A stretch of DNA of 64,000 bases from Nocardioides donggukensis. Lineage in GTDB: Bacteria > Actinomycetota > Actinomycetes > Propionibacteriales > Nocardioidaceae. The stretch's first letter is position 1. Every line of letters starts with the position of its first letter. The stretch lies in the NCBI RefSeq assembly GCF_014842875.1, contig NZ_JACYXZ010000002.1, positions 620,001 to 684,000 of the forward strand, in the 5' to 3' direction. Shown piece by piece: positions 1 through 64,000 of this stretch. Under the pieces are notes generated by a model that saw only the letters and a program-made list of their open reading frames with translations, did not search any database and was not told the origin of the DNA. A program made the translations under genes and the position numbers.

Positions 1-1205
1 TCCAACCGGTCGACCCACTTGGTCTGGAGCACGCCGGGGCGGTTGGGCGCGATGATCCGGCACGGGTAGCCGTGGTCGATCGCCAGCGGCTCACCCTCCA
101 GCTCCACCGCCAGCAGGGTCAGCGGATGGTCGGCGAAGTTGCCCTGGAGGAGCGAGCTGCGGAACGGCCCGGACTCCTGGAGGGAGTCGACCTTGACGTC
201 GCTGCCTGCCGGCGCGTCGACCAGGTCGAGCAGGTCCCGGACCCGGACCCCGCCCCAGGTGCCGCTGGCACTCCAGCCCTCGACACAGGCGATCGGGAGC
301 TCCTCGCGTCGCTGCGGCATCGCCAGCAGGTCCGCACGGGACAGGACCACCTCCCGGTCCCCGTTGACGACGGTGAGCCGGTAGGAGCTGCTGGTCGCCG
401 AGCCCAGCACGTCGGCGGACTTCGCGGACTTGTTGATCGGGATCCCGGCCGGCCCGTCGCCGGACCGCACGCCGAACACCGAGATCCGGCGCAGCGCCGG
501 GACCGTGCTGCCCGCGGTCGCGAGGACCGCGACGCCGGTGGCCAGCCAGGTGCTGCGCAGCAGCCCGCGACGGGTGAGGACGCCCCGGGACGAAGTGCGA
601 CCGGCCTCGGCCGGCTCCTCGCCGGTCGGTGAGCCGCCACCGCCGACTCCCCCGGCACCGCCCCCGTCGCGGTCCTGGTCGGTGGAGTCGACGTCCTCCC
701 CGAGCGCCTTCCGGATCACCGGGAGCTGCACCGCCACGTGGATCACCAGGGAGCCGATCGCGACCCAGGCGATCGCGTAGTGGGTGGACCGGAAGCTGAA
801 CGACCACGGGTACCACTGCGCGGCGTTGGCCAGCCCGGTGACCAGCATGAAGATCGCGGAGGCCACCAGCACGCCGATGCTGACCCGCTCCAGCGCGTGC
901 AGCAGCAGGGCGCGCGCGGCCCGCGGCGGTCGGGTGAAGAGCCGGTGGAAGACGGTCCAGAGCTTCACCAGCAGCAGCGGCACGGCCGCCGTACCGGCGG
1001 TCACGTGCAGCCCCTGGGTGACCCGGTAGCCCCAGGAGGGGCTGGCCGGGAACGGGATCACCTGGTCGGTGACCTGCGAGGCGTGGCTGATCAGGCCGGT
1101 GAGGAACGCCACGGCGAAGCAGACACCGAGCCAGACCCCGACGCGACTGGACACCGCCGGGCTCCGCAGCCGGGAGGAGAAGTCCTGCTCAGAGGGGAGC
1201 CGCAC
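1..1205 (-). CDS. Membrane-anchored molybdopterin-dependent (sulfite oxidase-like) oxidoreductase, 3' end missing
   Basis: The C-terminus runs off the left edge; 401 residues are visible. I see four hydrophobic helices (about 23-40, 60-85, 103-128, 141-162) carrying histidines (41, 67, 142, 156), which resembles a small cytochrome b561-type anchor. A Gly/Ser-rich linker follows, then a twin-arginine motif TRRGLLRS (211-218) before a fifth hydrophobic stretch, then the sulfite-oxidase fold. Cys307 in AIPIACVEGW is the expected Mo ligand, and HGYPCRIIAPNRPGV (378-392) is the family's pterin-binding region. The substrate is unknown; an extracytoplasmic redox reaction is likely. The GTG start at 1205 has a GGAG upstream and lies 17 bp inside the methyltransferase gene, so the two are translationally coupled as the last genes of a four-gene operon. 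Family call is firm; haem binding and substrate are inferred. Confidence 0.88.
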   Translation of the reverse strand, partial: MRLPSEQDFSSRLRSPAVSSRVGVWLGVCFAVAFLTGLISHASQVTDQVIPFPASPSWGYRVTQGLHVTAGTAAVPLLLVKLWTVFHRLFTRPPRAARALLLHALERVSIGVLVASAIFMLVTGLANAAQWYPWSFSFRSTHYAIAWVAIGSLVIHVAVQLPVIRKALGEDVDSTDQDRDGGGAGGVGGGGSPTGEEPAEAGRTSSRGVLTRRGLLRSTWLATGVAVLATAGSTVPALRRISVFGVRSGDGPAGIPINKSAKSADVLGSATSSSYRLTVVNGDREVVLSRADLLAMPQRREELPIACVEGWSASGTWGGVRVRDLLDLVDAPAGSDVKVDSLQESGPFRSSLLQGNFADHPLTLLAVELEGEPLAIDHGYPCRIIAPNRPGVLQTKWVDRL

Positions 1206-1929
1206 CTCGCGCTCCCTTCTCCAGGACCACGAACCAGCGGTCCTCGTGCTCGTGCAGCTCGGCCACCCGCAGTCCGGCGGCGACGGCGACGGCCCCGATG
1301 GCGTCGGCGCCCACCCAGGCCCAGTGGAAGGGCTTGCTCGGGCCGTCGTCGAGCTCGAGCCGCATGCGCTGGCGGTCGACGCCGACCCCGTGCTCGGACA
1401 GGTCCGCCACGATCCGGCCGTCCGGTGCGACGACCTCGGCCAGGCGGCGCAGCAACGCCACCGGGTCCCCGCCGATGCCGATGTTGCCGTCGGCGAGCAG
1501 CGCCGTGCACCAGCGGCCCTCGCCGGGCAACGGCTCGAACACGTCGCGGCGCAGCGCCACCGCGCCGCGCTCCCGGGTCTGGGCCACGGCCTCGGGGACC
1601 ACGTCGATGCCCAGCACGCAGTGCCCCTCGGCGGCCAGGTGGGCGCTCATCCGGCCGGGTCCGCAGCCGACGTCCAGGGTGGCCCCCACGCAGTGCCGCA
1701 GGAGGACCCGGTCGGCAGTGTCCACGTGGCCGTTCCAGCGGTCCACGGGCAGCACCTGCTCGGCCGTCCGGTCGGACTCGCCCGACGGGTCGCCGGACGC
1801 CTCGACGCCGTCGATCCCCTCGATGCGGCCGACCACGCGGCACGGGCTCCCCTGGAGCGCGGCCGTGAACGCCTCCGAGAACGAGCGGTGCCTCTCCCCC
1901 GCCGGCCGGTCGTCGACCTGATCGCTCAT
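1189..1929 (-). CDS. Class I SAM-dependent methyltransferase
   Basis: The 246-residue protein has the class I SAM-binding motif LDVGCGPGR at about 85-93 and acidic motif II (GIDVVPEAV) shortly after, followed by the usual alternating strand/helix pattern. It looks soluble, with no signal peptide. The first 60 residues are a charged N-terminal region of unknown role. The ATG start at 1929 overlaps the upstream DUF2064 stop as ATGA, and its own end overlaps the oxidoreductase start by 17 bp. This places it as gene 3 of a glycosyltransferase/DUF2064/methyltransferase/Moco operon. The methyl acceptor cannot be read from sequence; context suggests a sugar-like or lipid-linked intermediate. Confidence 0.85.
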   Translation of the reverse strand: MSDQVDDRPAGERHRSFSEAFTAALQGSPCRVVGRIEGIDGVEASGDPSGESDRTAEQVLPVDRWNGHVDTADRVLLRHCVGATLDVGCGPGRMSAHLAAEGHCVLGIDVVPEAVAQTRERGAVALRRDVFEPLPGEGRWCTALLADGNIGIGGDPVALLRRLAEVVAPDGRIVADLSEHGVGVDRQRMRLELDDGPSKPFHWAWVGADAIGAVAVAAGLRVAELHEHEDRWFVVLEKGARGAAPL

Positions 1930-2597
1930 CGGGCCACCGCCAGCTCGGCCCAGGCGGCGGCGAAGGCGCCGTCCGGTGCCTCCTGCGCGACCAGCCGGGC
2001 GTCCTCGAGCGTGTCCACGTCGCGCAGCGTCGCCGTCCCGGCCACCCGGAGGCCGGCCCTCTCGAGAGCGGTCCGGGTCGCGGCACCCGTCTCCCGCGTG
2101 GACATCGGCACGTCGCGGATGGCCGCCGCCTGGGCCGGGTCGCGCAGGCCCAGCACCCACCAGCCGCCGTCCTCGGCCGGCCCGAGCACGCCGTCGTGCT
2201 CCTCCAGCGCCTCCGCGGCGTCGAGCAGCATCCGCTCGGTCACCTGGGGGGTGTCCATGCCGATCTGGACGACCGGGCCGGGCAGGTCGCGGGCCGCGGA
2301 CTCGTGCGCCTCGACCAGCCGGGCCGCGAAGTCCTCGCCGCGCTGCGGGACCACCGTCCACCCCGCGAGGGCCGCGCGCAGCTCGTCGGCACGCACGCCC
2401 TCGGTCAGGTCGCCCGCCAGCGCGAGCCGACAGCGGTCTGCGCCGAAGGCCCTCCGGCACGCGGCCAGTGTGTCGAGCAGTGCCGCGGCGGCCAGCCCGG
2501 CCGCCGCCTCCATGCCGATCTCCGCGCCAAGCCTGGTCTTGGCCAGTCCCGGCACCGGGGACTTCGCCAGGAGCAGCGCCCGAGCGCCGCCGCTCAC
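1926..2597 (-). CDS. DUF2064 / TIGR04282-type nucleotidyl- or glycosyl-transferase-like protein
   Basis: This 223-residue soluble protein begins with a CofC-like nucleotide-binding signature (AKSPVPGLAKTRL, about 11-23). It has the family's acidic metal site (QIGMDTPQV, near 110) and the conserved PAEDGGWWVLGL segment (near 138-149). The family (TIGR04282, 'rSAM/selenodomain-associated transferase 1') has a GT-A-like fold and unknown chemistry. In other genomes it pairs with a TIGR04283-like family-2 glycosyltransferase, as here. The GTG start at 2597 overlaps the upstream stop by 4 bp (GTGA) and the stop overlaps the methyltransferase start by 4 bp, so translation is coupled on both sides. 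Confidence 0.85.
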   Translation of the reverse strand: MSGGARALLLAKSPVPGLAKTRLGAEIGMEAAAGLAAAALLDTLAACRRAFGADRCRLALAGDLTEGVRADELRAALAGWTVVPQRGEDFAARLVEAHESAARDLPGPVVQIGMDTPQVTERMLLDAAEALEEHDGVLGPAEDGGWWVLGLRDPAQAAAIRDVPMSTRETGAATRTALERAGLRVAGTATLRDVDTLEDARLVAQEAPDGAFAAAWAELAVAR

Positions 2598-3247
2598 GCG
2601 AGCACCTTGGCGAAGTCGCGGGCGGTGCGGACCGTGCCGCGCACGGTGCCGGACACCTTGGAGCGGGTGCCGGCGGCCCGGGGGTGGTAGGCCACGTCGT
2701 GCTCGCTGATGCGCCAGCCGGCGCGGGTGGCCCGGTCGAGCAGCTCCACCGGGTAGCCGAACCGGCGGTCGCGGACGTCGAGGTCCAGCAGGGCCTGGCG
2801 GCGGCAGACCCGCATCGGCGCGATGTCGTGGACGCCGAGGCCGCCGCGGCGGCGCATGAAGGCCACGATCAACGCGTTGCCGAGCCGGGCGTGCCAGGGC
2901 CAGACGCCCCGGCGCACCGGGCGTCGCCGGCCGACCGCCATGTCGGCGCCGTCGCGGACGGCGGCGAGCAGACGGTCGAGGTCCAGCGGGTCGAAGGATC
3001 CGTCCCCGTCCATCACCGCGAGGAACACCGCCTCGGACGCCTCGACGCCGGCGTGGACCGCGGCGCCGTACCCGGGCCGGGCCTCGGCGACCACCCTCGC
3101 CCCGTGCTCGCGGGCCACCGCGGCCGTGTCGTCGGTCGACCCGTTGTCGACCACGACCACGGACCAGGGCGCCGGCACGAGCGGCAGGAGCTGCCTCAGG
3201 GCCGGTCCCTCGTCCCGGCACGGGAGCACGAGATCACAGGTTTCCAT
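2594..3247 (-). CDS. Family 2 glycosyltransferase
   Basis: The 217-residue GT-A fold protein has the N-terminal LVLPCRDEG, the VVVVDNGSTDD loop (30-40), and the metal-binding DGDGSFDP at about 80-87. It continues through a conserved region with VGRR and PMRV. It lacks the long C-terminal membrane helices of DPM-type synthases. It is the first gene of a four-gene operon, and its start follows a TAGGGT -10 box by 6 nt, indicating a leaderless mRNA. The paired DUF2064 gene suggests the two transferases act in one pathway. Donor and acceptor are unknown. Confidence 0.87.
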   Translation of the reverse strand: METCDLVLPCRDEGPALRQLLPLVPAPWSVVVVDNGSTDDTAAVAREHGARVVAEARPGYGAAVHAGVEASEAVFLAVMDGDGSFDPLDLDRLLAAVRDGADMAVGRRRPVRRGVWPWHARLGNALIVAFMRRRGGLGVHDIAPMRVCRRQALLDLDVRDRRFGYPVELLDRATRAGWRISEHDVAYHPRAAGTRSKVSGTVRGTVRTARDFAKVLA

Positions 3248-3253
3248 GGGACC

Positions 3254-3259
3254 ACCCTA
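3254..3259 (-). promoter_or_regulatory. -10 box of the glycosyltransferase operon (leaderless)
   Basis: TAGGGT on the minus strand is followed by 6 nt and then the ATG at 3247. Transcription should begin at or next to the start codon, which supports that start and the absence of a ribosome-binding site. Confidence 0.6.
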
Positions 3260-3356
3260 TGGACTCGGGCCACAGCGGCGGCATTCTCGACCTTACGGAT
3301 CGCTGACGGACGATCCGTCCGGCCCGGGTTCGTCGTTGGCGGCTGGTGGCGCCACC

Positions 3357-3362
3357 TAGGCT
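3357..3362 (+). promoter_or_regulatory. -10 box of the divergent membrane-protein gene (leaderless)
   Basis: TAGGCT lies 7 nt before the ATG at 3370. It forms a divergent pair with the minus-strand box about 100 bp away, so both transcripts start from one short intergenic region. Confidence 0.6.
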
Positions 3363-3369
3363 CGGGCCC

Positions 3370-4737
3370 ATGTCCACGAAGCCCGCGACCCTGCCCTCGG
3401 GCGAGCGGACCGGCCGCCGCCCGTCCGCGGAGACGCTGGGCCTGCTGGTCCCGGTGCTCCTCGTCGCGGTGGCGATCGCGGTGCCGGCCCTCACCGGCTG
3501 GGACGTGGGCGCCCGGTCCGACGACCGCGGGCTGGCGCCCACGCACGGCTACTGGGACCCGAAGCTGGGTCCGGGCACGCTCCCGGCCCTGGCCGTCGCG
3601 GTGGCCGGCTGGCGGCTGGCCGGCCGCGCCGAGCGGCTGCCGTGGCGCACCCTGCTGCTGACCTCGTACGCCGTCGGGCTGGCCTGGCTGCTCTCGCTGG
3701 CGCTGGTCGACGGCCCGTCCGGCCTGACCCGGGTGCTCGGCAACCCGTACGAGTACCTCGAGACCGCCCGCGCGATCACCGACGTCCCGGCGATGCTGGA
3801 CGAGTTCGTGGACCGGATCCCGTACGCCCACCCGGACAACTGGGTCACCCACGTCGCCGGGCACCCGCCCGCGGCCCTGCTCTTCTTCGTGGCCCTGGAC
3901 CGGATCGGTCTCGGTGGCGACCTCGCCGCCGCCCTGGTCGTCACCGCGGTCGCGGCCTCGGTCGCCCCCGCGGTGCTGGTCGCGCTGCGGGCGCTGCGCG
4001 CCGAGCGGGCCGCCCGCCGGGCGGCGCCGTTCCTGGTGCTGGCCCCGGCCGCGGTGTTCCTCGCGGTCTCCGCCGACGCGGTCTTCACGGCCGTCGCCGC
4101 GTGGGGGCTGGCGGCGCTGGCGCTGGGGGCCACCCGGACCGGCCTGCCGGCCAGGGTGGGCTGGTCGGTGCTGGCCGGGCTCCTGCTGGGCAGCTGCGTC
4201 CTGCTCTCCTACGGGCTCCCTCTGCTCGGCCTGCTGGCCGTGGCGGTGCTGGTGGTCGCCCGGAGCTGGCTGCCGCTCCCGGTCGCCGCGGCGACCGCCC
4301 TGATGCTGGTGCTCGGCTTCGCCGGCTACGGCTTCGCGCTGTGGGAGGCGCTGCCGGTGCTGCGCGAGCGGTACTGGGACGGGATCGCCTCCGAGCGGCC
4401 GGCGGCGTACTGGCTCTGGGGCAACCTGGCTGCCCTCACCGTCGCGGCCGGGCCAGCGGTGGGCGCCGGGCTGACCCGGCTCCGCCCGCGGCTCACCTCG
4501 GTGTCCTCCGAGGAGGACCGCACCGTGCGCTGGCTGGCCGGGGCCGCCGTGCTCACCGTGCTGGCCGCGAACCTGTCCTTGATGAGCAAGGGCGAGGTGG
4601 AGCGGATCTGGCTGCCGTTCGTGCCGTGGCTGCTGATCGCCTGCGCCCTGCTGCCCGGACACTGGCGACGGGTCGCGCTGGGGGTGCAGCTGGTGACGGC
4701 ACTGCTGGTGCAGCACCTGCTCTACACGAGCTGGTGA
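3370..4737 (+). CDS. Polytopic integral membrane protein, possibly GT-C-like
   Basis: The 455-residue protein has roughly ten to twelve hydrophobic segments from residue 22 to the C-terminus. A large extracytoplasmic-looking loop carries NPYEYLETARAITDV and HVAGHPPAALLFF. The late segment SKGEVERIWLPFVPW recalls actinobacterial multi-pass transferases of the GT-C type, but I do not see a clear DD or DE catalytic motif. The start is set by the TAGGCT box 7 nt upstream; an in-frame ATG 24 bp earlier would lie ahead of the -10. It is divergent from the glycosyltransferase/Moco operon and convergent with the epimerase. A role in moving or using a lipid-linked sugar is a guess from context. Confidence 0.8.
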   Translation: MSTKPATLPSGERTGRRPSAETLGLLVPVLLVAVAIAVPALTGWDVGARSDDRGLAPTHGYWDPKLGPGTLPALAVAVAGWRLAGRAERLPWRTLLLTSYAVGLAWLLSLALVDGPSGLTRVLGNPYEYLETARAITDVPAMLDEFVDRIPYAHPDNWVTHVAGHPPAALLFFVALDRIGLGGDLAAALVVTAVAASVAPAVLVALRALRAERAARRAAPFLVLAPAAVFLAVSADAVFTAVAAWGLAALALGATRTGLPARVGWSVLAGLLLGSCVLLSYGLPLLGLLAVAVLVVARSWLPLPVAAATALMLVLGFAGYGFALWEALPVLRERYWDGIASERPAAYWLWGNLAALTVAAGPAVGAGLTRLRPRLTSVSSEEDRTVRWLAGAAVLTVLAANLSLMSKGEVERIWLPFVPWLLIACALLPGHWRRVALGVQLVTALLVQHLLYTSW

Positions 4738-4784
4738 GGTCGCCGAGCCCGACGTCCTGACCGCCCGGTCGACCGCGCGACTGA

Positions 4785-4799
4785 CCGCCTGACGGGCGG
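4785..4799. terminator. Small hairpin between convergent genes
   Basis: A 5-bp GC stem (CCGCC / GGCGG) with a 5-nt loop lies in the 69-bp gap between the convergent membrane protein and epimerase genes. It is short and has no U-tract, so termination is only plausible. Confidence 0.3.
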
Positions 4800-4806
4800 G
4801 TGCGGC

Positions 4807-5850
4807 TCAGCGCAGCGGGTCGGTCGCGAAGCGGGCCAGGCCGTCGGCGGGGCGCACCGCGGCCCGGAAGCCGAGCCGGTCGGCGGCCAGCTCCGGGGAG
4901 GCCACCACGTGCCGCACGTCGCCGCTGCGGAACTGGCCGGTCACCTCGGGCCGGATCCCGGCGCCGTGCCCCTCGGCGACCATGGCGGCCACGTCGGCGA
5001 TCGACACCGGCTCTCCGGAGCAGACGTTGTAGGACTCCAGCGACCCGGTGTCCGCCTCCCGGACCGCCCGGATCGCGAGCACGTTGGCGGTCGCGACGTC
5101 CTCGACGTGCACGAAGTCGCGCATCTGGCCGCCGTCCTCGAACACCCGCGGCGACTCGCCCCGCTCCAGCGAGGAGCGGAACATCGCCGCCACCCCGGAG
5201 TACGGCGTGTCCTTGGGCATCCCGGGGCCGTAGACGTTGTGGTACCTCAGCGCGACCGCGGCGGCGTCGGCCTGCCGGGCCCACGCCGCGGCGTAGTGCT
5301 CCTGCGCCACCTTGCTGGCCGCGTAGCTGCCGCGCGGGTCGAGCCGGGCGTCCTCGGGGACGGTGCGCCAGTCGAGCGGCGCGCCGCACTCCGGGCACGG
5401 GTTCTCGAACCTGCCGGCCTCGAGCGCCGCGACCGGGCGCGGACCGGGGGCCACCTCCCCGTGCTCCGGGCACGCGTAGCGACCCTCGCCGTAGACCACC
5501 ATCGAGGACGCCAGCACCATCCGGTCGACGCCGGCCTCGTGCATGGCGGCCAGCAGGGCCGCCGTGCCCAGGTCGTTGTGGGCGGCGTACGCCGGCAGGT
5601 CGCCCACCCGGACCCCGGCGCCCACCAGGGCGCTCTGGTGGCAGACCACGTCGACGCCGGCCAGGAGGTCCGGCCACGACTCGGCGTCGCGGACGTCGAC
5701 CCGGTGCGTGCCCTCGGGGAGGCTCGCGCCGTCCCCGTGCGCCTGTGCCAGCAGCGCGTCGACCCGCACCACCTCGTCGCCGGCCTCCTCCAGCCGGCGG
5801 GCGATCACGGACCCGATGAACCCGGCGCTGCCGGTGAGCAGGACCCTCAC
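4807..5850 (-). CDS. NAD-dependent epimerase/dehydratase (extended SDR) with a Cys/His metal-site insert
   Basis: The 347-residue extended SDR has the Rossmann motif GSAGFIG (7-13) and the catalytic Tyr176/Lys180 in YAASK. A conserved RYHNVYGPGMP segment matches sugar epimerases. Unusually, residues 127-155 contain CPEH and CPEC, spaced like the two knuckles of a zinc ribbon. They sit between the active-site Ser strand (ASSMVVYGEG) and the catalytic Tyr. The GTG start at 5850 overlaps the MTAP stop by 4 bp (GTGA). It likely acts on an NDP-sugar or a phosphorylated sugar; coupling to MTAP points to a pentose-derived substrate, which is inference. Confidence 0.87.
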   Translation of the reverse strand: MRVLLTGSAGFIGSVIARRLEEAGDEVVRVDALLAQAHGDGASLPEGTHRVDVRDAESWPDLLAGVDVVCHQSALVGAGVRVGDLPAYAAHNDLGTAALLAAMHEAGVDRMVLASSMVVYGEGRYACPEHGEVAPGPRPVAALEAGRFENPCPECGAPLDWRTVPEDARLDPRGSYAASKVAQEHYAAAWARQADAAAVALRYHNVYGPGMPKDTPYSGVAAMFRSSLERGESPRVFEDGGQMRDFVHVEDVATANVLAIRAVREADTGSLESYNVCSGEPVSIADVAAMVAEGHGAGIRPEVTGQFRSGDVRHVVASPELAADRLGFRAAVRPADGLARFATDPLR

Positions 5851-6638
5851 GGGACGTCGTAGGTGAGCTCGAGGTCGTCCGCCCAGGCCGAGCAGGCGCA
5901 GCCGGCCGGGTCGGGCAGGTCGGCCAGCACGGTGCCGAGCAGCGCCTTGACCCGCTCGATGCTGTGGCCGAACATCGCGAACACCTCGGCCTGACCCACG
6001 CCGCTGCCCTCGTCGACGCCGGCGTCCATGTCGGTGACGACGGCGATCGGGGCGTAGCAGAGCCGCTGCTCGCGGGCCAGCGCCGCCTCCGGGGCCCCGG
6101 TCATGTTGATCAGCGACCAGCCCTGGTCGGCGTAGTGCCGGGACTCGGCCCGGGTGGAGAAGCGCGGCCCCTCGACCACCACCATCGTGCCGCCGGAGGT
6201 CACCTCGTCCTCGGCCCCCAGCCGGCTCCGCAGCCGGGAGCAGTAGGGGTCCGCGAAGGGCAGGTGCACGGCACCGGTCTCCACGTAGCTGCCGACCCGG
6301 CCCCAGGTGCGGTCCACGAGCTGGTCCGGCACCACCAGCTCGCCGGGCTCGACGGCCGGGGAGAGCCCGCCGACCGCGCACGGGGCCAGCACCTGGCGGA
6401 CCCCCACGCTGCGCAGCGCCCAGAGGTTGGCGCGGTAGTTGATCCGGTGCGGCGGGAAGGCATGGCCGACACCGTGCCGGGGCAGGAACGCCACCCGGCG
6501 CTCGCCGACGGTGCCGATGGTCACCGGCCCCGACGGGTCGCCGTACGGCGTCTCGACGTGGATCTCGTCGGCCCCGTCGAGGAAGGAGTAGAACCCGCTG
6601 CCGCCGATGACGGCCACGTCCGCAGTCGCTGTGCTCAC
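5847..6638 (-). CDS. mtnP: S-methyl-5'-thioadenosine phosphorylase / purine nucleoside phosphorylase family
   Basis: The 263-residue protein has the N-terminal phosphate loop GGSGFYSF, the PRHGVGH and PPHRINYRAN motifs, and NMTGAPEAALARE near the substrate site. These fit the MTAP/PNP family, which splits methylthioadenosine (or another 5'-modified nucleoside) into adenine and a ribose-1-phosphate derivative. The GTG start at 6638 lies 6 nt after a CAGAGT box, a weak leaderless arrangement. Its stop overlaps the epimerase start by 4 bp. No other methionine-salvage gene is adjacent, so a role in a local biosynthetic pathway is as plausible as salvage. Confidence 0.88.
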   Translation of the reverse strand: MSTATADVAVIGGSGFYSFLDGADEIHVETPYGDPSGPVTIGTVGERRVAFLPRHGVGHAFPPHRINYRANLWALRSVGVRQVLAPCAVGGLSPAVEPGELVVPDQLVDRTWGRVGSYVETGAVHLPFADPYCSRLRSRLGAEDEVTSGGTMVVVEGPRFSTRAESRHYADQGWSLINMTGAPEAALAREQRLCYAPIAVVTDMDAGVDEGSGVGQAEVFAMFGHSIERVKALLGTVLADLPDPAGCACSAWADDLELTYDVP

Positions 6639-6680
6639 GCGGTCACTCTGCCATGCCGGCCAACCCGCCCCGACGGGCCG

Positions 6681-6872
6681 TCAGCGGTCCCGGTCGGGCA
6701 GGTCGAGGGTCCGCCACACCTCGGCCCACACCTGCTTCGGCGGGGTGCCGGCGTCCAGCGCCTCCACCGTGGTGCGGCCCAGCGCGGTGATCACGTGCTG
6801 CTCGGCCCAGGCCCGGGCGTACGCCGGCCCCAGGGCCGCCTCCATCCGGGCCCAGAACTCGGTGTGCCTCAT
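6681..6872 (-). CDS. DUF3046 small protein
   Basis: A 63-residue actinobacterial protein that begins MRHTEFWARMEAALG and contains the conserved Trp/His-rich core (AWAEQHV) and a C-terminal VWRTLDLP. Function is unknown. The family commonly sits in the recA/clgR neighbourhood of actinobacteria; here it lies about 12 kb from clgR with no recA in view. Its ATG overlaps the DinB stop by 4 bp, so it is translated in tandem with that gene. Confidence 0.8.
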   Translation of the reverse strand: MRHTEFWARMEAALGPAYARAWAEQHVITALGRTTVEALDAGTPPKQVWAEVWRTLDLPDRDR

Positions 6873-7384
6873 GTCCGCGGGCCCACGTCGTGGAGGTGGT
6901 GGACCACGTCGTGCAGGTGGTAGCGGCCGATCGTCGCGACGGTGAAGGCGCTGCCGTTGCTGCGTCGGCCGGGGCGCTCCCAGCGGTCGCCGACGCCGGC
7001 GTAGGTCGCCGCGACCGTCTCGGCCGCGCTGACCAGCTCGTCGGCCACCGTCGTCGGGTCCTGGTCCCAGTAGTCGGCCTCGACGGCGGCGGCGTCCTGG
7101 TCCCAGTTGGCGAAGACCGGGTCGTCCTCGCCCAGCATCCGGTGGACCCGCTCGTCGAAGACCCGGTGCACGTCGCGGACGTGGCAGGCGTACTCCAGCG
7201 CCGACCAGACGTGCTCGGCCGGGCGGACGGCGGCATCGGGTCCGGACAGGACGTCGGGCCAGGCCGCCGCGTTGGCGCGCAGCGCCCCCGGCAGGTCGTC
7301 CACGCCGGCGCCGTCGAAGCCACACTCGGGGCAGCGGGCGTCGATGACCCAGGTCCAGTCCTTCAGGTCGGGCTCGATCGGCAT
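6869..7384 (-). CDS. DinB-superfamily protein, possible thiol-dependent metalloenzyme
   Basis: The 171-residue four-helix DinB/DUF664-like protein has the helix motif ALEYACHVRDVH and the C-terminal RYHLHDVVHHLHDV, which would supply a metal-binding histidine set. These enzymes often act with mycothiol in actinobacteria. An unusual N-terminal CPECGFD (Cys18, Cys21) precedes the bundle and could add a thiol or metal site. The start at 7384 follows a GAGGAT box by 6 nt. The downstream DUF3046 gene is translationally coupled. Substrate unknown. Confidence 0.8.
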   Translation of the reverse strand: MPIEPDLKDWTWVIDARCPECGFDGAGVDDLPGALRANAAAWPDVLSGPDAAVRPAEHVWSALEYACHVRDVHRVFDERVHRMLGEDDPVFANWDQDAAAVEADYWDQDPTTVADELVSAAETVAATYAGVGDRWERPGRRSNGSAFTVATIGRYHLHDVVHHLHDVGPRT

Positions 7385-7477
7385 GCGGCCATCCTCTCAG
7401 CCGGTCCCGGGCGAGCGCACCTGGACCGGTGGGTCCCAGGCGGTCCAGCGGCCGGTCGCGGGAAGGTCAGCGGCCGG

Positions 7478-8080
7478 TCAGAGGTCGACCGGGGCGGTCC
7501 CGAAGGCCACGTTGAACCGGTCGCACCAGATCACCACGGAGCGCATCCCGCGCAGGTCGGCACCGTCGGGGACCAGGTAGTTCTGGTTGCCGCCGGTGGC
7601 CTTGAGCTCGCCCAGGCGGACGTAGCGGCCGTCGTCGTAGGAGCCCCAGGCGCCGCCGCTGGGCTGGTCGGTGACCCACACGTGCAGGTCCGGGCCGTCG
7701 CTGGTGTCGAGCCCCTCGAACCGGACGAAGCGCCGGCCGTCGGCCAGCCGCAGGACCCGGACCCGACCGGTGGTGGCGTGCTCGGCGTCCTCGAACCGGC
7801 CGGTGGCCAAGACCGAGTCGCGGGGCGTGACCGGCTCCTCGGGTGCCGTCGACTCGGCCACCGTGGCGTCGACCGGCTCGTCGGTGGGCTGCTCGGTCGG
7901 CCCATCAGTCGGCCCATCAGTCGGCCCGTCGGTCGCCTCGGCGGGCGTGGCCTCGCTGGTCGGCACCGCCTCGTCGACCTCGCTGCTGGTGAACGCCCGC
8001 CACGGCTCGAACGCCCACAGGCCGGCGACCAGCGCCACCGCGAGCAGCGGGGCACCGACCTTGAGCAGCAGGGGACGCAT
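7478..8080 (-). CDS. Membrane-anchored DM13-domain protein
   Basis: The 200-residue protein has one N-terminal membrane anchor (about 7-24), a Thr/Pro/Glu-rich low-complexity linker (about 40-80), and a C-terminal DM13 domain (about 88-198). The domain shows GRFEDAEHATTG, GPDLHVWV, ELKATGGNQNY and the conserved Cys in VIWCDRFNVAFG. DM13 domains have been proposed to bind haem or serve electron transfer via that cysteine. The linker contains repeated DGPT units encoded by a 12-bp repeat. The start is 6 nt after a TAGGCT box. It stands alone between DinB and the ABC operon. Confidence 0.85.
   Translation of the reverse strand: MRPLLLKVGAPLLAVALVAGLWAFEPWRAFTSSEVDEAVPTSEATPAEATDGPTDGPTDGPTEQPTDEPVDATVAESTAPEEPVTPRDSVLATGRFEDAEHATTGRVRVLRLADGRRFVRFEGLDTSDGPDLHVWVTDQPSGGAWGSYDDGRYVRLGELKATGGNQNYLVPDGADLRGMRSVVIWCDRFNVAFGTAPVDL
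7896..7931. repeat. 12-bp in-frame minisatellite in the DM13 gene
   Basis: Three consecutive copies of the unit GTCGGCCCATCA (third copy degenerate) encode the DGPT repeats of the linker. Copy number could vary without shifting frame. Confidence 0.75.
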
Positions 8081-8086
8081 GCTGCG

Positions 8087-8092
8087 AGCCTA
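8087..8092 (-). promoter_or_regulatory. -10 box of the DM13 gene (leaderless)
   Basis: TAGGCT on the minus strand is followed by 6 nt and the ATG at 8080. Confidence 0.6.
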
Positions 8093-8146
8093 GCCGCGGC
8101 CCGGTCGCCGGCCGGTGTCCCGCCCGCCCAGCCGCCTCACCTCGTG

Positions 8147-8953
8147 TCAGGTCAGCAGCAGCGCGTCGAGCCGGCGGCGGGCGACCAGCAGCCCGACCAC
8201 GCCCATCGCGACCAGGTAGACCACGGACACCGCCGAGTCCCAGCTCAGCGCCCCGGTGGTCAGCTCGCGGCACAGCACCACCGACCGGTAGAGCGGCGTC
8301 GCCTCCACGAGCCACCGCAGCACACCCGGGAAGGCGGTGACCGGGAAGAACGTCGCGGAGAACAGGAACATCGGCATCGTGGCGAGGGAGACGTACTCGA
8401 AGTCCTGCCAGCTGCGCATGTAGGTGGTCAGGGCCATCGCCGCCCCGGCGAACGCGAAGCCGACCAGCAGCGTCGCCGGCAGCGCGAGCACCGCCCACCA
8501 CGAGGAGACCAGGCCCATGCCGGCCATCACGCCGAGGAAGCCGAAGGAGTAGATCCCGCCACGCAGGAGCGACCAGGCCAGCTCGCCGCGGGCCACGTCG
8601 AGGGTGGACATCGGGGTGGCCAGGATCTGGTCGTAGAGCTTCTCGAACTTGAGCTTGAAGAAGAAGTTGAACGTGGAGTCCAGCACCGCGCCGTTCATCG
8701 CCGAGGCGGCGAGCATGCCCGGCGCCACGAAGGCGGCGTACCCGATGGTCTCGCCGTTGAACTCGAAGGAGTCGATCAGCCGGCCGACCCCGACGCCGAT
8801 CGAGAACAGGTAGAACACCGGCTCGAGGAAGCCGGTGAGGAAGATGTACCAGGCGGCCCGGTAGCTCAGGTAGTTGCGGTAGAGCAGGATCCGGGTCGCG
8901 GCCAGCGCCGAGGGCGTGGGACGCGGCTGGGCGACTCCCGGGACGGTGGCCAT
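8147..8953 (-). CDS. ABC-2 type transporter permease (second subunit)
   Basis: The 268-residue polytopic protein has about six membrane helices and the ABC-2 pattern: an early EPVFYLFSIGVGVG segment, a cytoplasmic KLKFEKLYDQILATP loop, and PMFLFSATFFPV in the late helices. It resembles NodJ/DrrB-type exporter permeases. Its ATG shares one base with the stop of the preceding permease gene (TGATG), so subunits are made in stoichiometric order after the ATPase. The exported substrate is not evident. Confidence 0.87.
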   Translation of the reverse strand: MATVPGVAQPRPTPSALAATRILLYRNYLSYRAAWYIFLTGFLEPVFYLFSIGVGVGRLIDSFEFNGETIGYAAFVAPGMLAASAMNGAVLDSTFNFFFKLKFEKLYDQILATPMSTLDVARGELAWSLLRGGIYSFGFLGVMAGMGLVSSWWAVLALPATLLVGFAFAGAAMALTTYMRSWQDFEYVSLATMPMFLFSATFFPVTAFPGVLRWLVEATPLYRSVVLCRELTTGALSWDSAVSVVYLVAMGVVGLLVARRRLDALLLT

Positions 8954-9767
8954 CAGTCCCCCAGCCGGCGGGTCAGCCGGCGGACCACCCAGAGGTAGCC
9001 GAGGCCGGCCATCGCGAGCAGGTAGCCGAGGTGGACCAGGGCCGGCCCTGCCTCCAGCGTGCCGAGGGTGAACATCCGGGTCAGGTCGACGCCGTGCCAC
9101 AGCGGGGTGAGCCGGGCCAGCGTCTCCAGCGCCGGGGAGAGGTTGCCGACCGGGAAGAACGCGCCGGAGAACAGGAACATCGGGATGATCCCCAGCCGGA
9201 AGACCAGCGCGAACGCCGCCTCGTTGCGCAGACCCGCGCTGAGGCCGTAGATGGGCGTGGCGAAGGCGAGGCCGACCAGGATCTGGGTGAGGAAGGCACC
9301 GACCGCGCCGGCCGGCGAGGTGAGCACGCCGAAGGGTGCGAGCACCGCCAGGAACACCCCGGAGACCGTGGCCAGTCGGAACACCAGGAAGCCGAGGTGG
9401 GCGTTGACGACGTCGGCCGGACCGAGCGGGGTCGCGGTCATCCCGAAGGCGATCCGGTTCCACTTGACCATGCCCATCACGGGATAGGTCACCTCCCCGA
9501 CCACCAGCTGCATCGACTGCGCCGCGACCAGCCCGGGCGCGACGAAGGCGAGGTACGACGTGGCGCCCTCGAGGCGCTCCGGCGCGACCTGGATGAAGCC
9601 GCCCAGCAGCACCCCCATCGCCAGCACGTAGAACAGGGGCGTGAGGAACGAGGTGATGACGCTCCCCCGCCAGGTGCGGCGGTAGACCGTCAGCCAGTAG
9701 TCGGACTGCCGCCAGGCCAGCTCCCAGCGCGAGGGCCGGGCCGAGGTGGCCGGCAGGTCGGGAGCCA

Positions 9768-9768
<1 letters not shown>
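8953..9768 (-). CDS. ABC-2 type transporter permease (first subunit)
   Basis: The 271-residue paralogue of the downstream permease has six hydrophobic helices, LTPLFYVLAMGVLLGGF at the first span, VKWNRIAFGMTATPL in the coupling loop and PMFLFSGAFFPV late. The two permeases would pair as a heterodimer with the ATPase dimer. TGATG overlaps occur at both ends. Substrate unknown; NodIJ- and daunorubicin-type exporters are the closest functional analogues I can name. Confidence 0.87.
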
Positions 9769-10694
<926 letters not shown>

Positions 10695-10701
10695 AGGACC
10701 G

Positions 10702-10707
10702 ACCCTA
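10702..10707 (-). promoter_or_regulatory. -10 box of the ABC exporter operon (leaderless)
   Basis: TAGGGT on the minus strand is followed by 7 nt and GTG at 10694. It decides the start codon. Confidence 0.6.
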
Positions 10708-10811
10708 GGGGCAGGCACCGACAGGCAGCCATCGGGATTCCGACGCCCGACCTCGGCCACGGGTGTGCCAACTCACCCGCCCCGGTCCGGCGGCCGGGGG
10801 CCCGGGATGGA

Positions 10812-10817
10812 TAGCCT
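10812..10817 (+). promoter_or_regulatory. -10 box of the amidohydrolase gene (leaderless)
   Basis: TAGCCT is followed by 7 nt and the GTG at 10825. An in-frame ATG at 10807 lies upstream of the box and would not be transcribed from it. Confidence 0.6.
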
Positions 10818-10824
10818 CGCGGAC

Positions 10825-12330
10825 GTGTCCTCCCTCCTGCTCCGCCACGCGCGCCTCGTGCCGCTCGGCCCCGGCGCCGCAGCCCCGGAGGACCCGGTCG
10901 ACCTGCTGCTCCGCGACGGTGAGGTGGCGGCCGTCGGTCGCGACCTGGCCGCGCCGGCCGGCACCGAGGTGCACGACGCCGAGGGTCGCTGGGTCTCGCC
11001 CGGCCTCTGGGACCAGCACGTGCACCTGGGTCAGTGGGCCCAGGTCGCGACCCGGCTCGACCTGAGCTCGGCGCGGTCCCCGGAGGACGCGGTCGCCATC
11101 GTCGAGCACCACCTCGCCGTCCAGCCCGGCGTCCCGCTGGTCGGCTGGGGCCACCGCTCGGTGACCTGGCACCGCGAGCCGCTCGTGGAGGACCTCGACC
11201 GGGTCGCCCGCGACGTGCCGGTGATCCTCATCAGCGGCGACGGCCACCACGCCTGGCTCAACTCCGCAGGGCTGGCGGTGCTGGACCTGCCGTGGCGCGA
11301 CGACGTGGTGCGCGAGCAGGAGTGGTTCGCCGCCTACGAGAGGCTCCCCCGGCTGGTCGGCGACGAGGGCACCTCGCCCGCGGCGTACCGAGCCGTGCAG
11401 GAGCAGGCCGCCTCCCGCGGCATCGTCGGGGTGGTCGACTTCGAGTTCAGCGGCGGCGCCGCCGAGTGGGCGGAGCGCTGGTCGGTGGCCGGGCTGCTGC
11501 GGATCCGGATGGCGACCTACGCCGAGGGGCTGCCGACGGTGCTGGGTGCCGGGCTGCGCACCGGCGACCCCCTGCCCGGCTGCGACGACCGGGCCCTGAT
11601 GGGGCCGCTGAAGATCATCTCCGACGGCTCGCTGAACACCCGGACCGCCTGGTGCTGCGCGCCGTACGCCGACGGCGACTTCCTCGAGCACCCCTCCGGC
11701 GCACCGAACCTCACCGGGCTGGAGCTGCGGGCACTGCTCCGGGAGGCGCACGGGCACGGACTCGAGATCGCGGTGCACGCCATCGGCGACGCCGCGGTGC
11801 GGGAGGCGCTCGACGCCTACGAGGAGACCGGGGCCACCGGCTCGATCGAGCACGCCCAGCTGATCGACCCGCGCGACGTGCCCCGGCTCGCCGAGCTCGG
11901 CATCCGGGCCAGCGTGCAGCCGGCGCACCTGCTCGACGACCGCGACGTCACCGAGCAGTGCTGGCCGGACCGGTCCGGCCGGAGCTTCGCGCTGCGCTGG
12001 CTGCTGGACGCCGGGGTCGAGGTGCGCCTCGGGTCGGACGCCCCGGTCGCCCCGCTGGACCCGTGGCTGGCGATGGCCGCCGCCGTGCACCGCAGCGGCG
12101 ACGACCGGCCGGCCTGGCACCCCGAGCACGCGCTCACGGCGGCCGAGGCCCTCGCCGCCTCGACGGACGGCTGGGGCACGGTGGCGCCGGGTCACCCGGC
12201 CGACCTGGTGCTGCTCGACGCCGACCCGCTGGGCGGCACCGGTGAGCCGGAGAAGGTCGCCCGGCACCTGCTGGAGGTGCCCGCGGCCGCCACCTACATC
12301 GGCGGGAACCGGGTCTTCCTGCGGCCCTGA
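10825..12330 (+). CDS. Metal-dependent amidohydrolase (YtcJ / amidohydrolase-3 family)
   Basis: The 501-residue protein has the metal-binding HVH at 65-67 after an N-terminal beta-sandwich segment. It also has ISDGSLNTRTAW (conserved in the YtcJ group), VHAIGD with the third metal His, SIEHAQLI, and GSDAPVAPLDP with the catalytic Asp. The fold ends in the returning beta segment DLVLLDADPL. These enzymes hydrolyse C-N bonds in small molecules; the substrate is not predictable. It is monocistronic and cytoplasmic. Confidence 0.88.
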   Translation: MSSLLLRHARLVPLGPGAAAPEDPVDLLLRDGEVAAVGRDLAAPAGTEVHDAEGRWVSPGLWDQHVHLGQWAQVATRLDLSSARSPEDAVAIVEHHLAVQPGVPLVGWGHRSVTWHREPLVEDLDRVARDVPVILISGDGHHAWLNSAGLAVLDLPWRDDVVREQEWFAAYERLPRLVGDEGTSPAAYRAVQEQAASRGIVGVVDFEFSGGAAEWAERWSVAGLLRIRMATYAEGLPTVLGAGLRTGDPLPGCDDRALMGPLKIISDGSLNTRTAWCCAPYADGDFLEHPSGAPNLTGLELRALLREAHGHGLEIAVHAIGDAAVREALDAYEETGATGSIEHAQLIDPRDVPRLAELGIRASVQPAHLLDDRDVTEQCWPDRSGRSFALRWLLDAGVEVRLGSDAPVAPLDPWLAMAAAVHRSGDDRPAWHPEHALTAAEALAASTDGWGTVAPGHPADLVLLDADPLGGTGEPEKVARHLLEVPAAATYIGGNRVFLRP

Positions 12331-12377
12331 CGCGCGGTCCCGGCACGGTTGTGGGTGCCGTCGGGCAGGATGAACGC

Positions 12378-15300
12378 GTGCCCCCCACCGGAGTGCCGGT
12401 CCTCGACCGGTTCAGCGAGCCGACCCGGGCCTGGTTCGCCGCGGCGTTCGCGGCGCCGACCCCGGCCCAGGAGGGTGCCTGGACCGCGATCGGCGAGGGT
12501 CGCAACGCGCTGGTCGTCGCGCCCACCGGCTCGGGCAAGACGCTCTCGGCGTTCCTGTGGGCCATCGACCGGCTGGTCTCCAGCACGCCGCCCGAGCAGA
12601 AGCAGCAGCGCTGCCGGGTCCTCTACGTCTCGCCACTGAAGGCCCTTGCCGTCGACGTCGAGCGCAACCTGCGCGCCCCGCTGACCGGCATCCGGCACAC
12701 CGCCGACCGGTTGGGCGTCCCGGTCCCCGACGTCCGGGTGGGGGTCCGCTCGGGCGACACCAGCCCGGCCGAGCGACGCCGGCTGGCGACCACGCCGCCG
12801 GACATCATGATCACCACCCCCGAGTCCCTGTTCCTCATGCTCACCTCGCAGGCCCGGGAGTCCCTGCGCGGCGTGGAGACCGTGATCGTCGACGAGGTGC
12901 ACGCGGTCGCCGGCACCAAGCGCGGCGCCCACCTGGCGCTGACCCTGGAGCGGCTCGACGAGCTGACCGGGCGCCGGTCGCAGCGGATCGGGCTCTCCGC
13001 GACCGTCCGGCCCCTGGACGAGGTGGCCCGGTTCCTCGGCGGCAGCGCGCCGGTGGAGGTGGTGGCTCCCGCGTCGGAGAAGCGCTGGGACCTCCAGGTC
13101 GTGGTGCCGGTCGAGGACATGACCGAGCTCGGCCAGCCGGTCGAGGAGCTCGACGGCCCGGCCGCCGGCGGCCCGCGGCACACCTCGCTGTGGCCGCACG
13201 TCGAGGAGCGGGTGGTCGACCTGGTCGAGGCGCACAGCTCCACCATCGTCTTCGCCAACTCCCGCCGCCTCGCCGAGCGGCTCACCGCCCGGCTCAACGA
13301 GATCGCCGCCGAGCGCGCCGGCGTCGAGACGCCCGCCGGCCAGCCGGGGGACGGCACCGAGGCGGGGCGGCCGGCCCAGGCGGAGGGCCAGGCCGGCGCG
13401 AGCCTCGGGGCGGCGCCCCTGATCGCGCGCGCCCACCACGGCTCGGTCAGCAAGGAGCAGCGCGCCCTCATCGAGGACGACCTGAAGCGCGGCCACCTCC
13501 CCTGCGTGGTCGCCACCAGCAGCCTCGAGCTCGGCATCGACATGGGTGCGGTCGACCTGGTGATCCAGATCGAGTCCCCGCCCAGCGTGGCCAGCGCGCT
13601 GCAACGGGTCGGCCGGTCCGGGCACCAGGTCGGGGAGATCTCCCGCGGCGTGCTGTTCCCCAAGCACCGCGGCGACCTGGCTCCCACCGCCGTGGCCGTG
13701 GAGCGGATGCGCACCGGGGCCATCGAGTCGCTCTCCGTGCCGGCCAACCCGCTCGACGTCCTCGCCCAGCAGGTGGTCGCCGCGACCTCCATCGAGGACT
13801 GGGACGTCGACGCGCTCTACGAGCTGGTCCGCCGCACCGCGTCGTTCTCGGCGCTGCCCCGCAGCGCCTACGACGCGACGCTGGACCTGCTCTCGGGTCG
13901 CTACCCCAGCGACGAGTTCGCCGAGCTGCGGCCCCGGCTGGTGTGGGACCGCGTGGCCGGTCGGCTGTCCGGCCGTCCGGGTGCCCAGCGGCTCGCGGTC
14001 ACCAGCGGTGGCACGATCCCCGACCGCGGCCTGTTCGGGGTCTTCCTGGTCGGTGGCGACGGCCCCGGCAAGCGGGTCGGGGAGCTGGACGAGGAGATGG
14101 TCTACGAGTCACGGGTGGGCGACGTGTTCGCGCTCGGCGCCACCAGCTGGCGGATCGAGGACATCACCCACGACCGGGTCCTGGTGACCCCCGCCCCGGG
14201 GGTGCCGGGTCGTCTGCCGTTTTGGAAGGGCGACACCCTCGGCCGCCCGGCCGAGCTCGGCGAGGCGGTGGGTGGCTTCGCCCGCGAGCTCGCCGCGCTG
14301 CCCCGGGCCGACGCCGTACGCCGGGCGCGGGACCAGGGGCTGGACGCCTGGGCGGCGGACAACCTGGTCGGCTACCTGACCGAGCAGCGCGAGGCGATGG
14401 GGGTGGTCCCCGACGACCGCAGCATCGTGGTGGAGCGGTTCCGCGACGAGCTGGGTGACTGGCGGCTGGTCGTGCACTCCCCCTACGGCACCCCGGTGCA
14501 CGCGCCGTGGGCGCTGGCGATCAACGTGCGGCTGCGCGAGCGGTTCGGCGTGGAGGCCTCCGCGGTGGCCTCCGACGACGGGATCGTGCTCCGGATCCCC
14601 GACGCCGAGGCGGACCCGCCGACCGGCGAGGTGGTGGTCTTCGAGGCCGACGAGATCGAGGACCTGGTCACCTCGGAGGTGGGTGGCTCGGCCCTCTTCG
14701 CCAGCCGGTTCCGGGAGTGCGCCGCCCGCGCACTGCTCCTGCCCCGGCGGGACCCGGGGCGTCGCTCGCCGCTGTGGCAGCAGCGCCAGCGCTCGGCCCA
14801 GCTGCTCGACGTGGCCTCGAGGTACCCGTCCTTCCCGATCGTCCTCGAGGCGGTCCGCGAGGTGGTCCGCGACGTCTACGACCTCCCGGCCTTGGTCACG
14901 CTGATGCGCCGGCTCGACCGCCGGGAGGTGCGGGTCCTCGACGTGACGACCCAGACCCCGTCGCCGTTCGCCCGGAGCCTGCTGTTCGGCTACGTCGCCC
15001 AGTTCGTCTACGAGGGCGACTCGCCGATCGCCGAGCGTCGGGCGGCCGCCCTCCAGCTGGACCAGGGGCTGCTCGCCGAGCTGCTGGGCCGGGCCGAGCT
15101 GCGCGAGCTGCTGGACCCCGACGTGCTGGCCGAGGTCGAGGCCGAGCTGCAACGCGTGGCCCCGGACCGGCGGGCCCGCGACGCGGAGGGCCTCGCCGAC
15201 CTGCTCCGCCTGCTGGGCCCGCTGTCCCGGCAGGAGGTGGTCGAGCGGTCGGTCGAGGGGGCCGACGTCGACCACTGGCTCTCCGCGCTGACCGGGTCCC

Positions 15301-17027
15301 GGCGGGTGGTCGAGGTGCGCATGGCCGGCGTCGAGCGGTGGGCGGGGGTGGAGGACGTGGCCCGCCTGCGGGACGGCCTCGGCGTCCCGGTCCCCCCGGG
15401 CACCCCGGACGTCTTCGCCGACCCGGTCGAGGACCCCCTCGGCGACCTGGTCGCCCGCTTCGCGCGGACCCACGGCCCGTTCACGACCGCCGAGGTGGCG
15501 CAGCGGCTCGGGCTGGGGCCGGCGGTGGCCCGGCAGGCCCTGCAGCGGCTGGCCGGGCAGGGCAGGGTCCTCGAGGGCGAGTTCCGGCCGGCCGGCGCCG
15601 GCGCGGAGTGGTGCGACGCCGAGGTGCTGCGCCGGCTCCGGAGACGGTCCCTGGCCCGCCTGCGCAAGGAGGTGGAGCCGGTCGACCCGGAGGTCCTGGG
15701 CCGGTTCCTGCCGCCGTGGCAGCACCTGGTCACCGGTGACACCGGCCGCCGTTCGACACTGCGTGGCCTGGACGGGGTGGTCACCGCCGTCGACCAGCTC
15801 GCCGGTTGCCCGGTCCCGGCCTCGGCCCTCGAGCCCCTGGTGCTGGCGGCCCGGGTGGCCGACTACGCGCCGGCGATGCTCGACGAGCTGATGGCCACCG
15901 GCGAGATCACCTGGGCCGGCCACGCCGCGCTGCCCGGGAGCGACGGCTGGGTGTCGCTGCACCTGGCCGACCGGGCCCCGCTGACGCTGCCGCCCCCCGC
16001 CGAGCTGGACCTCGGGGAGCAGCACGCGGCCCTGCTGGCCGCCCTGGAGCCGGGTGGGGCCTGGTTCTTCCGGCAGCTCGCGGACTCGGTGGCCGCCTCG
16101 GTGGGCACCGCCGACGACCGGGCCACCTCGGCGGCGCTGTGGGACCTGGTCTGGTCCGGCCGGGTCACCAACGACACGCTGGCGCCACTGCGGGCCCTGG
16201 CCCGCTCCGGCTCCGGGTCGCACCGCACCCGGCGGCCGCCGGCCCGCGCCCGGGGGGTCCGGGCGCGGGGCGCCGGCCGGGGCCTGCCGAGCCGGGGCGG
16301 GCCGCCCGAGGCCAGCGGCCGCTGGTCCCTGGTGCCCGCCGTCGACCCCGACCCCACGCGTCGGGCGCACGCCGTGGCCGAGGGCCTGCTCGACCGGCAC
16401 GGCGTGGTCACCAGGGGCGCGGTCCAGAGCGAGCGGGTCCCCGGCGGGTTCGCGGCGGTGTACAGGGTGCTGTCGGCGTTCGAGGAGCAGGGCAGGTGCC
16501 GGCGTGGCTACTTCGTGGCCGGCCTCGGCGCCGCCCAGTTCGGCACCGCCGGCGCCGTCGACCGGCTGCGCACCTTCACCGAGGCCCCTCCGGGGGCCAA
16601 GCCGTCCGCGGTCACCCTGGCCGCGACCGACCCGGCCAACCCGTTCGGCGCCGCCCTGCCGTGGCCCGAGCGGGCCACCGACGGGGCCGCGGGCCAGTCG
16701 TCCGGCCAGTCGTCCGGCCAGGCGTCCGGCCACCGGCCGGGGCGCAAGGCGGGGGGGCTGGTCGTGCTCGTCGAGGGGGCGCTGGCGGTGTACGTCGAGC
16801 GGGGCGGTCGCACGCTGCTCACGTTCACCGACGACCCCGAGGCGCTGGGTCCGGCCGCCGAGGCGCTCGCGACCGCGGCGCGTCGCGGTCAGCTGGGCCG
16901 GATGACCGTGGAGAAGGCCGACGGCGAGCACGTCCTCGGTGGCGGGGACGGCTCCACCCCGCTCCGGACTGCACTGGGCGCCGCCGGCTTCGTCGCCACA
17001 CCGCGGGGGCTGAGGCTCCGTGCCTGA
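12378..17027 (+). CDS. lhr: ATP-dependent helicase Lhr
   Basis: The 1549-residue superfamily 2 helicase has Walker A PTGSGKT (about 49-55), the DEVH box near 171-174, SATV, TSSLELGIDMG and QRVGRSGH in the second RecA domain. A winged-helix and Lhr-core region and a long C-terminal domain follow, matching the full-length (about 1500 aa) actinobacterial Lhr. It unwinds RNA:DNA and DNA duplexes 3'-5' and belongs to a DNA-damage response. I favour the GTG at 12378, 6 nt after a CAGGAT box; GTG 12351 is the alternative. The nei2 gene overlaps its end by 8 bp. Confidence 0.92.
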   Translation: MPPTGVPVLDRFSEPTRAWFAAAFAAPTPAQEGAWTAIGEGRNALVVAPTGSGKTLSAFLWAIDRLVSSTPPEQKQQRCRVLYVSPLKALAVDVERNLRAPLTGIRHTADRLGVPVPDVRVGVRSGDTSPAERRRLATTPPDIMITTPESLFLMLTSQARESLRGVETVIVDEVHAVAGTKRGAHLALTLERLDELTGRRSQRIGLSATVRPLDEVARFLGGSAPVEVVAPASEKRWDLQVVVPVEDMTELGQPVEELDGPAAGGPRHTSLWPHVEERVVDLVEAHSSTIVFANSRRLAERLTARLNEIAAERAGVETPAGQPGDGTEAGRPAQAEGQAGASLGAAPLIARAHHGSVSKEQRALIEDDLKRGHLPCVVATSSLELGIDMGAVDLVIQIESPPSVASALQRVGRSGHQVGEISRGVLFPKHRGDLAPTAVAVERMRTGAIESLSVPANPLDVLAQQVVAATSIEDWDVDALYELVRRTASFSALPRSAYDATLDLLSGRYPSDEFAELRPRLVWDRVAGRLSGRPGAQRLAVTSGGTIPDRGLFGVFLVGGDGPGKRVGELDEEMVYESRVGDVFALGATSWRIEDITHDRVLVTPAPGVPGRLPFWKGDTLGRPAELGEAVGGFARELAALPRADAVRRARDQGLDAWAADNLVGYLTEQREAMGVVPDDRSIVVERFRDELGDWRLVVHSPYGTPVHAPWALAINVRLRERFGVEASAVASDDGIVLRIPDAEADPPTGEVVVFEADEIEDLVTSEVGGSALFASRFRECAARALLLPRRDPGRRSPLWQQRQRSAQLLDVASRYPSFPIVLEAVREVVRDVYDLPALVTLMRRLDRREVRVLDVTTQTPSPFARSLLFGYVAQFVYEGDSPIAERRAAALQLDQGLLAELLGRAELRELLDPDVLAEVEAELQRVAPDRRARDAEGLADLLRLLGPLSRQEVVERSVEGADVDHWLSALTGSRRVVEVRMAGVERWAGVEDVARLRDGLGVPVPPGTPDVFADPVEDPLGDLVARFARTHGPFTTAEVAQRLGLGPAVARQALQRLAGQGRVLEGEFRPAGAGAEWCDAEVLRRLRRRSLARLRKEVEPVDPEVLGRFLPPWQHLVTGDTGRRSTLRGLDGVVTAVDQLAGCPVPASALEPLVLAARVADYAPAMLDELMATGEITWAGHAALPGSDGWVSLHLADRAPLTLPPPAELDLGEQHAALLAALEPGGAWFFRQLADSVAASVGTADDRATSAALWDLVWSGRVTNDTLAPLRALARSGSGSHRTRRPPARARGVRARGAGRGLPSRGGPPEASGRWSLVPAVDPDPTRRAHAVAEGLLDRHGVVTRGAVQSERVPGGFAAVYRVLSAFEEQGRCRRGYFVAGLGAAQFGTAGAVDRLRTFTEAPPGAKPSAVTLAATDPANPFGAALPWPERATDGAAGQSSGQSSGQASGHRPGRKAGGLVVLVEGALAVYVERGGRTLLTFTDDPEALGPAAEALATAARRGQLGRMTVEKADGEHVLGGGDGSTPLRTALGAAGFVATPRGLRLRA
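16692..16727. repeat. 12-bp in-frame minisatellite in lhr
   Basis: Three copies of GGCCAGTCGTCC (the third altered) encode a Gly-Gln-Ser-Ser linker near the C-terminal part of Lhr. Confidence 0.75.
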
Positions 17028-17802
17028 GGGGGACACCGTCTGGCGGACCGCGCGCTCGCTCGACCAGGCGCTCAGCGGCGCGACGCTGACCGGCACCGAC
17101 TTCCGGGTGCCCGAGCTGGCCACGGTCGACCTGGCCGGCCAGGTGGTGCACGAGACCCTCGCCCGGGGCAAGCACCTGCTGACCCGGATCGGCGACGACG
17201 TCACCCTGCACACGCACCTGAAGATGGAGGGCTCGTGGCACCTCTACCGCCCCGAGTCGGCGTGGCGACGCCCGGCGCACGAGGCGCGGATCCTGCTGCG
17301 CACCCCGCGCTGGAAGGCGGTCGGCTTCGCACTCGGGATCGTGGAGCTGCTGCCCCGCGATGCGGAGGCCGACACCGTCGGGCACCTCGGTCCCGACCTG
17401 CTCGGGCCGGACTGGCGAGCGGGCGAGGCCCTCGCCCGGCTCCGCGTCGACGGCGACCGTGCTCTGGTGCAGGCCCTGCTCGACCAGCGCAACCTGGCCG
17501 GCCTCGGCAACCTCTACGCCAACGAGTTGTGCTTCCTGGCCGGGGTGCACCCCACCACCCCGGTCTCCTCGGTCCCGCGCCTGGATCGGCTCGTGGACCG
17601 CGCCCGGGTGCTGCTGGAGGCCAACAAGGAGCGCAGCGCGCAGACCACCACCGGCAACCTGCGGCACGGCCACCAGCACTGGGTCTACCGCCGGGACCGC
17701 AAGCCATGCCTGCGCTGCGGGCAGCGGATCCGGGTGGAGATGACCGGCGCGCCGGGCCGCGAGCGGGCGACGTACTGGTGCCCGCGCTGCCAGCCCGCCT
17801 GA
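17020..17802 (+). CDS. nei2: Endonuclease VIII-like DNA glycosylase Nei2
   Basis: The 260-residue Fpg/Nei enzyme starts with the catalytic PEGD (Pro2, Glu3 after Met removal). It has the helix-two-turn-helix region with QRNLAGLGNLYANE and a C-terminal zinc finger with CLRC and CPRC. It would excise oxidised pyrimidines and nick the strand. The GTG start overlaps the lhr stop by 8 bp, giving a DNA repair pair; lhr and nei2 are also adjacent in mycobacteria. Confidence 0.92.
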   Translation: MPEGDTVWRTARSLDQALSGATLTGTDFRVPELATVDLAGQVVHETLARGKHLLTRIGDDVTLHTHLKMEGSWHLYRPESAWRRPAHEARILLRTPRWKAVGFALGIVELLPRDAEADTVGHLGPDLLGPDWRAGEALARLRVDGDRALVQALLDQRNLAGLGNLYANELCFLAGVHPTTPVSSVPRLDRLVDRARVLLEANKERSAQTTTGNLRHGHQHWVYRRDRKPCLRCGQRIRVEMTGAPGRERATYWCPRCQPA

Positions 17803-17832
17803 GGTGCGCCCACGCGTGCGAGGCTGGGCGCC

Positions 17833-18732
17833 ATGGACCACCACCGGATCGTCTCGCTGCTGCCCTCGACCACCGAGATCCTCTTCGCGATCGGCGCCGG
17901 TGACGCGGTCGTGGGCGTGACCTTCGAGTGCGACACCCCTGCCGAGGCGCGGACCCGGACGATCGTCTCCGGCACCACCCTCCCCGAGGGTCTCGACCCG
18001 GCGGGCATCGACGAGCACGTCGCGCGTGCGGTGCGCGAGGGCGCCGACCTCTACCACCTCGACCGCGGTGCCCTGAGCGGCCTGTCCGCCGACCTCGTGG
18101 TGACCCAGGACCTGTGCGCGGTCTGTGCGGTCGACGTCTCGGTGGTCGACGACGCGATGGCCCACCTCGGGGGCTCGGCCGAGGTGCTCACCGTCGACCC
18201 TCACACCCTCGACGAGGTCCTGGAATCGGTGGTCACCCTTGGCGCGGCCACGGGCACCGAGGAGCGGGCGGCGGCGCTGGTGGCCTCGCTCCGCGCGCGG
18301 CTGGACGCGGTGTCCCGTCGGGTGGCCGCCGCGGCACGGCCACGCACCCTGGTCCTGGAGTGGACCGACCCACCGTTCGCACCGGGCCACTGGGTCCCGG
18401 AGATGGTGGAGCACGCCGGAGGAACCTCGGCCCTGGGCGAGGCCGGACGGGCCTCCCGACGGACCACGTGGTCCGAGGTCGCGGAGGCGGCGCCGGAGGT
18501 GGTGGTGTGCGCGCCGTGCGGCTTCGACCTCCCCGCCTCAGCCCGCCTGGCCGAGGACGTCGTGGCCGCCGGCGTCCTGCCCGACGAGGTCCCCGTGTGG
18601 GCGGTGGACGCGAATGCGGCGTTCGCCCGGCCCGGCCCGCGGCTCGTCGACGGGGTCGAGACGCTGGCGGGCATCCTGCACCCCGGACCATGGGGTGCGC
18701 CGGAGCCCGGGTCCGCGGTGCGGGTCCGGTAG
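17833..18732 (+). CDS. BtuF-like periplasmic-binding-fold protein without signal peptide
   Basis: The 299-residue protein has the class III solute-binding fold seen in cobalamin/iron-siderophore binders: VSLLPSTTEILFAIGAG at the start, VVTQDLCAVCAVD, and a C-terminal domain with EWTDPPFAPGHWVPEM. There is no signal peptide or lipobox, so it would be cytoplasmic, as in a known actinobacterial subgroup. No permease or ATPase is adjacent. A GAGGCT box 7 nt before the ATG fits a weak leaderless promoter. Two conserved Cys (DLCAVC) are notable. Function uncertain; a corrinoid-binding role is inferred from the family only. Confidence 0.8.
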   Translation: MDHHRIVSLLPSTTEILFAIGAGDAVVGVTFECDTPAEARTRTIVSGTTLPEGLDPAGIDEHVARAVREGADLYHLDRGALSGLSADLVVTQDLCAVCAVDVSVVDDAMAHLGGSAEVLTVDPHTLDEVLESVVTLGAATGTEERAAALVASLRARLDAVSRRVAAAARPRTLVLEWTDPPFAPGHWVPEMVEHAGGTSALGEAGRASRRTTWSEVAEAAPEVVVCAPCGFDLPASARLAEDVVAAGVLPDEVPVWAVDANAAFARPGPRLVDGVETLAGILHPGPWGAPEPGSAVRVR

Positions 18733-18763
18733 GCCCTGGCGCCGCCGCGGTCAGGCTGCGCGA

Positions 18764-19072
18764 TCAGGCCGCGGAGGCCACCACGTCGCCGGAGCGGGAG
18801 CGGACCGTGATCGGGGTCGCCGCGAGCTCGAGCGCCTGCTCCTCCACCGCGATCGCATCGCTGACATCGCGCAGGACGTCGGCCAGCGAGACGTCGAGGG
18901 CGCTGCACAGCGAGGCCAGCAGCTCCGAGCTGGCCTCCTTCTGTCCGCGCTCGATCTCCGAGATGTAGCCCAGGCTCACGCGGGCGTCCGCAGAGACCTC
19001 GCGCAGGGTCAGGCCCCGGTGCATGCGCTGCGTGCGGAGCACCTCGCCGAGGAGGCGTCGGAAGAGCACCAT
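18764..19072 (-). CDS. clgR: XRE-family transcriptional regulator ClgR
   Basis: The 102-residue regulator has a Cro/C1-type helix-turn-helix (LTLREVSADARVSLGYISEI) followed by the family signature ERGQKEASSELLASLC and a short C-terminal tail. ClgR activates clp protease, lon and recovery genes after stress in actinobacteria. The tail ends SAA rather than a clear Leu-Ala-Ala, so ClpP turnover is uncertain. The ATG at 19072 has a good AGAAAGGA ribosome site and a TAGCGT box about 25 nt upstream, so it has a real leader. It lies downstream of pncC, the usual order. Confidence 0.9.
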   Translation of the reverse strand: MVLFRRLLGEVLRTQRMHRGLTLREVSADARVSLGYISEIERGQKEASSELLASLCSALDVSLADVLRDVSDAIAVEEQALELAATPITVRSRSGDVVASAA

Positions 19073-19136
19073 GGGCCTGTCCTTTCTGCGGTGACCTGCC
19101 CAACGCTACCGGGTCGCCGATTCTTCCCGCGCGCCG

Positions 19137-19661
19137 CTACGCCGTGGGCGCCATCTCCATCACCAGGTCGAGCGCCGCGAGGCAGGCGGCCCGACGCACC
19201 CGGGCCCGGTCGCCGGGCAGGTCGTGCCTGCGGACCGCCACCCCCGTGGGGCCGGCCGCGGCCACCCACACGGTGCCGGCCGGCACCCCGTCCTGCTCCC
19301 CCGGCCCGGCGACGCCGCTCGTGGCCAGGCCCCACTCCGCCCCCGTGCGGGCCGCGACCCCACGGGCCATCGCCGAGACGCACTCGCCCGAGACCACCCC
19401 GTGCCGGGCGATCACCTCCTCCGGAACCCCGAGCAGGGTCACCTTGAGCCGGGTCGCGTAGGCCACCACCCCGCCGACGTACACCTCCGAGGCGCCGGGC
19501 ACCGCCGTGAGCGTCGCCCCGAGCAGGCCGCCGGTGAGCGACTCGGCGGTGGCCAGGGTGCCGCCCCGCGCGGCCACGGCAGCCAGCACCGTCGCCGCGC
19601 GACCCTCCGGGGTACTGGGCTCGTCGAACTCGGCGGGCTCGTCGGGCTCGGCGGGGGTCAT
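19137..19661 (-). CDS. pncC: Nicotinamide-nucleotide amidohydrolase (CinA C-terminal domain type)
   Basis: The 174-residue protein consists only of the CinA C-terminal domain: TAESLTGGLLGATLT, VGGVVAYATRLKVTLLGV, HGVVSGECVSAMA and ATSGVAGPGEQDGVPAGTV. It deamidates NMN to NaMN in NAD recycling; in actinobacteria it sits between pgsA and clgR. The N-terminal 20 residues are Pro/Glu-rich. The ATG at 19661 has an AAGG 7 nt upstream, while the divergent GH15 start is only 18 bp away, so its promoter must lie inside the GH15 gene. Confidence 0.88.
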   Translation of the reverse strand: MTPAEPDEPAEFDEPSTPEGRAATVLAAVAARGGTLATAESLTGGLLGATLTAVPGASEVYVGGVVAYATRLKVTLLGVPEEVIARHGVVSGECVSAMARGVAARTGAEWGLATSGVAGPGEQDGVPAGTVWVAAAGPTGVAVRRHDLPGDRARVRRAACLAALDLVMEMAPTA

Positions 19662-19666
19662 GTGGA

Positions 19667-19672
19667 TACCTT
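19667..19672 (+). promoter_or_regulatory. -10 box of the GH15 gene, overlapping the pncC ribosome site
   Basis: TACCTT is followed by 7 nt and ATG 19680. On the other strand its last bases form the AAGG preceding pncC, so one hexamer serves both genes. Confidence 0.55.
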
Positions 19673-19679
19673 GGCATGC

Positions 19680-21491
19680 ATGACGACTCACGAGGCGAGG
19701 CAGCCCATCGAGGACTACGCCCTGCTCGGCGACCGGCACACCGCCGCGCTGGTGGGCAAGAACGGGTCGGTGGACTGGCTGTGCCTGCCGCGCTTCGACT
19801 CGGCCGCCTCGTTCGCCGCCCTGCTCGGGGACGACACGCACGGTCACTGGCAGATCTGCCCGGTCGAGGACTACACGGTCGAGCGCCGGTACCTCGGCCA
19901 CTCCGCCGTGCTGGAGACCGTCTTCAGCACCGACTCGGGCCGCCTGCGGCTGGTGGACTCGATGCCCAGCGGCGACGGCCGGTCGGACCTGGTGCGCCGG
20001 CTCGAGGGCCTCGACGGCACGGTCCGGGTCCGGCACGAGTGGATCGTCCGTCCCGACTACGGGGCCATCCGGCCGTGGGTGCACCGGCAACGGCTGCAGC
20101 GCGAGGGGGCGCCCGACGAGGAGGTCATCGTCGCCACGGCCGGGCCGGACAAGCTGGTGCTCCGCGGGCCGCGCCTCCCCCAGGCCGCCGACAGCCGGCA
20201 CTGCGACGAGTTCGACGTCTCCCGGGGGGATCGGCTGTCGTTCTCCACCACCTGGATCCCCTCCCACGCGAGCTTCCCGGACCCCCTGCTGCACGGGGAC
20301 CGGGAGGCCGAGGCCCAGGCCCGGGACGAGGAGTGGGCCGGCCGCTGCCGCACCGACCTCCCGCACCGCGAGCTGGTGATCCGCTCGCTGCTCACGCTCC
20401 GCCTGCTCACCCACGAGCTCACCGGCGGCATCGTGGCGGCCCCCACGACGTCCCTGCCCGAGTTCCTGGGCGGCGAGCGGAACTGGGACTACCGGTACTG
20501 CTGGCTGCGCGACGCCGCGCTCACCCTGGAGTCGCTGGTGGAGGCCGGCTACACCGCCGAGGCCGAGCTGTGGCGGGGCTGGCTGCTGCGCGCGGTGGCC
20601 GGGGACCCCGAGGACCTCCAGATCATGTACACCGTCGACGGCGCCCGGCGCCTCGACGAGCACACCCTCGACCACCTGCCCGGCTATGCCGGGTCCCGCC
20701 CGGTGCGGATCGGCAACGGTGCCGCCGGGCAGCGTCAGACCGACGTGCTGGGCGAGGTGATGATCGCCCTCGCCAAGGCCCGCGACGCCGGCCTCGAGTG
20801 CGACGACGACGCGCTCGCGCTGCAGCGGGCCCTGGTCGACGACCTCGCCCGGCACTGGCAGGAGCCCGACCACGGGATCTGGGAGATCCGTGGGCCGAAG
20901 CGGTCCTTCACCCACTCCCGGGTCATGGTCTGGGCCGCCTTCGACCGGGCGGTGGACGCCGCCGAGCGGCACGGACTGCAGGGTCCGGTCGAGGAGTGGC
21001 GCACGCTCCGCGACGAGGTCCGTGCCGAGGTCCTCGAGCGCGGCTTCGACCGGGAGCGCAACACCTTCACCCAGCACTACGACACCTCCGAGGTCGACGC
21101 CTCACTGCTGGTGCTGCCGCTGGTCGGCTTCCTCGACGGCGACGACCCACGGGTCCTCGGCACGATCGCCGCTGTCGAGGAGGACCTCATGCGCGACGGG
21201 CTGCTCCTGCGCTACCGCACCGAGTCCGGTGTGGACGGGCTCGCCGGCGACGAGCACCCGTTCCTTGCCTGCTCCTTCTGGCTGGTCTCCGCGTACGCCG
21301 CGGCGGGACGCCACGACGACGCCCGGGCCCTGTTCGACCGCCTGACCGGGCTCACCAACGACGTCGGCCTGCTCTCGGAGGAGTACGACCCTGCCAGCGG
21401 CTGCATGACCGGCAACTTCCCGCAGGCGTTCAGCCACCTGACGCTGGTGCAGGCCGCCTTCCGGCTGGCCGGCTCCGACCCGCAGGACTGA
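19680..21491 (+). CDS. Glycoside hydrolase family 15 (glucoamylase/trehalase-like)
   Basis: The 603-residue cytoplasmic protein begins with the family's IEDYALLGDRHTAALVG and NGSVDWLCLPRFDS. An N-terminal beta-sandwich comes first, then the (alpha/alpha)6 barrel with ERNWDYRYCWLRDAAL, GEVMIALAKARD and GIWEIRGP. Actinobacterial members include trehalases and glucan glucosidases that cannot be told apart by eye. It is leaderless from ATG 19680, divergent from pncC by 18 bp, and ends against a strong hairpin facing the secreted nuclease. It interrupts the usual pncC-pgsA adjacency. Confidence 0.88.
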   Translation: MTTHEARQPIEDYALLGDRHTAALVGKNGSVDWLCLPRFDSAASFAALLGDDTHGHWQICPVEDYTVERRYLGHSAVLETVFSTDSGRLRLVDSMPSGDGRSDLVRRLEGLDGTVRVRHEWIVRPDYGAIRPWVHRQRLQREGAPDEEVIVATAGPDKLVLRGPRLPQAADSRHCDEFDVSRGDRLSFSTTWIPSHASFPDPLLHGDREAEAQARDEEWAGRCRTDLPHRELVIRSLLTLRLLTHELTGGIVAAPTTSLPEFLGGERNWDYRYCWLRDAALTLESLVEAGYTAEAELWRGWLLRAVAGDPEDLQIMYTVDGARRLDEHTLDHLPGYAGSRPVRIGNGAAGQRQTDVLGEVMIALAKARDAGLECDDDALALQRALVDDLARHWQEPDHGIWEIRGPKRSFTHSRVMVWAAFDRAVDAAERHGLQGPVEEWRTLRDEVRAEVLERGFDRERNTFTQHYDTSEVDASLLVLPLVGFLDGDDPRVLGTIAAVEEDLMRDGLLLRYRTESGVDGLAGDEHPFLACSFWLVSAYAAAGRHDDARALFDRLTGLTNDVGLLSEEYDPASGCMTGNFPQAFSHLTLVQAAFRLAGSDPQD

Positions 21492-21500
21492 GCCGCCACC

Positions 21501-21549
21501 ACCCGAGATGCGCCGTCGGCGCCTCCACCCGAAATGCGCCGTCGGCGCC
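21501..21549. repeat. Two direct copies of a 23-bp unit
   Basis: Copies at 21501-21523 and 21527-21549 differ by one base (ACCCGARATG then CGCCGTCGGCGCC). The second copy supplies the left arm of the downstream hairpin, so the terminator appears to have been partly duplicated. Confidence 0.85.
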
Positions 21550-21580
21550 CGGGGCGAGACTGCCCCGGACGCCGACGGCG
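21537..21580. terminator. Long bidirectional hairpin between GH15 and the secreted nuclease
   Basis: Two 19-nt arms (21537-21555 and 21562-21580) pair with a single mismatch around a 6-nt loop GAGACT. It sits between convergent genes and is the strongest intrinsic-terminator-like structure here, though it lacks a U-run, as is usual in actinobacteria. Confidence 0.8.
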
Positions 21581-21595
21581 ATGTGCTCCCTGTGA

Positions 21596-24500
21596 TCAGC
21601 GTCGACGGACGACGCGGATCACCTCCTCCACGGTGCGCGGCTCGAGCAGGTCGTCACCGGAGTAGCTGACGGTGATCGTCTTCCTGCCCTTCGACCCGAA
21701 CTTCGGCAGGCGCATGCTGGCCCGGCCGTCGTCCAGGGTCCGGCTGCCCAGCACGGTGCTGCCCTTGCTGAACACGATCTCGCCGGTGCCGGTGATGCCG
21801 TCGGCCAGGACCTGCACGTTGAGGCGGACCCGCTCCTTGCGGACCTCGATCCGCTTGTCCTTGTGCTTGACCTTGACCTTCGGACGCGCCTTCTGGACGG
21901 TCACGGTGGTGCTGCCGCTGGACGGCTCCGTGTAGAGGTCACCGATGTACTCGACGGTGATCTCCTTCTCGCCGACCGTGTCGAACGGACCGACCTCGAG
22001 CGTCGCGGAGCCCTCCGACAGCGGGGCCGCCGTGGCGAACTCACCATCGACGTACGCCGCCACGAAGCCGGCCGGGGTGCCCCCGGTCGAGGTCACGGTG
22101 ACGTCCAGGGACGAGGTCCCCTTCTTCACCTTGAGCACGTCCGGGGTCGCGGTGACCGAGACCTCGGACGCCGCGCGCCGGACCCGGACCTGGACCGGGA
22201 CCTGCACGGTGGTGCCGGTCGTGGGACCGGTCACCGTGAGCACCGTGGTGCCCACCGGCGTGCCCTCGGGCAGCCGGACGGAGACCTCGGCGGTGCCGTA
22301 CTCGTCGCTGATCGTCGCGCCCCGGCTGTTGTCCACCGGGAAGGTTCCGAGCAGCTCGCCGTCGAGGGACACCTCGACCTCGTTGTCCTGCAGGTCACCG
22401 GCACCGGTCATCGCCAGCGACGAGAGCGAGAAGTCCACGTTCTCGCCGTCGATGTAGAACGGCTCTGTGCGGACCCCGACGACACGCTGGGCGTAGTCGA
22501 CCGGCAGCGGGCTGTCGCTCGCGAACTCGTCCATGAAGTCGACCATGGCGCTCAGGTCGATCTTGCCGGTGTCCTGCTTGCCGGTGATGTCGGCGAAGGT
22601 GCCGAAGTTGTCGCCACCGGCGGCCAGGAAGGAGTTGACCGTCACCGAGTGCACGTCCGAGTCACGGACGATCCGGCCGTCGAGGCGCATCTGGGTGATG
22701 CGCGAGCCGGCGTCCGCGGTCGGGTCGTAGGTGTAGGTGAACCCCTCGGACGTGCCGAGCCGCAGGAAGGGCCGCGACGCGCCTGCCGGCTGCCACTGCT
22801 CCTCCAGCACGCTGCGGATCTGCGCACCCGTCATGTCCATGTTGACCAGCGTGTTCGCGAACGGCTGGACGTTGGCGGCCTGCTTGAAGGTCACCGTGCG
22901 CGGGTAGGCACCGTCACCGGAGCCGACCATGTTGGCCCGCAGACCACCCGGGTTCATGAAGGCGATCTCCGCGGAGCCCGCCTCCGGGGTGTCGGTGGCC
23001 CAGCGCTGTGCCTCGGCGACCAGGTTGCCGATCGTCGACTCACCGCCCCGGTTCTCGGCACCGCTCGCCAGCCGGGCCCGGTTGAACGGCCCCGCGATGT
23101 CCCCGAGCGGCTCCGCACCCAGCACGTCGGCCTCGGCCACGGCCGCGGTGACGATGTCCCGGGTGGCCGAGTCGGCCGGGTAGTTCGGCGAGGAGTTGCC
23201 CTCCTTGAGGTCCAGGATGTTCTGCTCGAGACCGGTCACCTCACCGGTGCCCGGGTCGACCGAGAACAGCAGCTGGTTCAGGTTGGCGCCGTACTGGCCG
23301 GCCGAGACCACCGGTCGGGTGGTCACGGCGCGGCCCTCGGTCTCCCAGCCGGGCACGGGCACGGCGTGGTTGTACGCGAGGTGCGTGTGGCCGGAGATGA
23401 TCGCGTCGACCTCGTCGTTGACGCCGGTGACGATCTCACCGAAGTCGGACGCCGGGTCCACCGCGTCGGCGTACGCCGTGGTGGCCGCACCCTCGTGCAC
23501 GAGCAGGACGACGATGTCGACGCCCTCGCTCTTCAGGCGGTCGGCCTCACGGTTGGTCGCCTCGACGATGTCCTCGATGACCACGCCCTCGATGCCGGCC
23601 GGGGAGACCAGCTCGTCGAGGTGCTCGGTGACCGCGCCGACGAAGCCGACCTGCACGTCACCGAAGTCACGGACCCAGGTGGGCTCGAGCAGCTCGGACT
23701 CGGGGGCACCGGGCTTGTGCACGTTGGCACCGATGTACTCCCACTCGGCGCCACCGAACTTGTTGGTGTCGGCGTCGTAGGGCGCCATGACCCGGTTCAG
23801 CAGGTCGTCGTAGCCCTGGTCGAACTCGTGGTTGCCCACGGCCGAGACCTCGAGGCCCGCCTCGTTGAGGGCGTCGATGGTGGGCTTGTCCTTGGCGATG
23901 AACGACGCGAACGTCGAGGCACCGATCAGGTCGCCCGCGGCGGAGAACACCGTGTCCGGGTTCTCCTGACGCAGCTGCTTCACCGCACCGGCGAGCACCG
24001 CGGCACCGGCCTCCTCGCCGAACGCGTTGTTCTCGATGCGCCCGTGGAAGTCGTTGATGCCGAGGATCTGGACCTCGTCCGTGGGGGCCTCGACCGAGAG
24101 GCCGACGACCTCCGGGTCGTGGTCGGAGGCCGCGAACTGGTTCGGCTCGTAGAAGTCCGTGGCGTTGTAGTTGTGCCGGCTGTACTGGAAGGCCACCGAC
24201 TCCGGGGAGTTGATGTTCCAGATGTCGGCCCCGGTGACCATCGCCTCGGCCGCCTCGTTGGCGAGCACGTGGTCCAGGGACCCGGCAAGACCGCTGAAGC
24301 TGTAGGTCACCTCACCGGGGGTGTCCGACTCGATCTTGGTGTAGCCGTCGGCGTACAGCTCCTGGAGCGGGTCCTCCATCGTGTAGGAGTTGAAGTCGCC
24401 GGTGAGGAAGACCGCCTCGATGCCGCGCTCGGTGGCGAACTCGTCCGCGAAGGTGCTGAGCCCCTGCGCCTGGGCGATCCGGTCCGGGTTGGCGTTGCCC

Positions 24501-26605
24501 TGGCCGGTGCCGTCGTTGACGCCCGAGCCCTTGGACTTGAAGTGGTTGACGATGACGCCGAACGCGTCCTCGTCGGACGCACCGGCGGCCTTGAACGCCT
24601 GGGCCAACGGCTCCCGGGCGTTGCTGAAGTCGGCGTTGCCGACGAGCACCTTCGAGGCACCCACCAGGTCGACCGTCGCCGGCTTGAAGATGAACGCCGT
24701 GCGGATCACGTCCTGCTCGGCGAGCTCCGGGAGGTCCTCGGCCGCGGGCGAGGGAGCGTAGTCCCAGGTCCCCTCGCCGGCCTCGGCGTTGAGTGCGTCG
24801 ACCAGGGCCGAGAGCGCGTCGTCGCGGTCGGTCTCGCCGAGCAGCTTGACGGAGTTCTCGATCTCCTCGAGCGAGACGATGTCGGCACCCAGCAGGTTGA
24901 TCGCGGTGACGATCTTGGCCTGCTGACGCTCGAAGTCCTCGGCCTCGGCCGCGCCACGCGGGCCGTTCGGGTTGCAGCTGTTGACGCCGACCGGGTCACC
25001 GGTGCGGTCGCTGAAGTAGGTGCACGAGCCACCCGCCGCGACGAAGTCCGTGCCCGTGGTGTTGAAGTAGTTCAGCACGTTGAACGTCGCGAGCTTCAGG
25101 TTGCCGCCGACCTCGGCCGGGGCCTGGTTCTGCGTGCGGGTGTTCTCGAACGTCGCCACGGCGGAGCCGTCACCGGTCACCTGCTGCTGGGGCTGGAACC
25201 GCCACGACCCGAAGCCGTAGGACAGGACCACCGGCGCGTTCAGCGTCGCCTGGGCGCCGACCCGGATCGGGTTCGCCTTGGAGAGCCACGGCAGCGGGGT
25301 GTTCCGGTCACTGCCGGTGAGGTAGTTGGTGGTCGAGCCGTCGTCGAGGATCACACCGCGGGCGAGGTTGTCGGCCACCACGGCGTTGATCGCCGCGGTG
25401 TCCTGAGCGTCCGCGACGTCGGTCGGCTGGCGCAGCGGGGTGTTCCCGGTGGCCAGTCCGACCTCGGCGAAGGAGTTGGTGTTGAAGGTGTTCGTCACCG
25501 TGAAGTCGTCGGTGGGGGCGAGCAGCTCGCCCTCGTGCGCCTCGCGGTCGGCCTCGGTCGTCGGGTAGGCCGCGGCGAGCGGCGTGACCGGGTCGAAGGG
25601 GCCCTCGACGGGCACCACGTCGCCGGCGGCGTCCGCGGTGATCTGGGTGACGGTGTTGAACTCGCTGACGGGCCCGGTGACCTCGACGAAGTCGCCGATG
25701 CTCAGCGTGCTCTCGTCGACACCGGGGCCGTAGACGAAGATGCCGTCAGAGGCACCCGGGGTGGCGTCGTCCGCCCCGCCGGTGCCCTCGGTCTGGATCG
25801 TGAAGCCGTTGAGGCCGCCGGTCGGGTAGGTCGCGGTGACCACGCCCTCGGTGACGACGGTCGCGTCCACGTACGGCGACACCGTGGCGTCGGTGCCCTG
25901 GATCTCGGCGATGCTGCCCACGAAGTCCTCCGGCGGAGGCGGCGCGCAGTCGCAGTTCTGGGGCGTCGGCGGGTTCGTGACGGTGAAGTCGGCCGAGTTC
26001 ACGTCGGTGTCGGCACCGTTGGCGGCGCGGCTCACGGACGACGGGTTCGTGGTGGCCGCGGCGCGGGTCCCCTCGAAGCTGGTGGTGCTCGAGCCCCACC
26101 CGACGAAGTCGATCACGTCACTGGAGAACGTGCTGCCCGCGGCGCCGGGCGGCGTGTTGGGGTCGATCGCACCCGGGACCGCGGCGAGGTACACCTGACC
26201 GCCCGTGCCCGACAGGTTGATGCTCGACGTGGCGTCCGGGGTGGGCAGTGCCGTGGAGGGCGTGGCGCCCGCTGCTCCGGAGACCAGGTACGACTTGCCG
26301 GCCGGCAGGTCGACGGAGGGCAGCGCGAAGATGTTGTTCGACGCACCCGTGCCACCGGCAGAGCGGTACTGGATGCTCTTCCCGCCCAGGGAGATCGCAC
26401 CCCCGGTCGGGTTGAAGATCTCGACGAAGTCGTTGGTGAAGCTCGAGCCGGAGTTGCCACCCCCGCCGTAGACCTCGCTGATGACCAGGCCGGTGCCGGC
26501 GGGGTTGGCCGACGCCGGGGCGGCCAGCGCCAACGGGGTCGCGATCAACCCCAACGATGTGACGGCGATGAGCGCACGCGAGCGCGGTCGCACAGAGCGA
26601 TACAT
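21596..26605 (-). CDS. Secreted multidomain nuclease/5'-nucleotidase (LTD + ExeM/NucH + UshA-like + Ig-like)
   Basis: The 1669-residue protein has a Sec signal peptide (about 1-33, ending ANPAG) and a lamin-tail-like domain (about 38-190; ISEVYGGGGNSG, FVEIFNPTG). An OB-fold region follows (about 225-480), then an endonuclease/exonuclease/phosphatase domain (about 505-835; LATFNVLNYF, TGDFNSY, SDHDPE). A metallophosphatase comes next (about 845-1120; NDFHGR, GNHEFD, SGHTH), then a 5'-nucleotidase C-terminal domain (about 1180-1350; FLAAGGDNF) and Ig-like repeats to the end. It would degrade extracellular DNA to nucleotides and then to nucleosides plus phosphate. No LPXTG or C-terminal helix is seen, so it is probably released or wall-associated. 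ATG 26605 has GGGAG upstream. It interrupts the conserved pgsA-pncC pair. Confidence 0.9.
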   Translation of the reverse strand: MYRSVRPRSRALIAVTSLGLIATPLALAAPASANPAGTGLVISEVYGGGGNSGSSFTNDFVEIFNPTGGAISLGGKSIQYRSAGGTGASNNIFALPSVDLPAGKSYLVSGAAGATPSTALPTPDATSSINLSGTGGQVYLAAVPGAIDPNTPPGAAGSTFSSDVIDFVGWGSSTTSFEGTRAAATTNPSSVSRAANGADTDVNSADFTVTNPPTPQNCDCAPPPPEDFVGSIAEIQGTDATVSPYVDATVVTEGVVTATYPTGGLNGFTIQTEGTGGADDATPGASDGIFVYGPGVDESTLSIGDFVEVTGPVSEFNTVTQITADAAGDVVPVEGPFDPVTPLAAAYPTTEADREAHEGELLAPTDDFTVTNTFNTNSFAEVGLATGNTPLRQPTDVADAQDTAAINAVVADNLARGVILDDGSTTNYLTGSDRNTPLPWLSKANPIRVGAQATLNAPVVLSYGFGSWRFQPQQQVTGDGSAVATFENTRTQNQAPAEVGGNLKLATFNVLNYFNTTGTDFVAAGGSCTYFSDRTGDPVGVNSCNPNGPRGAAEAEDFERQQAKIVTAINLLGADIVSLEEIENSVKLLGETDRDDALSALVDALNAEAGEGTWDYAPSPAAEDLPELAEQDVIRTAFIFKPATVDLVGASKVLVGNADFSNAREPLAQAFKAAGASDEDAFGVIVNHFKSKGSGVNDGTGQGNANPDRIAQAQGLSTFADEFATERGIEAVFLTGDFNSYTMEDPLQELYADGYTKIESDTPGEVTYSFSGLAGSLDHVLANEAAEAMVTGADIWNINSPESVAFQYSRHNYNATDFYEPNQFAASDHDPEVVGLSVEAPTDEVQILGINDFHGRIENNAFGEEAGAAVLAGAVKQLRQENPDTVFSAAGDLIGASTFASFIAKDKPTIDALNEAGLEVSAVGNHEFDQGYDDLLNRVMAPYDADTNKFGGAEWEYIGANVHKPGAPESELLEPTWVRDFGDVQVGFVGAVTEHLDELVSPAGIEGVVIEDIVEATNREADRLKSEGVDIVVLLVHEGAATTAYADAVDPASDFGEIVTGVNDEVDAIISGHTHLAYNHAVPVPGWETEGRAVTTRPVVSAGQYGANLNQLLFSVDPGTGEVTGLEQNILDLKEGNSSPNYPADSATRDIVTAAVAEADVLGAEPLGDIAGPFNRARLASGAENRGGESTIGNLVAEAQRWATDTPEAGSAEIAFMNPGGLRANMVGSGDGAYPRTVTFKQAANVQPFANTLVNMDMTGAQIRSVLEEQWQPAGASRPFLRLGTSEGFTYTYDPTADAGSRITQMRLDGRIVRDSDVHSVTVNSFLAAGGDNFGTFADITGKQDTGKIDLSAMVDFMDEFASDSPLPVDYAQRVVGVRTEPFYIDGENVDFSLSSLAMTGAGDLQDNEVEVSLDGELLGTFPVDNSRGATISDEYGTAEVSVRLPEGTPVGTTVLTVTGPTTGTTVQVPVQVRVRRAASEVSVTATPDVLKVKKGTSSLDVTVTSTGGTPAGFVAAYVDGEFATAAPLSEGSATLEVGPFDTVGEKEITVEYIGDLYTEPSSGSTTVTVQKARPKVKVKHKDKRIEVRKERVRLNVQVLADGITGTGEIVFSKGSTVLGSRTLDDGRASMRLPKFGSKGRKTITVSYSGDDLLEPRTVEEVIRVVRRR

Positions 26606-26743
26606 GGGTCTCCCAGAGTGAGCACGGTTCGCGCGACCAGGGGATGCCGGCGGGATCGTCGGTGGTCGGCTGGCACATCCTGCAACACCGGGAGGCGAAT
26701 GAACAGGCTTTCCGGGGGGTGACCCGAACAATTTCCTCTGTTG
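26606..26743. other. Intergenic region upstream of the secreted nuclease
   Basis: This 138-bp gap is visibly richer in A/T (26724-26752 region) than its surroundings and must hold the nuclease promoter and 5' leader. A single GTTCATTCGCC on the minus strand resembles one half of a Streptomyces-type PHO box, but the required second direct repeat is absent. No clear pgsA terminator is visible. Confidence 0.4.
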
Positions 26744-27364
26744 TTACCGAGCCGACGGACGACCGACCGTGCGGCGGTGCCGGCGCAGGTCGCGGACGAA
26801 CTCGTAGCCCGACCACATCGTCATGCCCACGGCACCGGCCAGCAGCACGAGACCGACCCCGTAGAGGATCTCGCCGGGCACGTCGAGGGCACCGTCGACC
26901 TGCAGCAGGGGCAGGCACAGGAAGGCCAGGGCCACGGCCTGGAGGGTGGTCTTGACCTTGCCGCTCTGGGAGGCGGCCATGACCACGTGCTTGGCGATGG
27001 ACAGCCGCAGGAACGTGACCGTCCACTCGCGGAGCAGCACCACGACAGTGGCCGCCCACATCCACCAGGTGTCCATCACGATGGCGAGCCCGATGAAGGC
27101 CATGCCGGTGATCGCCTTGTCGGCGATGGGGTCGGCGATCTTGCCGAAGTCGGTGACCATGTTGCGGGCCCGGGCGATGTCGCCGTCGATCTTGTCGGTG
27201 ATCATCGCGACCGCGAACAGCCCGAACGCCACCAGTCGCCAGGTCACCGAGTCGCCGCCGTCGTGCAGCAGCGCCCACCCGAAGAACGGCACCATCACGA
27301 TCCGCAGGCTGGTGAGCACGTTGGGCAGGTTCCAGTTGCTGACGGTCTGCTCGGCCTGGCTCAT
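26744..27364 (-). CDS. pgsA: CDP-diacylglycerol-glycerol-3-phosphate 3-phosphatidyltransferase
   Basis: The 206-residue integral membrane enzyme has the CDP-alcohol phosphotransferase signature DGDIARAR with downstream Gly and two Asp ([13 protein letters not shown]) and five to six helices. It forms phosphatidylglycerophosphate, the precursor of phosphatidylglycerol and cardiolipin. ATG 27364 overlaps the rimO stop by 4 bp (ATGA). Actinobacteria carry several paralogues of this family, including phosphatidylinositol-phosphate synthases; synteny after rimO supports pgsA. Confidence 0.88.
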
Positions 27365-28827
27365 CGGTCGCCCTCCGGGATTGCGATCAGGTCCACCCCG
27401 TCGGTCCCGACCACGCGGGCCGTGAGGATGTCCCCGAGCGCCGGGGCGGCGCCGTCGGAGCCGACCTCGAGCCGGGTGGTGCCGTCGACCTCGGGGCCCT
27501 GGTGGGCGGCCCGGCCCTCGACGCCGTCGGTGACCGACTCGACCAGCACCGAGACCAGCTCGCCGATCCGCTCCTCGGCCCGCTGCGCGTTGAGCTCCTC
27601 GACCAGGGTCGACACGTGCTCGGTGCGGGCCCGCACCTCGTCCTCGTCCAGCTTGCCGTCGTACGACGCCGCCTCGGTGCCGTCCTCGTCGGAGTAGCCG
27701 AACACGCCGGTCACGTCCATCCGGGACTCCTCGAGGAAGTCGCACAGCGTGGCCAGGTCCTCCTCGGTCTCCCCCGGGAAGCCCACGATCACGTTCGACC
27801 GGACCCCCGCCTCGGGTGCGATCGCCCGGATCTGCTCCAGCAGACCGAGGAACGACTCCGGGTCGCCGAAGCGGCGCATCCTGCGCAGGACCGACGCCGA
27901 GGCGTGCTGGAACGACAGGTCGAAGTAGGGCACGACGCCCGGGGTGTCGGCGATCGCCTCGATCAGGCCGGGCCGGGTCTCGGCCGGCTGCAGGTAGGAC
28001 ACCCGCACCCGCTCGACGCCCTCGACCGCCGCGAGCTCGGGCAGCAGGGTCTCGAGGAGCCGCAGGTCCCCGAGGTCCTTGCCGTAGGAGGTGGAGTTCT
28101 CGCTGACCAGGAAGAGCTCCCGGACGCCCTCCGAGCCGAGCCACTGCGCCTCGTGCAGCACGTCGCTGGGTCGGCGGCTCACGAACGAGCCGCGGAAGCT
28201 CGGGATCGCGCAGAACGAGCAGCGACGGTCGCAGCCGCTGGCCAGCTTCAGCGGCGCCATCGGGCCGCCCTCGAGCCGGCGGCGGACGGCGCGGGGACCG
28301 GTGGCCGGGCCGCCGACGCCGACGTCCTTGGTCGCGGCGGCGTGGCCGGGGACGCTGAGCGCGCTCGCGTCGCGCTCCACCGGGGAGATCGGGAGCAGCC
28401 GGCGCCGGTCCTGGGGGGTGTGCGACTGGTGCGTCTCGCCCGCCACGACCGATCGCAGCCGGGCGGCGATGTCGGGGTAGTCGTCGAAGCCCAGCACCGC
28501 GTCGGCCTCGGGGAGGGACCCGGCGAGGTCCTTGCCGTAGCGCTCGGCGAGGCACCCCACGGCCACCACCGCTCGGGTCCGGCCGTCCGCCTTGAGGTCG
28601 GCGGCCTCGAGCAGCGTGTCGACCGAGTCCTTCTTGGCCGCCTCGACGAAGCCGCAGGTGTTGACCACCACGACCTCGGCGTCCTCCGGGTCGGACGCCA
28701 GCCGGAAGCCGTCGGCCTCGAGCCGGCCGGCCAGCTCCTCGGAGTCCACCTCGTTGCGGGCGCAGCCCAGCGTGACCATGGCGACGGAGAGCAGGTCGTC
28801 GGACGGGGCGGCGGGAGTTGTGGTCAT
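27361..28827 (-). CDS. rimO: Ribosomal protein S12 methylthiotransferase RimO
   Basis: The 488-residue radical SAM enzyme has the N-terminal UPF0004 domain with its three [4Fe-4S] cysteines (TLGCARN, VVNTCGF, AVGCLAE). The radical SAM CX3CX2C motif is in [16 protein letters not shown], and a C-terminal TRAM-like domain follows. It methylthiolates the conserved Asp of ribosomal protein S12. I chose ATG 28827 (MTTTPAAP) over an upstream in-frame GTG at 28863 because the family starts near here. It is coupled to pgsA by ATGA. Confidence 0.92.
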
Positions 28828-28934
28828 GACCTGGCGAAGTATGCCCGCTGGGGCACACCTCACGCGAAGTGTGGACGCCGGGACGTGAGCGTCGTCACGC
28901 CCGCGGCCGGTCGCGGCGCCTCGGCCCGGCGCCC

Positions 28935-30770
28935 TCAGCCGGCCCGGTAGGTCTTCCGGGCGGACTGTCCGTCCCGGCCCACGGTGCCCCGGGTCCGGCC
29001 GTCGACCGCGACCGCGATCGCACCGGCGTCGGAGGCCTGGACGGTCACCGGTGCCCGGACGTCGATGCGGTGCACCTCGCCGTACTCGACCGGCGCGTCG
29101 AAGACCACCTTGCCCCTGCCGTTGCGGACCACGAGGTTGCTGGGCCGCTCCGCGGTGAGCTTGATCGTGACGTTCGTCGGGACGGCCGCCGGCCCGGGCC
29201 CCTCGGAGCCGTTCAGCAGCGGCGCCGGGCTCTGGATCTCCGCGGGCGTGTCCATGGCCAGGCGGGCCACCGACCAGGCGAGCACCAGCGCCATGACCAC
29301 GGCGAGCAGGATCGACCAGTTGGGGCCACCCCGCGTGGACCGGATGCCACCGCTCGCGCCGGTGGCGAGCTCGGCCTCGAAGACCCGGCGCGGGTTGATG
29401 GGCGCGTCGGCGTACCGCTCGTCGTAGGAGGCCAGCAGCGGTGCGGCGTCCAGCCCGAGCACCCGGGCCAGCGTCCGCAGGTGGCCGCGGGCGTAGAAGT
29501 CCCCGCCGCAGGGAACGAAGTCGTCGACCTCGATGGCCTCGATCACGTGCGGACGGATCCGGGTGCGCTCGGCGAGCCGGTCGACGGTGATCCCGATCCG
29601 GGTGCGGGCGGCGACGATCTCCGGCCCGATGACGGGGTCCTCGGCGGGCTCGGCCGCGACGCCGTCGATCACGAGCGGCTCGACGGCGTCCGCGACGCGG
29701 GCGAGCGGGCTGACCCGGTCGCCCCAGACCTGGGTGTCCTCCACGAGGCTGACGCTCCCCGGACGGCGCAGCTCGCGGCCCTCGAGGGGCTCCGGCTCCG
29801 GCTCGACGACCGAGGCGGTGACCTCGGTACGCCGCCCGGAGCGGGGCTCGCGCAGCGGCAGCGGGGTCCGGCTGGCCGTCGGCCCGACCGGCTCGGTCGG
29901 CTCGTGCGACGCGACCGGCTCCTCGTGCTCCGGCTCCTCAGACTCCAGCTGCCGGTCCTCGGCGCTCTCCCGGCGCAGGGGTGCGGCCAAGACGGCGATC
30001 AGCGCCGCCATCCGGGGTCGCAGGTCCGGGACGGCGAACCGCTCGCCGCGCTCCGGAGCCGGGGCCTCCTCGACCACGGTGCCGGCCGGCTCGCCGGCCA
30101 TGCCGGTCGGGCCGGCCATATCGGTCGGGCCGGTCGGGTCGGCTACATCGGTCTGGTCGGTCTCCTCGGTCACGTCGGGCACCAGCTCGACGACCCGGGA
30201 CGAGCTGCCGGCGAGCCGCCGCAGCGAGGTGGTCAGGTCCTCCTCGAGCCGCGGCACCCGCGTCGAGAGCCCGAGCGGCACCGCGAACGGGGCGCCGTAC
30301 AGGCGCGAGCTGACCCGGCTCTGCCGTCGACCGGAGGCGTCCAGCTCGGCCAGCACCCGCTCCGGGTTGTGCGGCACCAGCACCAGTCGGCCGTCGCGCA
30401 GCAGGCCGCGGCGGGGGGCGTGCTCGACCGAGGCCAGGGCGCCCCAGGGCAGGCCGCGCCAGGCGCGGCCGAGCCGCAGGCGGACACCCTGCCCGTCGGC
30501 CACCAGCAACGGCGTGCGGGCGTCGACGAAGGAGTGCAGGTGCAGCGCGCCGATGGCCGCGGTGAACGCGAACAGCACCCAGTCGAGGGCGGCACCGCTG
30601 CCGGTGGCCCGGGCGAAGTAGGCGATCGCGACGGCCGAGGAGACCCCGCCGACCAGCGCCGCCAGGCCGGCGTTGCGGCGGACCTCCACCGCCTCGGGGG
30701 CGGCGCTGAGGTGGCTGCCGCCGCTCTCCTCCGGCTCGGTGCGGGTGTCGTAGTCGTGGGCCGCGCTCAT
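28935..30770 (-). CDS. RodZ-like HTH membrane protein with N-terminal two-helix/PH-like domain
   Basis: The 611-residue protein has two N-terminal helices (about 34-75) and a PH-like module (about 85-170). A long acidic, Pro-rich linker follows, then a helix-turn-helix of the RodZ type (about 378-445; [20 protein letters not shown]) and a membrane helix (about 483-500). A C-terminal extracytoplasmic DUF4115-like domain ends the protein. RodZ links MreB to cell-wall synthesis; actinobacteria keep the HTH-TM-DUF4115 part. The N-terminal PH-like module looks like a fusion of a normally separate membrane protein. It lies 19 bp after ftsK with a GGGGGAG ribosome site and before rimO. Confidence 0.82.
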
Positions 30771-30789
30771 GCCGTCTCCCCCATGCTGC

Positions 30790-33354
30790 TCACATCTCCC
30801 CCTGGATGGTCGCGATGACCCCGTCGATCTCGTCCGGCTTGACCATGACGTCGCGTGCCTTCGAGCCCTCGCTGGGACCCACCACGCCGCGGCTCTCGAG
30901 GATGTCCATGAGCCGACCCGCCTTGGCGAAGCCGACCCGCAGCTTGCGCTGGAGCATCGAGGTGGAGCCGAACTGCGTCGAGACCACCAGCTCGATGGCC
31001 TGGACCACGAGGTCGAGGTCGTCCCCGATGTCGTCGTCGAGCTCCCGCTTGCTCTGCTGCGGCACCGTGACGTCCTCGCGGTACGTCGGCTCCAGCTGCG
31101 TCTTCACGTGCGCGACCACCTGGGCGATCTCCGCCTCGGTGACCCACGAGCCCTGCACCCGGACCGGCTTGCTGGCGCCCATCGGCAGGAACAGCCCGTC
31201 ACCCTGGCCGACCAGCTTCTCGGCGCCCGGCTGGTCGAGAATCACCCGGCTGTCGGCCAGCGACGAGGTGGCGAAGGCCAGCCGGGACGGGACGTTGGCC
31301 TTGATCAGGCCGGTGACCACGTCGACCGAGGGCCGCTGGGTGGCGAGCACCAGGTGGATGCCGGCGGCGCGCGCCAGCTGGGTGATCCGGACGACGGCGT
31401 CCTCGACGTCGCGCGGTGCGACCATCATCAGGTCCGCGAGCTCGTCGACGACCACACAGAGGTAGGGGTACGGCGAGAGCACCCGCTCGCTGCCGGCCGG
31501 GAGCTCGACCTTGCCGGCCCGGACCGCCTTGTTGAAGTCGTCCACGTGCCGGAACCCGAAGTTGGCCAGGTCGTCGTAGCGCAGGTCCATCTCGCGGACC
31601 ACCCACTGCAGCGCCTCCGCCGCCTTCTTGGGGTTCGTGATGATCGGCGTGATCAGGTGCGGGATGCCCTCGTAGGCGTTCAGCTCGACCCGCTTGGGGT
31701 CGACCATGATCATCCGGACCTCGTCGGGGGTGGAGCGCATCAGCAGCGAGGTGATCATCGAGTTGATGAACGACGACTTGCCGGAGCCGGTCGCACCGGC
31801 GACCAGCAGGTGCGGCATCTTCGAGAGGTTCGCGACCACGAAGCCGCCCTCGACGTCCTTGCCGAGCCCGCACACCATCGGGTGGTGGTCGCCGCGGGCG
31901 GTGCCGGAGCGCAGCACGTCGCCGAGCGAGACGATCTCCTTGTCGATGTTGGGGATCTCGATTCCGATGGCCGACTTGCCGGGGATCGGGCTCAGGATCC
32001 GCACGTCGGCCGACGCCACCGCGTAGGCGATGTTCTTCGACAGCGCGGTGACCTTCTCGACCTTGATCCCGGGGCCGAGCTCCACCTCGTAGCGGGTGAC
32101 CGTCGGGCCCCGGGTGTAGCCGGTGACCTGCGCGTCGATGCCGAACTCGTCGAGCACCGAGGTGAGTCGGTCCACGACCTCGTCGGAGGCCTTGGACTTC
32201 GCCTTGTGCACCGAGCCGGGCTTGAGCACGTCGCCGTTGGGGAGCGTGTAGGTGATGTCGCCGGAGAGCGCCAGCTGCTCCACGCGCTGCGGGAGCGGCG
32301 TGTGCGGGGGCGGCTCGAGGTCGCCCTTGTCCTCACCCTTGTCCTCGGTGGACTCGGGGACTCCGGTCGGGTCGCCCGTCGGGGCCTCCGGGTCCTTCTT
32401 GCGGCGTCGCCTGGAGACCTCCCGGTCCTCGAGGACCGGGGTGTCGTAGGCCGGGTCGCCCATGGTCGGGTCGATGTCGTCGGCCCCGCGGCCACGGGCC
32501 CGGATCGGCTGGGTCGGCTGCTCGGCGTCCGGGTCCTCGGCGCGGCGGCCGAGCAGGCGGTCCCGGGCGGCGGCCAGCCTGGCCGGGATCTGGTAGACGG
32601 GGGTGGCGGTGATCACCAGGATGCCGAAGACCGCGAGCAGGACCAGCAGCGGCACCACGACGTACGCCGATCGCAGCAGGTCCATCAGCAGGCTGGAGAC
32701 GACGAAGCCGATCGCGCCGCCGGACTGGTGCAGCGCCTCGGTGTCGCCCGAGGTCGGGCGCGGGCTGCCGTTGGCGATGTGGACGATGCCGAGCACGCCG
32801 AAGCCCAGTGAGGCCCAGCCGATGACCTGACGGCCGGCCGGGCCGTTGTGCTCGGGGTCGCGCATGTTGCGCCACCCGACGTAGACCAGCAGGAGCGGGA
32901 CGAACCAGCCGACCTTGCCGACCGAGCCGGCGACGACGGTGCGGGCGGCGTCCATGAACCCGCCCGGCAGCTGCCACCACACGGCGGCGGCGGCCACCAC
33001 GGACAGGCCGAACAGGAACAGGCCGGCCCCGTCGCGGCGGTGCTCGGGCTCCAGCTCCCGGGCGGTCCTGCCGACCGAGCGGGCCGCGGCGCCCACCGTG
33101 TGGGCCACCCCCAGCCAGACGGTGGCGATCCCGCTGCCGAGGGCAGAGAAGAGTCGCGAGATCGGGCCAGGACCGTTGCGGACCGCTCGAGGGGCCGGTC
33201 GCTTCGTCCCGGAGGACGTGCGCTTCGGCGTCGGCTTGCGCTTGGCCTGGCTGCCGGTACTCCGGGATCGGGTGCTCGAGCTGCCTCGGCCGGAACTGCT
33301 CCGGGACGTGCTCTTGCTCCGCGACCCCGGCGGGGAAGACGTACGGGTCGCCAT
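30790..33354 (-). CDS. ftsK: DNA translocase FtsK
   Basis: The 854-residue protein has a basic, Ser/Arg-rich N-terminal tail (1-55), four membrane helices (about 65-205), a linker, the RecA-like motor with Walker A GATGSGKSS (near 518), and DPKRVEL. The C-terminal gamma winged helix (about 785-850; FGSTSMLQRKLRVGFAKAGR) would read polar KOPS-like sequences. It pumps chromosomal DNA at the septum. The ATG at 33354 is fixed by TAGAGT 7 nt upstream. It heads a minus-strand block with the RodZ-like gene and rimO-pgsA. Confidence 0.93.
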   Translation of the reverse strand: MATRTSSPPGSRSKSTSRSSSGRGSSSTRSRSTGSQAKRKPTPKRTSSGTKRPAPRAVRNGPGPISRLFSALGSGIATVWLGVAHTVGAAARSVGRTARELEPEHRRDGAGLFLFGLSVVAAAAVWWQLPGGFMDAARTVVAGSVGKVGWFVPLLLVYVGWRNMRDPEHNGPAGRQVIGWASLGFGVLGIVHIANGSPRPTSGDTEALHQSGGAIGFVVSSLLMDLLRSAYVVVPLLVLLAVFGILVITATPVYQIPARLAAARDRLLGRRAEDPDAEQPTQPIRARGRGADDIDPTMGDPAYDTPVLEDREVSRRRRKKDPEAPTGDPTGVPESTEDKGEDKGDLEPPPHTPLPQRVEQLALSGDITYTLPNGDVLKPGSVHKAKSKASDEVVDRLTSVLDEFGIDAQVTGYTRGPTVTRYEVELGPGIKVEKVTALSKNIAYAVASADVRILSPIPGKSAIGIEIPNIDKEIVSLGDVLRSGTARGDHHPMVCGLGKDVEGGFVVANLSKMPHLLVAGATGSGKSSFINSMITSLLMRSTPDEVRMIMVDPKRVELNAYEGIPHLITPIITNPKKAAEALQWVVREMDLRYDDLANFGFRHVDDFNKAVRAGKVELPAGSERVLSPYPYLCVVVDELADLMMVAPRDVEDAVVRITQLARAAGIHLVLATQRPSVDVVTGLIKANVPSRLAFATSSLADSRVILDQPGAEKLVGQGDGLFLPMGASKPVRVQGSWVTEAEIAQVVAHVKTQLEPTYREDVTVPQQSKRELDDDIGDDLDLVVQAIELVVSTQFGSTSMLQRKLRVGFAKAGRLMDILESRGVVGPSEGSKARDVMVKPDEIDGVIATIQGEM

Positions 33355-33361
33355 GCTGGGG

Positions 33362-33367
33362 ACTCTA
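33362..33367 (-). promoter_or_regulatory. -10 box of ftsK (leaderless)
   Basis: TAGAGT on the minus strand is followed by 7 nt and ATG 33354. Confidence 0.6.
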
Positions 33368-33443
33368 GGCGATCGTCACTTCCGCCACACGCATCACAGG
33401 AGCGTGTCGCCCCGGGATCCGTCCGCGGCGCCCTCCCGGCGGC

Positions 33444-35135
33444 TCAGGCCTCGATGACCACCGGGATGATCATCGGCCGGCGGCGGTGGGTGTTGGACAC
33501 CCAGCGCCCGACCACGCGGCGGATCGACTGCTGCAGCTGGTGGGTGTCGTCGACCCGGTCGGCGAGGAGCTTGTCCAGGGCGTCGACGATCGCCGGCTTG
33601 ACGGCGTCGAAGGTGGCGTCGCTCTCGGCGAAGCCACGGGCATGGATCTCGGGGCCGCCGCTGACCTTGCCGGTCACCGAGTCGATCACCACGATCACCG
33701 AGATGAACCCCTCCTCCCCCAGGATCCTGCGGTCCTTCAGCGAGGTCTCGGTGATGTCGCCCACCGACGAGCCGTCGACGAAGACGTAGCCGCAGTCGAC
33801 CTTGCCGGCGACCCGGGCCCTGCCCTTGACCAGGTCGACGACGATGCCGTCCTCGGCCATCACCACCCGGTCCGCGGGGACCCCGGTCGCCCGGGCCAGC
33901 TCCGCGTTGGCGCGCATGTGCCGGATCTCGCCGTGGATCGGCAGCACGTTGCGCGGCTTGACGATGTTGTAGCAGTAGAGCAGCTCGCCGGCGCTGGCGT
34001 GGCCGCTGACGTGGACCAGGGCGTTGCCCTTGTGCACGACGTTGGCCCCCCAGCGGGCCAGCCCGTTGATCACCCGGTAGACCGCGTTCTCGTTCCCCGG
34101 GATCAGGGAGCTGGCCAGGACGACGGTGTCGCCCTCCTCGATGTGCACGAAGTTGTGGTTGCGCTGCGCGATCCGGCTCAGCGCGCTCATCGGCTCGCCC
34201 TGCGACCCGGTGGAGATCAGCACCTGCTTCTCGGGAGCCAGGTTGGCCAGCTCCTTGGCGTCGACCAGCACGCCCGGCGGCACCTTGAGGTAGCCGAGCT
34301 CCTTGGCCACGCCCATGTTGCGGACCATCGACCGGCCGACGTAGGCGACCTTGCGCTTGTGCGCGACCGCGGCGTCGAGCACCTGCTGCACCCGGTGGAT
34401 GTGGGATGCGAAGCAGGCCACGATCAGCCGCTGGTCGCTCTGGTGGAAGACCCGGTCCAGGACCGGGGCGATGTCCTTCTCCGAGGTCGTGAAGCCGGGG
34501 ACCTCGGCGTTGGTCGAGTCGGTCATGAACAGGTCGACGCCCTCGTCACCGAGCCGGGCGAAGGCCCGCAGGTCGGTGATCCGGCCGTCCAGGGGCAGCT
34601 GGTCCATCTTGAAGTCGCCGGTGTGCAGCACCAGGCCGGCGCCGGTGCGGATCGCCACCGCCAGGGCGTCCGGGATCGAGTGGTTGACCGCGACGAACTC
34701 GAGGTCGAACGGGCCGAAGCTGACCCGGTCCCCCTCGCGCACCTGGTGGTGCACGGTCTCCTTGAGCCGGTGCTCGCGCAGCTTGGAGCCGAGCAGCGCG
34801 AGGGTCAGCTCGGAGCCGACGAGCGGGATGTCGCCGCGCTCGCGCAGCAGGTACGGCGTGGCGCCGATGTGGTCCTCGTGGCCGTGGGTGAGGACCAGCG
34901 CCTCGATGTCGTCGAGCCGGTCCCGGATCGAGTCGAAGTCGGGCAGGATCAGGTCGACGCCCGGGTGGTTCTCCTCCGGGAACAGCACCCCGCAGTCGAC
35001 GACGAGCAACCGGCCGTCGTACTCGAAGACGGTCATGTTCCGGCCGACCTCGCCGAGGCCGCCCAGCGGGGTGATCCGCAGGCCGCCCTTCTTCAGCGGT
35101 GCGGGCGCGGACAGCTCGGGGTGGGGATGGGACAA
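33444..35135 (-). CDS. rnj: Ribonuclease J
   Basis: The 563-residue metallo-beta-lactamase/beta-CASP RNase has THGHEDHIG (about 79-87), HTGDFKMD, the beta-CASP motifs with SHIHR and VSGHASAGEL, and a C-terminal domain. It has endo- and 5'-3' exonuclease activity in RNA turnover. The start codon is TTG at 35135, preceded by AGGAG at a normal distance; the protein start SHPHPELSAPAPLKKGG matches the usual family N-terminus. It lies 30 bp downstream of dapA, a common actinobacterial pairing. Confidence 0.93.
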   Translation of the reverse strand: MSHPHPELSAPAPLKKGGLRITPLGGLGEVGRNMTVFEYDGRLLVVDCGVLFPEENHPGVDLILPDFDSIRDRLDDIEALVLTHGHEDHIGATPYLLRERGDIPLVGSELTLALLGSKLREHRLKETVHHQVREGDRVSFGPFDLEFVAVNHSIPDALAVAIRTGAGLVLHTGDFKMDQLPLDGRITDLRAFARLGDEGVDLFMTDSTNAEVPGFTTSEKDIAPVLDRVFHQSDQRLIVACFASHIHRVQQVLDAAVAHKRKVAYVGRSMVRNMGVAKELGYLKVPPGVLVDAKELANLAPEKQVLISTGSQGEPMSALSRIAQRNHNFVHIEEGDTVVLASSLIPGNENAVYRVINGLARWGANVVHKGNALVHVSGHASAGELLYCYNIVKPRNVLPIHGEIRHMRANAELARATGVPADRVVMAEDGIVVDLVKGRARVAGKVDCGYVFVDGSSVGDITETSLKDRRILGEEGFISVIVVIDSVTGKVSGGPEIHARGFAESDATFDAVKPAIVDALDKLLADRVDDTHQLQQSIRRVVGRWVSNTHRRRPMIIPVVIEA

Positions 35136-35165
35136 GGGGTGCTCCTGTGGGTTCGGGCGACCGGC

Positions 35166-36059
35166 TCAGGCCGGCAACAGCCCAGCGGTCATGAGTGAGG
35201 TGCGCAGCGCGGCGTACTCGTCCTCGTCCAGCGGGACGAGCGGGCTGCGGACACGGCGGTTGTCGAGGACTTCGAGCAGCTGCAGGGCGGCCTTGGCGGT
35301 CGTCGCCCCGTAGTTGGCCACGCCCATCACGGCGTCGATCGCCGGCAGCAGGGCGGTGAACACCCGCAGCGCCTCGGCGGCGTCGCCGGCGGACCAGGCG
35401 TCGACCATCGCCCGGAGCTGGTCGCCGGCCGCGTGGCCGACGACGGAGACGAAGCCGACCGCCCCGTGCGCCAGCCAGCCGAGGTTGGCGACGTCGTCGC
35501 CGGAGTAGACGGCGTAGCCCAGCTCGGAGAGCAGCACGCCCCGCGGGAAGTCGCCGACCGCGTCCTTGACGGCGACGACGGTGTCCCACTCGGCCACGGT
35601 CTCGTAGGTGGGGAGCTCGATCGTGGTGGCCGTGCGACCGGGGACGTCGTAGAGCATCACGGGCACGTCGGTGGCGGCCACGACCTGCCGGAAGTGGTTG
35701 AGCACACCCGCCTGGCCGGGCTTGTTGTAGTAGGGCGTGACCAGGAGCAACCCGTCGGCTCCGAGCTTCTCGGCCTGGGTGGCCAGCTCGACCGAGTGCG
35801 CGGTGGCGTTGGTCCCGACCCCGGCGACCACGCTGGCCCGCCCGCCGACGGCGTCCTTGACCGCCCGCAGGATCTCGCCGTCCTCGGCCACCGACGTGGT
35901 CGGCGACTCACCGGTGGTGCCGGACACGACGACGCCGTCGTGGCCGTGGTCGACGAGGTGCGCAGCGATCCTGGCGGTGCCGTCGAGGTCGACCGAGCCG
36001 TCCTCGTGGAAGGCGGTGGCCATCGCGGTGAGCACGCGCCCGAACGGAGCTGGGGTCAT
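35166..36059 (-). CDS. dapA: 4-hydroxy-tetrahydrodipicolinate synthase
   Basis: The 297-residue TIM-barrel aldolase has GTTGESPT, TPYYNKPGQ (catalytic Tyr near 110), YDVPGRT and the Schiff-base Lys in VVAVKDA (near 161). It condenses pyruvate with aspartate semialdehyde in lysine and diaminopimelate synthesis. I chose ATG 36059, 7 nt after TACCGT; an in-frame GTG at 36068 overlaps the box. It shares a transcript with rnj. Confidence 0.92.
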   Translation of the reverse strand: MTPAPFGRVLTAMATAFHEDGSVDLDGTARIAAHLVDHGHDGVVVSGTTGESPTTSVAEDGEILRAVKDAVGGRASVVAGVGTNATAHSVELATQAEKLGADGLLLVTPYYNKPGQAGVLNHFRQVVAATDVPVMLYDVPGRTATTIELPTYETVAEWDTVVAVKDAVGDFPRGVLLSELGYAVYSGDDVANLGWLAHGAVGFVSVVGHAAGDQLRAMVDAWSAGDAAEALRVFTALLPAIDAVMGVANYGATTAKAALQLLEVLDNRRVRSPLVPLDEDEYAALRTSLMTAGLLPA

Positions 36060-36066
36060 GGGCCTC

Positions 36067-36072
36067 ACGGTA
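36067..36072 (-). promoter_or_regulatory. -10 box of dapA-rnj (leaderless)
   Basis: TACCGT on the minus strand is followed by 7 nt and ATG 36059. Confidence 0.55.
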
Positions 36073-36104
36073 TCGGTTGCCGGGCCCGGAGGACCACGCA
36101 GGAT

Positions 36105-36125
36105 GCCCCGGCTCCGTCACGGGGC
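36105..36125. terminator. Possible terminator after the kinase gene
   Basis: A 6-bp stem GCCCCG/CGGGGC with a 9-nt loop lies downstream of the kinase stop and upstream of the dapA promoter. Weak support. Confidence 0.35.
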
Positions 36126-36154
36126 GGCTGCCCGGCGGATCACCGCTCAGCGGC

Positions 36155-37735
36155 TCAGCGCAGCCCGATCCGGTCCAGGGGCGTGGCCCGCACCCGGTCC
36201 ATGCCGGTCCGCCGTGCCTGCGCGGAGATGCCCTCGACGCTGACCGAGTACTCCGCGTCGAAGTAGGCGGCCGACCACTGGAACGGCTCGCGGTCCCCCG
36301 CCTCGAAGGAGGTCCACTGGAGCCCGGCCAGCTCACCGTCGAGCAGCCACTCCTCGCGCGTCGCGCCCGGGTTCGCGCGGTCGTAGTGCCCGAACCGGTC
36401 GGCCTCGGGCTCCCAGCGGGTGTAGCGCATCAGGTAGTCGCCGTACCGGCAGGTGAAGACCTCGGCCTTGCCCGCGATCGCGGGGGCCTCGACCGGCTGG
36501 CACTGCGCGTCCAACGACGCGAACACCGACGCCAGCCCGGCCCGGCCGCGGGGTCGGGCGCAGTCGGCCGCGGTGGCCACCACGGCGCCGCCCCAACACG
36601 TCTGGTCCTCCGAGGGCCGCGCCTGACCGGACTCGCCCGGCGCGGCGGCCGACTCCGCGGTGGTGCCCACGGCCGGCTCCTCGCCCCCGCCCCCGGCCAG
36701 CAGCCGGTAGCCACCGACGCCGGCCGCCAGCACCACGACCACCCCCGAGAGCGCCAGCCCGCGCCGGTGTCGCGGGTACTCGACCGCGGGCCCGCCGCCC
36801 GGCGCCGTCGCGGTGGTGGGCTCGGCCGGCGGGCGGGGCGGCACGACGAGGGTGGCGTCCGGGTCGCCCGCACGGTCGGGCCCCGCGGCGTCGCCCGCGG
36901 GCACCCGAGCCCGCGCCCGGAGCAGGTCGGTGCGCATCTCGGAGGCACCCGGGTAGCGGTCGGCGGGGGCCTTCGCCATGGAGCGCCGCAGCACGTGGTT
37001 GACGACGACGAGCCAGTCCGCGTCGCCCTCGAGCTGGGGCACCGGGTCGTGCAGGTGCCGGAAGGCCACCTCGATGTCGGTGCCGCCGGGGTACGGCGCG
37101 GCGCCGGTCAGCGTCGCCCAGAGCAGACAGCCGGCCGAGTAGATGTCCGAGGCCTCGGAGGCCGGGACGCCCTCGTGCCGCTCCGGCGCCATGTAGGAGC
37201 CGGTGCCGATGATCCCGGACGTGCGGGTGTGGGTGTCGTCGGTGGACCGGGCGATCCCGAAGTCGCAGAGGTAGCAGTGCACGTCGTCGCCGCGCCGCCG
37301 GACCAGCACGTTGCCCGGCTTCACGTCCCGGTGCACCAGGCCGACGTCGTGCGCGTCGGCCAGACCCGCGCAGACGTCCGCCAGCACGGCCAGCGCCATC
37401 GCCGGGTGCAGGCTCCCCGTCTCCTTGATCAGCGTCCGCAGGTCGCCGCCCGCGACCAGCTGGGTCGCGATGTAGAGCTGGTCCTCGTGCACCCCGGACT
37501 CGTGGACCTGGATCACGTGCGGGGAGTCCAGCCGGGCCAGCATCGTGGCCTCGCGCACGAACCGCTCCCGGAACGACGCGTCCTCGGCGAGGTCCCAGGA
37601 GAGCACCTTGAGCGCGACCGAGCGGTCCAGCTCGGGTTGGCGGGCCTCGTAAACCACGCCCATGCCGCCGCGACCCAGGACCCGGACGATCTCGTAGCGT
37701 CCGAAGCTGTCCCCCTCGCGCGGCGGGTGGCTCAC
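36155..37735 (-). CDS. Transmembrane Ser/Thr protein kinase
   Basis: The 526-residue PknB-type kinase has a Gly-rich loop LGRGGMGVVY (20-29), Lys43, HRDVKPGN (near 138), DFGIAR (near 159) and GTGSYMAPE in the activation segment. A juxtamembrane linker precedes a single helix (about 325-345). An extracellular domain of about 180 residues follows, with four Cys (TCWGG, DCARP, QCQPV, TCRYG) and no PASTA repeats, so the ligand is unknown. All catalytic residues are present. The GTG start at 37735 overlaps the folA stop by 4 bp, tying its synthesis to the thyA-folA operon, an unusual setting. Confidence 0.9.
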   Translation of the reverse strand: MSHPPREGDSFGRYEIVRVLGRGGMGVVYEARQPELDRSVALKVLSWDLAEDASFRERFVREATMLARLDSPHVIQVHESGVHEDQLYIATQLVAGGDLRTLIKETGSLHPAMALAVLADVCAGLADAHDVGLVHRDVKPGNVLVRRRGDDVHCYLCDFGIARSTDDTHTRTSGIIGTGSYMAPERHEGVPASEASDIYSAGCLLWATLTGAAPYPGGTDIEVAFRHLHDPVPQLEGDADWLVVVNHVLRRSMAKAPADRYPGASEMRTDLLRARARVPAGDAAGPDRAGDPDATLVVPPRPPAEPTTATAPGGGPAVEYPRHRRGLALSGVVVVLAAGVGGYRLLAGGGGEEPAVGTTAESAAAPGESGQARPSEDQTCWGGAVVATAADCARPRGRAGLASVFASLDAQCQPVEAPAIAGKAEVFTCRYGDYLMRYTRWEPEADRFGHYDRANPGATREEWLLDGELAGLQWTSFEAGDREPFQWSAAYFDAEYSVSVEGISAQARRTGMDRVRATPLDRIGLR

Positions 37736-38277
37736 CGTCGCTCCCACCAGACGAGGTCGAATCCCTCGTGTGCCTCCCGCCGGGTCTCCCGCCACTCCCC
37801 CGCGTCGAAGGCCGGGTAGTGGGTGTCGCCCGGCGGCGACCGGTGCACCTCGGTCAGCACCTGGTGGGTGGCGTGCGGCATCGCCTGCTCGTAGATCTGG
37901 CTGCCGCCGGCGATCACGGTGTCGCCGTCGAGGGCGGCCGCGTGGGTCAGGGCAGCCTCGAGGCTGCGCACGATGATCACGCCCTCCGCGCCCCAGTCCG
38001 GGTCGCGGGTGACCACGATCGTGGTCCGGCCCGGCAGCGGTCGCCCGATCGACTCGTAGGTCCGACGGCCCATCACCAGCGTCTGGCCCATCGTGATCGC
38101 CTTGAAGTGGGCGAAGTCCTCGGGCAGGTGCCACGGGATCCCGCCGGCGTCCCCGATCACCCGGTTCTCCGCGTAGGCCGCCACCATCACCACGCGGCCG
38201 AACCGGCCCGCGCGGCCGGCCCCGTCCCCCCGGCCCGGCCGGTCGGAGGGAGCGGTGGACTCGGGGACCGGGGTCAT
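37732..38277 (-). CDS. folA: Dihydrofolate reductase
   Basis: The 181-residue enzyme has a disordered N-terminal extension of about 25 residues, then [24 protein letters not shown] (active-site acidic residue), [16 protein letters not shown] and [13 protein letters not shown]. It regenerates tetrahydrofolate after thymidylate synthesis. ATG 38277 overlaps the thyA stop as ATGA, and its stop overlaps the kinase start as GTGA, so three genes are translated in series. Confidence 0.92.
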
Positions 38278-39092
38278 ACCGCGATCGGCGCCTTGATCCC
38301 CGGGTGCGGGTCGTAGCCCTCCACCGCGATGTGCTCGAGGTCGAACGCGTCGAGCGCGGTCACGGTCGGGTCGAGGACCAGCCTCGGCAGCGGCCGCGGG
38401 TCGCGGGTGAGCTGGAGCCGGGCCTGGTCGAGGTGGTTGGAGTAGAGGTGCGCGTCGCCCAGGGTGTGCACGAAGTCCCCCACCCGGAGCCCGGCCACCT
38501 GCGCCACCATGTGCGTCAGCAGGGCGTACGACGCGATGTTGAACGGCACGCCCAGGAACACGTCGGCGCTGCGCTGGTAGAGCTGGCAGGACAGCCGGCC
38601 CGGGCCCGGGTCCGACGAGGTCGCGGGGGCGACGTAGAACTGAAACATCGTGTGACACGGCGCCAGCGCCATCTGCGGGATGTCCGCGACGTTCCAGGCG
38701 CTGACGATGTGCCGGCGGGAGTCCGGGTCGCGTCTGATCTGCTCCACGACCTGCGCGATCTGGTCGACGTGCCGCCCGTCCGGGGTGGGCCACGACCGCC
38801 ACTGGTGGCCGTAGACCGGGCCCAGGTCGCCGTCGTCGTCGGCCCACTCGTCCCAGATCGTCACGCCGCGGTCCTGCAGCCACTTCACGTTGGTGTCGCC
38901 GCGCAGGAACCACAGCAGCTCGGCGAAGACGCTGCGGGTGTGCACCTTCTTGGTCGTCACCAGCGGGAAGCCGTCCCGCAGGTCGAAGCGCATCTGGTGG
39001 CCGAAGACGCTGCGGGTGCCGGTGCCGGTGCGGTCACCCTTCTCCACGCCGTCGTCGAGGACCCGCTGGAGGAGGTCGAGGTAGGGCTGCAC
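38274..39092 (-). CDS. thyA: Thymidylate synthase
   Basis: The 272-residue enzyme has [27 protein letters not shown], catalytic Cys in [12 protein letters not shown] (near 146), [17 protein letters not shown] and [10 protein letters not shown] near the C-terminus. It makes dTMP from dUMP with methylene-tetrahydrofolate. GTG 39092 is set by TAGGCT 7 nt upstream, giving a leaderless transcript through folA and the kinase. The length is close to the usual 264. Confidence 0.94.
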
Positions 39093-39099
39093 GGGAGCG

Positions 39100-39105
39100 A
39101 GCCTA
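39100..39105 (-). promoter_or_regulatory. -10 box of thyA-folA-kinase (leaderless)
   Basis: TAGGCT on the minus strand is followed by 7 nt and GTG 39092. Confidence 0.6.
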
Positions 39106-39121
39106 CCGCCGTCCGCCGACC

Positions 39122-39382
39122 TCAGGGATGCAGCGACATCGGGCCGTAGACCAGGCGGTCGGCCTCGTAGAGCGACACCGCGTCGACACCCAGGGCGGCC
39201 AGGTCGGACCAGACCTCCCCCACCCAGGACTCGGCGTCGGCCTGGCTGGCGAAGGTGGCGCCGGACAGCTCGCCGGTGATCTCCACCGGGCGGCCGGCGG
39301 AGTCCTCGAGCCGCCAGGTCCAGGGGTGCGGGGCCGCGGCGGCAGGCCGGAACGTGGGCGGCTCGTCGGGAAGCTTTGCCAT
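39122..39382 (-). CDS. Small conserved hypothetical protein
   Basis: An 86-residue soluble acidic protein with [17 protein letters not shown] and a C-terminal [18 protein letters not shown]. No signal peptide, helix or known domain is seen. ATG 39382 follows TAGTCT by 6 nt. It ends 29 bp before the thyA start on the same strand, and is divergent from the cobalamin operon. I do not recognise a function. Confidence 0.75.
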
Positions 39383-39388
39383 GTGGCG

Positions 39389-39394
39389 AGACTA
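39389..39394 (-). promoter_or_regulatory. -10 box of the small hypothetical gene (leaderless)
   Basis: TAGTCT on the minus strand is followed by 6 nt and ATG 39382. Confidence 0.5.
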
Positions 39395-39407
39395 ACGTCG
39401 GGAGCCT

Positions 39408-39436
39408 TTGACGAACGGCAGGCGCGGTGGCACATT
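39408..39436 (+). promoter_or_regulatory. Sigma70-type promoter of the cobalamin operon
   Basis: TTGACG (39408-39413) and CACATT (39431-39436) are 17 bp apart. Transcription from about 39443 would place the riboswitch at the 5' end of a leader of about 230 nt. Confidence 0.6.
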
Positions 39437-39442
39437 TCGCAC

Positions 39443-39600
39443 TGGTACGTCGCCTCCGCGGCGCACCGTCCACATCCCGCTCCGGGGAAGCCGGTCGAAG
39501 TCCGGCGCTGACCCGCAGCCGTGGTCCGTCCACCCTCCGGTGGGCGGAGAGCCGGAATGCCGGATCGGGGTGGCGGCTCCACACAACCGTCGAGGTCTGC
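39443..39600 (+). ncRNA. Cobalamin riboswitch
   Basis: The conserved core GGGGAAGCCGGTCGAAGTCC begins near 39484, followed by GCGCTGACCCGCAGCCGTG and the B12-box-like AGCCGGAATGCCGG (39550-39563). This is the actinobacterial form of the AdoCbl riboswitch. The 5' boundary is approximate because the P1/P2 strands are not conserved enough to set by eye. A CCGGG/CCCGG pairing near 39611-39628 may act in the expression platform before the ribosome site GAAGGAA and ATG 39673. It should repress the downstream uptake and cob genes when cobalamin is plentiful. Confidence 0.85.
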
Positions 39601-39672
39601 GGAACGGAGCCGGGATCGATCTACCCGGTCCCGGTTTCGCCTCTGTGTACCGCACCAGAGAAGGAAACCACC

Positions 39673-40440
39673 ATGCACGCCCCCTTCCGGGCCGCGCTCG
39701 CCGCGCTGCTCACCCTGCTCCTGTCCGCCGTTGCCCTCGTGGGCGCCACGACACCGGCCCAGGCGGCGGACGTCTACCGCTACTGGGCCTACTTCACCGT
39801 CACCGACGGGGAGTTCGTCGCCCAGGAGACCGGCCCCTCCGGCGCCAAGCCCGCCGACGGCGACGTCGAGGCCTACCGCTTCGCGGCGCCCGCCGACTAC
39901 ACCCAGCCGAACCTGCCCCGCGCCGACCTCTCCGAGGTCGACTTCGAGACGGTGTGCGGCGACAAGACCGCCGAGTCCGGCGACAAGCGCGTCGCCGTGC
40001 TCCTCGACTACGGCGTCGAGGAGGACGCCGACGGCGCCGAGGTGCCCGAGCCGGAGGCCCTGTGCGCGGTGGTGCCGGCGAAGGCGAACGGCCTGCAGAC
40101 CCTCGAGGCGGTGGCCCCGGACCTGCGCACGCAGAAGTCGTCGTTCGGTCCCCTGGTGTGCGGCATCAGCGGCTACCCGGAGACCGGGTGCGCCGACGAG
40201 AAGGTGGCCGAGGGCACGCCCGCGGACGCCGGGACGGTCGAGTTCGCCGTCGCCAGCGACGAGACCGGTGACGAGTCCGGCGAGGCCGGCGAGTCCGGCT
40301 CCTCGGACAGCTCCGACACCTCGGCCGCCTCCGAGAGCGACGAGGGGTCCAACGCCCTGCTCCTGGCCGGCATCGCGGTCCTCGTGGTGCTGGTCGTCGC
40401 CGGCGGCGTCCTGCTCAACCGACGCCGTACCACCGCCTGA
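39673..40440 (+). CDS. SCO2322-type secreted, membrane-anchored protein
   Basis: The 255-residue protein has a signal peptide (1-33, cut near AQA-ADV), an extracytoplasmic domain with four Cys (TVCGDK, ALCAVV, LVCGIS, TGCADE) and YWAYFTVTDGEF at its start. An acidic Ser/Gly linker precedes a C-terminal helix (about 227-246) with a short basic tail. The family is named for a Streptomyces protein found beside ECF transporters. It is the first gene under the riboswitch and likely presents substrate to the transporter at the outer face; this is inference. ATG has GAAGGAA upstream. Confidence 0.82.
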   Translation: MHAPFRAALAALLTLLLSAVALVGATTPAQAADVYRYWAYFTVTDGEFVAQETGPSGAKPADGDVEAYRFAAPADYTQPNLPRADLSEVDFETVCGDKTAESGDKRVAVLLDYGVEEDADGAEVPEPEALCAVVPAKANGLQTLEAVAPDLRTQKSSFGPLVCGISGYPETGCADEKVAEGTPADAGTVEFAVASDETGDESGEAGESGSSDSSDTSAASESDEGSNALLLAGIAVLVVLVVAGGVLLNRRRTTA

Positions 40441-40449
40441 GCCCAGCCG

Positions 40450-41553
40450 ATGCGCCCACACCACCGGATCACCCACCCCCGTGCCCTGCACCCGGGTGCC
40501 TGGTGGCTGTGGGCGCTCGGCCTGGCGGCGGCCGCCAGCCGGACCGCCAACCCGGTGCCGCTGGTGCTGATCATCGCGGTCACCTGGTTCGTGGTCTCGG
40601 CCCGGCGGGGCGACACGCCCTGGGCCGCGTCGTACGCCCTCTTCTTCCGGCTGGCGCTGATCGTGATCGCCATCCACCTGGTCTTCCAGACGCTGCTCTC
40701 GGGCAGCACCCAGGGCACCACCGTGCTCTTCTCCCTCCCCGAGATCCCGGTGCCCGACTCCTTCGGCATCCAGCTCGGCGGCGACGTCACGCTGGAGGCG
40801 CTGCTGACGGCGTTCTACGTCGCCCTGCAGCTGGCGGCGATCTTCTGCTGCATCGGGGCCGCCAACGCCCTGGGCAGCGCCCGCCAGCTGTTGCGCTACG
40901 TGCCGGCCGCCCTCTACGAGATCGGCATCGCCTGCGTCATCGCCCTCACCTTCGCCCCCCAGCTGGCCGGCGACGCCCGCCGGGTGCGGGACGCCGCCCG
41001 CCTGCGCGGCGGCAACCGGGGCCGGGTGCGCCGCCTGGGCCGGCTGGCGATGCCGATGCTGGAGGGCGCCCTCGAGCGCTCCGTCGAGCTCGCCGCCGCC
41101 ATGGACTCCCGCGGCTACGGGCGGACCACGACGACCGACCCCCGGGCCCGCCGCACCACGTCCCTGCTCGTGGTGGCCGGGTCGCTCGGCACCTGCGTGG
41201 GCGTCTACGGCCTGCTGGCCGGGACCGCCGACTCCTGGCTCGGGCTGCCGATGCTGCTCGTCGGCGCCGCGCTCGGCGTCCTCGGCATCGCCTCCGGCGG
41301 ACGACGCACCGGCCGGACCCGCTACCGACCCGACCCCTGGGCCCTGCCGGAGCTGCTGGTCGTCGCCAGCGGCCTCGCCGCGGCCGCCCTCATGTTCTGG
41401 CAGGTCCGGGTGGACCCGGGCGTGCTGGTGCTCTCCTCGTCGACGGCGGTGCCGCCGGTGCCCCTGCTCGCGTGTCTCGGGATCGCCCTCGCCCTGCTGC
41501 CGGCCGTGCTCGCGCCCCCGCTGCCGATCGCGCCCGCGCGGGTGGCGCGATGA
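40450..41553 (+). CDS. ECF transporter T component (CbiQ-like)
   Basis: The 367-residue membrane protein has six or more helices and the two coupling motifs of EcfT: AARLRGG (near 180) and AMDSRGYGR (near 218), which contact the ATPases. A C-terminal extension of about 100 residues adds extra helices. It begins 9 bp after the SCO2322-type gene and its stop overlaps the ATPase ATG by 4 bp. It would form the energising core with the double ATPase. Confidence 0.88.
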   Translation: MRPHHRITHPRALHPGAWWLWALGLAAAASRTANPVPLVLIIAVTWFVVSARRGDTPWAASYALFFRLALIVIAIHLVFQTLLSGSTQGTTVLFSLPEIPVPDSFGIQLGGDVTLEALLTAFYVALQLAAIFCCIGAANALGSARQLLRYVPAALYEIGIACVIALTFAPQLAGDARRVRDAARLRGGNRGRVRRLGRLAMPMLEGALERSVELAAAMDSRGYGRTTTTDPRARRTTSLLVVAGSLGTCVGVYGLLAGTADSWLGLPMLLVGAALGVLGIASGGRRTGRTRYRPDPWALPELLVVASGLAAAALMFWQVRVDPGVLVLSSSTAVPPVPLLACLGIALALLPAVLAPPLPIAPARVAR

Positions 41554-43124
41554 TCGTCTTCGACCGGGTCTCGGTCACCTATGCCGGCGCCGCCTCCCCC
41601 GTGCTCTCCGAGGTCGACCTGACCATCCCCGAGGGGGAGATGTGCCTGGTGATGGGCCGCACCGGCAGCGGCAAGTCCACGTTGCTGCGGGCCATCAACG
41701 GGCTCGTCCCCCACTTCTCGGGTGGCACGCTGCGCGGCACCGTCCAGGTCGACGGCCGCAAGACCAGCTCACACCGGCCTCGGGACCTGGCCGACGTGGT
41801 CGGCTTCGTCGGCCAGGACCCGCTCTCGGGCTTCGTCACCGACAACGTCGAGGACGAGCTGGCCTACGCGATGGAGTCCCTCGGCGTCGCGCCGTCGGTG
41901 ATGCGCAAGCGGGTCGAGGAGACCCTCGACCTCCTGGGCCTGGCCGACCTGCGGGGCCGGCCCCTGGCCCAGCTCTCCGGCGGCCAGCAGCAGCGGGTGG
42001 CGATCGGCTCGGTGCTGACCACCCACCCGCGCGTGCTGGTGCTGGACGAGCCGACCTCCGCCCTCGACCCGCTCGCCGCGGAGGACGTGCTGGCGACGAT
42101 GCAGCGGCTCGTGCACGACCTGGGCCTCACCGTCGTCCTGGCCGAGCACCGGCTCGAGCGGGTCGTGCAGTTCGTCGACCGCATCGTCCACGTCCCCGGC
42201 GACGGCTCCCCCGTGGTCGACGGGCCGCCGGCCACGATGCTCGCCGGCACGCCGATCGCCCCACCGGTGGTCGAGCTCGGCCGGGCCGCCGGCTGGGATC
42301 CCCTGCCCCTGACCGTGCGGGACGCCCGTCGGCGGTCGGTCGCCCTGCGCGCCGAGCTGGCCGTCGTACCCCCTCCCGAGCACGGCCCGCGGGTCTCGGG
42401 CGAGGTGCTGGCCACGACCCGGAACCTGGTGCTGGGCTACCCCCGGCGACCGGTGCTCGAGGACGTCTCGCTCACGGTGTCGGCGGGCGAGGTGGTGGCC
42501 CTGATGGGGCGCAACGGGGCGGGCAAGTCGACCCTGCTGCGGGGTCTCGTCGGCCTGCACCGACCCCAGTCCGGCACGATCGACTCGCCTCGCGCCGGGC
42601 TGGTGCCGCAGGTCCCCGCCGACCTGCTCTACGCCGCCTCGGTCCGCTCCGAGTGCGAGATGGCCGACCGGGACGCGGACGCCCCCGCCGGGACCACGCG
42701 GGCGCTGATGGACCGGCTCACCGACGGCATCGACCCCGACACCCACCCCCGCGACCTGTCCGAGGGCCAGAAGCTCACGCTCGCCCTGGCCATCGTGCTC
42801 GCGCAGAGGCCCGCGCTGCTGCTCCTCGACGAGCCGACCCGGGGCCTGGACTACACCGCGAAGCAGAACCTGGTCGCGATCCTGCACGACCTGGTCGCCG
42901 ACGGGCACGGCGTCGTCTTGGCAACCCACGACGTGGAGCTGGTCGCCGAGGTCGCCACCCGGGTGGTGGTGCTCGCGGACGGCGAGGTGGTCGCCGACGG
43001 CGCCGCGCGCGAGGTCGTCGTCTCCTCCCCCGCCTTCGCCCCGCAGGTCGCCAAGATCATGGCCCCCCAGCCGTGGCTGACCGCGCGCGACGTCGCCTCG
43101 GCGCTGGCGGCGAGCCGCCGATGA
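41550..43124 (+). CDS. ECF transporter ATPase, two fused ABC domains
   Basis: The 524-residue protein holds two complete nucleotide-binding domains. The first has GRTGSGKST (about 34-42), LSGGQQQR and VLVLDEPTSALDP. The second has GRNGAGKST (near 320), LSEGQKL (near 403) and LLLLDEPTRGLD. It replaces the separate EcfA1/A2 pair of firmicutes. ATGA overlaps join it to the T and S component genes on either side, keeping the subunits balanced. Confidence 0.9.
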   Translation: MIVFDRVSVTYAGAASPVLSEVDLTIPEGEMCLVMGRTGSGKSTLLRAINGLVPHFSGGTLRGTVQVDGRKTSSHRPRDLADVVGFVGQDPLSGFVTDNVEDELAYAMESLGVAPSVMRKRVEETLDLLGLADLRGRPLAQLSGGQQQRVAIGSVLTTHPRVLVLDEPTSALDPLAAEDVLATMQRLVHDLGLTVVLAEHRLERVVQFVDRIVHVPGDGSPVVDGPPATMLAGTPIAPPVVELGRAAGWDPLPLTVRDARRRSVALRAELAVVPPPEHGPRVSGEVLATTRNLVLGYPRRPVLEDVSLTVSAGEVVALMGRNGAGKSTLLRGLVGLHRPQSGTIDSPRAGLVPQVPADLLYAASVRSECEMADRDADAPAGTTRALMDRLTDGIDPDTHPRDLSEGQKLTLALAIVLAQRPALLLLDEPTRGLDYTAKQNLVAILHDLVADGHGVVLATHDVELVAEVATRVVVLADGEVVADGAAREVVVSSPAFAPQVAKIMAPQPWLTARDVASALAASRR

Positions 43125-43921
43125 GTGACGTCGCCGTGGTCCGGGTGCACGCCGCAGCCGCCGCCGCGCTGGCGCTGTCCAGCCTGGTCACGCTGGTCGC
43201 GTTCGGCTGGCCGTTCGTGTTCCAGCCCGGCAACGGCTTCGAGGGCACCTCGCACAGCACCGACGCCCCCTGGTTCTTCGTGCTGATCCTGCCGCTGCTC
43301 GCCGCCATCGTGCTGGCCGAGCTCAACGCAGGGGGCATCGACGCGAAGGCGATCGCCCTGCTCGGCATGCTCTCCTCGGTGGGCGGCGCGATGCGGGCCC
43401 TCTCGCCCGGGGTGGCCGGTCTGGAGCCGAGCTTCGCGATCATCATGCTCGGCGGGCGGGTGTTCGGGCGCGGCTTCGGCTTCGTCCTCGGCTGCCTCAC
43501 GCTGTTCGTGGGGGCACTGATCACCGGTGGCGTGGGCCCGTGGCTCCCGTTCCAGATGATGGCGGCCGGCTGGGTCGGCTTCGCCTCGGGATCGCTGCCG
43601 CGGATGACCGGTCGGCTGGAGGTGCTGGCGCTGGCCGTGCTCGGCTTCTTCCTGGGCCTGTTCTACGGGCTGCTGATGAACCTGTGGTTCTGGCCGTTCG
43701 GCGTGTACGGCGACGGGCTGAGCTTCGTGCCCGGTGCGGACGCCCTGGCGAACGCCACGAACTACGGGCGCTACTACCTGACCACGTCGGTGGTGTGGGA
43801 CCTCGGGCGCGGGGTGTTCACGTTCCTGCTGATCCTGGTGGCCGGGCGGCCGCTCCTGCGGGCCCTGCGCAGGGTGTCGCGCCGGGCCGCCTTCGGCGTG
43901 CCGGTGCGGTTCGAGCCATGA
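43121..43921 (+). CDS. ECF transporter S component
   Basis: The 266-residue protein has about six helices with a conserved GGRVFGRGFGFVLGCLTLFVGAL-type core (split here: GGRVFGRG, GFVLGCLTLF) and FYGLLMNLWFWPFG. It matches actinobacterial S components found with SCO2322-type proteins. The riboswitch and the cobU/cobS genes make cobalamin, a corrinoid precursor or cobalt the likely cargo; direct substrate evidence is absent. ATGA overlaps occur at both ends. Confidence 0.85.
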   Translation: MSDVAVVRVHAAAAAALALSSLVTLVAFGWPFVFQPGNGFEGTSHSTDAPWFFVLILPLLAAIVLAELNAGGIDAKAIALLGMLSSVGGAMRALSPGVAGLEPSFAIIMLGGRVFGRGFGFVLGCLTLFVGALITGGVGPWLPFQMMAAGWVGFASGSLPRMTGRLEVLALAVLGFFLGLFYGLLMNLWFWPFGVYGDGLSFVPGADALANATNYGRYYLTTSVVWDLGRGVFTFLLILVAGRPLLRALRRVSRRAAFGVPVRFEP

Positions 43922-45261
43922 GCATCCACGTGCTCGGCACCGGGTCCGCCGACGGCTGGCCGAACCCGTTCTGCACCTGCGCCTCCTGTGCCGCCGAGCG
44001 CGGGGCCGGACGGGTGCGGGCCCAGACGTCGGTGCTGGTCGACTCGTTCCTGCTCGACTGCGGGCCGGAGACGCCGCGGCTCGCGGAGCGGGCGGGGGTG
44101 TCCCTCACCGGGGTCCGGCACGTCCTGCTCACCCACGACCACCCCGACCACTGCGCGCCGGCCTTCCTGCTCTTCCGGTCGTGGGTGAGCGGGGACGAGC
44201 CGCTCGACGTCATCGGGCCGGCGTCGGTCGTCGCGGCCTGCCGACCGTGGCTGGCTCCGGACACGCCGGTCCGGTTCGTGGAGGTGGCTCCGGGCGACGT
44301 CCTCGACCTGCCCGGCGGGACGGTGCGGGTGGTCGCCGCGGCCCACGGTCCGGACGACGTGCTCTACGACGTGACGGCGCCGTCCGGGCACGTCTTCTAC
44401 GGCACCGACACCGGGCCACTGCCCGACGTCGAGGCGCTGCGGGACGCGGCGTACGACGTGGTGTTCCTCGAGGAGACCTTCGGCGACCACACCGGTCACG
44501 GGACCGCGCACCTGGACCTGCCGTCCTTCGCCGAGCAGCTCCGCCGGCTCCGGGAGGTCGGTGCCGTCACCGACACCACCGACGTCGTCGCGGTGCACCT
44601 CTCCCACCACAACCCCCCGACGCCGGAGCTGGCCCGGCGACTGGCCGACTGGGGCGCCCGCGTGGTCGACGACGGCACCCGGCTCACAGCCGGCCAGGCG
44701 TCCGCCGCAGACGACGGGGACCCCGGCACGGTGCTGCGCACCCTGGTGCTCGGCGGTGCCCGCAGCGGCAAGTCGCGGGAGGCGGAGCGGATCCTCGCCG
44801 ACGCCGAGGTCACCTACGTCGCGACCTCCTACCCGCACCCGGACGACCCGGAGTGGGTGGCCCGGGTGGCCCGGCACCGTCAGGAGCGGCCGGCCCGCTG
44901 GACCACGATCGAGACGCTCGACCTGGTGGGCCTGCTGGGGCGGGAGGGCGGCCCGATCCTCGTGGACTGCCTGACGCTGTGGCTGACCCGGGTGATGGAC
45001 GCCCACGACGCGTGGAACGACGACGCCTGGCACCGCGACGGCCGCGAGGCCGTGGCCGCCGAGGTGGACGCGCTGCTCGCCGCCTGGCGCGGCACCCGGC
45101 GCCGCGTGGTGGCGGTGTCGAACGAGGTCGGCCAGGGCGTGGTGCCCGACACCGCGTCGGTGCGCCGGTTCCGGGACGAGATGGGGCGGCTCAACGCCCG
45201 GCTGGGCGCCGAGACCGAGGACGTGCGGTGGTGTGTGGCGGGCCGGGTGGTCCGGCTGTGA
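43918..45261 (+). CDS. cobU: Fusion of a PhnP-like metallo-beta-lactamase and adenosylcobinamide kinase/guanylyltransferase (CobU)
   Basis: The 447-residue protein starts with an MBL-fold domain (1-257): GTGSADGWPNPFC, a CXXC (TCASC), LTHDHPDHCAP (near 71-81), YGTDTGPLP and VHLSHHNPP. CobU follows from about 274, with P-loop GGARSGKS, HRQERPARW (the guanylylated His), LVDCLTLWLTRVM and VSNEVGQGVVPD. CobU phosphorylates adenosylcobinamide and adds GMP. PhnP-like enzymes are phosphodiesterases, so the N-terminal half could dephosphorylate a nucleotide-loop intermediate. ATG 43918 overlaps the S component stop by 4 bp. Confidence 0.9.
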   Translation: MSIHVLGTGSADGWPNPFCTCASCAAERGAGRVRAQTSVLVDSFLLDCGPETPRLAERAGVSLTGVRHVLLTHDHPDHCAPAFLLFRSWVSGDEPLDVIGPASVVAACRPWLAPDTPVRFVEVAPGDVLDLPGGTVRVVAAAHGPDDVLYDVTAPSGHVFYGTDTGPLPDVEALRDAAYDVVFLEETFGDHTGHGTAHLDLPSFAEQLRRLREVGAVTDTTDVVAVHLSHHNPPTPELARRLADWGARVVDDGTRLTAGQASAADDGDPGTVLRTLVLGGARSGKSREAERILADAEVTYVATSYPHPDDPEWVARVARHRQERPARWTTIETLDLVGLLGREGGPILVDCLTLWLTRVMDAHDAWNDDAWHRDGREAVAAEVDALLAAWRGTRRRVVAVSNEVGQGVVPDTASVRRFRDEMGRLNARLGAETEDVRWCVAGRVVRL

Positions 45262-46004
45262 ACGCCGTGCGCCTGGCTCTCGGCACGCTGACGGCCGTGC
45301 CGGTGGCGGCGCCGGCGTCGGTCGACCGGCGGACCGCCGGCCGGGCGATGCTGCTGGCTCCGGTCGTCGGCCTCGTGCTGGGGCTGCCGCTCGCGGTCGC
45401 GGCGGTGCTCCTGGACGACCTGCTCGCTCCCCCGGTCCTCGCCGCGCTGGTCGTCTCGGCGCTCGCGCTCCTCACCCGCGGACTGCACCTGGACGGACTG
45501 GCCGACACCGCCGACGGGCTCGGCAGCGGGAGGTCCGGCGCCGAGGCGCTGGCGGTGATGCGACGCTCCGACATCGGCCCGTTCGGGGTGGTGACGCTGG
45601 TGCTGGTGCTGCTCCTGCAGGTCACGGCACTCGCCGCCTGCCTGGCCCGCGGCGACGGGGCACTGGTGCTGCTCCTCGCGCTGGTGGTCAGTCGCGGACT
45701 GCTGCCCCTGGCCGCCGTGCCCGCCCTGCCCGCCGCGCGGGCCGACGGGCTCGGGGCCACGGTCGCGGGCACCGTGTCCCGTCGGTCGGCCGTGCTGGTC
45801 GCGCTCGGCCTGGCGCTCCTCGTCATCGCCACGGCACTCGTCGACGGTCGTCAGGGCATGACGCTGGTGCTGCTGGCCGTCGTACCTGCGCTCGCACTCG
45901 CGCTGCGCTGTCGCACCCGCTTCGGCGGCGTGACCGGCGACGTCTACGGCGCCGTGGTCGAGACCGGCTTCACCGCCGCCCTCGTCATCGCCTCCGGCGC
46001 CTGA
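45258..46004 (+). CDS. cobS: Adenosylcobinamide-GDP ribazoletransferase
   Basis: The 248-residue membrane enzyme has several helices and the hallmark HLDGLADTADGLG near 78-90, with MRRSDIGPFGV and FGGVTGDVYGA near the C-terminus. It joins alpha-ribazole to GDP-cobinamide, completing the nucleotide loop. GTG 45258 overlaps the cobU stop as GTGA. It is the last gene of the riboswitch operon; cobT is not in the window. Confidence 0.92.
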   Translation: MNAVRLALGTLTAVPVAAPASVDRRTAGRAMLLAPVVGLVLGLPLAVAAVLLDDLLAPPVLAALVVSALALLTRGLHLDGLADTADGLGSGRSGAEALAVMRRSDIGPFGVVTLVLVLLLQVTALAACLARGDGALVLLLALVVSRGLLPLAAVPALPAARADGLGATVAGTVSRRSAVLVALGLALLVIATALVDGRQGMTLVLLAVVPALALALRCRTRFGGVTGDVYGAVVETGFTAALVIASGA

Positions 46005-46035
46005 GCACGAACGGTGGCGGGCTGGGCCGTCCGGC

Positions 46036-47160
46036 TCAGGACTCGCGGACCGAGGGCTCCACGAACGGCGGCTTGACCACGGTGAAGATCTCGCGACGCC
46101 CCCGGATGTCCACGCCGACCTCGGCGCCGTCCTCGACGATGCGGGGCATCAGCGCGAGGCCGATCCCCTTCTTCAGCGTCGGCGAGAAGGTGCCGGAGGT
46201 GACGTCGCACAGCGGGACGTCCGCGGTCAGCGTGACGCTCATCCCGGGCCGCGGGATGCCACGGCCGGTGGCGAGCAGGCCGCGCAGCAGCACGTCGGAG
46301 CCCCGCTCCCGCTCGGCCAGCAGCACCTCCCGGCCCCAGAACGCCTCCTTCTTCCAGCCGCAGGCCCAGCCGACCCGGCCCTGGTTGGGGGTGACGTCGG
46401 GCCGCAGGTCCTGCCCGTGCAGCGGGTAGCCCATCTCGGTGCGCAGCGTGTCCCGGGCGCCGAGGCCACAGGGCAGCAGCCCGTGCTCCTCGCCCGCCGC
46501 GACGAGTGCGTCCCACAGCGCGAGGGCCCCGTCGTTGTGGACGATCAGCTCGTAGCCCCGCTCGCCGGTGTAGCCGGTGCGGCAGACCACGACGCCGGTG
46601 CCGGCGTGCTCGGCCTCGACGAAGGTCATGTAGTCGTGGCCGACCGGGAGCCCCACCGCCGCCAGGGTCTCGTCGGAGCGGGTGCCCTGCACGGCGAGCA
46701 CGGCGTACGACTCGTGGTGGTCGCTGATCTCGACCCCGTCCGGCGCCTGCTCGCGCAGGCGGCGCACGACCTCGGCGGTGTTGGCCGCGTTGGGGACGAG
46801 CAGGATCCGCTCGTCGTCCTGGTAGTAGGCGATCAGGTCGTCGATGATCCCGCCCGTGGCGTCGTCGCAGCAGAGCGTGTACTGCGCCTTGCCCGGCTCG
46901 ATCCGGCCGAGGTCGTTGGACAGCGTGGCGTTCACGTACGCCGCCGCGCCCGGCCCGGAGACCAGCGCCTTGCCGAGATGGCTCACGTCGAAGATGCCCA
47001 CCGCCTCGCGAACGGCGGTGTGTTCCTTCACCACGCCGGTGGCGTACTCGAGCGGCATGGTCCAGCCACCGAAGTCGGCGAACTTGGCGCCGAGCGCGAC
47101 GTGCCGGTCGTGGAGCGGGGAGCGGAGCGGGGAGCGGAGCGGGGCGGACTCGTCGGTCAT
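46036..47160 (-). CDS. gcvT: Aminomethyltransferase (glycine cleavage T protein)
   Basis: The 374-residue protein has [33 protein letters not shown], the folate-binding [10 protein letters not shown] and [17 protein letters not shown], and the C-terminal barrel. It transfers the aminomethyl carbon from the lipoylated H protein to tetrahydrofolate. The N-terminus has a short SPLR repeat from a 12-bp minisatellite. ATG 47160 follows TACGTT by 7 nt. It is divergent from pepA with 46 bp between start codons. Convergent with cobS. Confidence 0.92.
47114..47147. repeat. 12-bp in-frame repeat at the start of gcvT
   Basis: Two and a partial third copy of AGCGGGGAGCGG encode the SPLR repeats ahead of the conserved domain. 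Confidence 0.75.
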
Positions 47161-47167
47161 ACGGCCG

Positions 47168-47173
47168 AACGTA
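47168..47173 (-). promoter_or_regulatory. -10 box of gcvT (leaderless)
   Basis: TACGTT on the minus strand is followed by 7 nt and ATG 47160. Confidence 0.6.
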
Positions 47174-47193
47174 TCCCACCCGGACGGCGTGGT

Positions 47194-47199
47194 TAGAGT
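47194..47199 (+). promoter_or_regulatory. -10 box of pepA (leaderless)
   Basis: TAGAGT is followed by 7 nt and GTG 47207. The gcvT box lies only 20 bp away on the other strand, so the -35 regions of the two promoters must overlap the opposite gene's promoter. Confidence 0.6.
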
Positions 47200-47206
47200 G
47201 CAGGGC

Positions 47207-48712
47207 GTGACGACGTACACACTCCGCAACGCCAGCCCTGCCAAGACCCGATGCGATGCCGTCGTGGTCGGGGTCACCTCGAGCAAGAAGGGCCCGGTGG
47301 TGGCCACGGGAGGCGGTGACGTCGCCAAGGCGTACGGGCGCAGGCTCGCCCCGCTGCTGGCCACGCTGGGCTTCACCGGCAAGGACGGCGAGACCGCCAA
47401 GGTGCCCACGGGCGGGACGATCAAGTCGCCGCTGCTGGTGCTGGTCGGCCTGGGCGAGGAGCGGGCGCTGACCCCCGTCGGCGTACGCCGCGCGGCCGGG
47501 GTGGCCGCCCGCACGGTCACCAACGCCGCCTCCGTCGCGATCGCGCTCCCGGCCGACTCGCCCGAGCTGGTGCGGGCGGTCACCGAGGGATTCGCCCTCG
47601 GGGGCTACACGTTCACCGAGTACAAGACCGACCCCAAGCCGGGGCGCACCGATGCCGGCGAGGTCGTGGTGCTCAGCGAGCAGGCCCGCAAGAAGGACAC
47701 CGTCGCCGCGTTCGAGCGGGCCCGCGCGGTCACCGCCTGCGTGGCCGGTGCCCGGCACTGGGTCAACCTCCCGGCCGGCGACCTCACCCCGCCGGTCTTC
47801 GCCGACGCCGTCGTCGCCGCCCACAAGGAGCTCACGTCGGGTCGCGGCGCCCCCAAGGTGGGGATCACCGTCTGGGACGAGCAGAAGCTGGCCGCCGAGG
47901 GCTGCGGCGGCATCCTGGCCGTGGGCAAGGGCTCGGAGGCTCCCCCGCGTCTGGTCAAGCTGACCTGGGAGCCCAAGGGCGCCACCCGGCACGTGGCACT
48001 GGTCGGCAAGGGCATCACCTACGACTCGGGCGGCTACACGATCAAGCCGCCGGCCTCGATGCTGCACATGAAGGAGGACATGGCCGGCGCCGCCACGGTG
48101 GTCCAGGCGCTGTTCCTCATCGCGCAGCTGAACCTGCCGGTGCGGGTCACCGCGTGGGCGCCGATGGCGGAGAACATGATCTCCGGCGCCGCCATGCGCC
48201 CCGGCGACGTGCTCACGATCCGAGGCGGCACCACCGTCGAGATGACCAACACCGACGCCGAGGGTCGGTTGATCCTGGCCGACGCGCTGGTCCTGGCCGC
48301 CGAGGAGAAGCCGGACACGATCGTCGACATCGCCACGCTGACCGGCGCGATGGTCGTGGCCCTGGGCGAGCGGATGGCCGGGGTCATGGGCGCCGACGAC
48401 GTGGTCGCCGGGCTCCGAGCCGCCGCCGACGCCGCGGGCGAGGCGGTCTGGCCGATGCCGATCCCCGACGAGATGCGGGAGCGGGTCACCAGCAGCAAGG
48501 TCGCCGACATCGCCCAGCACGACTGGGTGCGCTGGGGCGGCGGGCTCTTCGCGGCCGCCTTCCTGCGGGAGTTCACCGACGGCATCCCGTGGGGCCACGT
48601 CGACATCGCCGGCCCGGGGTTCAACCCCGGCGGTGTGCACGGCTACACCACCTCCGGCGGCACCGGCTTCGGGGTCGCGACGCTGATGGAGTACGTCGCC
48701 GCGCAGGCCTGA
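47207..48712 (+). CDS. pepA: Leucyl aminopeptidase (M17)
   Basis: The 501-residue peptidase has an N-terminal macrodomain-like half and the catalytic half with [25 protein letters not shown], and the signature NTDAEGRL (near 348) that supplies metal ligands. It removes N-terminal residues from peptides in the cytoplasm. GTG 47207 is fixed by the TAGAGT box. Only 19 bp after its stop lies a 3' remnant of a LuxR-family gene. Confidence 0.93.
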
Positions 48713-48731
48713 CCGCGCGGCACCCCTCATT

Positions 48732-48766
48732 GCATCGAGCTCGCCGCCCTGGCCCGACGAGGCTGA
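48732..48766 (+). pseudogene. 3' remnant of a third LAL-type LuxR regulator
   Basis: The 43 bp at 48732-48774 match 51738-51780, the last codons, stop and first 8 bp downstream of the intact LAL gene, with two mismatches. They still read IELAALARRG-stop in frame. Everything upstream of this fragment is gone, and pepA ends 19 bp before it. This marks a deleted copy of the same gene family directly ahead of the two intact copies. Confidence 0.8.
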
Positions 48767-48778
48767 CAGGCTCTTGTC

Positions 48779-49031
48779 CGCGAGCCTGACGATTGGCGAT
48801 ACCCGCTAGCCGTTCCGGCCCCGGGCTTGGACAATGGCCGCATGGAGCCTCGCTCCCCTGTGGTCGGGCGGGACGCCGAGCGGGAGTTGCTGGTCTCGGC
48901 GTTGCACGACTCCGCCACCGGGACCCCGCGGGCCGTCCTGGTCGCCGGGGAGGCCGGCATCGGGAAGACCCGGCTGGTCGCGGACGTCGCCGACGACGCC
49001 GCGGCCGACGGGCACCTGGTGCTGTGGGGAC
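48779..49031 (+). repeat. 253-bp duplicated block, copy 1 (upstream region plus first 63 codons of LAL-1)
   Basis: Identical to 51849-52101 except for one silent base (G at 48928, A at 51998). Identity stops abruptly at both ends; the rest of the two genes differs throughout. Confidence 0.95.
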
Positions 49032-51772
49032 ACTGCATGCGCTTCGGTGCGGAGTCCTCGCCGTACCTGCCGATCGGACAGGTGCTCACACAGTGGCACC
49101 GGACTGCCGGACCGCAGGAGCGACGCCGGGTCCTCGCCGGTGCCGCGGCGCTGTCCACCATCGCCCCCGCGCTCGGGGGCACAGCAGGGACCGCGCATCC
49201 CGACGGCACCAGCCGACTGATCCCGCTGACGGGAGCCGTCGTGGATCGGATCACCGAGGAGAAGCCACTCGTCCTCGTCGTCGACGACCTCCAGTGGGCC
49301 GATGCCACCTCCCTGGACCTGCTGGCCTACCTGATCAGCGGCTTCGCACCGGCTCGACGGCTCGCCCTCCTCGCCACCTTCCGAGACACCGACCTCGAGG
49401 ACGGACACCGGCTGCACGGCTGGCTGGCCGACATGCTCCGCCTGCCGGGCGTCGCGACCACCCGTCTCGAGCGCTTGGACCTGCAGGACACAGAGCACCT
49501 CGTGTCCTCACTCCGCGGCGGCACCGGCATCGGCCGGCTCTCCCACGACGTGTTCGAGCGTTCGGAGGGCAACCCCTACCTGACGGAGGTTCTGGTCCGC
49601 TCGAACGGTGAGCGGACGACGTCCGCCGCGACCACCGACCTCTCGACGGTCCTGCTCGCCTCCTGGCACCGGCTCACACCCCAGGCGCGGGCGCTCATGC
49701 AGTGGCTGGCCGTCGGCGGCCGACCCGTGCGGTTCGCCGACCTCGAGCAGGTCGCGGCCGGGATCGCGGACGACCGGTTCCGGACCTGCCTCGAGGAGGC
49801 CCGCGCCGAGGGGATCGTCCGCCTCGTGGCGCCTGGCGTGGTCTGGTTCCACCACCCGCTGCTGGCCGAGGTGATCGCCGACACGATGGGCCCCGGCGAG
49901 CTCAGGACCCGCCACGCCCGCTACGTCGACGTACTCGAGGCCGTCTCCGAGGATGTCGCCGCCGACACCCCGGACCATTCACGGGCTGCTCACCTGGCCC
50001 TGCACCACGAGGGCGCCGGTCACACGGACGAGGCGCTTCGATGGTCCCTGCTCGCCGCTGACGCGGCCGAGCGGGTGCGTGCCTTCGCCGAGGCGACCGA
50101 GCACCTGCAGCGGGTCTGTCGACTCTGGCCCGAGGCGAGCGACCGAGCCCGCGCCGCGGCCGGCGAGCGGGTGCCGATGCTCACCCGCGCCAGCGACAGC
50201 GCGCGCAGGAGCGGCGACCATCTCGCGGCCGTCCGGCTGCGTGAGGAAGCCGTGTCCCTCGTCGACGCACGAGCCGAGCCGGAGCTGGCCGTCGAGCTGA
50301 GCCTGCTGCTGCCCTGGCTGCGGGTGTCGAGCGGCCTCGACGACATGGTGCGGCAGACGACGTTCCGAGACATGCTGAGCCTGCTCGAGGGTCGGCCGTC
50401 CAGCTCCGCGAAGGCGCAGGTCCTGGCCCACGCGAGCTACCTCGCGCGATGGGACGGAGCCCCCGACGCGGCCCGCCTCGCCGAGAGGGCCCTCGCGATG
50501 GCCCGGGACCTCGGCTCGGAACGGACGTTGGCCCACGTGATGTCCGCGACGTCACTGCTCCGGGTGGGGGCGCCGGAGTCGCTCGCGGCCATCGAGGAGG
50601 CCGTCGCCCTCGCCTGGCGGATCGAGGAGCCCCGGCTGATCGGCATGGCGGAGTTCTGCCGTGCCGACGCCCTCTATGAGCTCGGCAGAGCGACTGAGGC
50701 CGCCGACCAGTCGCTCGCGGCCTTCCGGAGGATGGTGGAGCGCGGCTGGTTCCACGACGCCGCCTACGGGCTGAGCGCGACGCCGGCGCTGTACCTGTGC
50801 ACCCTCGGCCGATGGCCCGAGGCCAGGGCTCAGCTTCGGGAGCTGCTCGGCCGCCGGCAGGCCCCCCGCCCGGCCTCCTGGGTGCGCTCCGTGGCGGCAG
50901 TGCTGGCGTTCCGGGCGGGCGAGGCCGACCTGGCCCGAACACACCTCACCCGCTCCCTGGAGCTGGCCAGCGGCCCGCCGGCCCTGGGCGAGCTGAGCCT
51001 CCTGGCAGTGCTGGAGCAGCACGCCTTCGACGGCGGTCATGAGCGGGTCCTGGACCTCGTCGAGGCGCAGCTGCCCGAGGCGGTCGGCGCCTCACCCGCC
51101 GTGGCCGAGGACCTTCTGGTCCGGGCGGCTCGGGCGGCCGGCGAGCTGGCCTCCTTCCGCGGACACCGGTCCGACGCCGGCCGACGGCTGCACCGGATGG
51201 AGAGCCGGGTGGCACCGGAGCGGGGGTGGTTCGCCCGCCGCTCTCGCGAGGACCACGTCAGTCCGGCACTCAGGTGCGTGTACGCCGCCGAGCGGGCCCG
51301 CTGCCAGGACGACCGGGGCCCGCTGGTCGGGCTCTGGAGCGCCGCCGAAGTCGCCTGCGCGGAGGCCGGTCTTCCCTGGGATCGGGCGCTGGCCTGCTAC
51401 CACCTGGGCCAGGCCCTGCTGGAACGGCACGACCGCAGTGGGGCGGCCGGTGCGCTCCGGACCGCGGCGAGCCTGGCCACCGATCTCGGTGCCGCCCCGG
51501 TCGTCGCGGACGTCCACGCCCTCGCCGCACAGGCACACCTCTGCCTCGACCGACCGGCGCCTGCCAGCGACCGCGACGGCGCCCAGTGGCCGACCCTCAC
51601 CCACCGGGAGCGGGAGGTCCTCGCCCACGTCGTCGCCGGCCGCACGTACGCCGAGATCGCCGACGTCCTGGTCATCAGCCCCAAGACCGTGAGCGTCCAC
51701 GTCTCGAACCTGCTGCGCAAGACCGACACCGCCAACCGCATCGAGCTCGCCGCCCTGGCTCGACGAGCCTGA
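48842..51772 (+). CDS. Large ATP-binding LuxR-family regulator (LAL-1)
   Basis: The 976-residue protein has an N-terminal AAA/STAND ATPase with Walker A GEAGIGKTR (36-44) and Walker B LVLVVDDLQWAD (near 142-153). A long alpha-helical TPR-like middle follows, and a C-terminal LuxR helix-turn-helix (about 918-974; LTHREREVL, EIADVLVISPKTVSVHVSN). Such MalT-like proteins bind inducer and ATP and then activate transcription; the target is unknown. ATG 48842 lies 6 nt after GACAAT, a possible leaderless promoter. It is the first of two tandem paralogues and is followed at once by a perfect hairpin. Confidence 0.9.
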   Translation: MEPRSPVVGRDAERELLVSALHDSATGTPRAVLVAGEAGIGKTRLVADVADDAAADGHLVLWGHCMRFGAESSPYLPIGQVLTQWHRTAGPQERRRVLAGAAALSTIAPALGGTAGTAHPDGTSRLIPLTGAVVDRITEEKPLVLVVDDLQWADATSLDLLAYLISGFAPARRLALLATFRDTDLEDGHRLHGWLADMLRLPGVATTRLERLDLQDTEHLVSSLRGGTGIGRLSHDVFERSEGNPYLTEVLVRSNGERTTSAATTDLSTVLLASWHRLTPQARALMQWLAVGGRPVRFADLEQVAAGIADDRFRTCLEEARAEGIVRLVAPGVVWFHHPLLAEVIADTMGPGELRTRHARYVDVLEAVSEDVAADTPDHSRAAHLALHHEGAGHTDEALRWSLLAADAAERVRAFAEATEHLQRVCRLWPEASDRARAAAGERVPMLTRASDSARRSGDHLAAVRLREEAVSLVDARAEPELAVELSLLLPWLRVSSGLDDMVRQTTFRDMLSLLEGRPSSSAKAQVLAHASYLARWDGAPDAARLAERALAMARDLGSERTLAHVMSATSLLRVGAPESLAAIEEAVALAWRIEEPRLIGMAEFCRADALYELGRATEAADQSLAAFRRMVERGWFHDAAYGLSATPALYLCTLGRWPEARAQLRELLGRRQAPRPASWVRSVAAVLAFRAGEADLARTHLTRSLELASGPPALGELSLLAVLEQHAFDGGHERVLDLVEAQLPEAVGASPAVAEDLLVRAARAAGELASFRGHRSDAGRRLHRMESRVAPERGWFARRSREDHVSPALRCVYAAERARCQDDRGPLVGLWSAAEVACAEAGLPWDRALACYHLGQALLERHDRSGAAGALRTAASLATDLGAAPVVADVHALAAQAHLCLDRPAPASDRDGAQWPTLTHREREVLAHVVAGRTYAEIADVLVISPKTVSVHVSNLLRKTDTANRIELAALARRA

Positions 51773-51828
51773 CAGGCTCTACGTTCTGCAGGTTCTGGGC
51801 ACGTGGAACCTGCAGAACGTAGAGCCTG
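51773..51828. terminator. Perfect 23-bp inverted repeat between the LAL genes
   Basis: Arms 51773-51795 and 51806-51828 are exact reverse complements around the 10-nt loop TGGGCACGTG, beginning one base after the LAL-1 stop. A shorter hairpin with the same outer seven bases (CAGGCTC/GAGCCTG, 48767-48788) follows the remnant copy. It may terminate LAL-1 transcription, but the arms are only moderately GC-rich and no U-run follows, so an inserted palindromic element or protein site is also possible. Confidence 0.75.
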
Positions 51829-51848
51829 ACGCGCCGACTGTCCCGCTG

Positions 51849-52101
51849 CGCGAGCCTGACGATTGGCGATACCCGCTAGCCGTTCCGGCCCCGGGCTTGG
51901 ACAATGGCCGCATGGAGCCTCGCTCCCCTGTGGTCGGGCGGGACGCCGAGCGGGAGTTGCTGGTCTCGGCGTTGCACGACTCCGCCACCGGGACCCCACG
52001 GGCCGTCCTGGTCGCCGGGGAGGCCGGCATCGGGAAGACCCGGCTGGTCGCGGACGTCGCCGACGACGCCGCGGCCGACGGGCACCTGGTGCTGTGGGGA
52101 C
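51849..52101 (+). repeat. 253-bp duplicated block, copy 2 (upstream region plus first 63 codons of LAL-2)
   Basis: The second copy lies 3070 bp downstream of the first, with one mismatch. It includes the presumed promoter, so both regulators should be transcribed from the same signals. Confidence 0.95.
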
Positions 52102-54896
52102 GCTGCCTCCGGTTCGCGGCGGACTCGTCGCCGTTCCTGCCGATCGGACAGGTGCTCACGCACTGGCACCGACAGGCTGCGCCGGACGAGCGGGGCCGCG
52201 TCCTGGACGGCGCACAGGACCTGGCCGCGATCGCTCCGGCCCTCGGCTCGGCGCCGGGGTCCTCCCAGACGCAGCGGCTGGTCATGCTCGTGGCCACGGT
52301 ACTGGAGCGGATCACCGAGCAGACGCCGCTCGTCCTCGTCGTCGACGACCTCCAGTGGGCCGACACCACGTCGCTGGACGTCCTCGCCTTCCTGATCGGA
52401 GGCTTCGGCCCCGGTGTGCGCATCAGCGTCCTCGGCACCTACCGGGACACCGACCTCGAGGACGGTCACCGGCTGCACGGCTGGCTGGCCGACATGCGCC
52501 GCATGCCCGGGGTGGAGCCGATCCGCCTCGACCGCCTCGACCTGCTCGACACCGACCACCTGGTCTCCGCACTGCAGGGTGCCGGCGGCTCGGCGCGGCA
52601 GGCAGCGGCGCTGTTCGCCCGCGCGAAGGGCAACCCCTACCTCACCGAGGTGCTCCTCCGGGCCGAAGGCACCGCCGGCTCCCTCACCGGGGGTGCCAGG
52701 GAGCTGCCCGAGGTGCTGCTCGCGTCCTGGCACCGTCTGAGCCCTGAGGCGCGGGCGCTCATGCAGTGGATCGCGGTCGGTGGGCGACCCGTCGAGCTCG
52801 GGGTCCTGGAGCGACTCGCCCGGGGCCGCGACCTGTCGGTGTCCCGCGTCCGGACGTGTCTGGAGGAGGCGCGTGCCGAGGGCATCGTCCGCCTGACCCC
52901 GACCGGGGACGTCTGGTTCCACCACCCCCTGTTGGCCGAGGTGATCGGCGGCACCGTGGCGCCCAGCGACCTGCGTCGGCTGCACGGGGAGTACATCGAG
53001 ATCCTCGAGGACGCCGGCTCGGTCCCGGAGCACTCCCGGGCCACGCACCTGGCCCTCCACCACGCCGCCGCGGGCAACACCGACGAGGCGCTGCGCTGGT
53101 CCCTGCGTGCGGCAGCGGCCGCCCTGGAGCTCCGCGCCCTCGCCGAGGAGGCGGAGCACCTCCAGCGCGCCTGCCGACTCTGGCCCGACGCCGGTCCCGA
53201 CGCCCGCGCCGAAGCCGGCGACCTGGTACAGCTGCTGATCCGCGCGAGCGACTCCGCCCGGTGCAGCGGTGCCGACGTCGCCGCGGTCCGGCTCCGCGAG
53301 CAGGCCCTCTCCCTCGTCGACCAGCACGAGGAGCCCGAGCTCGCCGTGAAGCTGCGGCTGCCGCTGACGTGGCTGCGCATCGTGAGCGGACTGGATCTGG
53401 AGCCCTGGCCCCGCGTCGAGCCGGTCGCCGAGACGCTGGCGCTGGTCCGGGACCGCCCAGCGAGCCCGGAGAAGGCCAGGGCCCTCTCCGCCCTCGCGCT
53501 CGTCCTGATGTGGTTCGACGACCCGGACGCCCCGGTGCTGTCGGAGGAGTCGGTGCGCATGGCGCGCTCCGTGGGCTCACCGAGCGCCGTCGCCGGGGCC
53601 CTGGCCATCCGCGCGCAGATCCGCGCGGGCACGCCCGAGGGACTCGCGGACGCCGAGGAGGCCCTCGACCTGGCGTGGCAGGTCGGGGACCCCCGCCAGA
53701 TCGGCCTGGTCGCGGTGTGGCACGCACACGCGCTCGCCAGCCTGGGGCGCCTGGCCGACGCGACGGACCGGTCGCTCGCCGCCTTCGGCCGGATGCTGGA
53801 CCGGGGATGGTTCCACGATGCCGCCTACGGCATCGGCGCGGACCCGGCCCGCTGGCTCTGTGAGCTCGGACGCTGGACGGAGGCGGGGGCGCACCTGCGG
53901 GTCCTGATGAGCAGGCGCCAGGCGCCCGGACCCGCGGCGACGGCCAGGGGCGTTGCGGCGATCCTCGCCTACCGCAGCGGCGACCTCCCGACCGCGCGTG
54001 CCCACATGGCTCGGGCTCGCGAGCTGTCGCCGGGCTTCCCGACGGAGGACGAGCCGGATCGCCGGGCCGCGCTCGAGGAGGCCCGGTCCGAGGGTGACAA
54101 CGAGGGCGTCCTCTACCTCGTGGAGTCGTGGATGCCCCACACGCTCGAGCCGGAGCTGCAGTGGACCGGCGAGCTCCTGCTCCGCGCCGCCCGCGCCGCG
54201 GGCGATGTGGCCGCACAACCGGGGCGACGCGCGTCCGTGGCGGCCCAGCTGGCCCGGATCGAGGAGCTGGCCGGTGACCGGGCCCGGGAGATCCGCGACT
54301 GCGCGGGGGACGACCCGATGCTCAGGGCCGTCGGCCGGCTCTACCTGGCCGAGTCCGCCCGCTGCCGCGACGACCGTGGCCGCGTCGTCGAGCAGTGGGT
54401 CACCGCGGTCGAGGCCTGTCGGGCCGCCCACCTGCGGTGGGACGAGGCCCTCGCGACCTACCGGCTGGGCGAGGCGCTGCTCACCCGGGGAGGAAGCCGG
54501 GCCAGGGCGGCCGAGTCGCTGCGCACCGCGGCCGCCCTGGCCGCCGAGATGGGGGCCGCTCCCCTCCTCGACGACGTCCGGGCCCTGGCCGGGCAGGCCC
54601 ACGTCTCGCTCGACCAGCCCGGCGCCGACCTGGATGCGGCCGCGGACGCCTGGCCGCACCTGACCGCACGCGAAAAGGAGGTCCTCGCCCACCTCGGGGC
54701 CGGACGTACCTACGCCGAGATCGCCGACGCCCTGGTCATCAGCCCCAAGACGGTCAGCGTCCACGTGTCCAACCTGCTGCGCAAGACCGGCACCACGAGC
54801 CGGATCGAGCTCACCGACCTCGCCCGGCGCCGAGCCTCCGGCACCGTGCCGCGGCAGCGCACCAGGACCGCGGAGCGGCGAGCCGGCTCCCCGTGA
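51912..54896 (+). CDS. Large ATP-binding LuxR-family regulator (LAL-2)
   Basis: The 994-residue paralogue of LAL-1 is identical over residues 1-63, including Walker A GEAGIGKTR, then diverges. It keeps Walker B LVLVVDDLQWAD, the TPR-like middle and the LuxR helix-turn-helix (LTAREKEVLAHL, VISPKTVSVHVSNLL). The recognition helices of the two proteins are nearly the same, so they may share DNA targets while differing in the sensor region. A basic C-terminal tail of about 20 residues extends past the LAL-1 end. Convergent with a small membrane-protein gene. Confidence 0.9.
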   Translation: MEPRSPVVGRDAERELLVSALHDSATGTPRAVLVAGEAGIGKTRLVADVADDAAADGHLVLWGRCLRFAADSSPFLPIGQVLTHWHRQAAPDERGRVLDGAQDLAAIAPALGSAPGSSQTQRLVMLVATVLERITEQTPLVLVVDDLQWADTTSLDVLAFLIGGFGPGVRISVLGTYRDTDLEDGHRLHGWLADMRRMPGVEPIRLDRLDLLDTDHLVSALQGAGGSARQAAALFARAKGNPYLTEVLLRAEGTAGSLTGGARELPEVLLASWHRLSPEARALMQWIAVGGRPVELGVLERLARGRDLSVSRVRTCLEEARAEGIVRLTPTGDVWFHHPLLAEVIGGTVAPSDLRRLHGEYIEILEDAGSVPEHSRATHLALHHAAAGNTDEALRWSLRAAAAALELRALAEEAEHLQRACRLWPDAGPDARAEAGDLVQLLIRASDSARCSGADVAAVRLREQALSLVDQHEEPELAVKLRLPLTWLRIVSGLDLEPWPRVEPVAETLALVRDRPASPEKARALSALALVLMWFDDPDAPVLSEESVRMARSVGSPSAVAGALAIRAQIRAGTPEGLADAEEALDLAWQVGDPRQIGLVAVWHAHALASLGRLADATDRSLAAFGRMLDRGWFHDAAYGIGADPARWLCELGRWTEAGAHLRVLMSRRQAPGPAATARGVAAILAYRSGDLPTARAHMARARELSPGFPTEDEPDRRAALEEARSEGDNEGVLYLVESWMPHTLEPELQWTGELLLRAARAAGDVAAQPGRRASVAAQLARIEELAGDRAREIRDCAGDDPMLRAVGRLYLAESARCRDDRGRVVEQWVTAVEACRAAHLRWDEALATYRLGEALLTRGGSRARAAESLRTAAALAAEMGAAPLLDDVRALAGQAHVSLDQPGADLDAAADAWPHLTAREKEVLAHLGAGRTYAEIADALVISPKTVSVHVSNLLRKTGTTSRIELTDLARRRASGTVPRQRTRTAERRAGSP

Positions 54897-54923
54897 AGGG
54901 GAGGCGGCCCGCCGGAACCCCCG

Positions 54924-54958
54924 TCAGCCCGGCCCGTCAGCCCGTCAGGCCGGGCTGA
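54924..54958. terminator. Hairpin between LAL-2 and the convergent small gene
   Basis: Perfect 11-bp arms TCAGCCCGGCC and GGCCGGGCTGA flank a 13-nt loop. The right arm lies inside the last codons of the small minus-strand gene, so it can act for both directions. Confidence 0.65.
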
Positions 54959-55235
54959 ACGTCCGGCCCTGCGACCGGTCCTGCTGGTGCCGTCGCGCCC
55001 CGATCGCGACGGCACCCGCGCCGAGGGCCAGGCCCGCGGCGACCCCCACTCCGATCTGCACGAGCTCGAGCGCGCCGTCGTCGACGGGCACCTCGATCTC
55101 CCGGACGACCGTCGCTCCGCTCTCGCCGACGGGGACGCCCGGGTCGGGGATCGCGGTGGCGGGGCCGGTGAGTGTCAGCGTCAGGAACCCCGCGGCCAGG
55201 AGTGCCGGGGGGATCCGGGTGAGAATGCGAGACAT
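54945..55235 (-). CDS. Small secreted/membrane-anchored hypothetical protein
   Basis: The 96-residue protein has a signal peptide (1-25, LTGPATA then IPDPG), a short extracytoplasmic segment with VVREIEVPVDDG, and a C-terminal helix (about 58-80) followed by a basic tail. ATG 55235 has a GGAAGGA ribosome site. It resembles small surface proteins common in Nocardioides genomes but I cannot assign a role. The 119 bp upstream to the NYN gene hold nothing else recognisable. Confidence 0.7.
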   Translation of the reverse strand: MSRILTRIPPALLAAGFLTLTLTGPATAIPDPGVPVGESGATVVREIEVPVDDGALELVQIGVGVAAGLALGAGAVAIGARRHQQDRSQGRTFSPA

Positions 55236-55354
55236 GATGTGTCCTTCCAGAGGTGGAACTTTCCGACACCTCGACCCTCGTGGACACCGACGGCTCCGCA
55301 CATCGGGAGGACCCCCTCAGATGCGGGCCCAGGCTCCTCAGATTCCCCGGCGGG

Positions 55355-56131
55355 TCAGCCGCGCGACTTCTTGCGCTTGTCGCGCACCGAGACGTCGTTG
55401 GTGCCCTCGTGCGCGATCTCGAAGAGCTGGGTGGCCTTGAGCAGCTTGCTCATGGAGGCGTAGCCGTAGTTGCGCGGGTCGAACGACGACTGGTTGCCGA
55501 TGTGGTTGCCCACGGCGCCGATCCGCGCCCAGCCGCTCTCGTCCGCGGCCGACTTGACGGCGTTGCGGAGCAGGTCGACCAGGGCGGCGTCCTGCTTGAG
55601 CTCCGCGGTGGGCGTCCGGTGCGGCGTCTCCCGTGCCGACGGCCGGGCCGACGTCGAGACCTCGGGCTCGTCGTCGGCGTCGTCCTCCTCGTCGGAGACC
55701 CCGAGCTGGTCGAGGTAGAGGAAGCGGCTGCAGGCACCCACGAACGGCTCGGGCGTCTTGCGCTCGCCGAACCCGTAGACCGACGCGCCACGGTCACGCA
55801 GGTGCATCACCAGCGGCGTGAAGTCGGCGTCGCTGGAGACGATCGCGAAGGCGTCCGGCTCGTCGGTGTAGAGCAGCGCCATGGCGTCGACCACGAGCGC
55901 CATGTCGCTGGCGTTCTTGCCGCGGCTGTAGTCGAACTGCTGCACCGGGCGGATCGCCTTGGCGTGCAGCACCTGCTCCCAGCCCTTGAGGCCGGCCTTC
56001 TTCCAGTTGCCGTACGCGCGGCGGATGTTGGGCTCGCCGAACCCGGAGAGCTCGTTGAGGATCAGGTCGATCTTGACCGCGGGCGAGTTGTCGGCGTCGA
56101 TGAGCAGGGCGATGCGAGGCTTGGAGGACAC
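55355..56131 (-). CDS. NYN-domain (PIN-like) ribonuclease with C-terminal LOTUS/OST-HTH domain
   Basis: The 258-residue protein has an N-terminal NYN/LabA-type domain (1-150; IALLIDADNSPA, KNASDMALVVDAMALLY, VSSDADFTPL), whose conserved Asp residues would bind metal. An acidic linker leads to an OST-HTH/LOTUS domain (about 178-250; WARIGAVGNHIGNQ, YGYASMSKLL), an RNA-binding fold. It likely cleaves or binds RNA; targets are unknown. GTG 56131 follows TAGGTT by 6 nt, and that box starts right after the upstream gene's stop. Confidence 0.87.
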   Translation of the reverse strand: MSSKPRIALLIDADNSPAVKIDLILNELSGFGEPNIRRAYGNWKKAGLKGWEQVLHAKAIRPVQQFDYSRGKNASDMALVVDAMALLYTDEPDAFAIVSSDADFTPLVMHLRDRGASVYGFGERKTPEPFVGACSRFLYLDQLGVSDEEDDADDEPEVSTSARPSARETPHRTPTAELKQDAALVDLLRNAVKSAADESGWARIGAVGNHIGNQSSFDPRNYGYASMSKLLKATQLFEIAHEGTNDVSVRDKRKKSRG

Positions 56132-56137
56132 CCGGGA

Positions 56138-56143
56138 AACCTA
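56138..56143 (-). promoter_or_regulatory. -10 box of the NYN-LOTUS gene (leaderless)
   Basis: TAGGTT on the minus strand is followed by 6 nt and GTG 56131. Confidence 0.55.
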
Positions 56144-56506
56144 CTACCCGCGCTCCTGGTCCTTCTGCCGGCGGTTGTAGTCGCGCATCCGCTGCGGCAC
56201 CCCGACCACCGCCGCGTCGTACGACGGCACCTGGTGCTTGTTGGCGAACCGGTGCGCCCAGTCGACCGACGGCACCCGCCGGCGGGTCCACTCCCCGTCG
56301 TGGGCGACGAGCAGCAGCGTGACGTCGCTGACCGCGGTCCGCGGTTCCACGAATCCCTCCACCCCCCGGCGGCTGGAGACGAAGTCGAGCAGGTGCTGCT
56401 CGTCCTCGGTGCTGGAGCCGCGCACGGTCGTGGAGCCGGTGCGGGCGGTGTCGCGCCCCGGACGCCGCATCCTGGAGGACCGTCGGAATCGGTCGAACAA
56501 TGCCAT
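56144..56506 (-). CDS. Conserved hypothetical protein
   Basis: A 120-residue soluble basic protein starting MALFDRFRRSSRMRRPGRD. It has a central DEQHLLDFVSSRRGVEGFVEP and a C-terminal SVDWAHRFANKHQVPSYDAAVVGVP. No signal peptide or named domain is seen. It ends just before the NYN-LOTUS promoter on the same strand and is divergent from lpd. Function unknown. Confidence 0.7.
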   Translation of the reverse strand: MALFDRFRRSSRMRRPGRDTARTGSTTVRGSSTEDEQHLLDFVSSRRGVEGFVEPRTAVSDVTLLLVAHDGEWTRRRVPSVDWAHRFANKHQVPSYDAAVVGVPQRMRDYNRRQKDQERG

Positions 56507-56594
56507 GGCACCAGTGTGACGCACGGGCGGTGTGGACTCCGGCACGGATAGTGCAAAGATGGGCCGAGAATTTCTCGAGGGAGTGGAGGAGAGC

Positions 56595-57989
56595 GTGACG
56601 GAGGCGGCAGCGTCGCAGCCCGACAACGAGTTCGACATCGTGATCCTGGGTGCCGGTTCCGGCGGGTACGCGTGTGCCCTGCGGGCCGCCCAGCTGGGTC
56701 AGCGGGTCGCGCTGGTGGAGAAGGGCAACCTCGGCGGCACCTGCCTCCACGTCGGCTGCATCCCCACCAAGGCGCTGCTGCACGCGGCCGAGGTCGCCGA
56801 CTCCGCGCGCGAGTCCGAGCAGTTCGGCGTGAACGCCACCTTCGAGGGCATCGACATGGCCGGGGTGAACGCCTACAAGGACGGCGTCGTGTCGCGGCTG
56901 TTCAAGGGCCTGGCCGGGCTCATCAAGTCCCGCGGGATCACCGTCGTCGAGGGCGAGGGCCGGCTCACCGGCACCAACACCGTCGAGGTCGACGGCGCGA
57001 CGTACACCGGCAGGCACGTCGTGCTCGCCAGTGGCTCCTACGCCCGCAACCTGCCGGGCCTCGAGGTCGACGGCTCCCGGGTGCTGACCTCCGACCACGC
57101 ACTCCGGCTGGAGCGGGTCCCGGAGTCGGCGATCGTGCTGGGCGGGGGCGTCATCGGCTGCGAGTTCGCGAGCGTCTGGAGGTCCTTCGGGACTGACGTG
57201 ACCATCGTCGAGGCCCTCCCCCGGCTCATGGCCGCCGAGGACGAGGCTAGCTCCAAGGTGCTGGAACGCGCGTTCCGCAAGCGGAAGATCGGCTTCCACA
57301 CCGGCACCCCCTTCGAGTCCGTGGAGCACACGGACACCGGCGTGAAGGTCACCCTCGAGGGCGGGAAGGTGCTCGAGGCCGAGCTGCTGCTCGTCGCCGT
57401 CGGGCGCGGACCGACCACCGAGGGGCTCGGGTACGCCGAGGTCGGGGTCGAGATGGACCGCGGCTTCGTGAAGACCGACGAGCGGTGCCGCACGAACGTC
57501 GACGGCGTCTACGCGGTCGGGGACATCGTGCCCGGCCTGCAGCTGGCACACCGCGGCTTCCAGCAGGGGGTCTTCGTGGCCGAGGACATCGCCGGCCTGG
57601 ACCCGGCCCCGATCGACGAGACCGGCATCCCCCGCGTCACCTACTCCGACCCCGAGGTCGCCTCGGTCGGCCTGGACGAGGCCCGGGCACGAGAGGTGCA
57701 CGGCGAGGTGGAGACGCTGACCTACGACCTCGGCGGCAACGGCAAGAGCCAGATCCTCAAGACCCAGGGCTTCGTGAAGCTGGTGCGGGTCAAGGACGGT
57801 CCCGTCGTCGGTGTCCACATGGTCGGCGCCCGCGTCGGTGAGCTCATCGGCGAGGCCCAGCTCATCTACAACTGGGAGGGCCACCCCGAGGACGTCGCAC
57901 CGCTCGTGCACGCCCACCCGACGCAGAACGAGGCTCTCGGCGAGGCGCACCTCGCCCTGGCCGGCAAACCGCTCCACGCCCACTCCTGA
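56595..57989 (+). CDS. lpdA: Dihydrolipoyl dehydrogenase (E3)
   Basis: The 464-residue flavoprotein has the FAD motif ILGAGSGGYACA (18-29), the redox disulfide GGTCLHVGC (Cys50, Cys55), the NAD motif VLGGGVIGCEFA, and the C-terminal HAHPTQNE with the active His-Glu pair. It reoxidises lipoyl groups of 2-oxoacid dehydrogenases and glycine cleavage. I chose GTG 56595 with GGAGGAG upstream; this matches the usual 464-residue length. A GATAGT box ends 6 nt before an in-frame ATG at 56559, so a longer leaderless form is the alternative. Confidence 0.9.
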   Translation: MTEAAASQPDNEFDIVILGAGSGGYACALRAAQLGQRVALVEKGNLGGTCLHVGCIPTKALLHAAEVADSARESEQFGVNATFEGIDMAGVNAYKDGVVSRLFKGLAGLIKSRGITVVEGEGRLTGTNTVEVDGATYTGRHVVLASGSYARNLPGLEVDGSRVLTSDHALRLERVPESAIVLGGGVIGCEFASVWRSFGTDVTIVEALPRLMAAEDEASSKVLERAFRKRKIGFHTGTPFESVEHTDTGVKVTLEGGKVLEAELLLVAVGRGPTTEGLGYAEVGVEMDRGFVKTDERCRTNVDGVYAVGDIVPGLQLAHRGFQQGVFVAEDIAGLDPAPIDETGIPRVTYSDPEVASVGLDEARAREVHGEVETLTYDLGGNGKSQILKTQGFVKLVRVKDGPVVGVHMVGARVGELIGEAQLIYNWEGHPEDVAPLVHAHPTQNEALGEAHLALAGKPLHAHS

Positions 57990-57990
57990 C

Positions 57991-58056
57991 CCGCAGCCCG
58001 ACCGCAGCTCCACCGCAGCCCGACCGCAGCCCGACCGCAGCCCGACCGCAGCCCGA
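57991..58056. repeat. 11-bp minisatellite between lpdA and sucB
   Basis: Six head-to-tail copies of CCGCAGCCCGA fill 66 bp immediately after the lpdA stop; the second copy has two changes. It lies in the leader or intercistronic region ahead of sucB and could vary in number. Confidence 0.9.
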
Positions 58057-58100
58057 CAGCAGCACCGACCGACAGAGCAGACTCGAGCGAAGGACCACAC

Positions 58101-59915
58101 ATGGCCACCGAAGTCACCCTCCCGGAACTCGGCGAATCCGTCACCGAAGGCACCGTCACCCGCTGGCTCAAGCAGGTCGGTGACGAGATCGCGGTCGACG
58201 AGCCCCTGCTCGAGGTCTCCACCGACAAGGTCGACACCGAGATCCCCTCGCCGGTCGCGGGCACGCTGCTCGAGATCAAGGCCGAGGAGGACGACACCGT
58301 CGAGGTCGGGGCGGTGCTCGCCCTGGTCGGCGCGGACGGTGAGGGTGCGGACAGTGGCGCGGCAGACGAGGGGGGCGAGTCGGACGAGTCGGGGCAGGCC
58401 GAGGAGGCCCCGGAGGAGTCCGACGGGGACGAGGAGTCGACGCAGGACGACGCCGCCGAGCAGGAGCCGGCCGCGGAAGAGCAGGCCGACGAGCCGGAGC
58501 AGCCGGCCGCCCAGGAGCAGTCGGGCGACTCGGGTCGCGGCTCGGGTGGCGGCTCGGGCACCGCGGTCCGGCTGCCCGAGCTCGGGGAGTCGGTGACCGA
58601 GGGCACCGTCACCCGCTGGCTCAAGCAGGTCGGCGACGAGGTCGCGGTCGACGAGCCGCTCCTCGAGGTCTCCACCGACAAGGTCGACACCGAGATCCCC
58701 TCGCCGGTCGCGGGCACGCTGCTCGAGATCAAGGTCGAGGAGGACGAGACCGTCGAGGTCGGCGCCGAGCTCGCCGTCGTCGGGTCCGGTGACGCCGGTG
58801 GCTCCTCCCAGGAGGAGCAGCCCCAGGAGGCAGAGCCCGAGCCTGAGCCTGAGCCCGAGCCCGAGCCCGAGCCCGCGAAGGCCGAGGAGAAGCCGGAGCC
58901 GAAGCAGGAGGAGCCGAAGCAGGAGGAGCCGAAGAAGCAGGAGGCGCCCGAGCCCGCGAAGCCGGCGGCCTCCGAGGGTGACGACTCCGGCGACGGCGGC
59001 TACGTCACGCCGCTGGTCCGCAAGCTCGCCTCCCAGCACGACGTCGACCTGGCCTCGGTCACCGGCAGCGGCGTCGGCGGTCGGATCCGCAAGCAGGACG
59101 TGCTGGACGCCGCCAAGGCCAAGGAGGCCCCGGCGGCGCAGCCCGCCGCCTCCGGGCAGGCGCCGGCCGCCTCGGGCGCGTCGGCCCCGCCGGCCCCGTC
59201 CCCCCTGCGCGGCAAGACCGAGTCGCTGAGCCGGCTGCGGAAGGTGATCGCCTCCCGCATGGTCGAGTCGCTGCAGACCAGCGCCCAGCTGACCACGGTC
59301 GTCGAGGTCGACGTGACCTCGATCAGCCGGCTGCGGGACTCGGTGAAGGCGGACTTCGCGGCCCGCGAGGGCGTGAAGCTGTCGTTCATGCCGTTCTTCG
59401 CCAAGGCCACGGTCGACGCCCTCAAGGCGCACCCGTCGCTGAACGCCTCGATCGACACCGAGAAGGGCGAGGTCACCTACTACGACAAGGAGAACCTCGC
59501 GATCGCGGTGGACACCGAGAAGGGCCTGCTGACCCCGGTGGTCAAGGACGCCGGTGACCTCTCCGTGGCCGGCCTGGCCCGCAAGATCGCCGATGTCGCG
59601 GACCGGACCCGCAACAACAAGATCACCCCCGACGACCTGTCCGGCGGCACGTTCACGCTGACCAACACCGGCAGCCGCGGGGCCCTGTTCGACACCCCGA
59701 TCATCAACCAGCCGCAGGTGGCGATCCTCGGGACCGGCTCCGTGGTGAAGCGGGCCGTGGTCATCGACGACGCCAACCTCGGCGAGACGATCGCGGTCCG
59801 GCAGATGGTCTACCTCGCCCTCACCTACGACCACCGGCTCGTCGACGGCGCCGACGCCGCGCGCTTCCTCAGCGACGTGAAGCAGCGGCTCGAGGCCGGC
59901 GTCTTCGAGGTCTGA
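58101..59915 (+). CDS. sucB: Dihydrolipoamide acyltransferase (E2) of 2-oxoacid dehydrogenase, two lipoyl domains
   Basis: The 604-residue protein has two nearly identical lipoyl domains with lipoylated Lys in STDKVDTE (Lys43 and about Lys194), separated by an acidic linker. An EPEP-rich linker follows, then a peripheral-subunit-binding domain (about 298-333; [15 protein letters not shown]) and the catalytic domain ending [16 protein letters not shown] with the active His and Asp. It matches the actinobacterial E2 (SucB/DlaT) used by pyruvate and 2-oxoglutarate dehydrogenases. GAAGGA precedes the ATG. It is coupled with lpdA upstream and near lipB, which supplies lipoate. Confidence 0.92.
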
Positions 59916-59920
59916 GTGCG

Positions 59921-60844
59921 ATGAGGGTCGTGATCGCAGGGTCGTCCGGGTTCCTCGGGACGGCCCTGCGCCGCACCCTCGACGAGCGCGGCCACGAGAC
60001 GGTCCGGCTGGTCCGGCGCGAGGCCGGCCCCGGGCAGTCCCGCTGGGACCCCTACGCCGGGACGCTGGACCAGTCGGTGGTCGACTCCGCCGACGTGGTG
60101 GTGAACCTGGCCGGCTCGCCGACAGCCGGGAACCCGCACTCCAAGAGCTGGGCGCGCGAGCTCGAGGAGAGCCGGGTCACCACCACCCGGGTCCTGGCGG
60201 AGGCGGTGGCCCGCAGCCACGGCAGCGGCCACAGCCCGGCGTACCTCGCCGGCAACGGGATCTCCTGGTACGGCGACCACGGCGACCAGGTGCTCGACGA
60301 GGGCGCCGACTCGCGGGGCGAGGCGTTCCTGACGCGGGTCAGCCGGGTCTGGCAGGCGGCGACCGAGCCGGCGGCGGAGGCCGGCGCCAGGCTCTGCCTC
60401 CTGCGCACCGCCCCGGTGCTCGACCGGCGCAGTGCGCCACTGAAGCAGCTGCTGCCGCTCTTCCGGCTCGGGCTCGGCGCCCGGCTCGGGGACGGCCGCC
60501 AGTTCTTCCCGATCATCTCCCTGCGCGACTGGGTCGGCGCGGTGACCCACCTCGTCGAGGGTGACGGCGAGGGCCCGCACAACCTGTGCTGCCCGATCAC
60601 CCCGACCAACGGCGAGTTCACCGAGGCCCTGGCCAGGGCCGTGCACCGCCGGGCGTTCCTCTTCGCCCCCGCCCCGGTGCTGGGCGTGGCCGCCGGCCGG
60701 ATGTCCCCCGAGCTGCTGGGCAGCGTGCGGGCCGAGCCGGCCGCGCTGATGCGCGCCGGCTACGACTTCGCGGACGACGACGTCCGCGACGTGCTGGCGA
60801 CCGGCCTGGCCGAGGCGCCCGAGGACGGCCCCGGCCCCGCCTGA
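59921..60844 (+). CDS. TIGR01777-family NAD(P)-dependent epimerase
   Basis: The 307-residue SDR has GSSGFLGTALRR near the start, VVNLAGSPTAG, NGISWYGDHGDQ, LLRTAPVLDR and ISLRDWVGAV in the family order, and a C-terminal DUF1731-like segment (VLGVAAGRMSPELLGSV). Family members (YfcH-like) have no firm substrate. It starts 5 bp after sucB and is probably cotranscribed, a neighbourhood often seen in actinobacteria. Confidence 0.87.
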   Translation: MRVVIAGSSGFLGTALRRTLDERGHETVRLVRREAGPGQSRWDPYAGTLDQSVVDSADVVVNLAGSPTAGNPHSKSWARELEESRVTTTRVLAEAVARSHGSGHSPAYLAGNGISWYGDHGDQVLDEGADSRGEAFLTRVSRVWQAATEPAAEAGARLCLLRTAPVLDRRSAPLKQLLPLFRLGLGARLGDGRQFFPIISLRDWVGAVTHLVEGDGEGPHNLCCPITPTNGEFTEALARAVHRRAFLFAPAPVLGVAAGRMSPELLGSVRAEPAALMRAGYDFADDDVRDVLATGLAEAPEDGPGPA

Positions 60845-60867
60845 CCCTCCCGCCCCGGGCACCCTGC

Positions 60868-61467
60868 TCAGCGCGCCTCGCGCACGAGCCACTCCCCCGC
60901 ACGGCGGACCAGGGTCACCGTGCGCCGGCTGGGCCGGTCGCGCGGCAGCCGCAGGCGCACCGCGGTGCCGACGGCCGTGGCCCCCACCAGACGCTCGGTC
61001 ACCCGGACCACGACACGGTCCCGGCCACGGCGCAGCACCAGGCCGGAGAGCACCTGCGTGCGCATCCCGGTGACCCGGAGCCCGCGCCGGCTCCAGCGCC
61101 GCAGGACGGCCAGGTCGCGGGCGCCGGTGCGGCTGCCGGGCAGGTAGAGGGCCCGGAGCGCGGCGGGGTCCCCCTCGGCGTACGCCGCGGCCCGCCGCAG
61201 GTCCCAGGCCGCCAGCGTCGCGAGCGCCACGGGACGCCCCGGTCCTGGCGCGGGCACCCGGGCGGCCCCCTCCACGACGCCCTCGGCGGCCCCCTCGGCG
61301 GCCCCGTCAACGGCCTCGCCGGATGGTCGGTCCCCAGAGAGGTCAGCGGCCCGGTCAGCGGGACGGTCAGCGGTCGGGTCCGTCCTCGCTGCGCGGTCGT
61401 CCGCGGCGCAGCACCCGAGCAGCCCGAGCGCGAGGACCGGTACGACGACGAGGTCACGGAGGCTCAC
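60868..61467 (-). CDS. Putative lipoprotein
   Basis: The 199-residue protein has a lipobox LLGC (Cys19, followed by a second Cys) after a short hydrophobic stretch. A low-complexity Asp/Arg/Ala linker (about 22-70) follows, then a compact domain with [24 protein letters not shown] and VVVRVTERL that resembles NTF2-like or Cys-poor stress lipoproteins. GTG 61467 is 6 nt after CAGGCT. Convergent with the epimerase by 23 bp. Function unknown. Confidence 0.75.
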
Positions 61468-61549
61468 CCGACCAGCCTGACCGATTCCGGCGGCCGGTGT
61501 CGGGCTCCCTCCACAGGCCGCCGTCCGCCGCGGGCCACCCGCCGGGCGT

Positions 61550-61555
61550 TAGGCT
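61550..61555 (+). promoter_or_regulatory. -10 box of lipB (leaderless)
   Basis: TAGGCT is followed by 7 nt and GTG 61563. Confidence 0.6.
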
Positions 61556-61562
61556 CGACGTC

Positions 61563-62279
61563 GTGGCACTGGACTTCCGCATCGCCGGCCTGGCCCCGGA
61601 GACCGTCGACTACCTCGACGCCTGGGAGCTGCAGCGCCGCGTCCACGCCGACGTCGTGGGCGGCGCCGACGACACCGTCCTCCTGCTCGAGCACCCGCCG
61701 GTGTTCACCGCCGGCAAGCGCACCGACCCGCACGAGCGCCCGGCCGACCCCGGTGGCGCCGCCGTGATCGACGTCGACCGCGGCGGCAAGATCACCTTCC
61801 ACGGCCCCGGCCAGCTGGTCGGCTACCCGATCGTGCGGCTGCCCGACCACGTCAAGGTCGTCGACTACGTCCGCCGCATCGAGGAGGCGCTGATCGGGAT
61901 CTGCGCCTCCTTCGGGGTCACCACCGCCCGGGTCCCGGGCCGGTCCGGTGTCTGGCTGCGCGCCGACGAGCGGGGCCCCGAGCGGAAGATCGCCGCGATC
62001 GGGCTCCGGGTCAGCCGCGGGGTGACGATGCACGGCTTCTCGTTGAACTGCGACGTCGACCTCGGCTGGTACGCACGCTTCGTGCCCTGCGGCATCGCCG
62101 ACGCCGGCGTCACGTCGCTGAGCGCGGAGCTGGGCCGCGACGTCACCGTGCCGGAGGTGCTGCCGGTGGTGCGCGAGCAGCTCGCGCGCTACCTCGCGTG
62201 GGAGGACTACACCGCGACCCCGGACTACGAGGCGCGCCCTGAGCCGCCCCGGATCCGCCTGGTCACCCCCTCCGCCTGA
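61563..62279 (+). CDS. lipB: Octanoyl-[acyl carrier protein]-protein N-octanoyltransferase
   Basis: The 238-residue enzyme has [35 protein letters not shown] with the catalytic Lys, and [14 protein letters not shown] with the acyl-accepting Cys. It moves octanoate from ACP to lipoyl domains such as those of SucB, before LipA adds sulfur; lipA is not in the window. GTG 61563 is fixed by the TAGGCT box. Confidence 0.93.
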
Positions 62280-62371
62280 GGACGGCGCGGCGCGCTGGGC
62301 GACTCCGGCTCCCCCTGCCACAATCGGGGCACGGCGGGCGACTCGATCCGTCCTGCACCGGGGGTTTGTCG

Positions 62372-63322
62372 ATGAGCGCGCTGGTCATAGAGACGCACGG
62401 GCTGCGGAAGGAGTTCCGCAGCCGGCGCGGTGAGATGCGGGTCGCCGTCCGCGACCTGGACCTGGCCGTCCCCGGCGGCGGCGTGCACGGCTTCCTCGGC
62501 CCGAACGGCTCCGGCAAGACCACCACGATCCGGATGCTGCTGGGGCTGGCCCAGGCCAGCCGCGGCACGATGGCGCTCTTCGGGGAGCCGGTCCCGGGCC
62601 GGCTCCCGTCGGTCATGCACCGGATCGGGGCGGTGGTGGAGTCCCCGAAGTTCTCGCCGATGTTCACCGGCCGACAGAACCTCGCCCTGCTGGCCCGCTC
62701 CATCGGTCAGCCCGAGTCGCGGGTCGACGCCGCGCTGGAGACGGTCTCCCTCGCGGGGCGCGAGGACGACCGCTACAAGGCCTACTCGCTCGGCATGAAG
62801 CAGCGCCTGGCGATCGCGGCGACCCTGCTCAAGGACCCAGAGCTGCTGATCCTCGACGAGCCCACCAACGGGCTGGACCCGGCCGGCATCCGCGAGATCC
62901 GCGACACCATCCGCGAGCTCGGCGAGCGCGGCGTCACGGTGCTGCTCAGCTCGCACATCCTCGCCGAGGTGCAGCAGGTCTGCGACTCGGCCACGATCAT
63001 CGGCCACGGCCGGATGCTCGCCTCGGGCAGCGTCGAGGAGCTGATCGGCACCAGCACGACCTACCGGGTCAGGCTGGCCGACGGCACCGCCGGGGCGGAG
63101 ACGCTGCGCGCCGTCGGCATGGCCGTGCGGGCCGAGGCCGACCACCTCGTGGTCGACACCGACTCCCCTCCCGACCTGATCACCCGGACGCTGGCCGACC
63201 GCGGGCTCTACGTCGCCGAGCTGACCCCCGTCCGGGCCGACCTCGAGTCGGTGTTCCTCGAGCTCACCGGCGACTCCACGCTCGGGGCCGGACCCGACCT
63301 CGGGAAGCAGGCCGACCAGTGA
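62372..63322 (+). CDS. ABC transporter ATP-binding protein
   Basis: The 316-residue ATPase has GPNGSGKTTT (about 46-55), VVESPKFSPMFTGRQN at the Q-loop region, signature YSLGMKQRL, LLILDEPTNGLDPAG and SSHILAE. The SLGMKQR signature and length are typical of bacitracin/lantibiotic-type exporters. GGGGG upstream of ATG 62372 can serve as ribosome site; the GTG of the permease overlaps its stop by 4 bp. Confidence 0.88.
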   Translation: MSALVIETHGLRKEFRSRRGEMRVAVRDLDLAVPGGGVHGFLGPNGSGKTTTIRMLLGLAQASRGTMALFGEPVPGRLPSVMHRIGAVVESPKFSPMFTGRQNLALLARSIGQPESRVDAALETVSLAGREDDRYKAYSLGMKQRLAIAATLLKDPELLILDEPTNGLDPAGIREIRDTIRELGERGVTVLLSSHILAEVQQVCDSATIIGHGRMLASGSVEELIGTSTTYRVRLADGTAGAETLRAVGMAVRAEADHLVVDTDSPPDLITRTLADRGLYVAELTPVRADLESVFLELTGDSTLGAGPDLGKQADQ

Positions 63323-64000
63323 GGCTGCTGAGGGTGGAGCTGACCCGGCTCCGCTGGCGGCGCGCGGTCGTCGTACTCCTGGCCGGGTGCCTCCTGCTGC
63401 CGGCGGTGCTCTGGGCCGGGCTGGCGTGGAACACCCGCCCGTTCTCCGAGGCCGACGTGCGGGAGGCGCAGGCCCAGCTCGACCAGGAGCTGGCCCAGCC
63501 CTACATCGACCGGGAGATCCGTCGCTGCACGCGGAACCCGCAGGACTACGGGCTGCAGGACGCTCCCGACGTCGAGGAGGCCTGCGGGGTGGCGCTCGGT
63601 CCCCAGCTGGACTGGTTCCTCTACCGGCCGCAGCTCGACGTGGCCGAGCAGGAGCGTGGCACCGGCCTCGGCGTGGTCACCGTCCTGGTCGCGCTGGTCC
63701 TGCTGCTCGGCACGACGTTCGCCGGCCACGACTGGAACAGCGGCTCGATGAGCAACCAGCTGCTGTTCGAGCCACGACGGCTCCGGTTGTGGGTGGCCAA
63801 GGCCGCGGCGGTGCTGCTGACCGGCCTGGTGGTCGGCGCGCTCGTCCTCGCGGCGTTCTGGGCGGGGGTGTGGCTGCTCGCGGAGTCCCGCGACGTCCAA
63901 GGGACGGCCGCGGCCTGGGCCTCGATCCGCGGCTCGGTGCTGCGGGCGGTGCCGCTGGTCGCCCTGGCCGGGGTGGGTGGCTACGCGCTGACGATGTTCT
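63319..64000 (+). CDS. ABC transporter permease, 3' end missing
   Basis: The first 227 residues are visible. A basic N-terminus LLRVELTRLRWRR leads into helix 1 (about 16-38). A large extracytoplasmic loop of about 75 residues with two Cys (RRCTRN, EACGVAL) follows, then at least three more helices from about 115. A cytoplasmic segment GHDWNSGSMSNQLLFEPRR is typical of ABC-2 permeases. GTG 63319 overlaps the ATPase stop (GTGA). The gene runs off the right edge. Confidence 0.85.
   Translation, partial: MRLLRVELTRLRWRRAVVVLLAGCLLLPAVLWAGLAWNTRPFSEADVREAQAQLDQELAQPYIDREIRRCTRNPQDYGLQDAPDVEEACGVALGPQLDWFLYRPQLDVAEQERGTGLGVVTVLVALVLLLGTTFAGHDWNSGSMSNQLLFEPRRLRLWVAKAAAVLLTGLVVGALVLAAFWAGVWLLAESRDVQGTAAAWASIRGSVLRAVPLVALAGVGGYALTMF

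Follow-up and report, generated by a model that had tools for sequence, protein, structure and literature searches.

The window analysed here is a stretch of 64,000 nucleotides from Nocardioides donggukensis (contig NZ_JACYXZ010000002.1, positions 620,001 to 684,000, forward strand). Two genes for large regulators, A and B, follow the leucyl aminopeptidase gene pepA in tandem, and a short gene, here called smp, converges with B. Start codons were assumed at ATG 48842 (A) and ATG 51912 (B). The genes, the repeated segments around them and a candidate operator are collected in Table 1.

Table 1 Features of the interval from pepA to the smp operator, numbered from the first nucleotide of the window.
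Feature	Position	Strand	Evidence
pepA (M17 leucyl aminopeptidase), to the left of A; approximate start	47219..48712	+	Pfam/NCBIfam; in relatives, orthologue close to lpd/sucB
TGAGGGGT, candidate remnant of an operator half-site, adjacent to the relic on its left	48722..48729	-	Weak; read in the sequence
Relic of the tail of A plus 8 nt of the palindrome	48732..48774	+	41/43 to 51738-51780
Copied block (promoter region of A with its first 63 codons)	48779..49031	+	252/253 to 51849-52101
Gene A, LAL/MalT-like STAND regulator, 976 aa	48842..51772	+	AAA_16 3.5e-29, GerE 4.7e-16; AlphaFold2 model
Relic source: 3' end of A, stop, start of the palindrome	51738..51780	+	Sequence comparison
Dispersed palindrome behind the stop of A, 23-nt arms, 10-nt loop	51773..51828	.	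All but 8 nt missing upstream of A
Source block (promoter region of B with its first 63 codons)	51849..52101	+	Sequence comparison
Gene B, LAL/MalT-like STAND regulator, 994 aa	51912..54896	+	AAA_16 1.1e-29, GerE 4.6e-16
smp, gene for a 96-aa protein convergent with B, proposed target	54945..55235	-	Homologues beside the LAL genes of G069 and G073
Proposed LAL operator upstream of smp: TCTGAGGAG-N12-TCTGAGGGG, then CCCGATG	55312..55342	-	Repeat scans

A and B are LAL/MalT-like STAND regulators, composed of an AAA_16 NTPase, a helical sensor and a C-terminal LuxR/GerE helix-turn-helix (HTH). The NTPase was found above the Pfam cut-off in both proteins, and the GerE domain scored 58.6 bits in each (cut-off 23.5). 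Walker A residues G36, G39, G41, K42 and T43 were invariant across 21 sequences. An AlphaFold2 model of A, predicted with 21 sequences, had a mean pLDDT of 85.9 and a pTM of 0.84, with the NTPase in front, an all-helical region at residues 379-897 and the HTH helices at 921-975. The large size (976 and 994 amino acids) and helical-repeat (TPR-like) sensor that characterize LAL/MalT-like regulators were both present. The top Foldseek match in the PDB was 6mfv, a STAND ATPase with a TPR sensor (E 9e-12, probability 1.00); at 13% identity and a TM-score of 0.30 of the query, the resemblance is one of domains and not of the whole arrangement. Against the NCBIfam MalT equivalog, A and B scored 24.4 and 23.9 bits where 537 are required, and the best stretch covered the HTH only.

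A preliminary description of this DNA had reported a 253-bp block, 99% identical, spanning the promoter region and first 63 codons of both genes except for one base. Self-BLAST and direct comparison bore this out: 252 of 253 positions are identical between 48779-49031 and 51849-52101, and the sole mismatch lies at 48928/51998. Residues 1-63 of the two proteins are identical. The sharing of one promoter, also proposed, holds at the level of sequence, the 63 bp 5' of the ATG being the same in both genes. The proposed abrupt boundary was seen as well. To the right of the block the first mismatch falls at 49032/52102, several more lie inside the following 35 bases, and beyond codon 63 identity fell at once to 57% for amino acids and 67% for nucleotides. 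Comparison of the window with itself joins 48779-50322 to 51849-53377 at 78% overall. The description of the remaining residues as widely different is correct insofar as near-identical heads are followed by diverged bodies; these bodies are nevertheless still 57% identical along their length, which makes A and B paralogues. The claim of near-identical DNA-binding helices also stands in part. The recognition helix ISPKTVSVHVSNLLRKT is the same in A and B, but it is C-terminal and lies outside the block, which holds Walker A.

Neither chance nor conservation can account for the block. When codons were shuffled (n = 2000), the longest coding run with one mismatch was 53 nt, versus 190 nt observed in A and B. 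Over residues 8-63, third-position identity was 0.98 for A and B and 0.35-0.61 for the remaining 44 of the 45 pairs among ten proteins (the G052 protein being ended at its first stop codon, without the HTH). Strong purifying selection on head and promoter, with no recombination, would agree with the presence of Walker A in the head, but it cannot produce third positions that are 98% identical here and 35-61% identical in 44 other pairs, and the 63 bp before the ATG are identical too. This explanation retains practically no probability. Among the pairs compared, a homogenised head was seen in A and B alone; a second tandem pair, in genome G069 of the genus, had a third-position identity of 0.48 and no homogenisation, which points to a single event and not a habit.

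The arrangement had been said to resemble modular sensor diversification. Active module shuffling, in which sensors diversify behind a constant front, would suit two genes that share promoter sequence and recognition helix and differ in their sensors. Of the two tandem pairs compared, however, one alone has the shared front, the breakpoint lies within the NTPase fold, and the genome otherwise holds only weak partial matches of 27-87 bp to the front block. In the model of A, the block ends (residue 63) inside NTPase strand 59-64, at no domain border, and divergence is far greater in the sensors than in the block. Sensor diversification was thus set aside as the cause, and shuffling of this kind appears very improbable indeed. 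Two narrower candidates were rejected: a front block that acts as a multi-copy module, given the weak matches elsewhere in the genome, and shuffling at a domain border, given the strand in which the model places the breakpoint.

The repeat proved larger than the preliminary description stated. Beginning at 48732, shortly behind the pepA stop codon (48710-48712), a segment of 43 bp is identical at 41 positions to the 3' end of gene A (BLAST E 5e-12). This relic contains the last 10 codons of A, the stop codon and the first 8 nt (CAGGCTCT) of the palindrome that lies behind A. As a whole, 48732-49031 matches the A/B junction at 51738-52101 minus the palindrome, with two gaps, and of the stretch between relic tail and block, most has no counterpart upstream of A. 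Most other copies of the palindromic element include CAGGCTCT or something very similar, which suggests that the element once stood upstream of A and was then lost. On sequence grounds, the best reading is that A was the recipient and that the DNA in front of it is a twice-gapped copy of the A/B junction; the copied A tail behind pepA shows that the junction was copied to the front of A within an existing tandem pair. Two changes in 43 positions of the relic compare with one in 253 in the block; this difference counts against the reading, and may come from relaxed constraint. As a separate observation, TGAGGGGT at 48722-48729 resembles a half-site of the operator described below, and may be what is left of a lost operator or a chance match.

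Simple gene conversion between the promoter and head regions, with no extra gene copy, would leave a 253-bp tract with a sharp right edge and a diverged flank, as found here. It leaves unexplained the 3' end of A, its stop codon and the palindrome end just before the tract, directly behind pepA, and left of 48732 the alignment shows no clear homology that could guide the tract. Plain conversion is for these reasons considered unlikely. Of the earlier proposal of gene conversion or a chimeric duplication, recent recombination with a sharp edge is upheld; plain conversion leaves the relic unexplained. An assembly artefact, with one repeat copy collapsed or mis-joined, was also weighed, since the repeat exceeds many short reads in length. 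The two copies are, however, individually marked by the one block mismatch, the two relic mismatches and the missing palindrome, and the genome consists of 5 contigs with no break at the locus; such an error is very unlikely.

The age of the pair was assessed from a tree of all columns after residue 63, in which A and B were sisters (support 100/99), each on a branch of 0.41 changes per column, and the G069 pair and the single gene of genome G073 formed a separate clade (100/100). A tree of the head only (57 columns) had supports too low for use, and L071 was omitted from the protein alignment for a stop in the given range. Compared with 1 change in 253 in the block, 0.41 changes per column on each sister branch make the A/B duplication much older than the block. 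Recombination within a long-standing tandem pair of LAL regulators probably left the near-identical fronts. A high-identity tract with a sharp edge against a diverged flank, the hallmark of recombination between tandem paralogues, is present, and so is the leftover end of a lost copy expected of unequal crossing-over, in the form of the 43-bp relic; a template switch would leave the same. What the DNA records is ordinary recombination between tandem genes, whose direction can still be read.

Under this proposal of recombination in the tandem pair, an exchange between the two gene heads, with a crossover near codon 63, would have placed a copy of the A/B junction (the 3' end of A, the palindrome, the B promoter and the first 63 codons of B) before the body of A. 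Unequal crossover between two chromosomes would give A, a second A with the promoter and head of B, and then B; deletion of the original A save its last 10 codons and stop would then yield the present order. Alternatively, a template switch during replication or repair would arrive at this product in a single step. Most of the palindrome would have been lost from the new junction copy. The outcome would be two regulators with the same promoter sequence and recognition helix and different sensors, both able to act on one nearby smp operator. The data show the anatomy of the sequence, its polarity, the phylogeny and the conservation of the operator; we infer the exact exchange mechanism, as we do the co-expression, DNA binding, activation and ligands of A and B. 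Among the 215 genus genomes searched there was no close sister, no three-gene state and no A with another front, and the pair had distant relatives only.

The palindrome that marks the junction is a dispersed element. Around it, 85 nt (51766-51850) fold as RNA at -52.5 kcal/mol (z -7.5). The genome holds 20 copies with both arms, each of 56 nt with nearly invariant arms and a variable centre; 14 of the 20 have no spanning ORF by a rough GC3 measure, and many lie close behind gene ends. None of 208 other genus genomes had more than three single matches to a 20-base arm pattern, those listed having two or three mismatches, and no family was seen; the L214 region, also inspected, contained no palindrome. 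A REP element moved by a RAYT was considered and rejected, the genome having no match to Y1_Tnp (PF01797). A literature search with the palindrome sequence returned, among the matches listed, titles that look unrelated.

A protein search found a strong LAL relative (E 1e-100 or better) in five of 215 genus genomes. Synteny was followed with tblastn, tblastx being too noisy. In three of the five, pepA and lpd-sucB flank the LAL genes, of which the window's genome and G069 have two each and G073 has one. Neither pepA nor lpd was found near the LAL genes of G026 and G052. Of 20 further regions, 19 had pepA and none of them an adjacent LAL gene, although two end early at contig ends, one of these barely past pepA; the twentieth (G055) had a distant LAL gene without pepA. 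In G003, the closest by pepA among 57 other genomes, the next gene recognised after pepA is an NYN gene about 130 bp away. In the neighbouring sucB, the lipoyl-domain segments 58121-58330 and 58575-58783 are 91% identical in DNA; the corresponding G069 pair is 89% identical and orthologous segments about 90%.

Just before the start codon, TGNACAATG occurs at the same place in all five pepA-linked LAL genes, which amount to at most four independent cases because the fronts of A and B are copies of one block. No exact match was present in the more distant LAL genes examined. The position of the motif suggests a -10 element and a leaderless or near-leaderless transcript. Transcripts of A and B would then share a start at or just before the ATG, behind TGGACAATG. 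Simple promoter and terminator scans of 48650-55450 found nothing, and Rfam gave no match in 48600-55400.

The product of smp looks exported or membrane-bound by eye and had no Pfam match. The gene was found in three of 209 genus genomes, exactly those with pepA-linked LAL genes (the window's genome, G069 and G073). Upstream of each of the three are two direct TCTGAGGGG repeats, 21 or 22 bp apart, followed by CCGATG; the copy in the window has one mismatch in its first unit. In 22 of 37 related loci, which include related and hence not independent species, this candidate operator lies no more than 500 bp from the LAL gene, and there was one further match elsewhere in those loci. The 37 comprise 32 of 80 related loci (those with a match spanning most of the query), the window and four loci of the genus; L133, with two LAL genes, was counted once. 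Unit, spacing, permitted mismatches and tail pattern were all fixed after the first matches, and the tail pattern was later widened. By the same final criteria, 12 shuffled units matched in 0-5 loci and four other spacings in 0-2. An earlier scan of all 80 plus five loci gave 21 matches, and eight reversed, complemented, shuffled or respaced controls gave 0-2. Operator-bearing loci came from several actinobacterial families: Kribbella, Arthrobacter/Paeniglutamicibacter, Phycicoccus, Actinoplanes-type, Agromyces and other Microbacteriaceae-type bacteria, and this genus. As evidence against the proposed operator, 15 of the 37 loci had none by the set criteria, among them L046 (the closest named relative), G026 and G052. 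G026 does carry a perfect operator pair (L239, G026:C19:32697-32727), and its LAL gene is on a different contig.

An ORF that starts with ATG behind a ribosome-site-like string, 40-300 nt away, follows 12 of 21 operators, and ten of these start 75-81 nt after the second repeat. Five were recognisable by eye as smp relatives; the rest differ, several being small and exported-looking. In this genome the 21-bp version of the operator occurs once with one mismatch (at smp) and once with three, against four occurrences of the reversed control, and the 22-bp version does not occur at two mismatches or fewer. The smp gene may be a target of A and B via the adjacent operator, and two sensors on one operator are plausible. 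We tentatively propose that this LAL clade forms a local module of one regulator, one direct-repeat operator (two TCTGAGGGG units 21-22 bp apart, then CCGATG) and one small exported or membrane protein. In this species, with two regulator genes that recombination has furnished with the same promoter, two sensors might converge on one operator as a two-input switch, a reading that is possible and somewhat short of an even chance. Literature searches found no such regulator, operator and small-protein module described among the matches listed, and for the operator sequence itself the titles among the matches listed look unrelated.

A and B have in common with MalT of E. coli and the LAL family the N-terminal Walker A NTPase, the helical-repeat sensor, the C-terminal LuxR-type HTH and the large size. 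MalT is described, in the portions of the sources consulted, as closed when bound to ADP and, once the inducer binds, as an open, multimerising ATP form (PMC4381067, PMC6468293), and by analogy A and B would be inducer-dependent multimerising switches of the same kind. MalT acts on direct-repeat sites, according to passages in PMC6099782 and PMC9628970; the MalT box quoted in an excerpt of the latter, GGA[TG]GA, differs from the operator unit TCTGAGGGG, and A and B, unlike MalT, apparently have one local target. TpdR of Rhodococcus jostii TMP1, as far as the excerpt of PMC6099782 extends, is an LAL regulator of 788 aa with a known catabolic target and inducer, and a promoter in which two direct repeats of 15 nt, which it perhaps uses, are separated by 13 nt; the likeness is that of an actinobacterial LAL regulator acting with a direct-repeat promoter element, compared without the repeat sequence. 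SCO6993 of Streptomyces coelicolor, an LAL regulator of 606 aa, shares the P-loop and C-terminal LuxR HTH with A and B, and is reported in part of PMC9628970 to bind palindromic sites and to have several targets; against the direct-repeat candidate here, those palindromic sites count against the functional reading. In the sections of the LAL papers compared, few binding sites are described, and the present analysis offers a candidate operator and target for one clade of these regulators.

Tandem paralogues recombine by unequal crossing-over and by gene conversion. A literature search on conversion between tandem regulators found nothing related. The locus resembles known recombination between tandem paralogues in its homogenised stretch, its sharp edge and the leftover gene end. 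It differs in that the promoter and first 63 codons alone were exchanged and in that the relic of a gene tail shows the direction. Debris beside a tandem gene pair thus gives the direction of the exchange that probably replaced a regulator's promoter, and the locus is a clean case of it.
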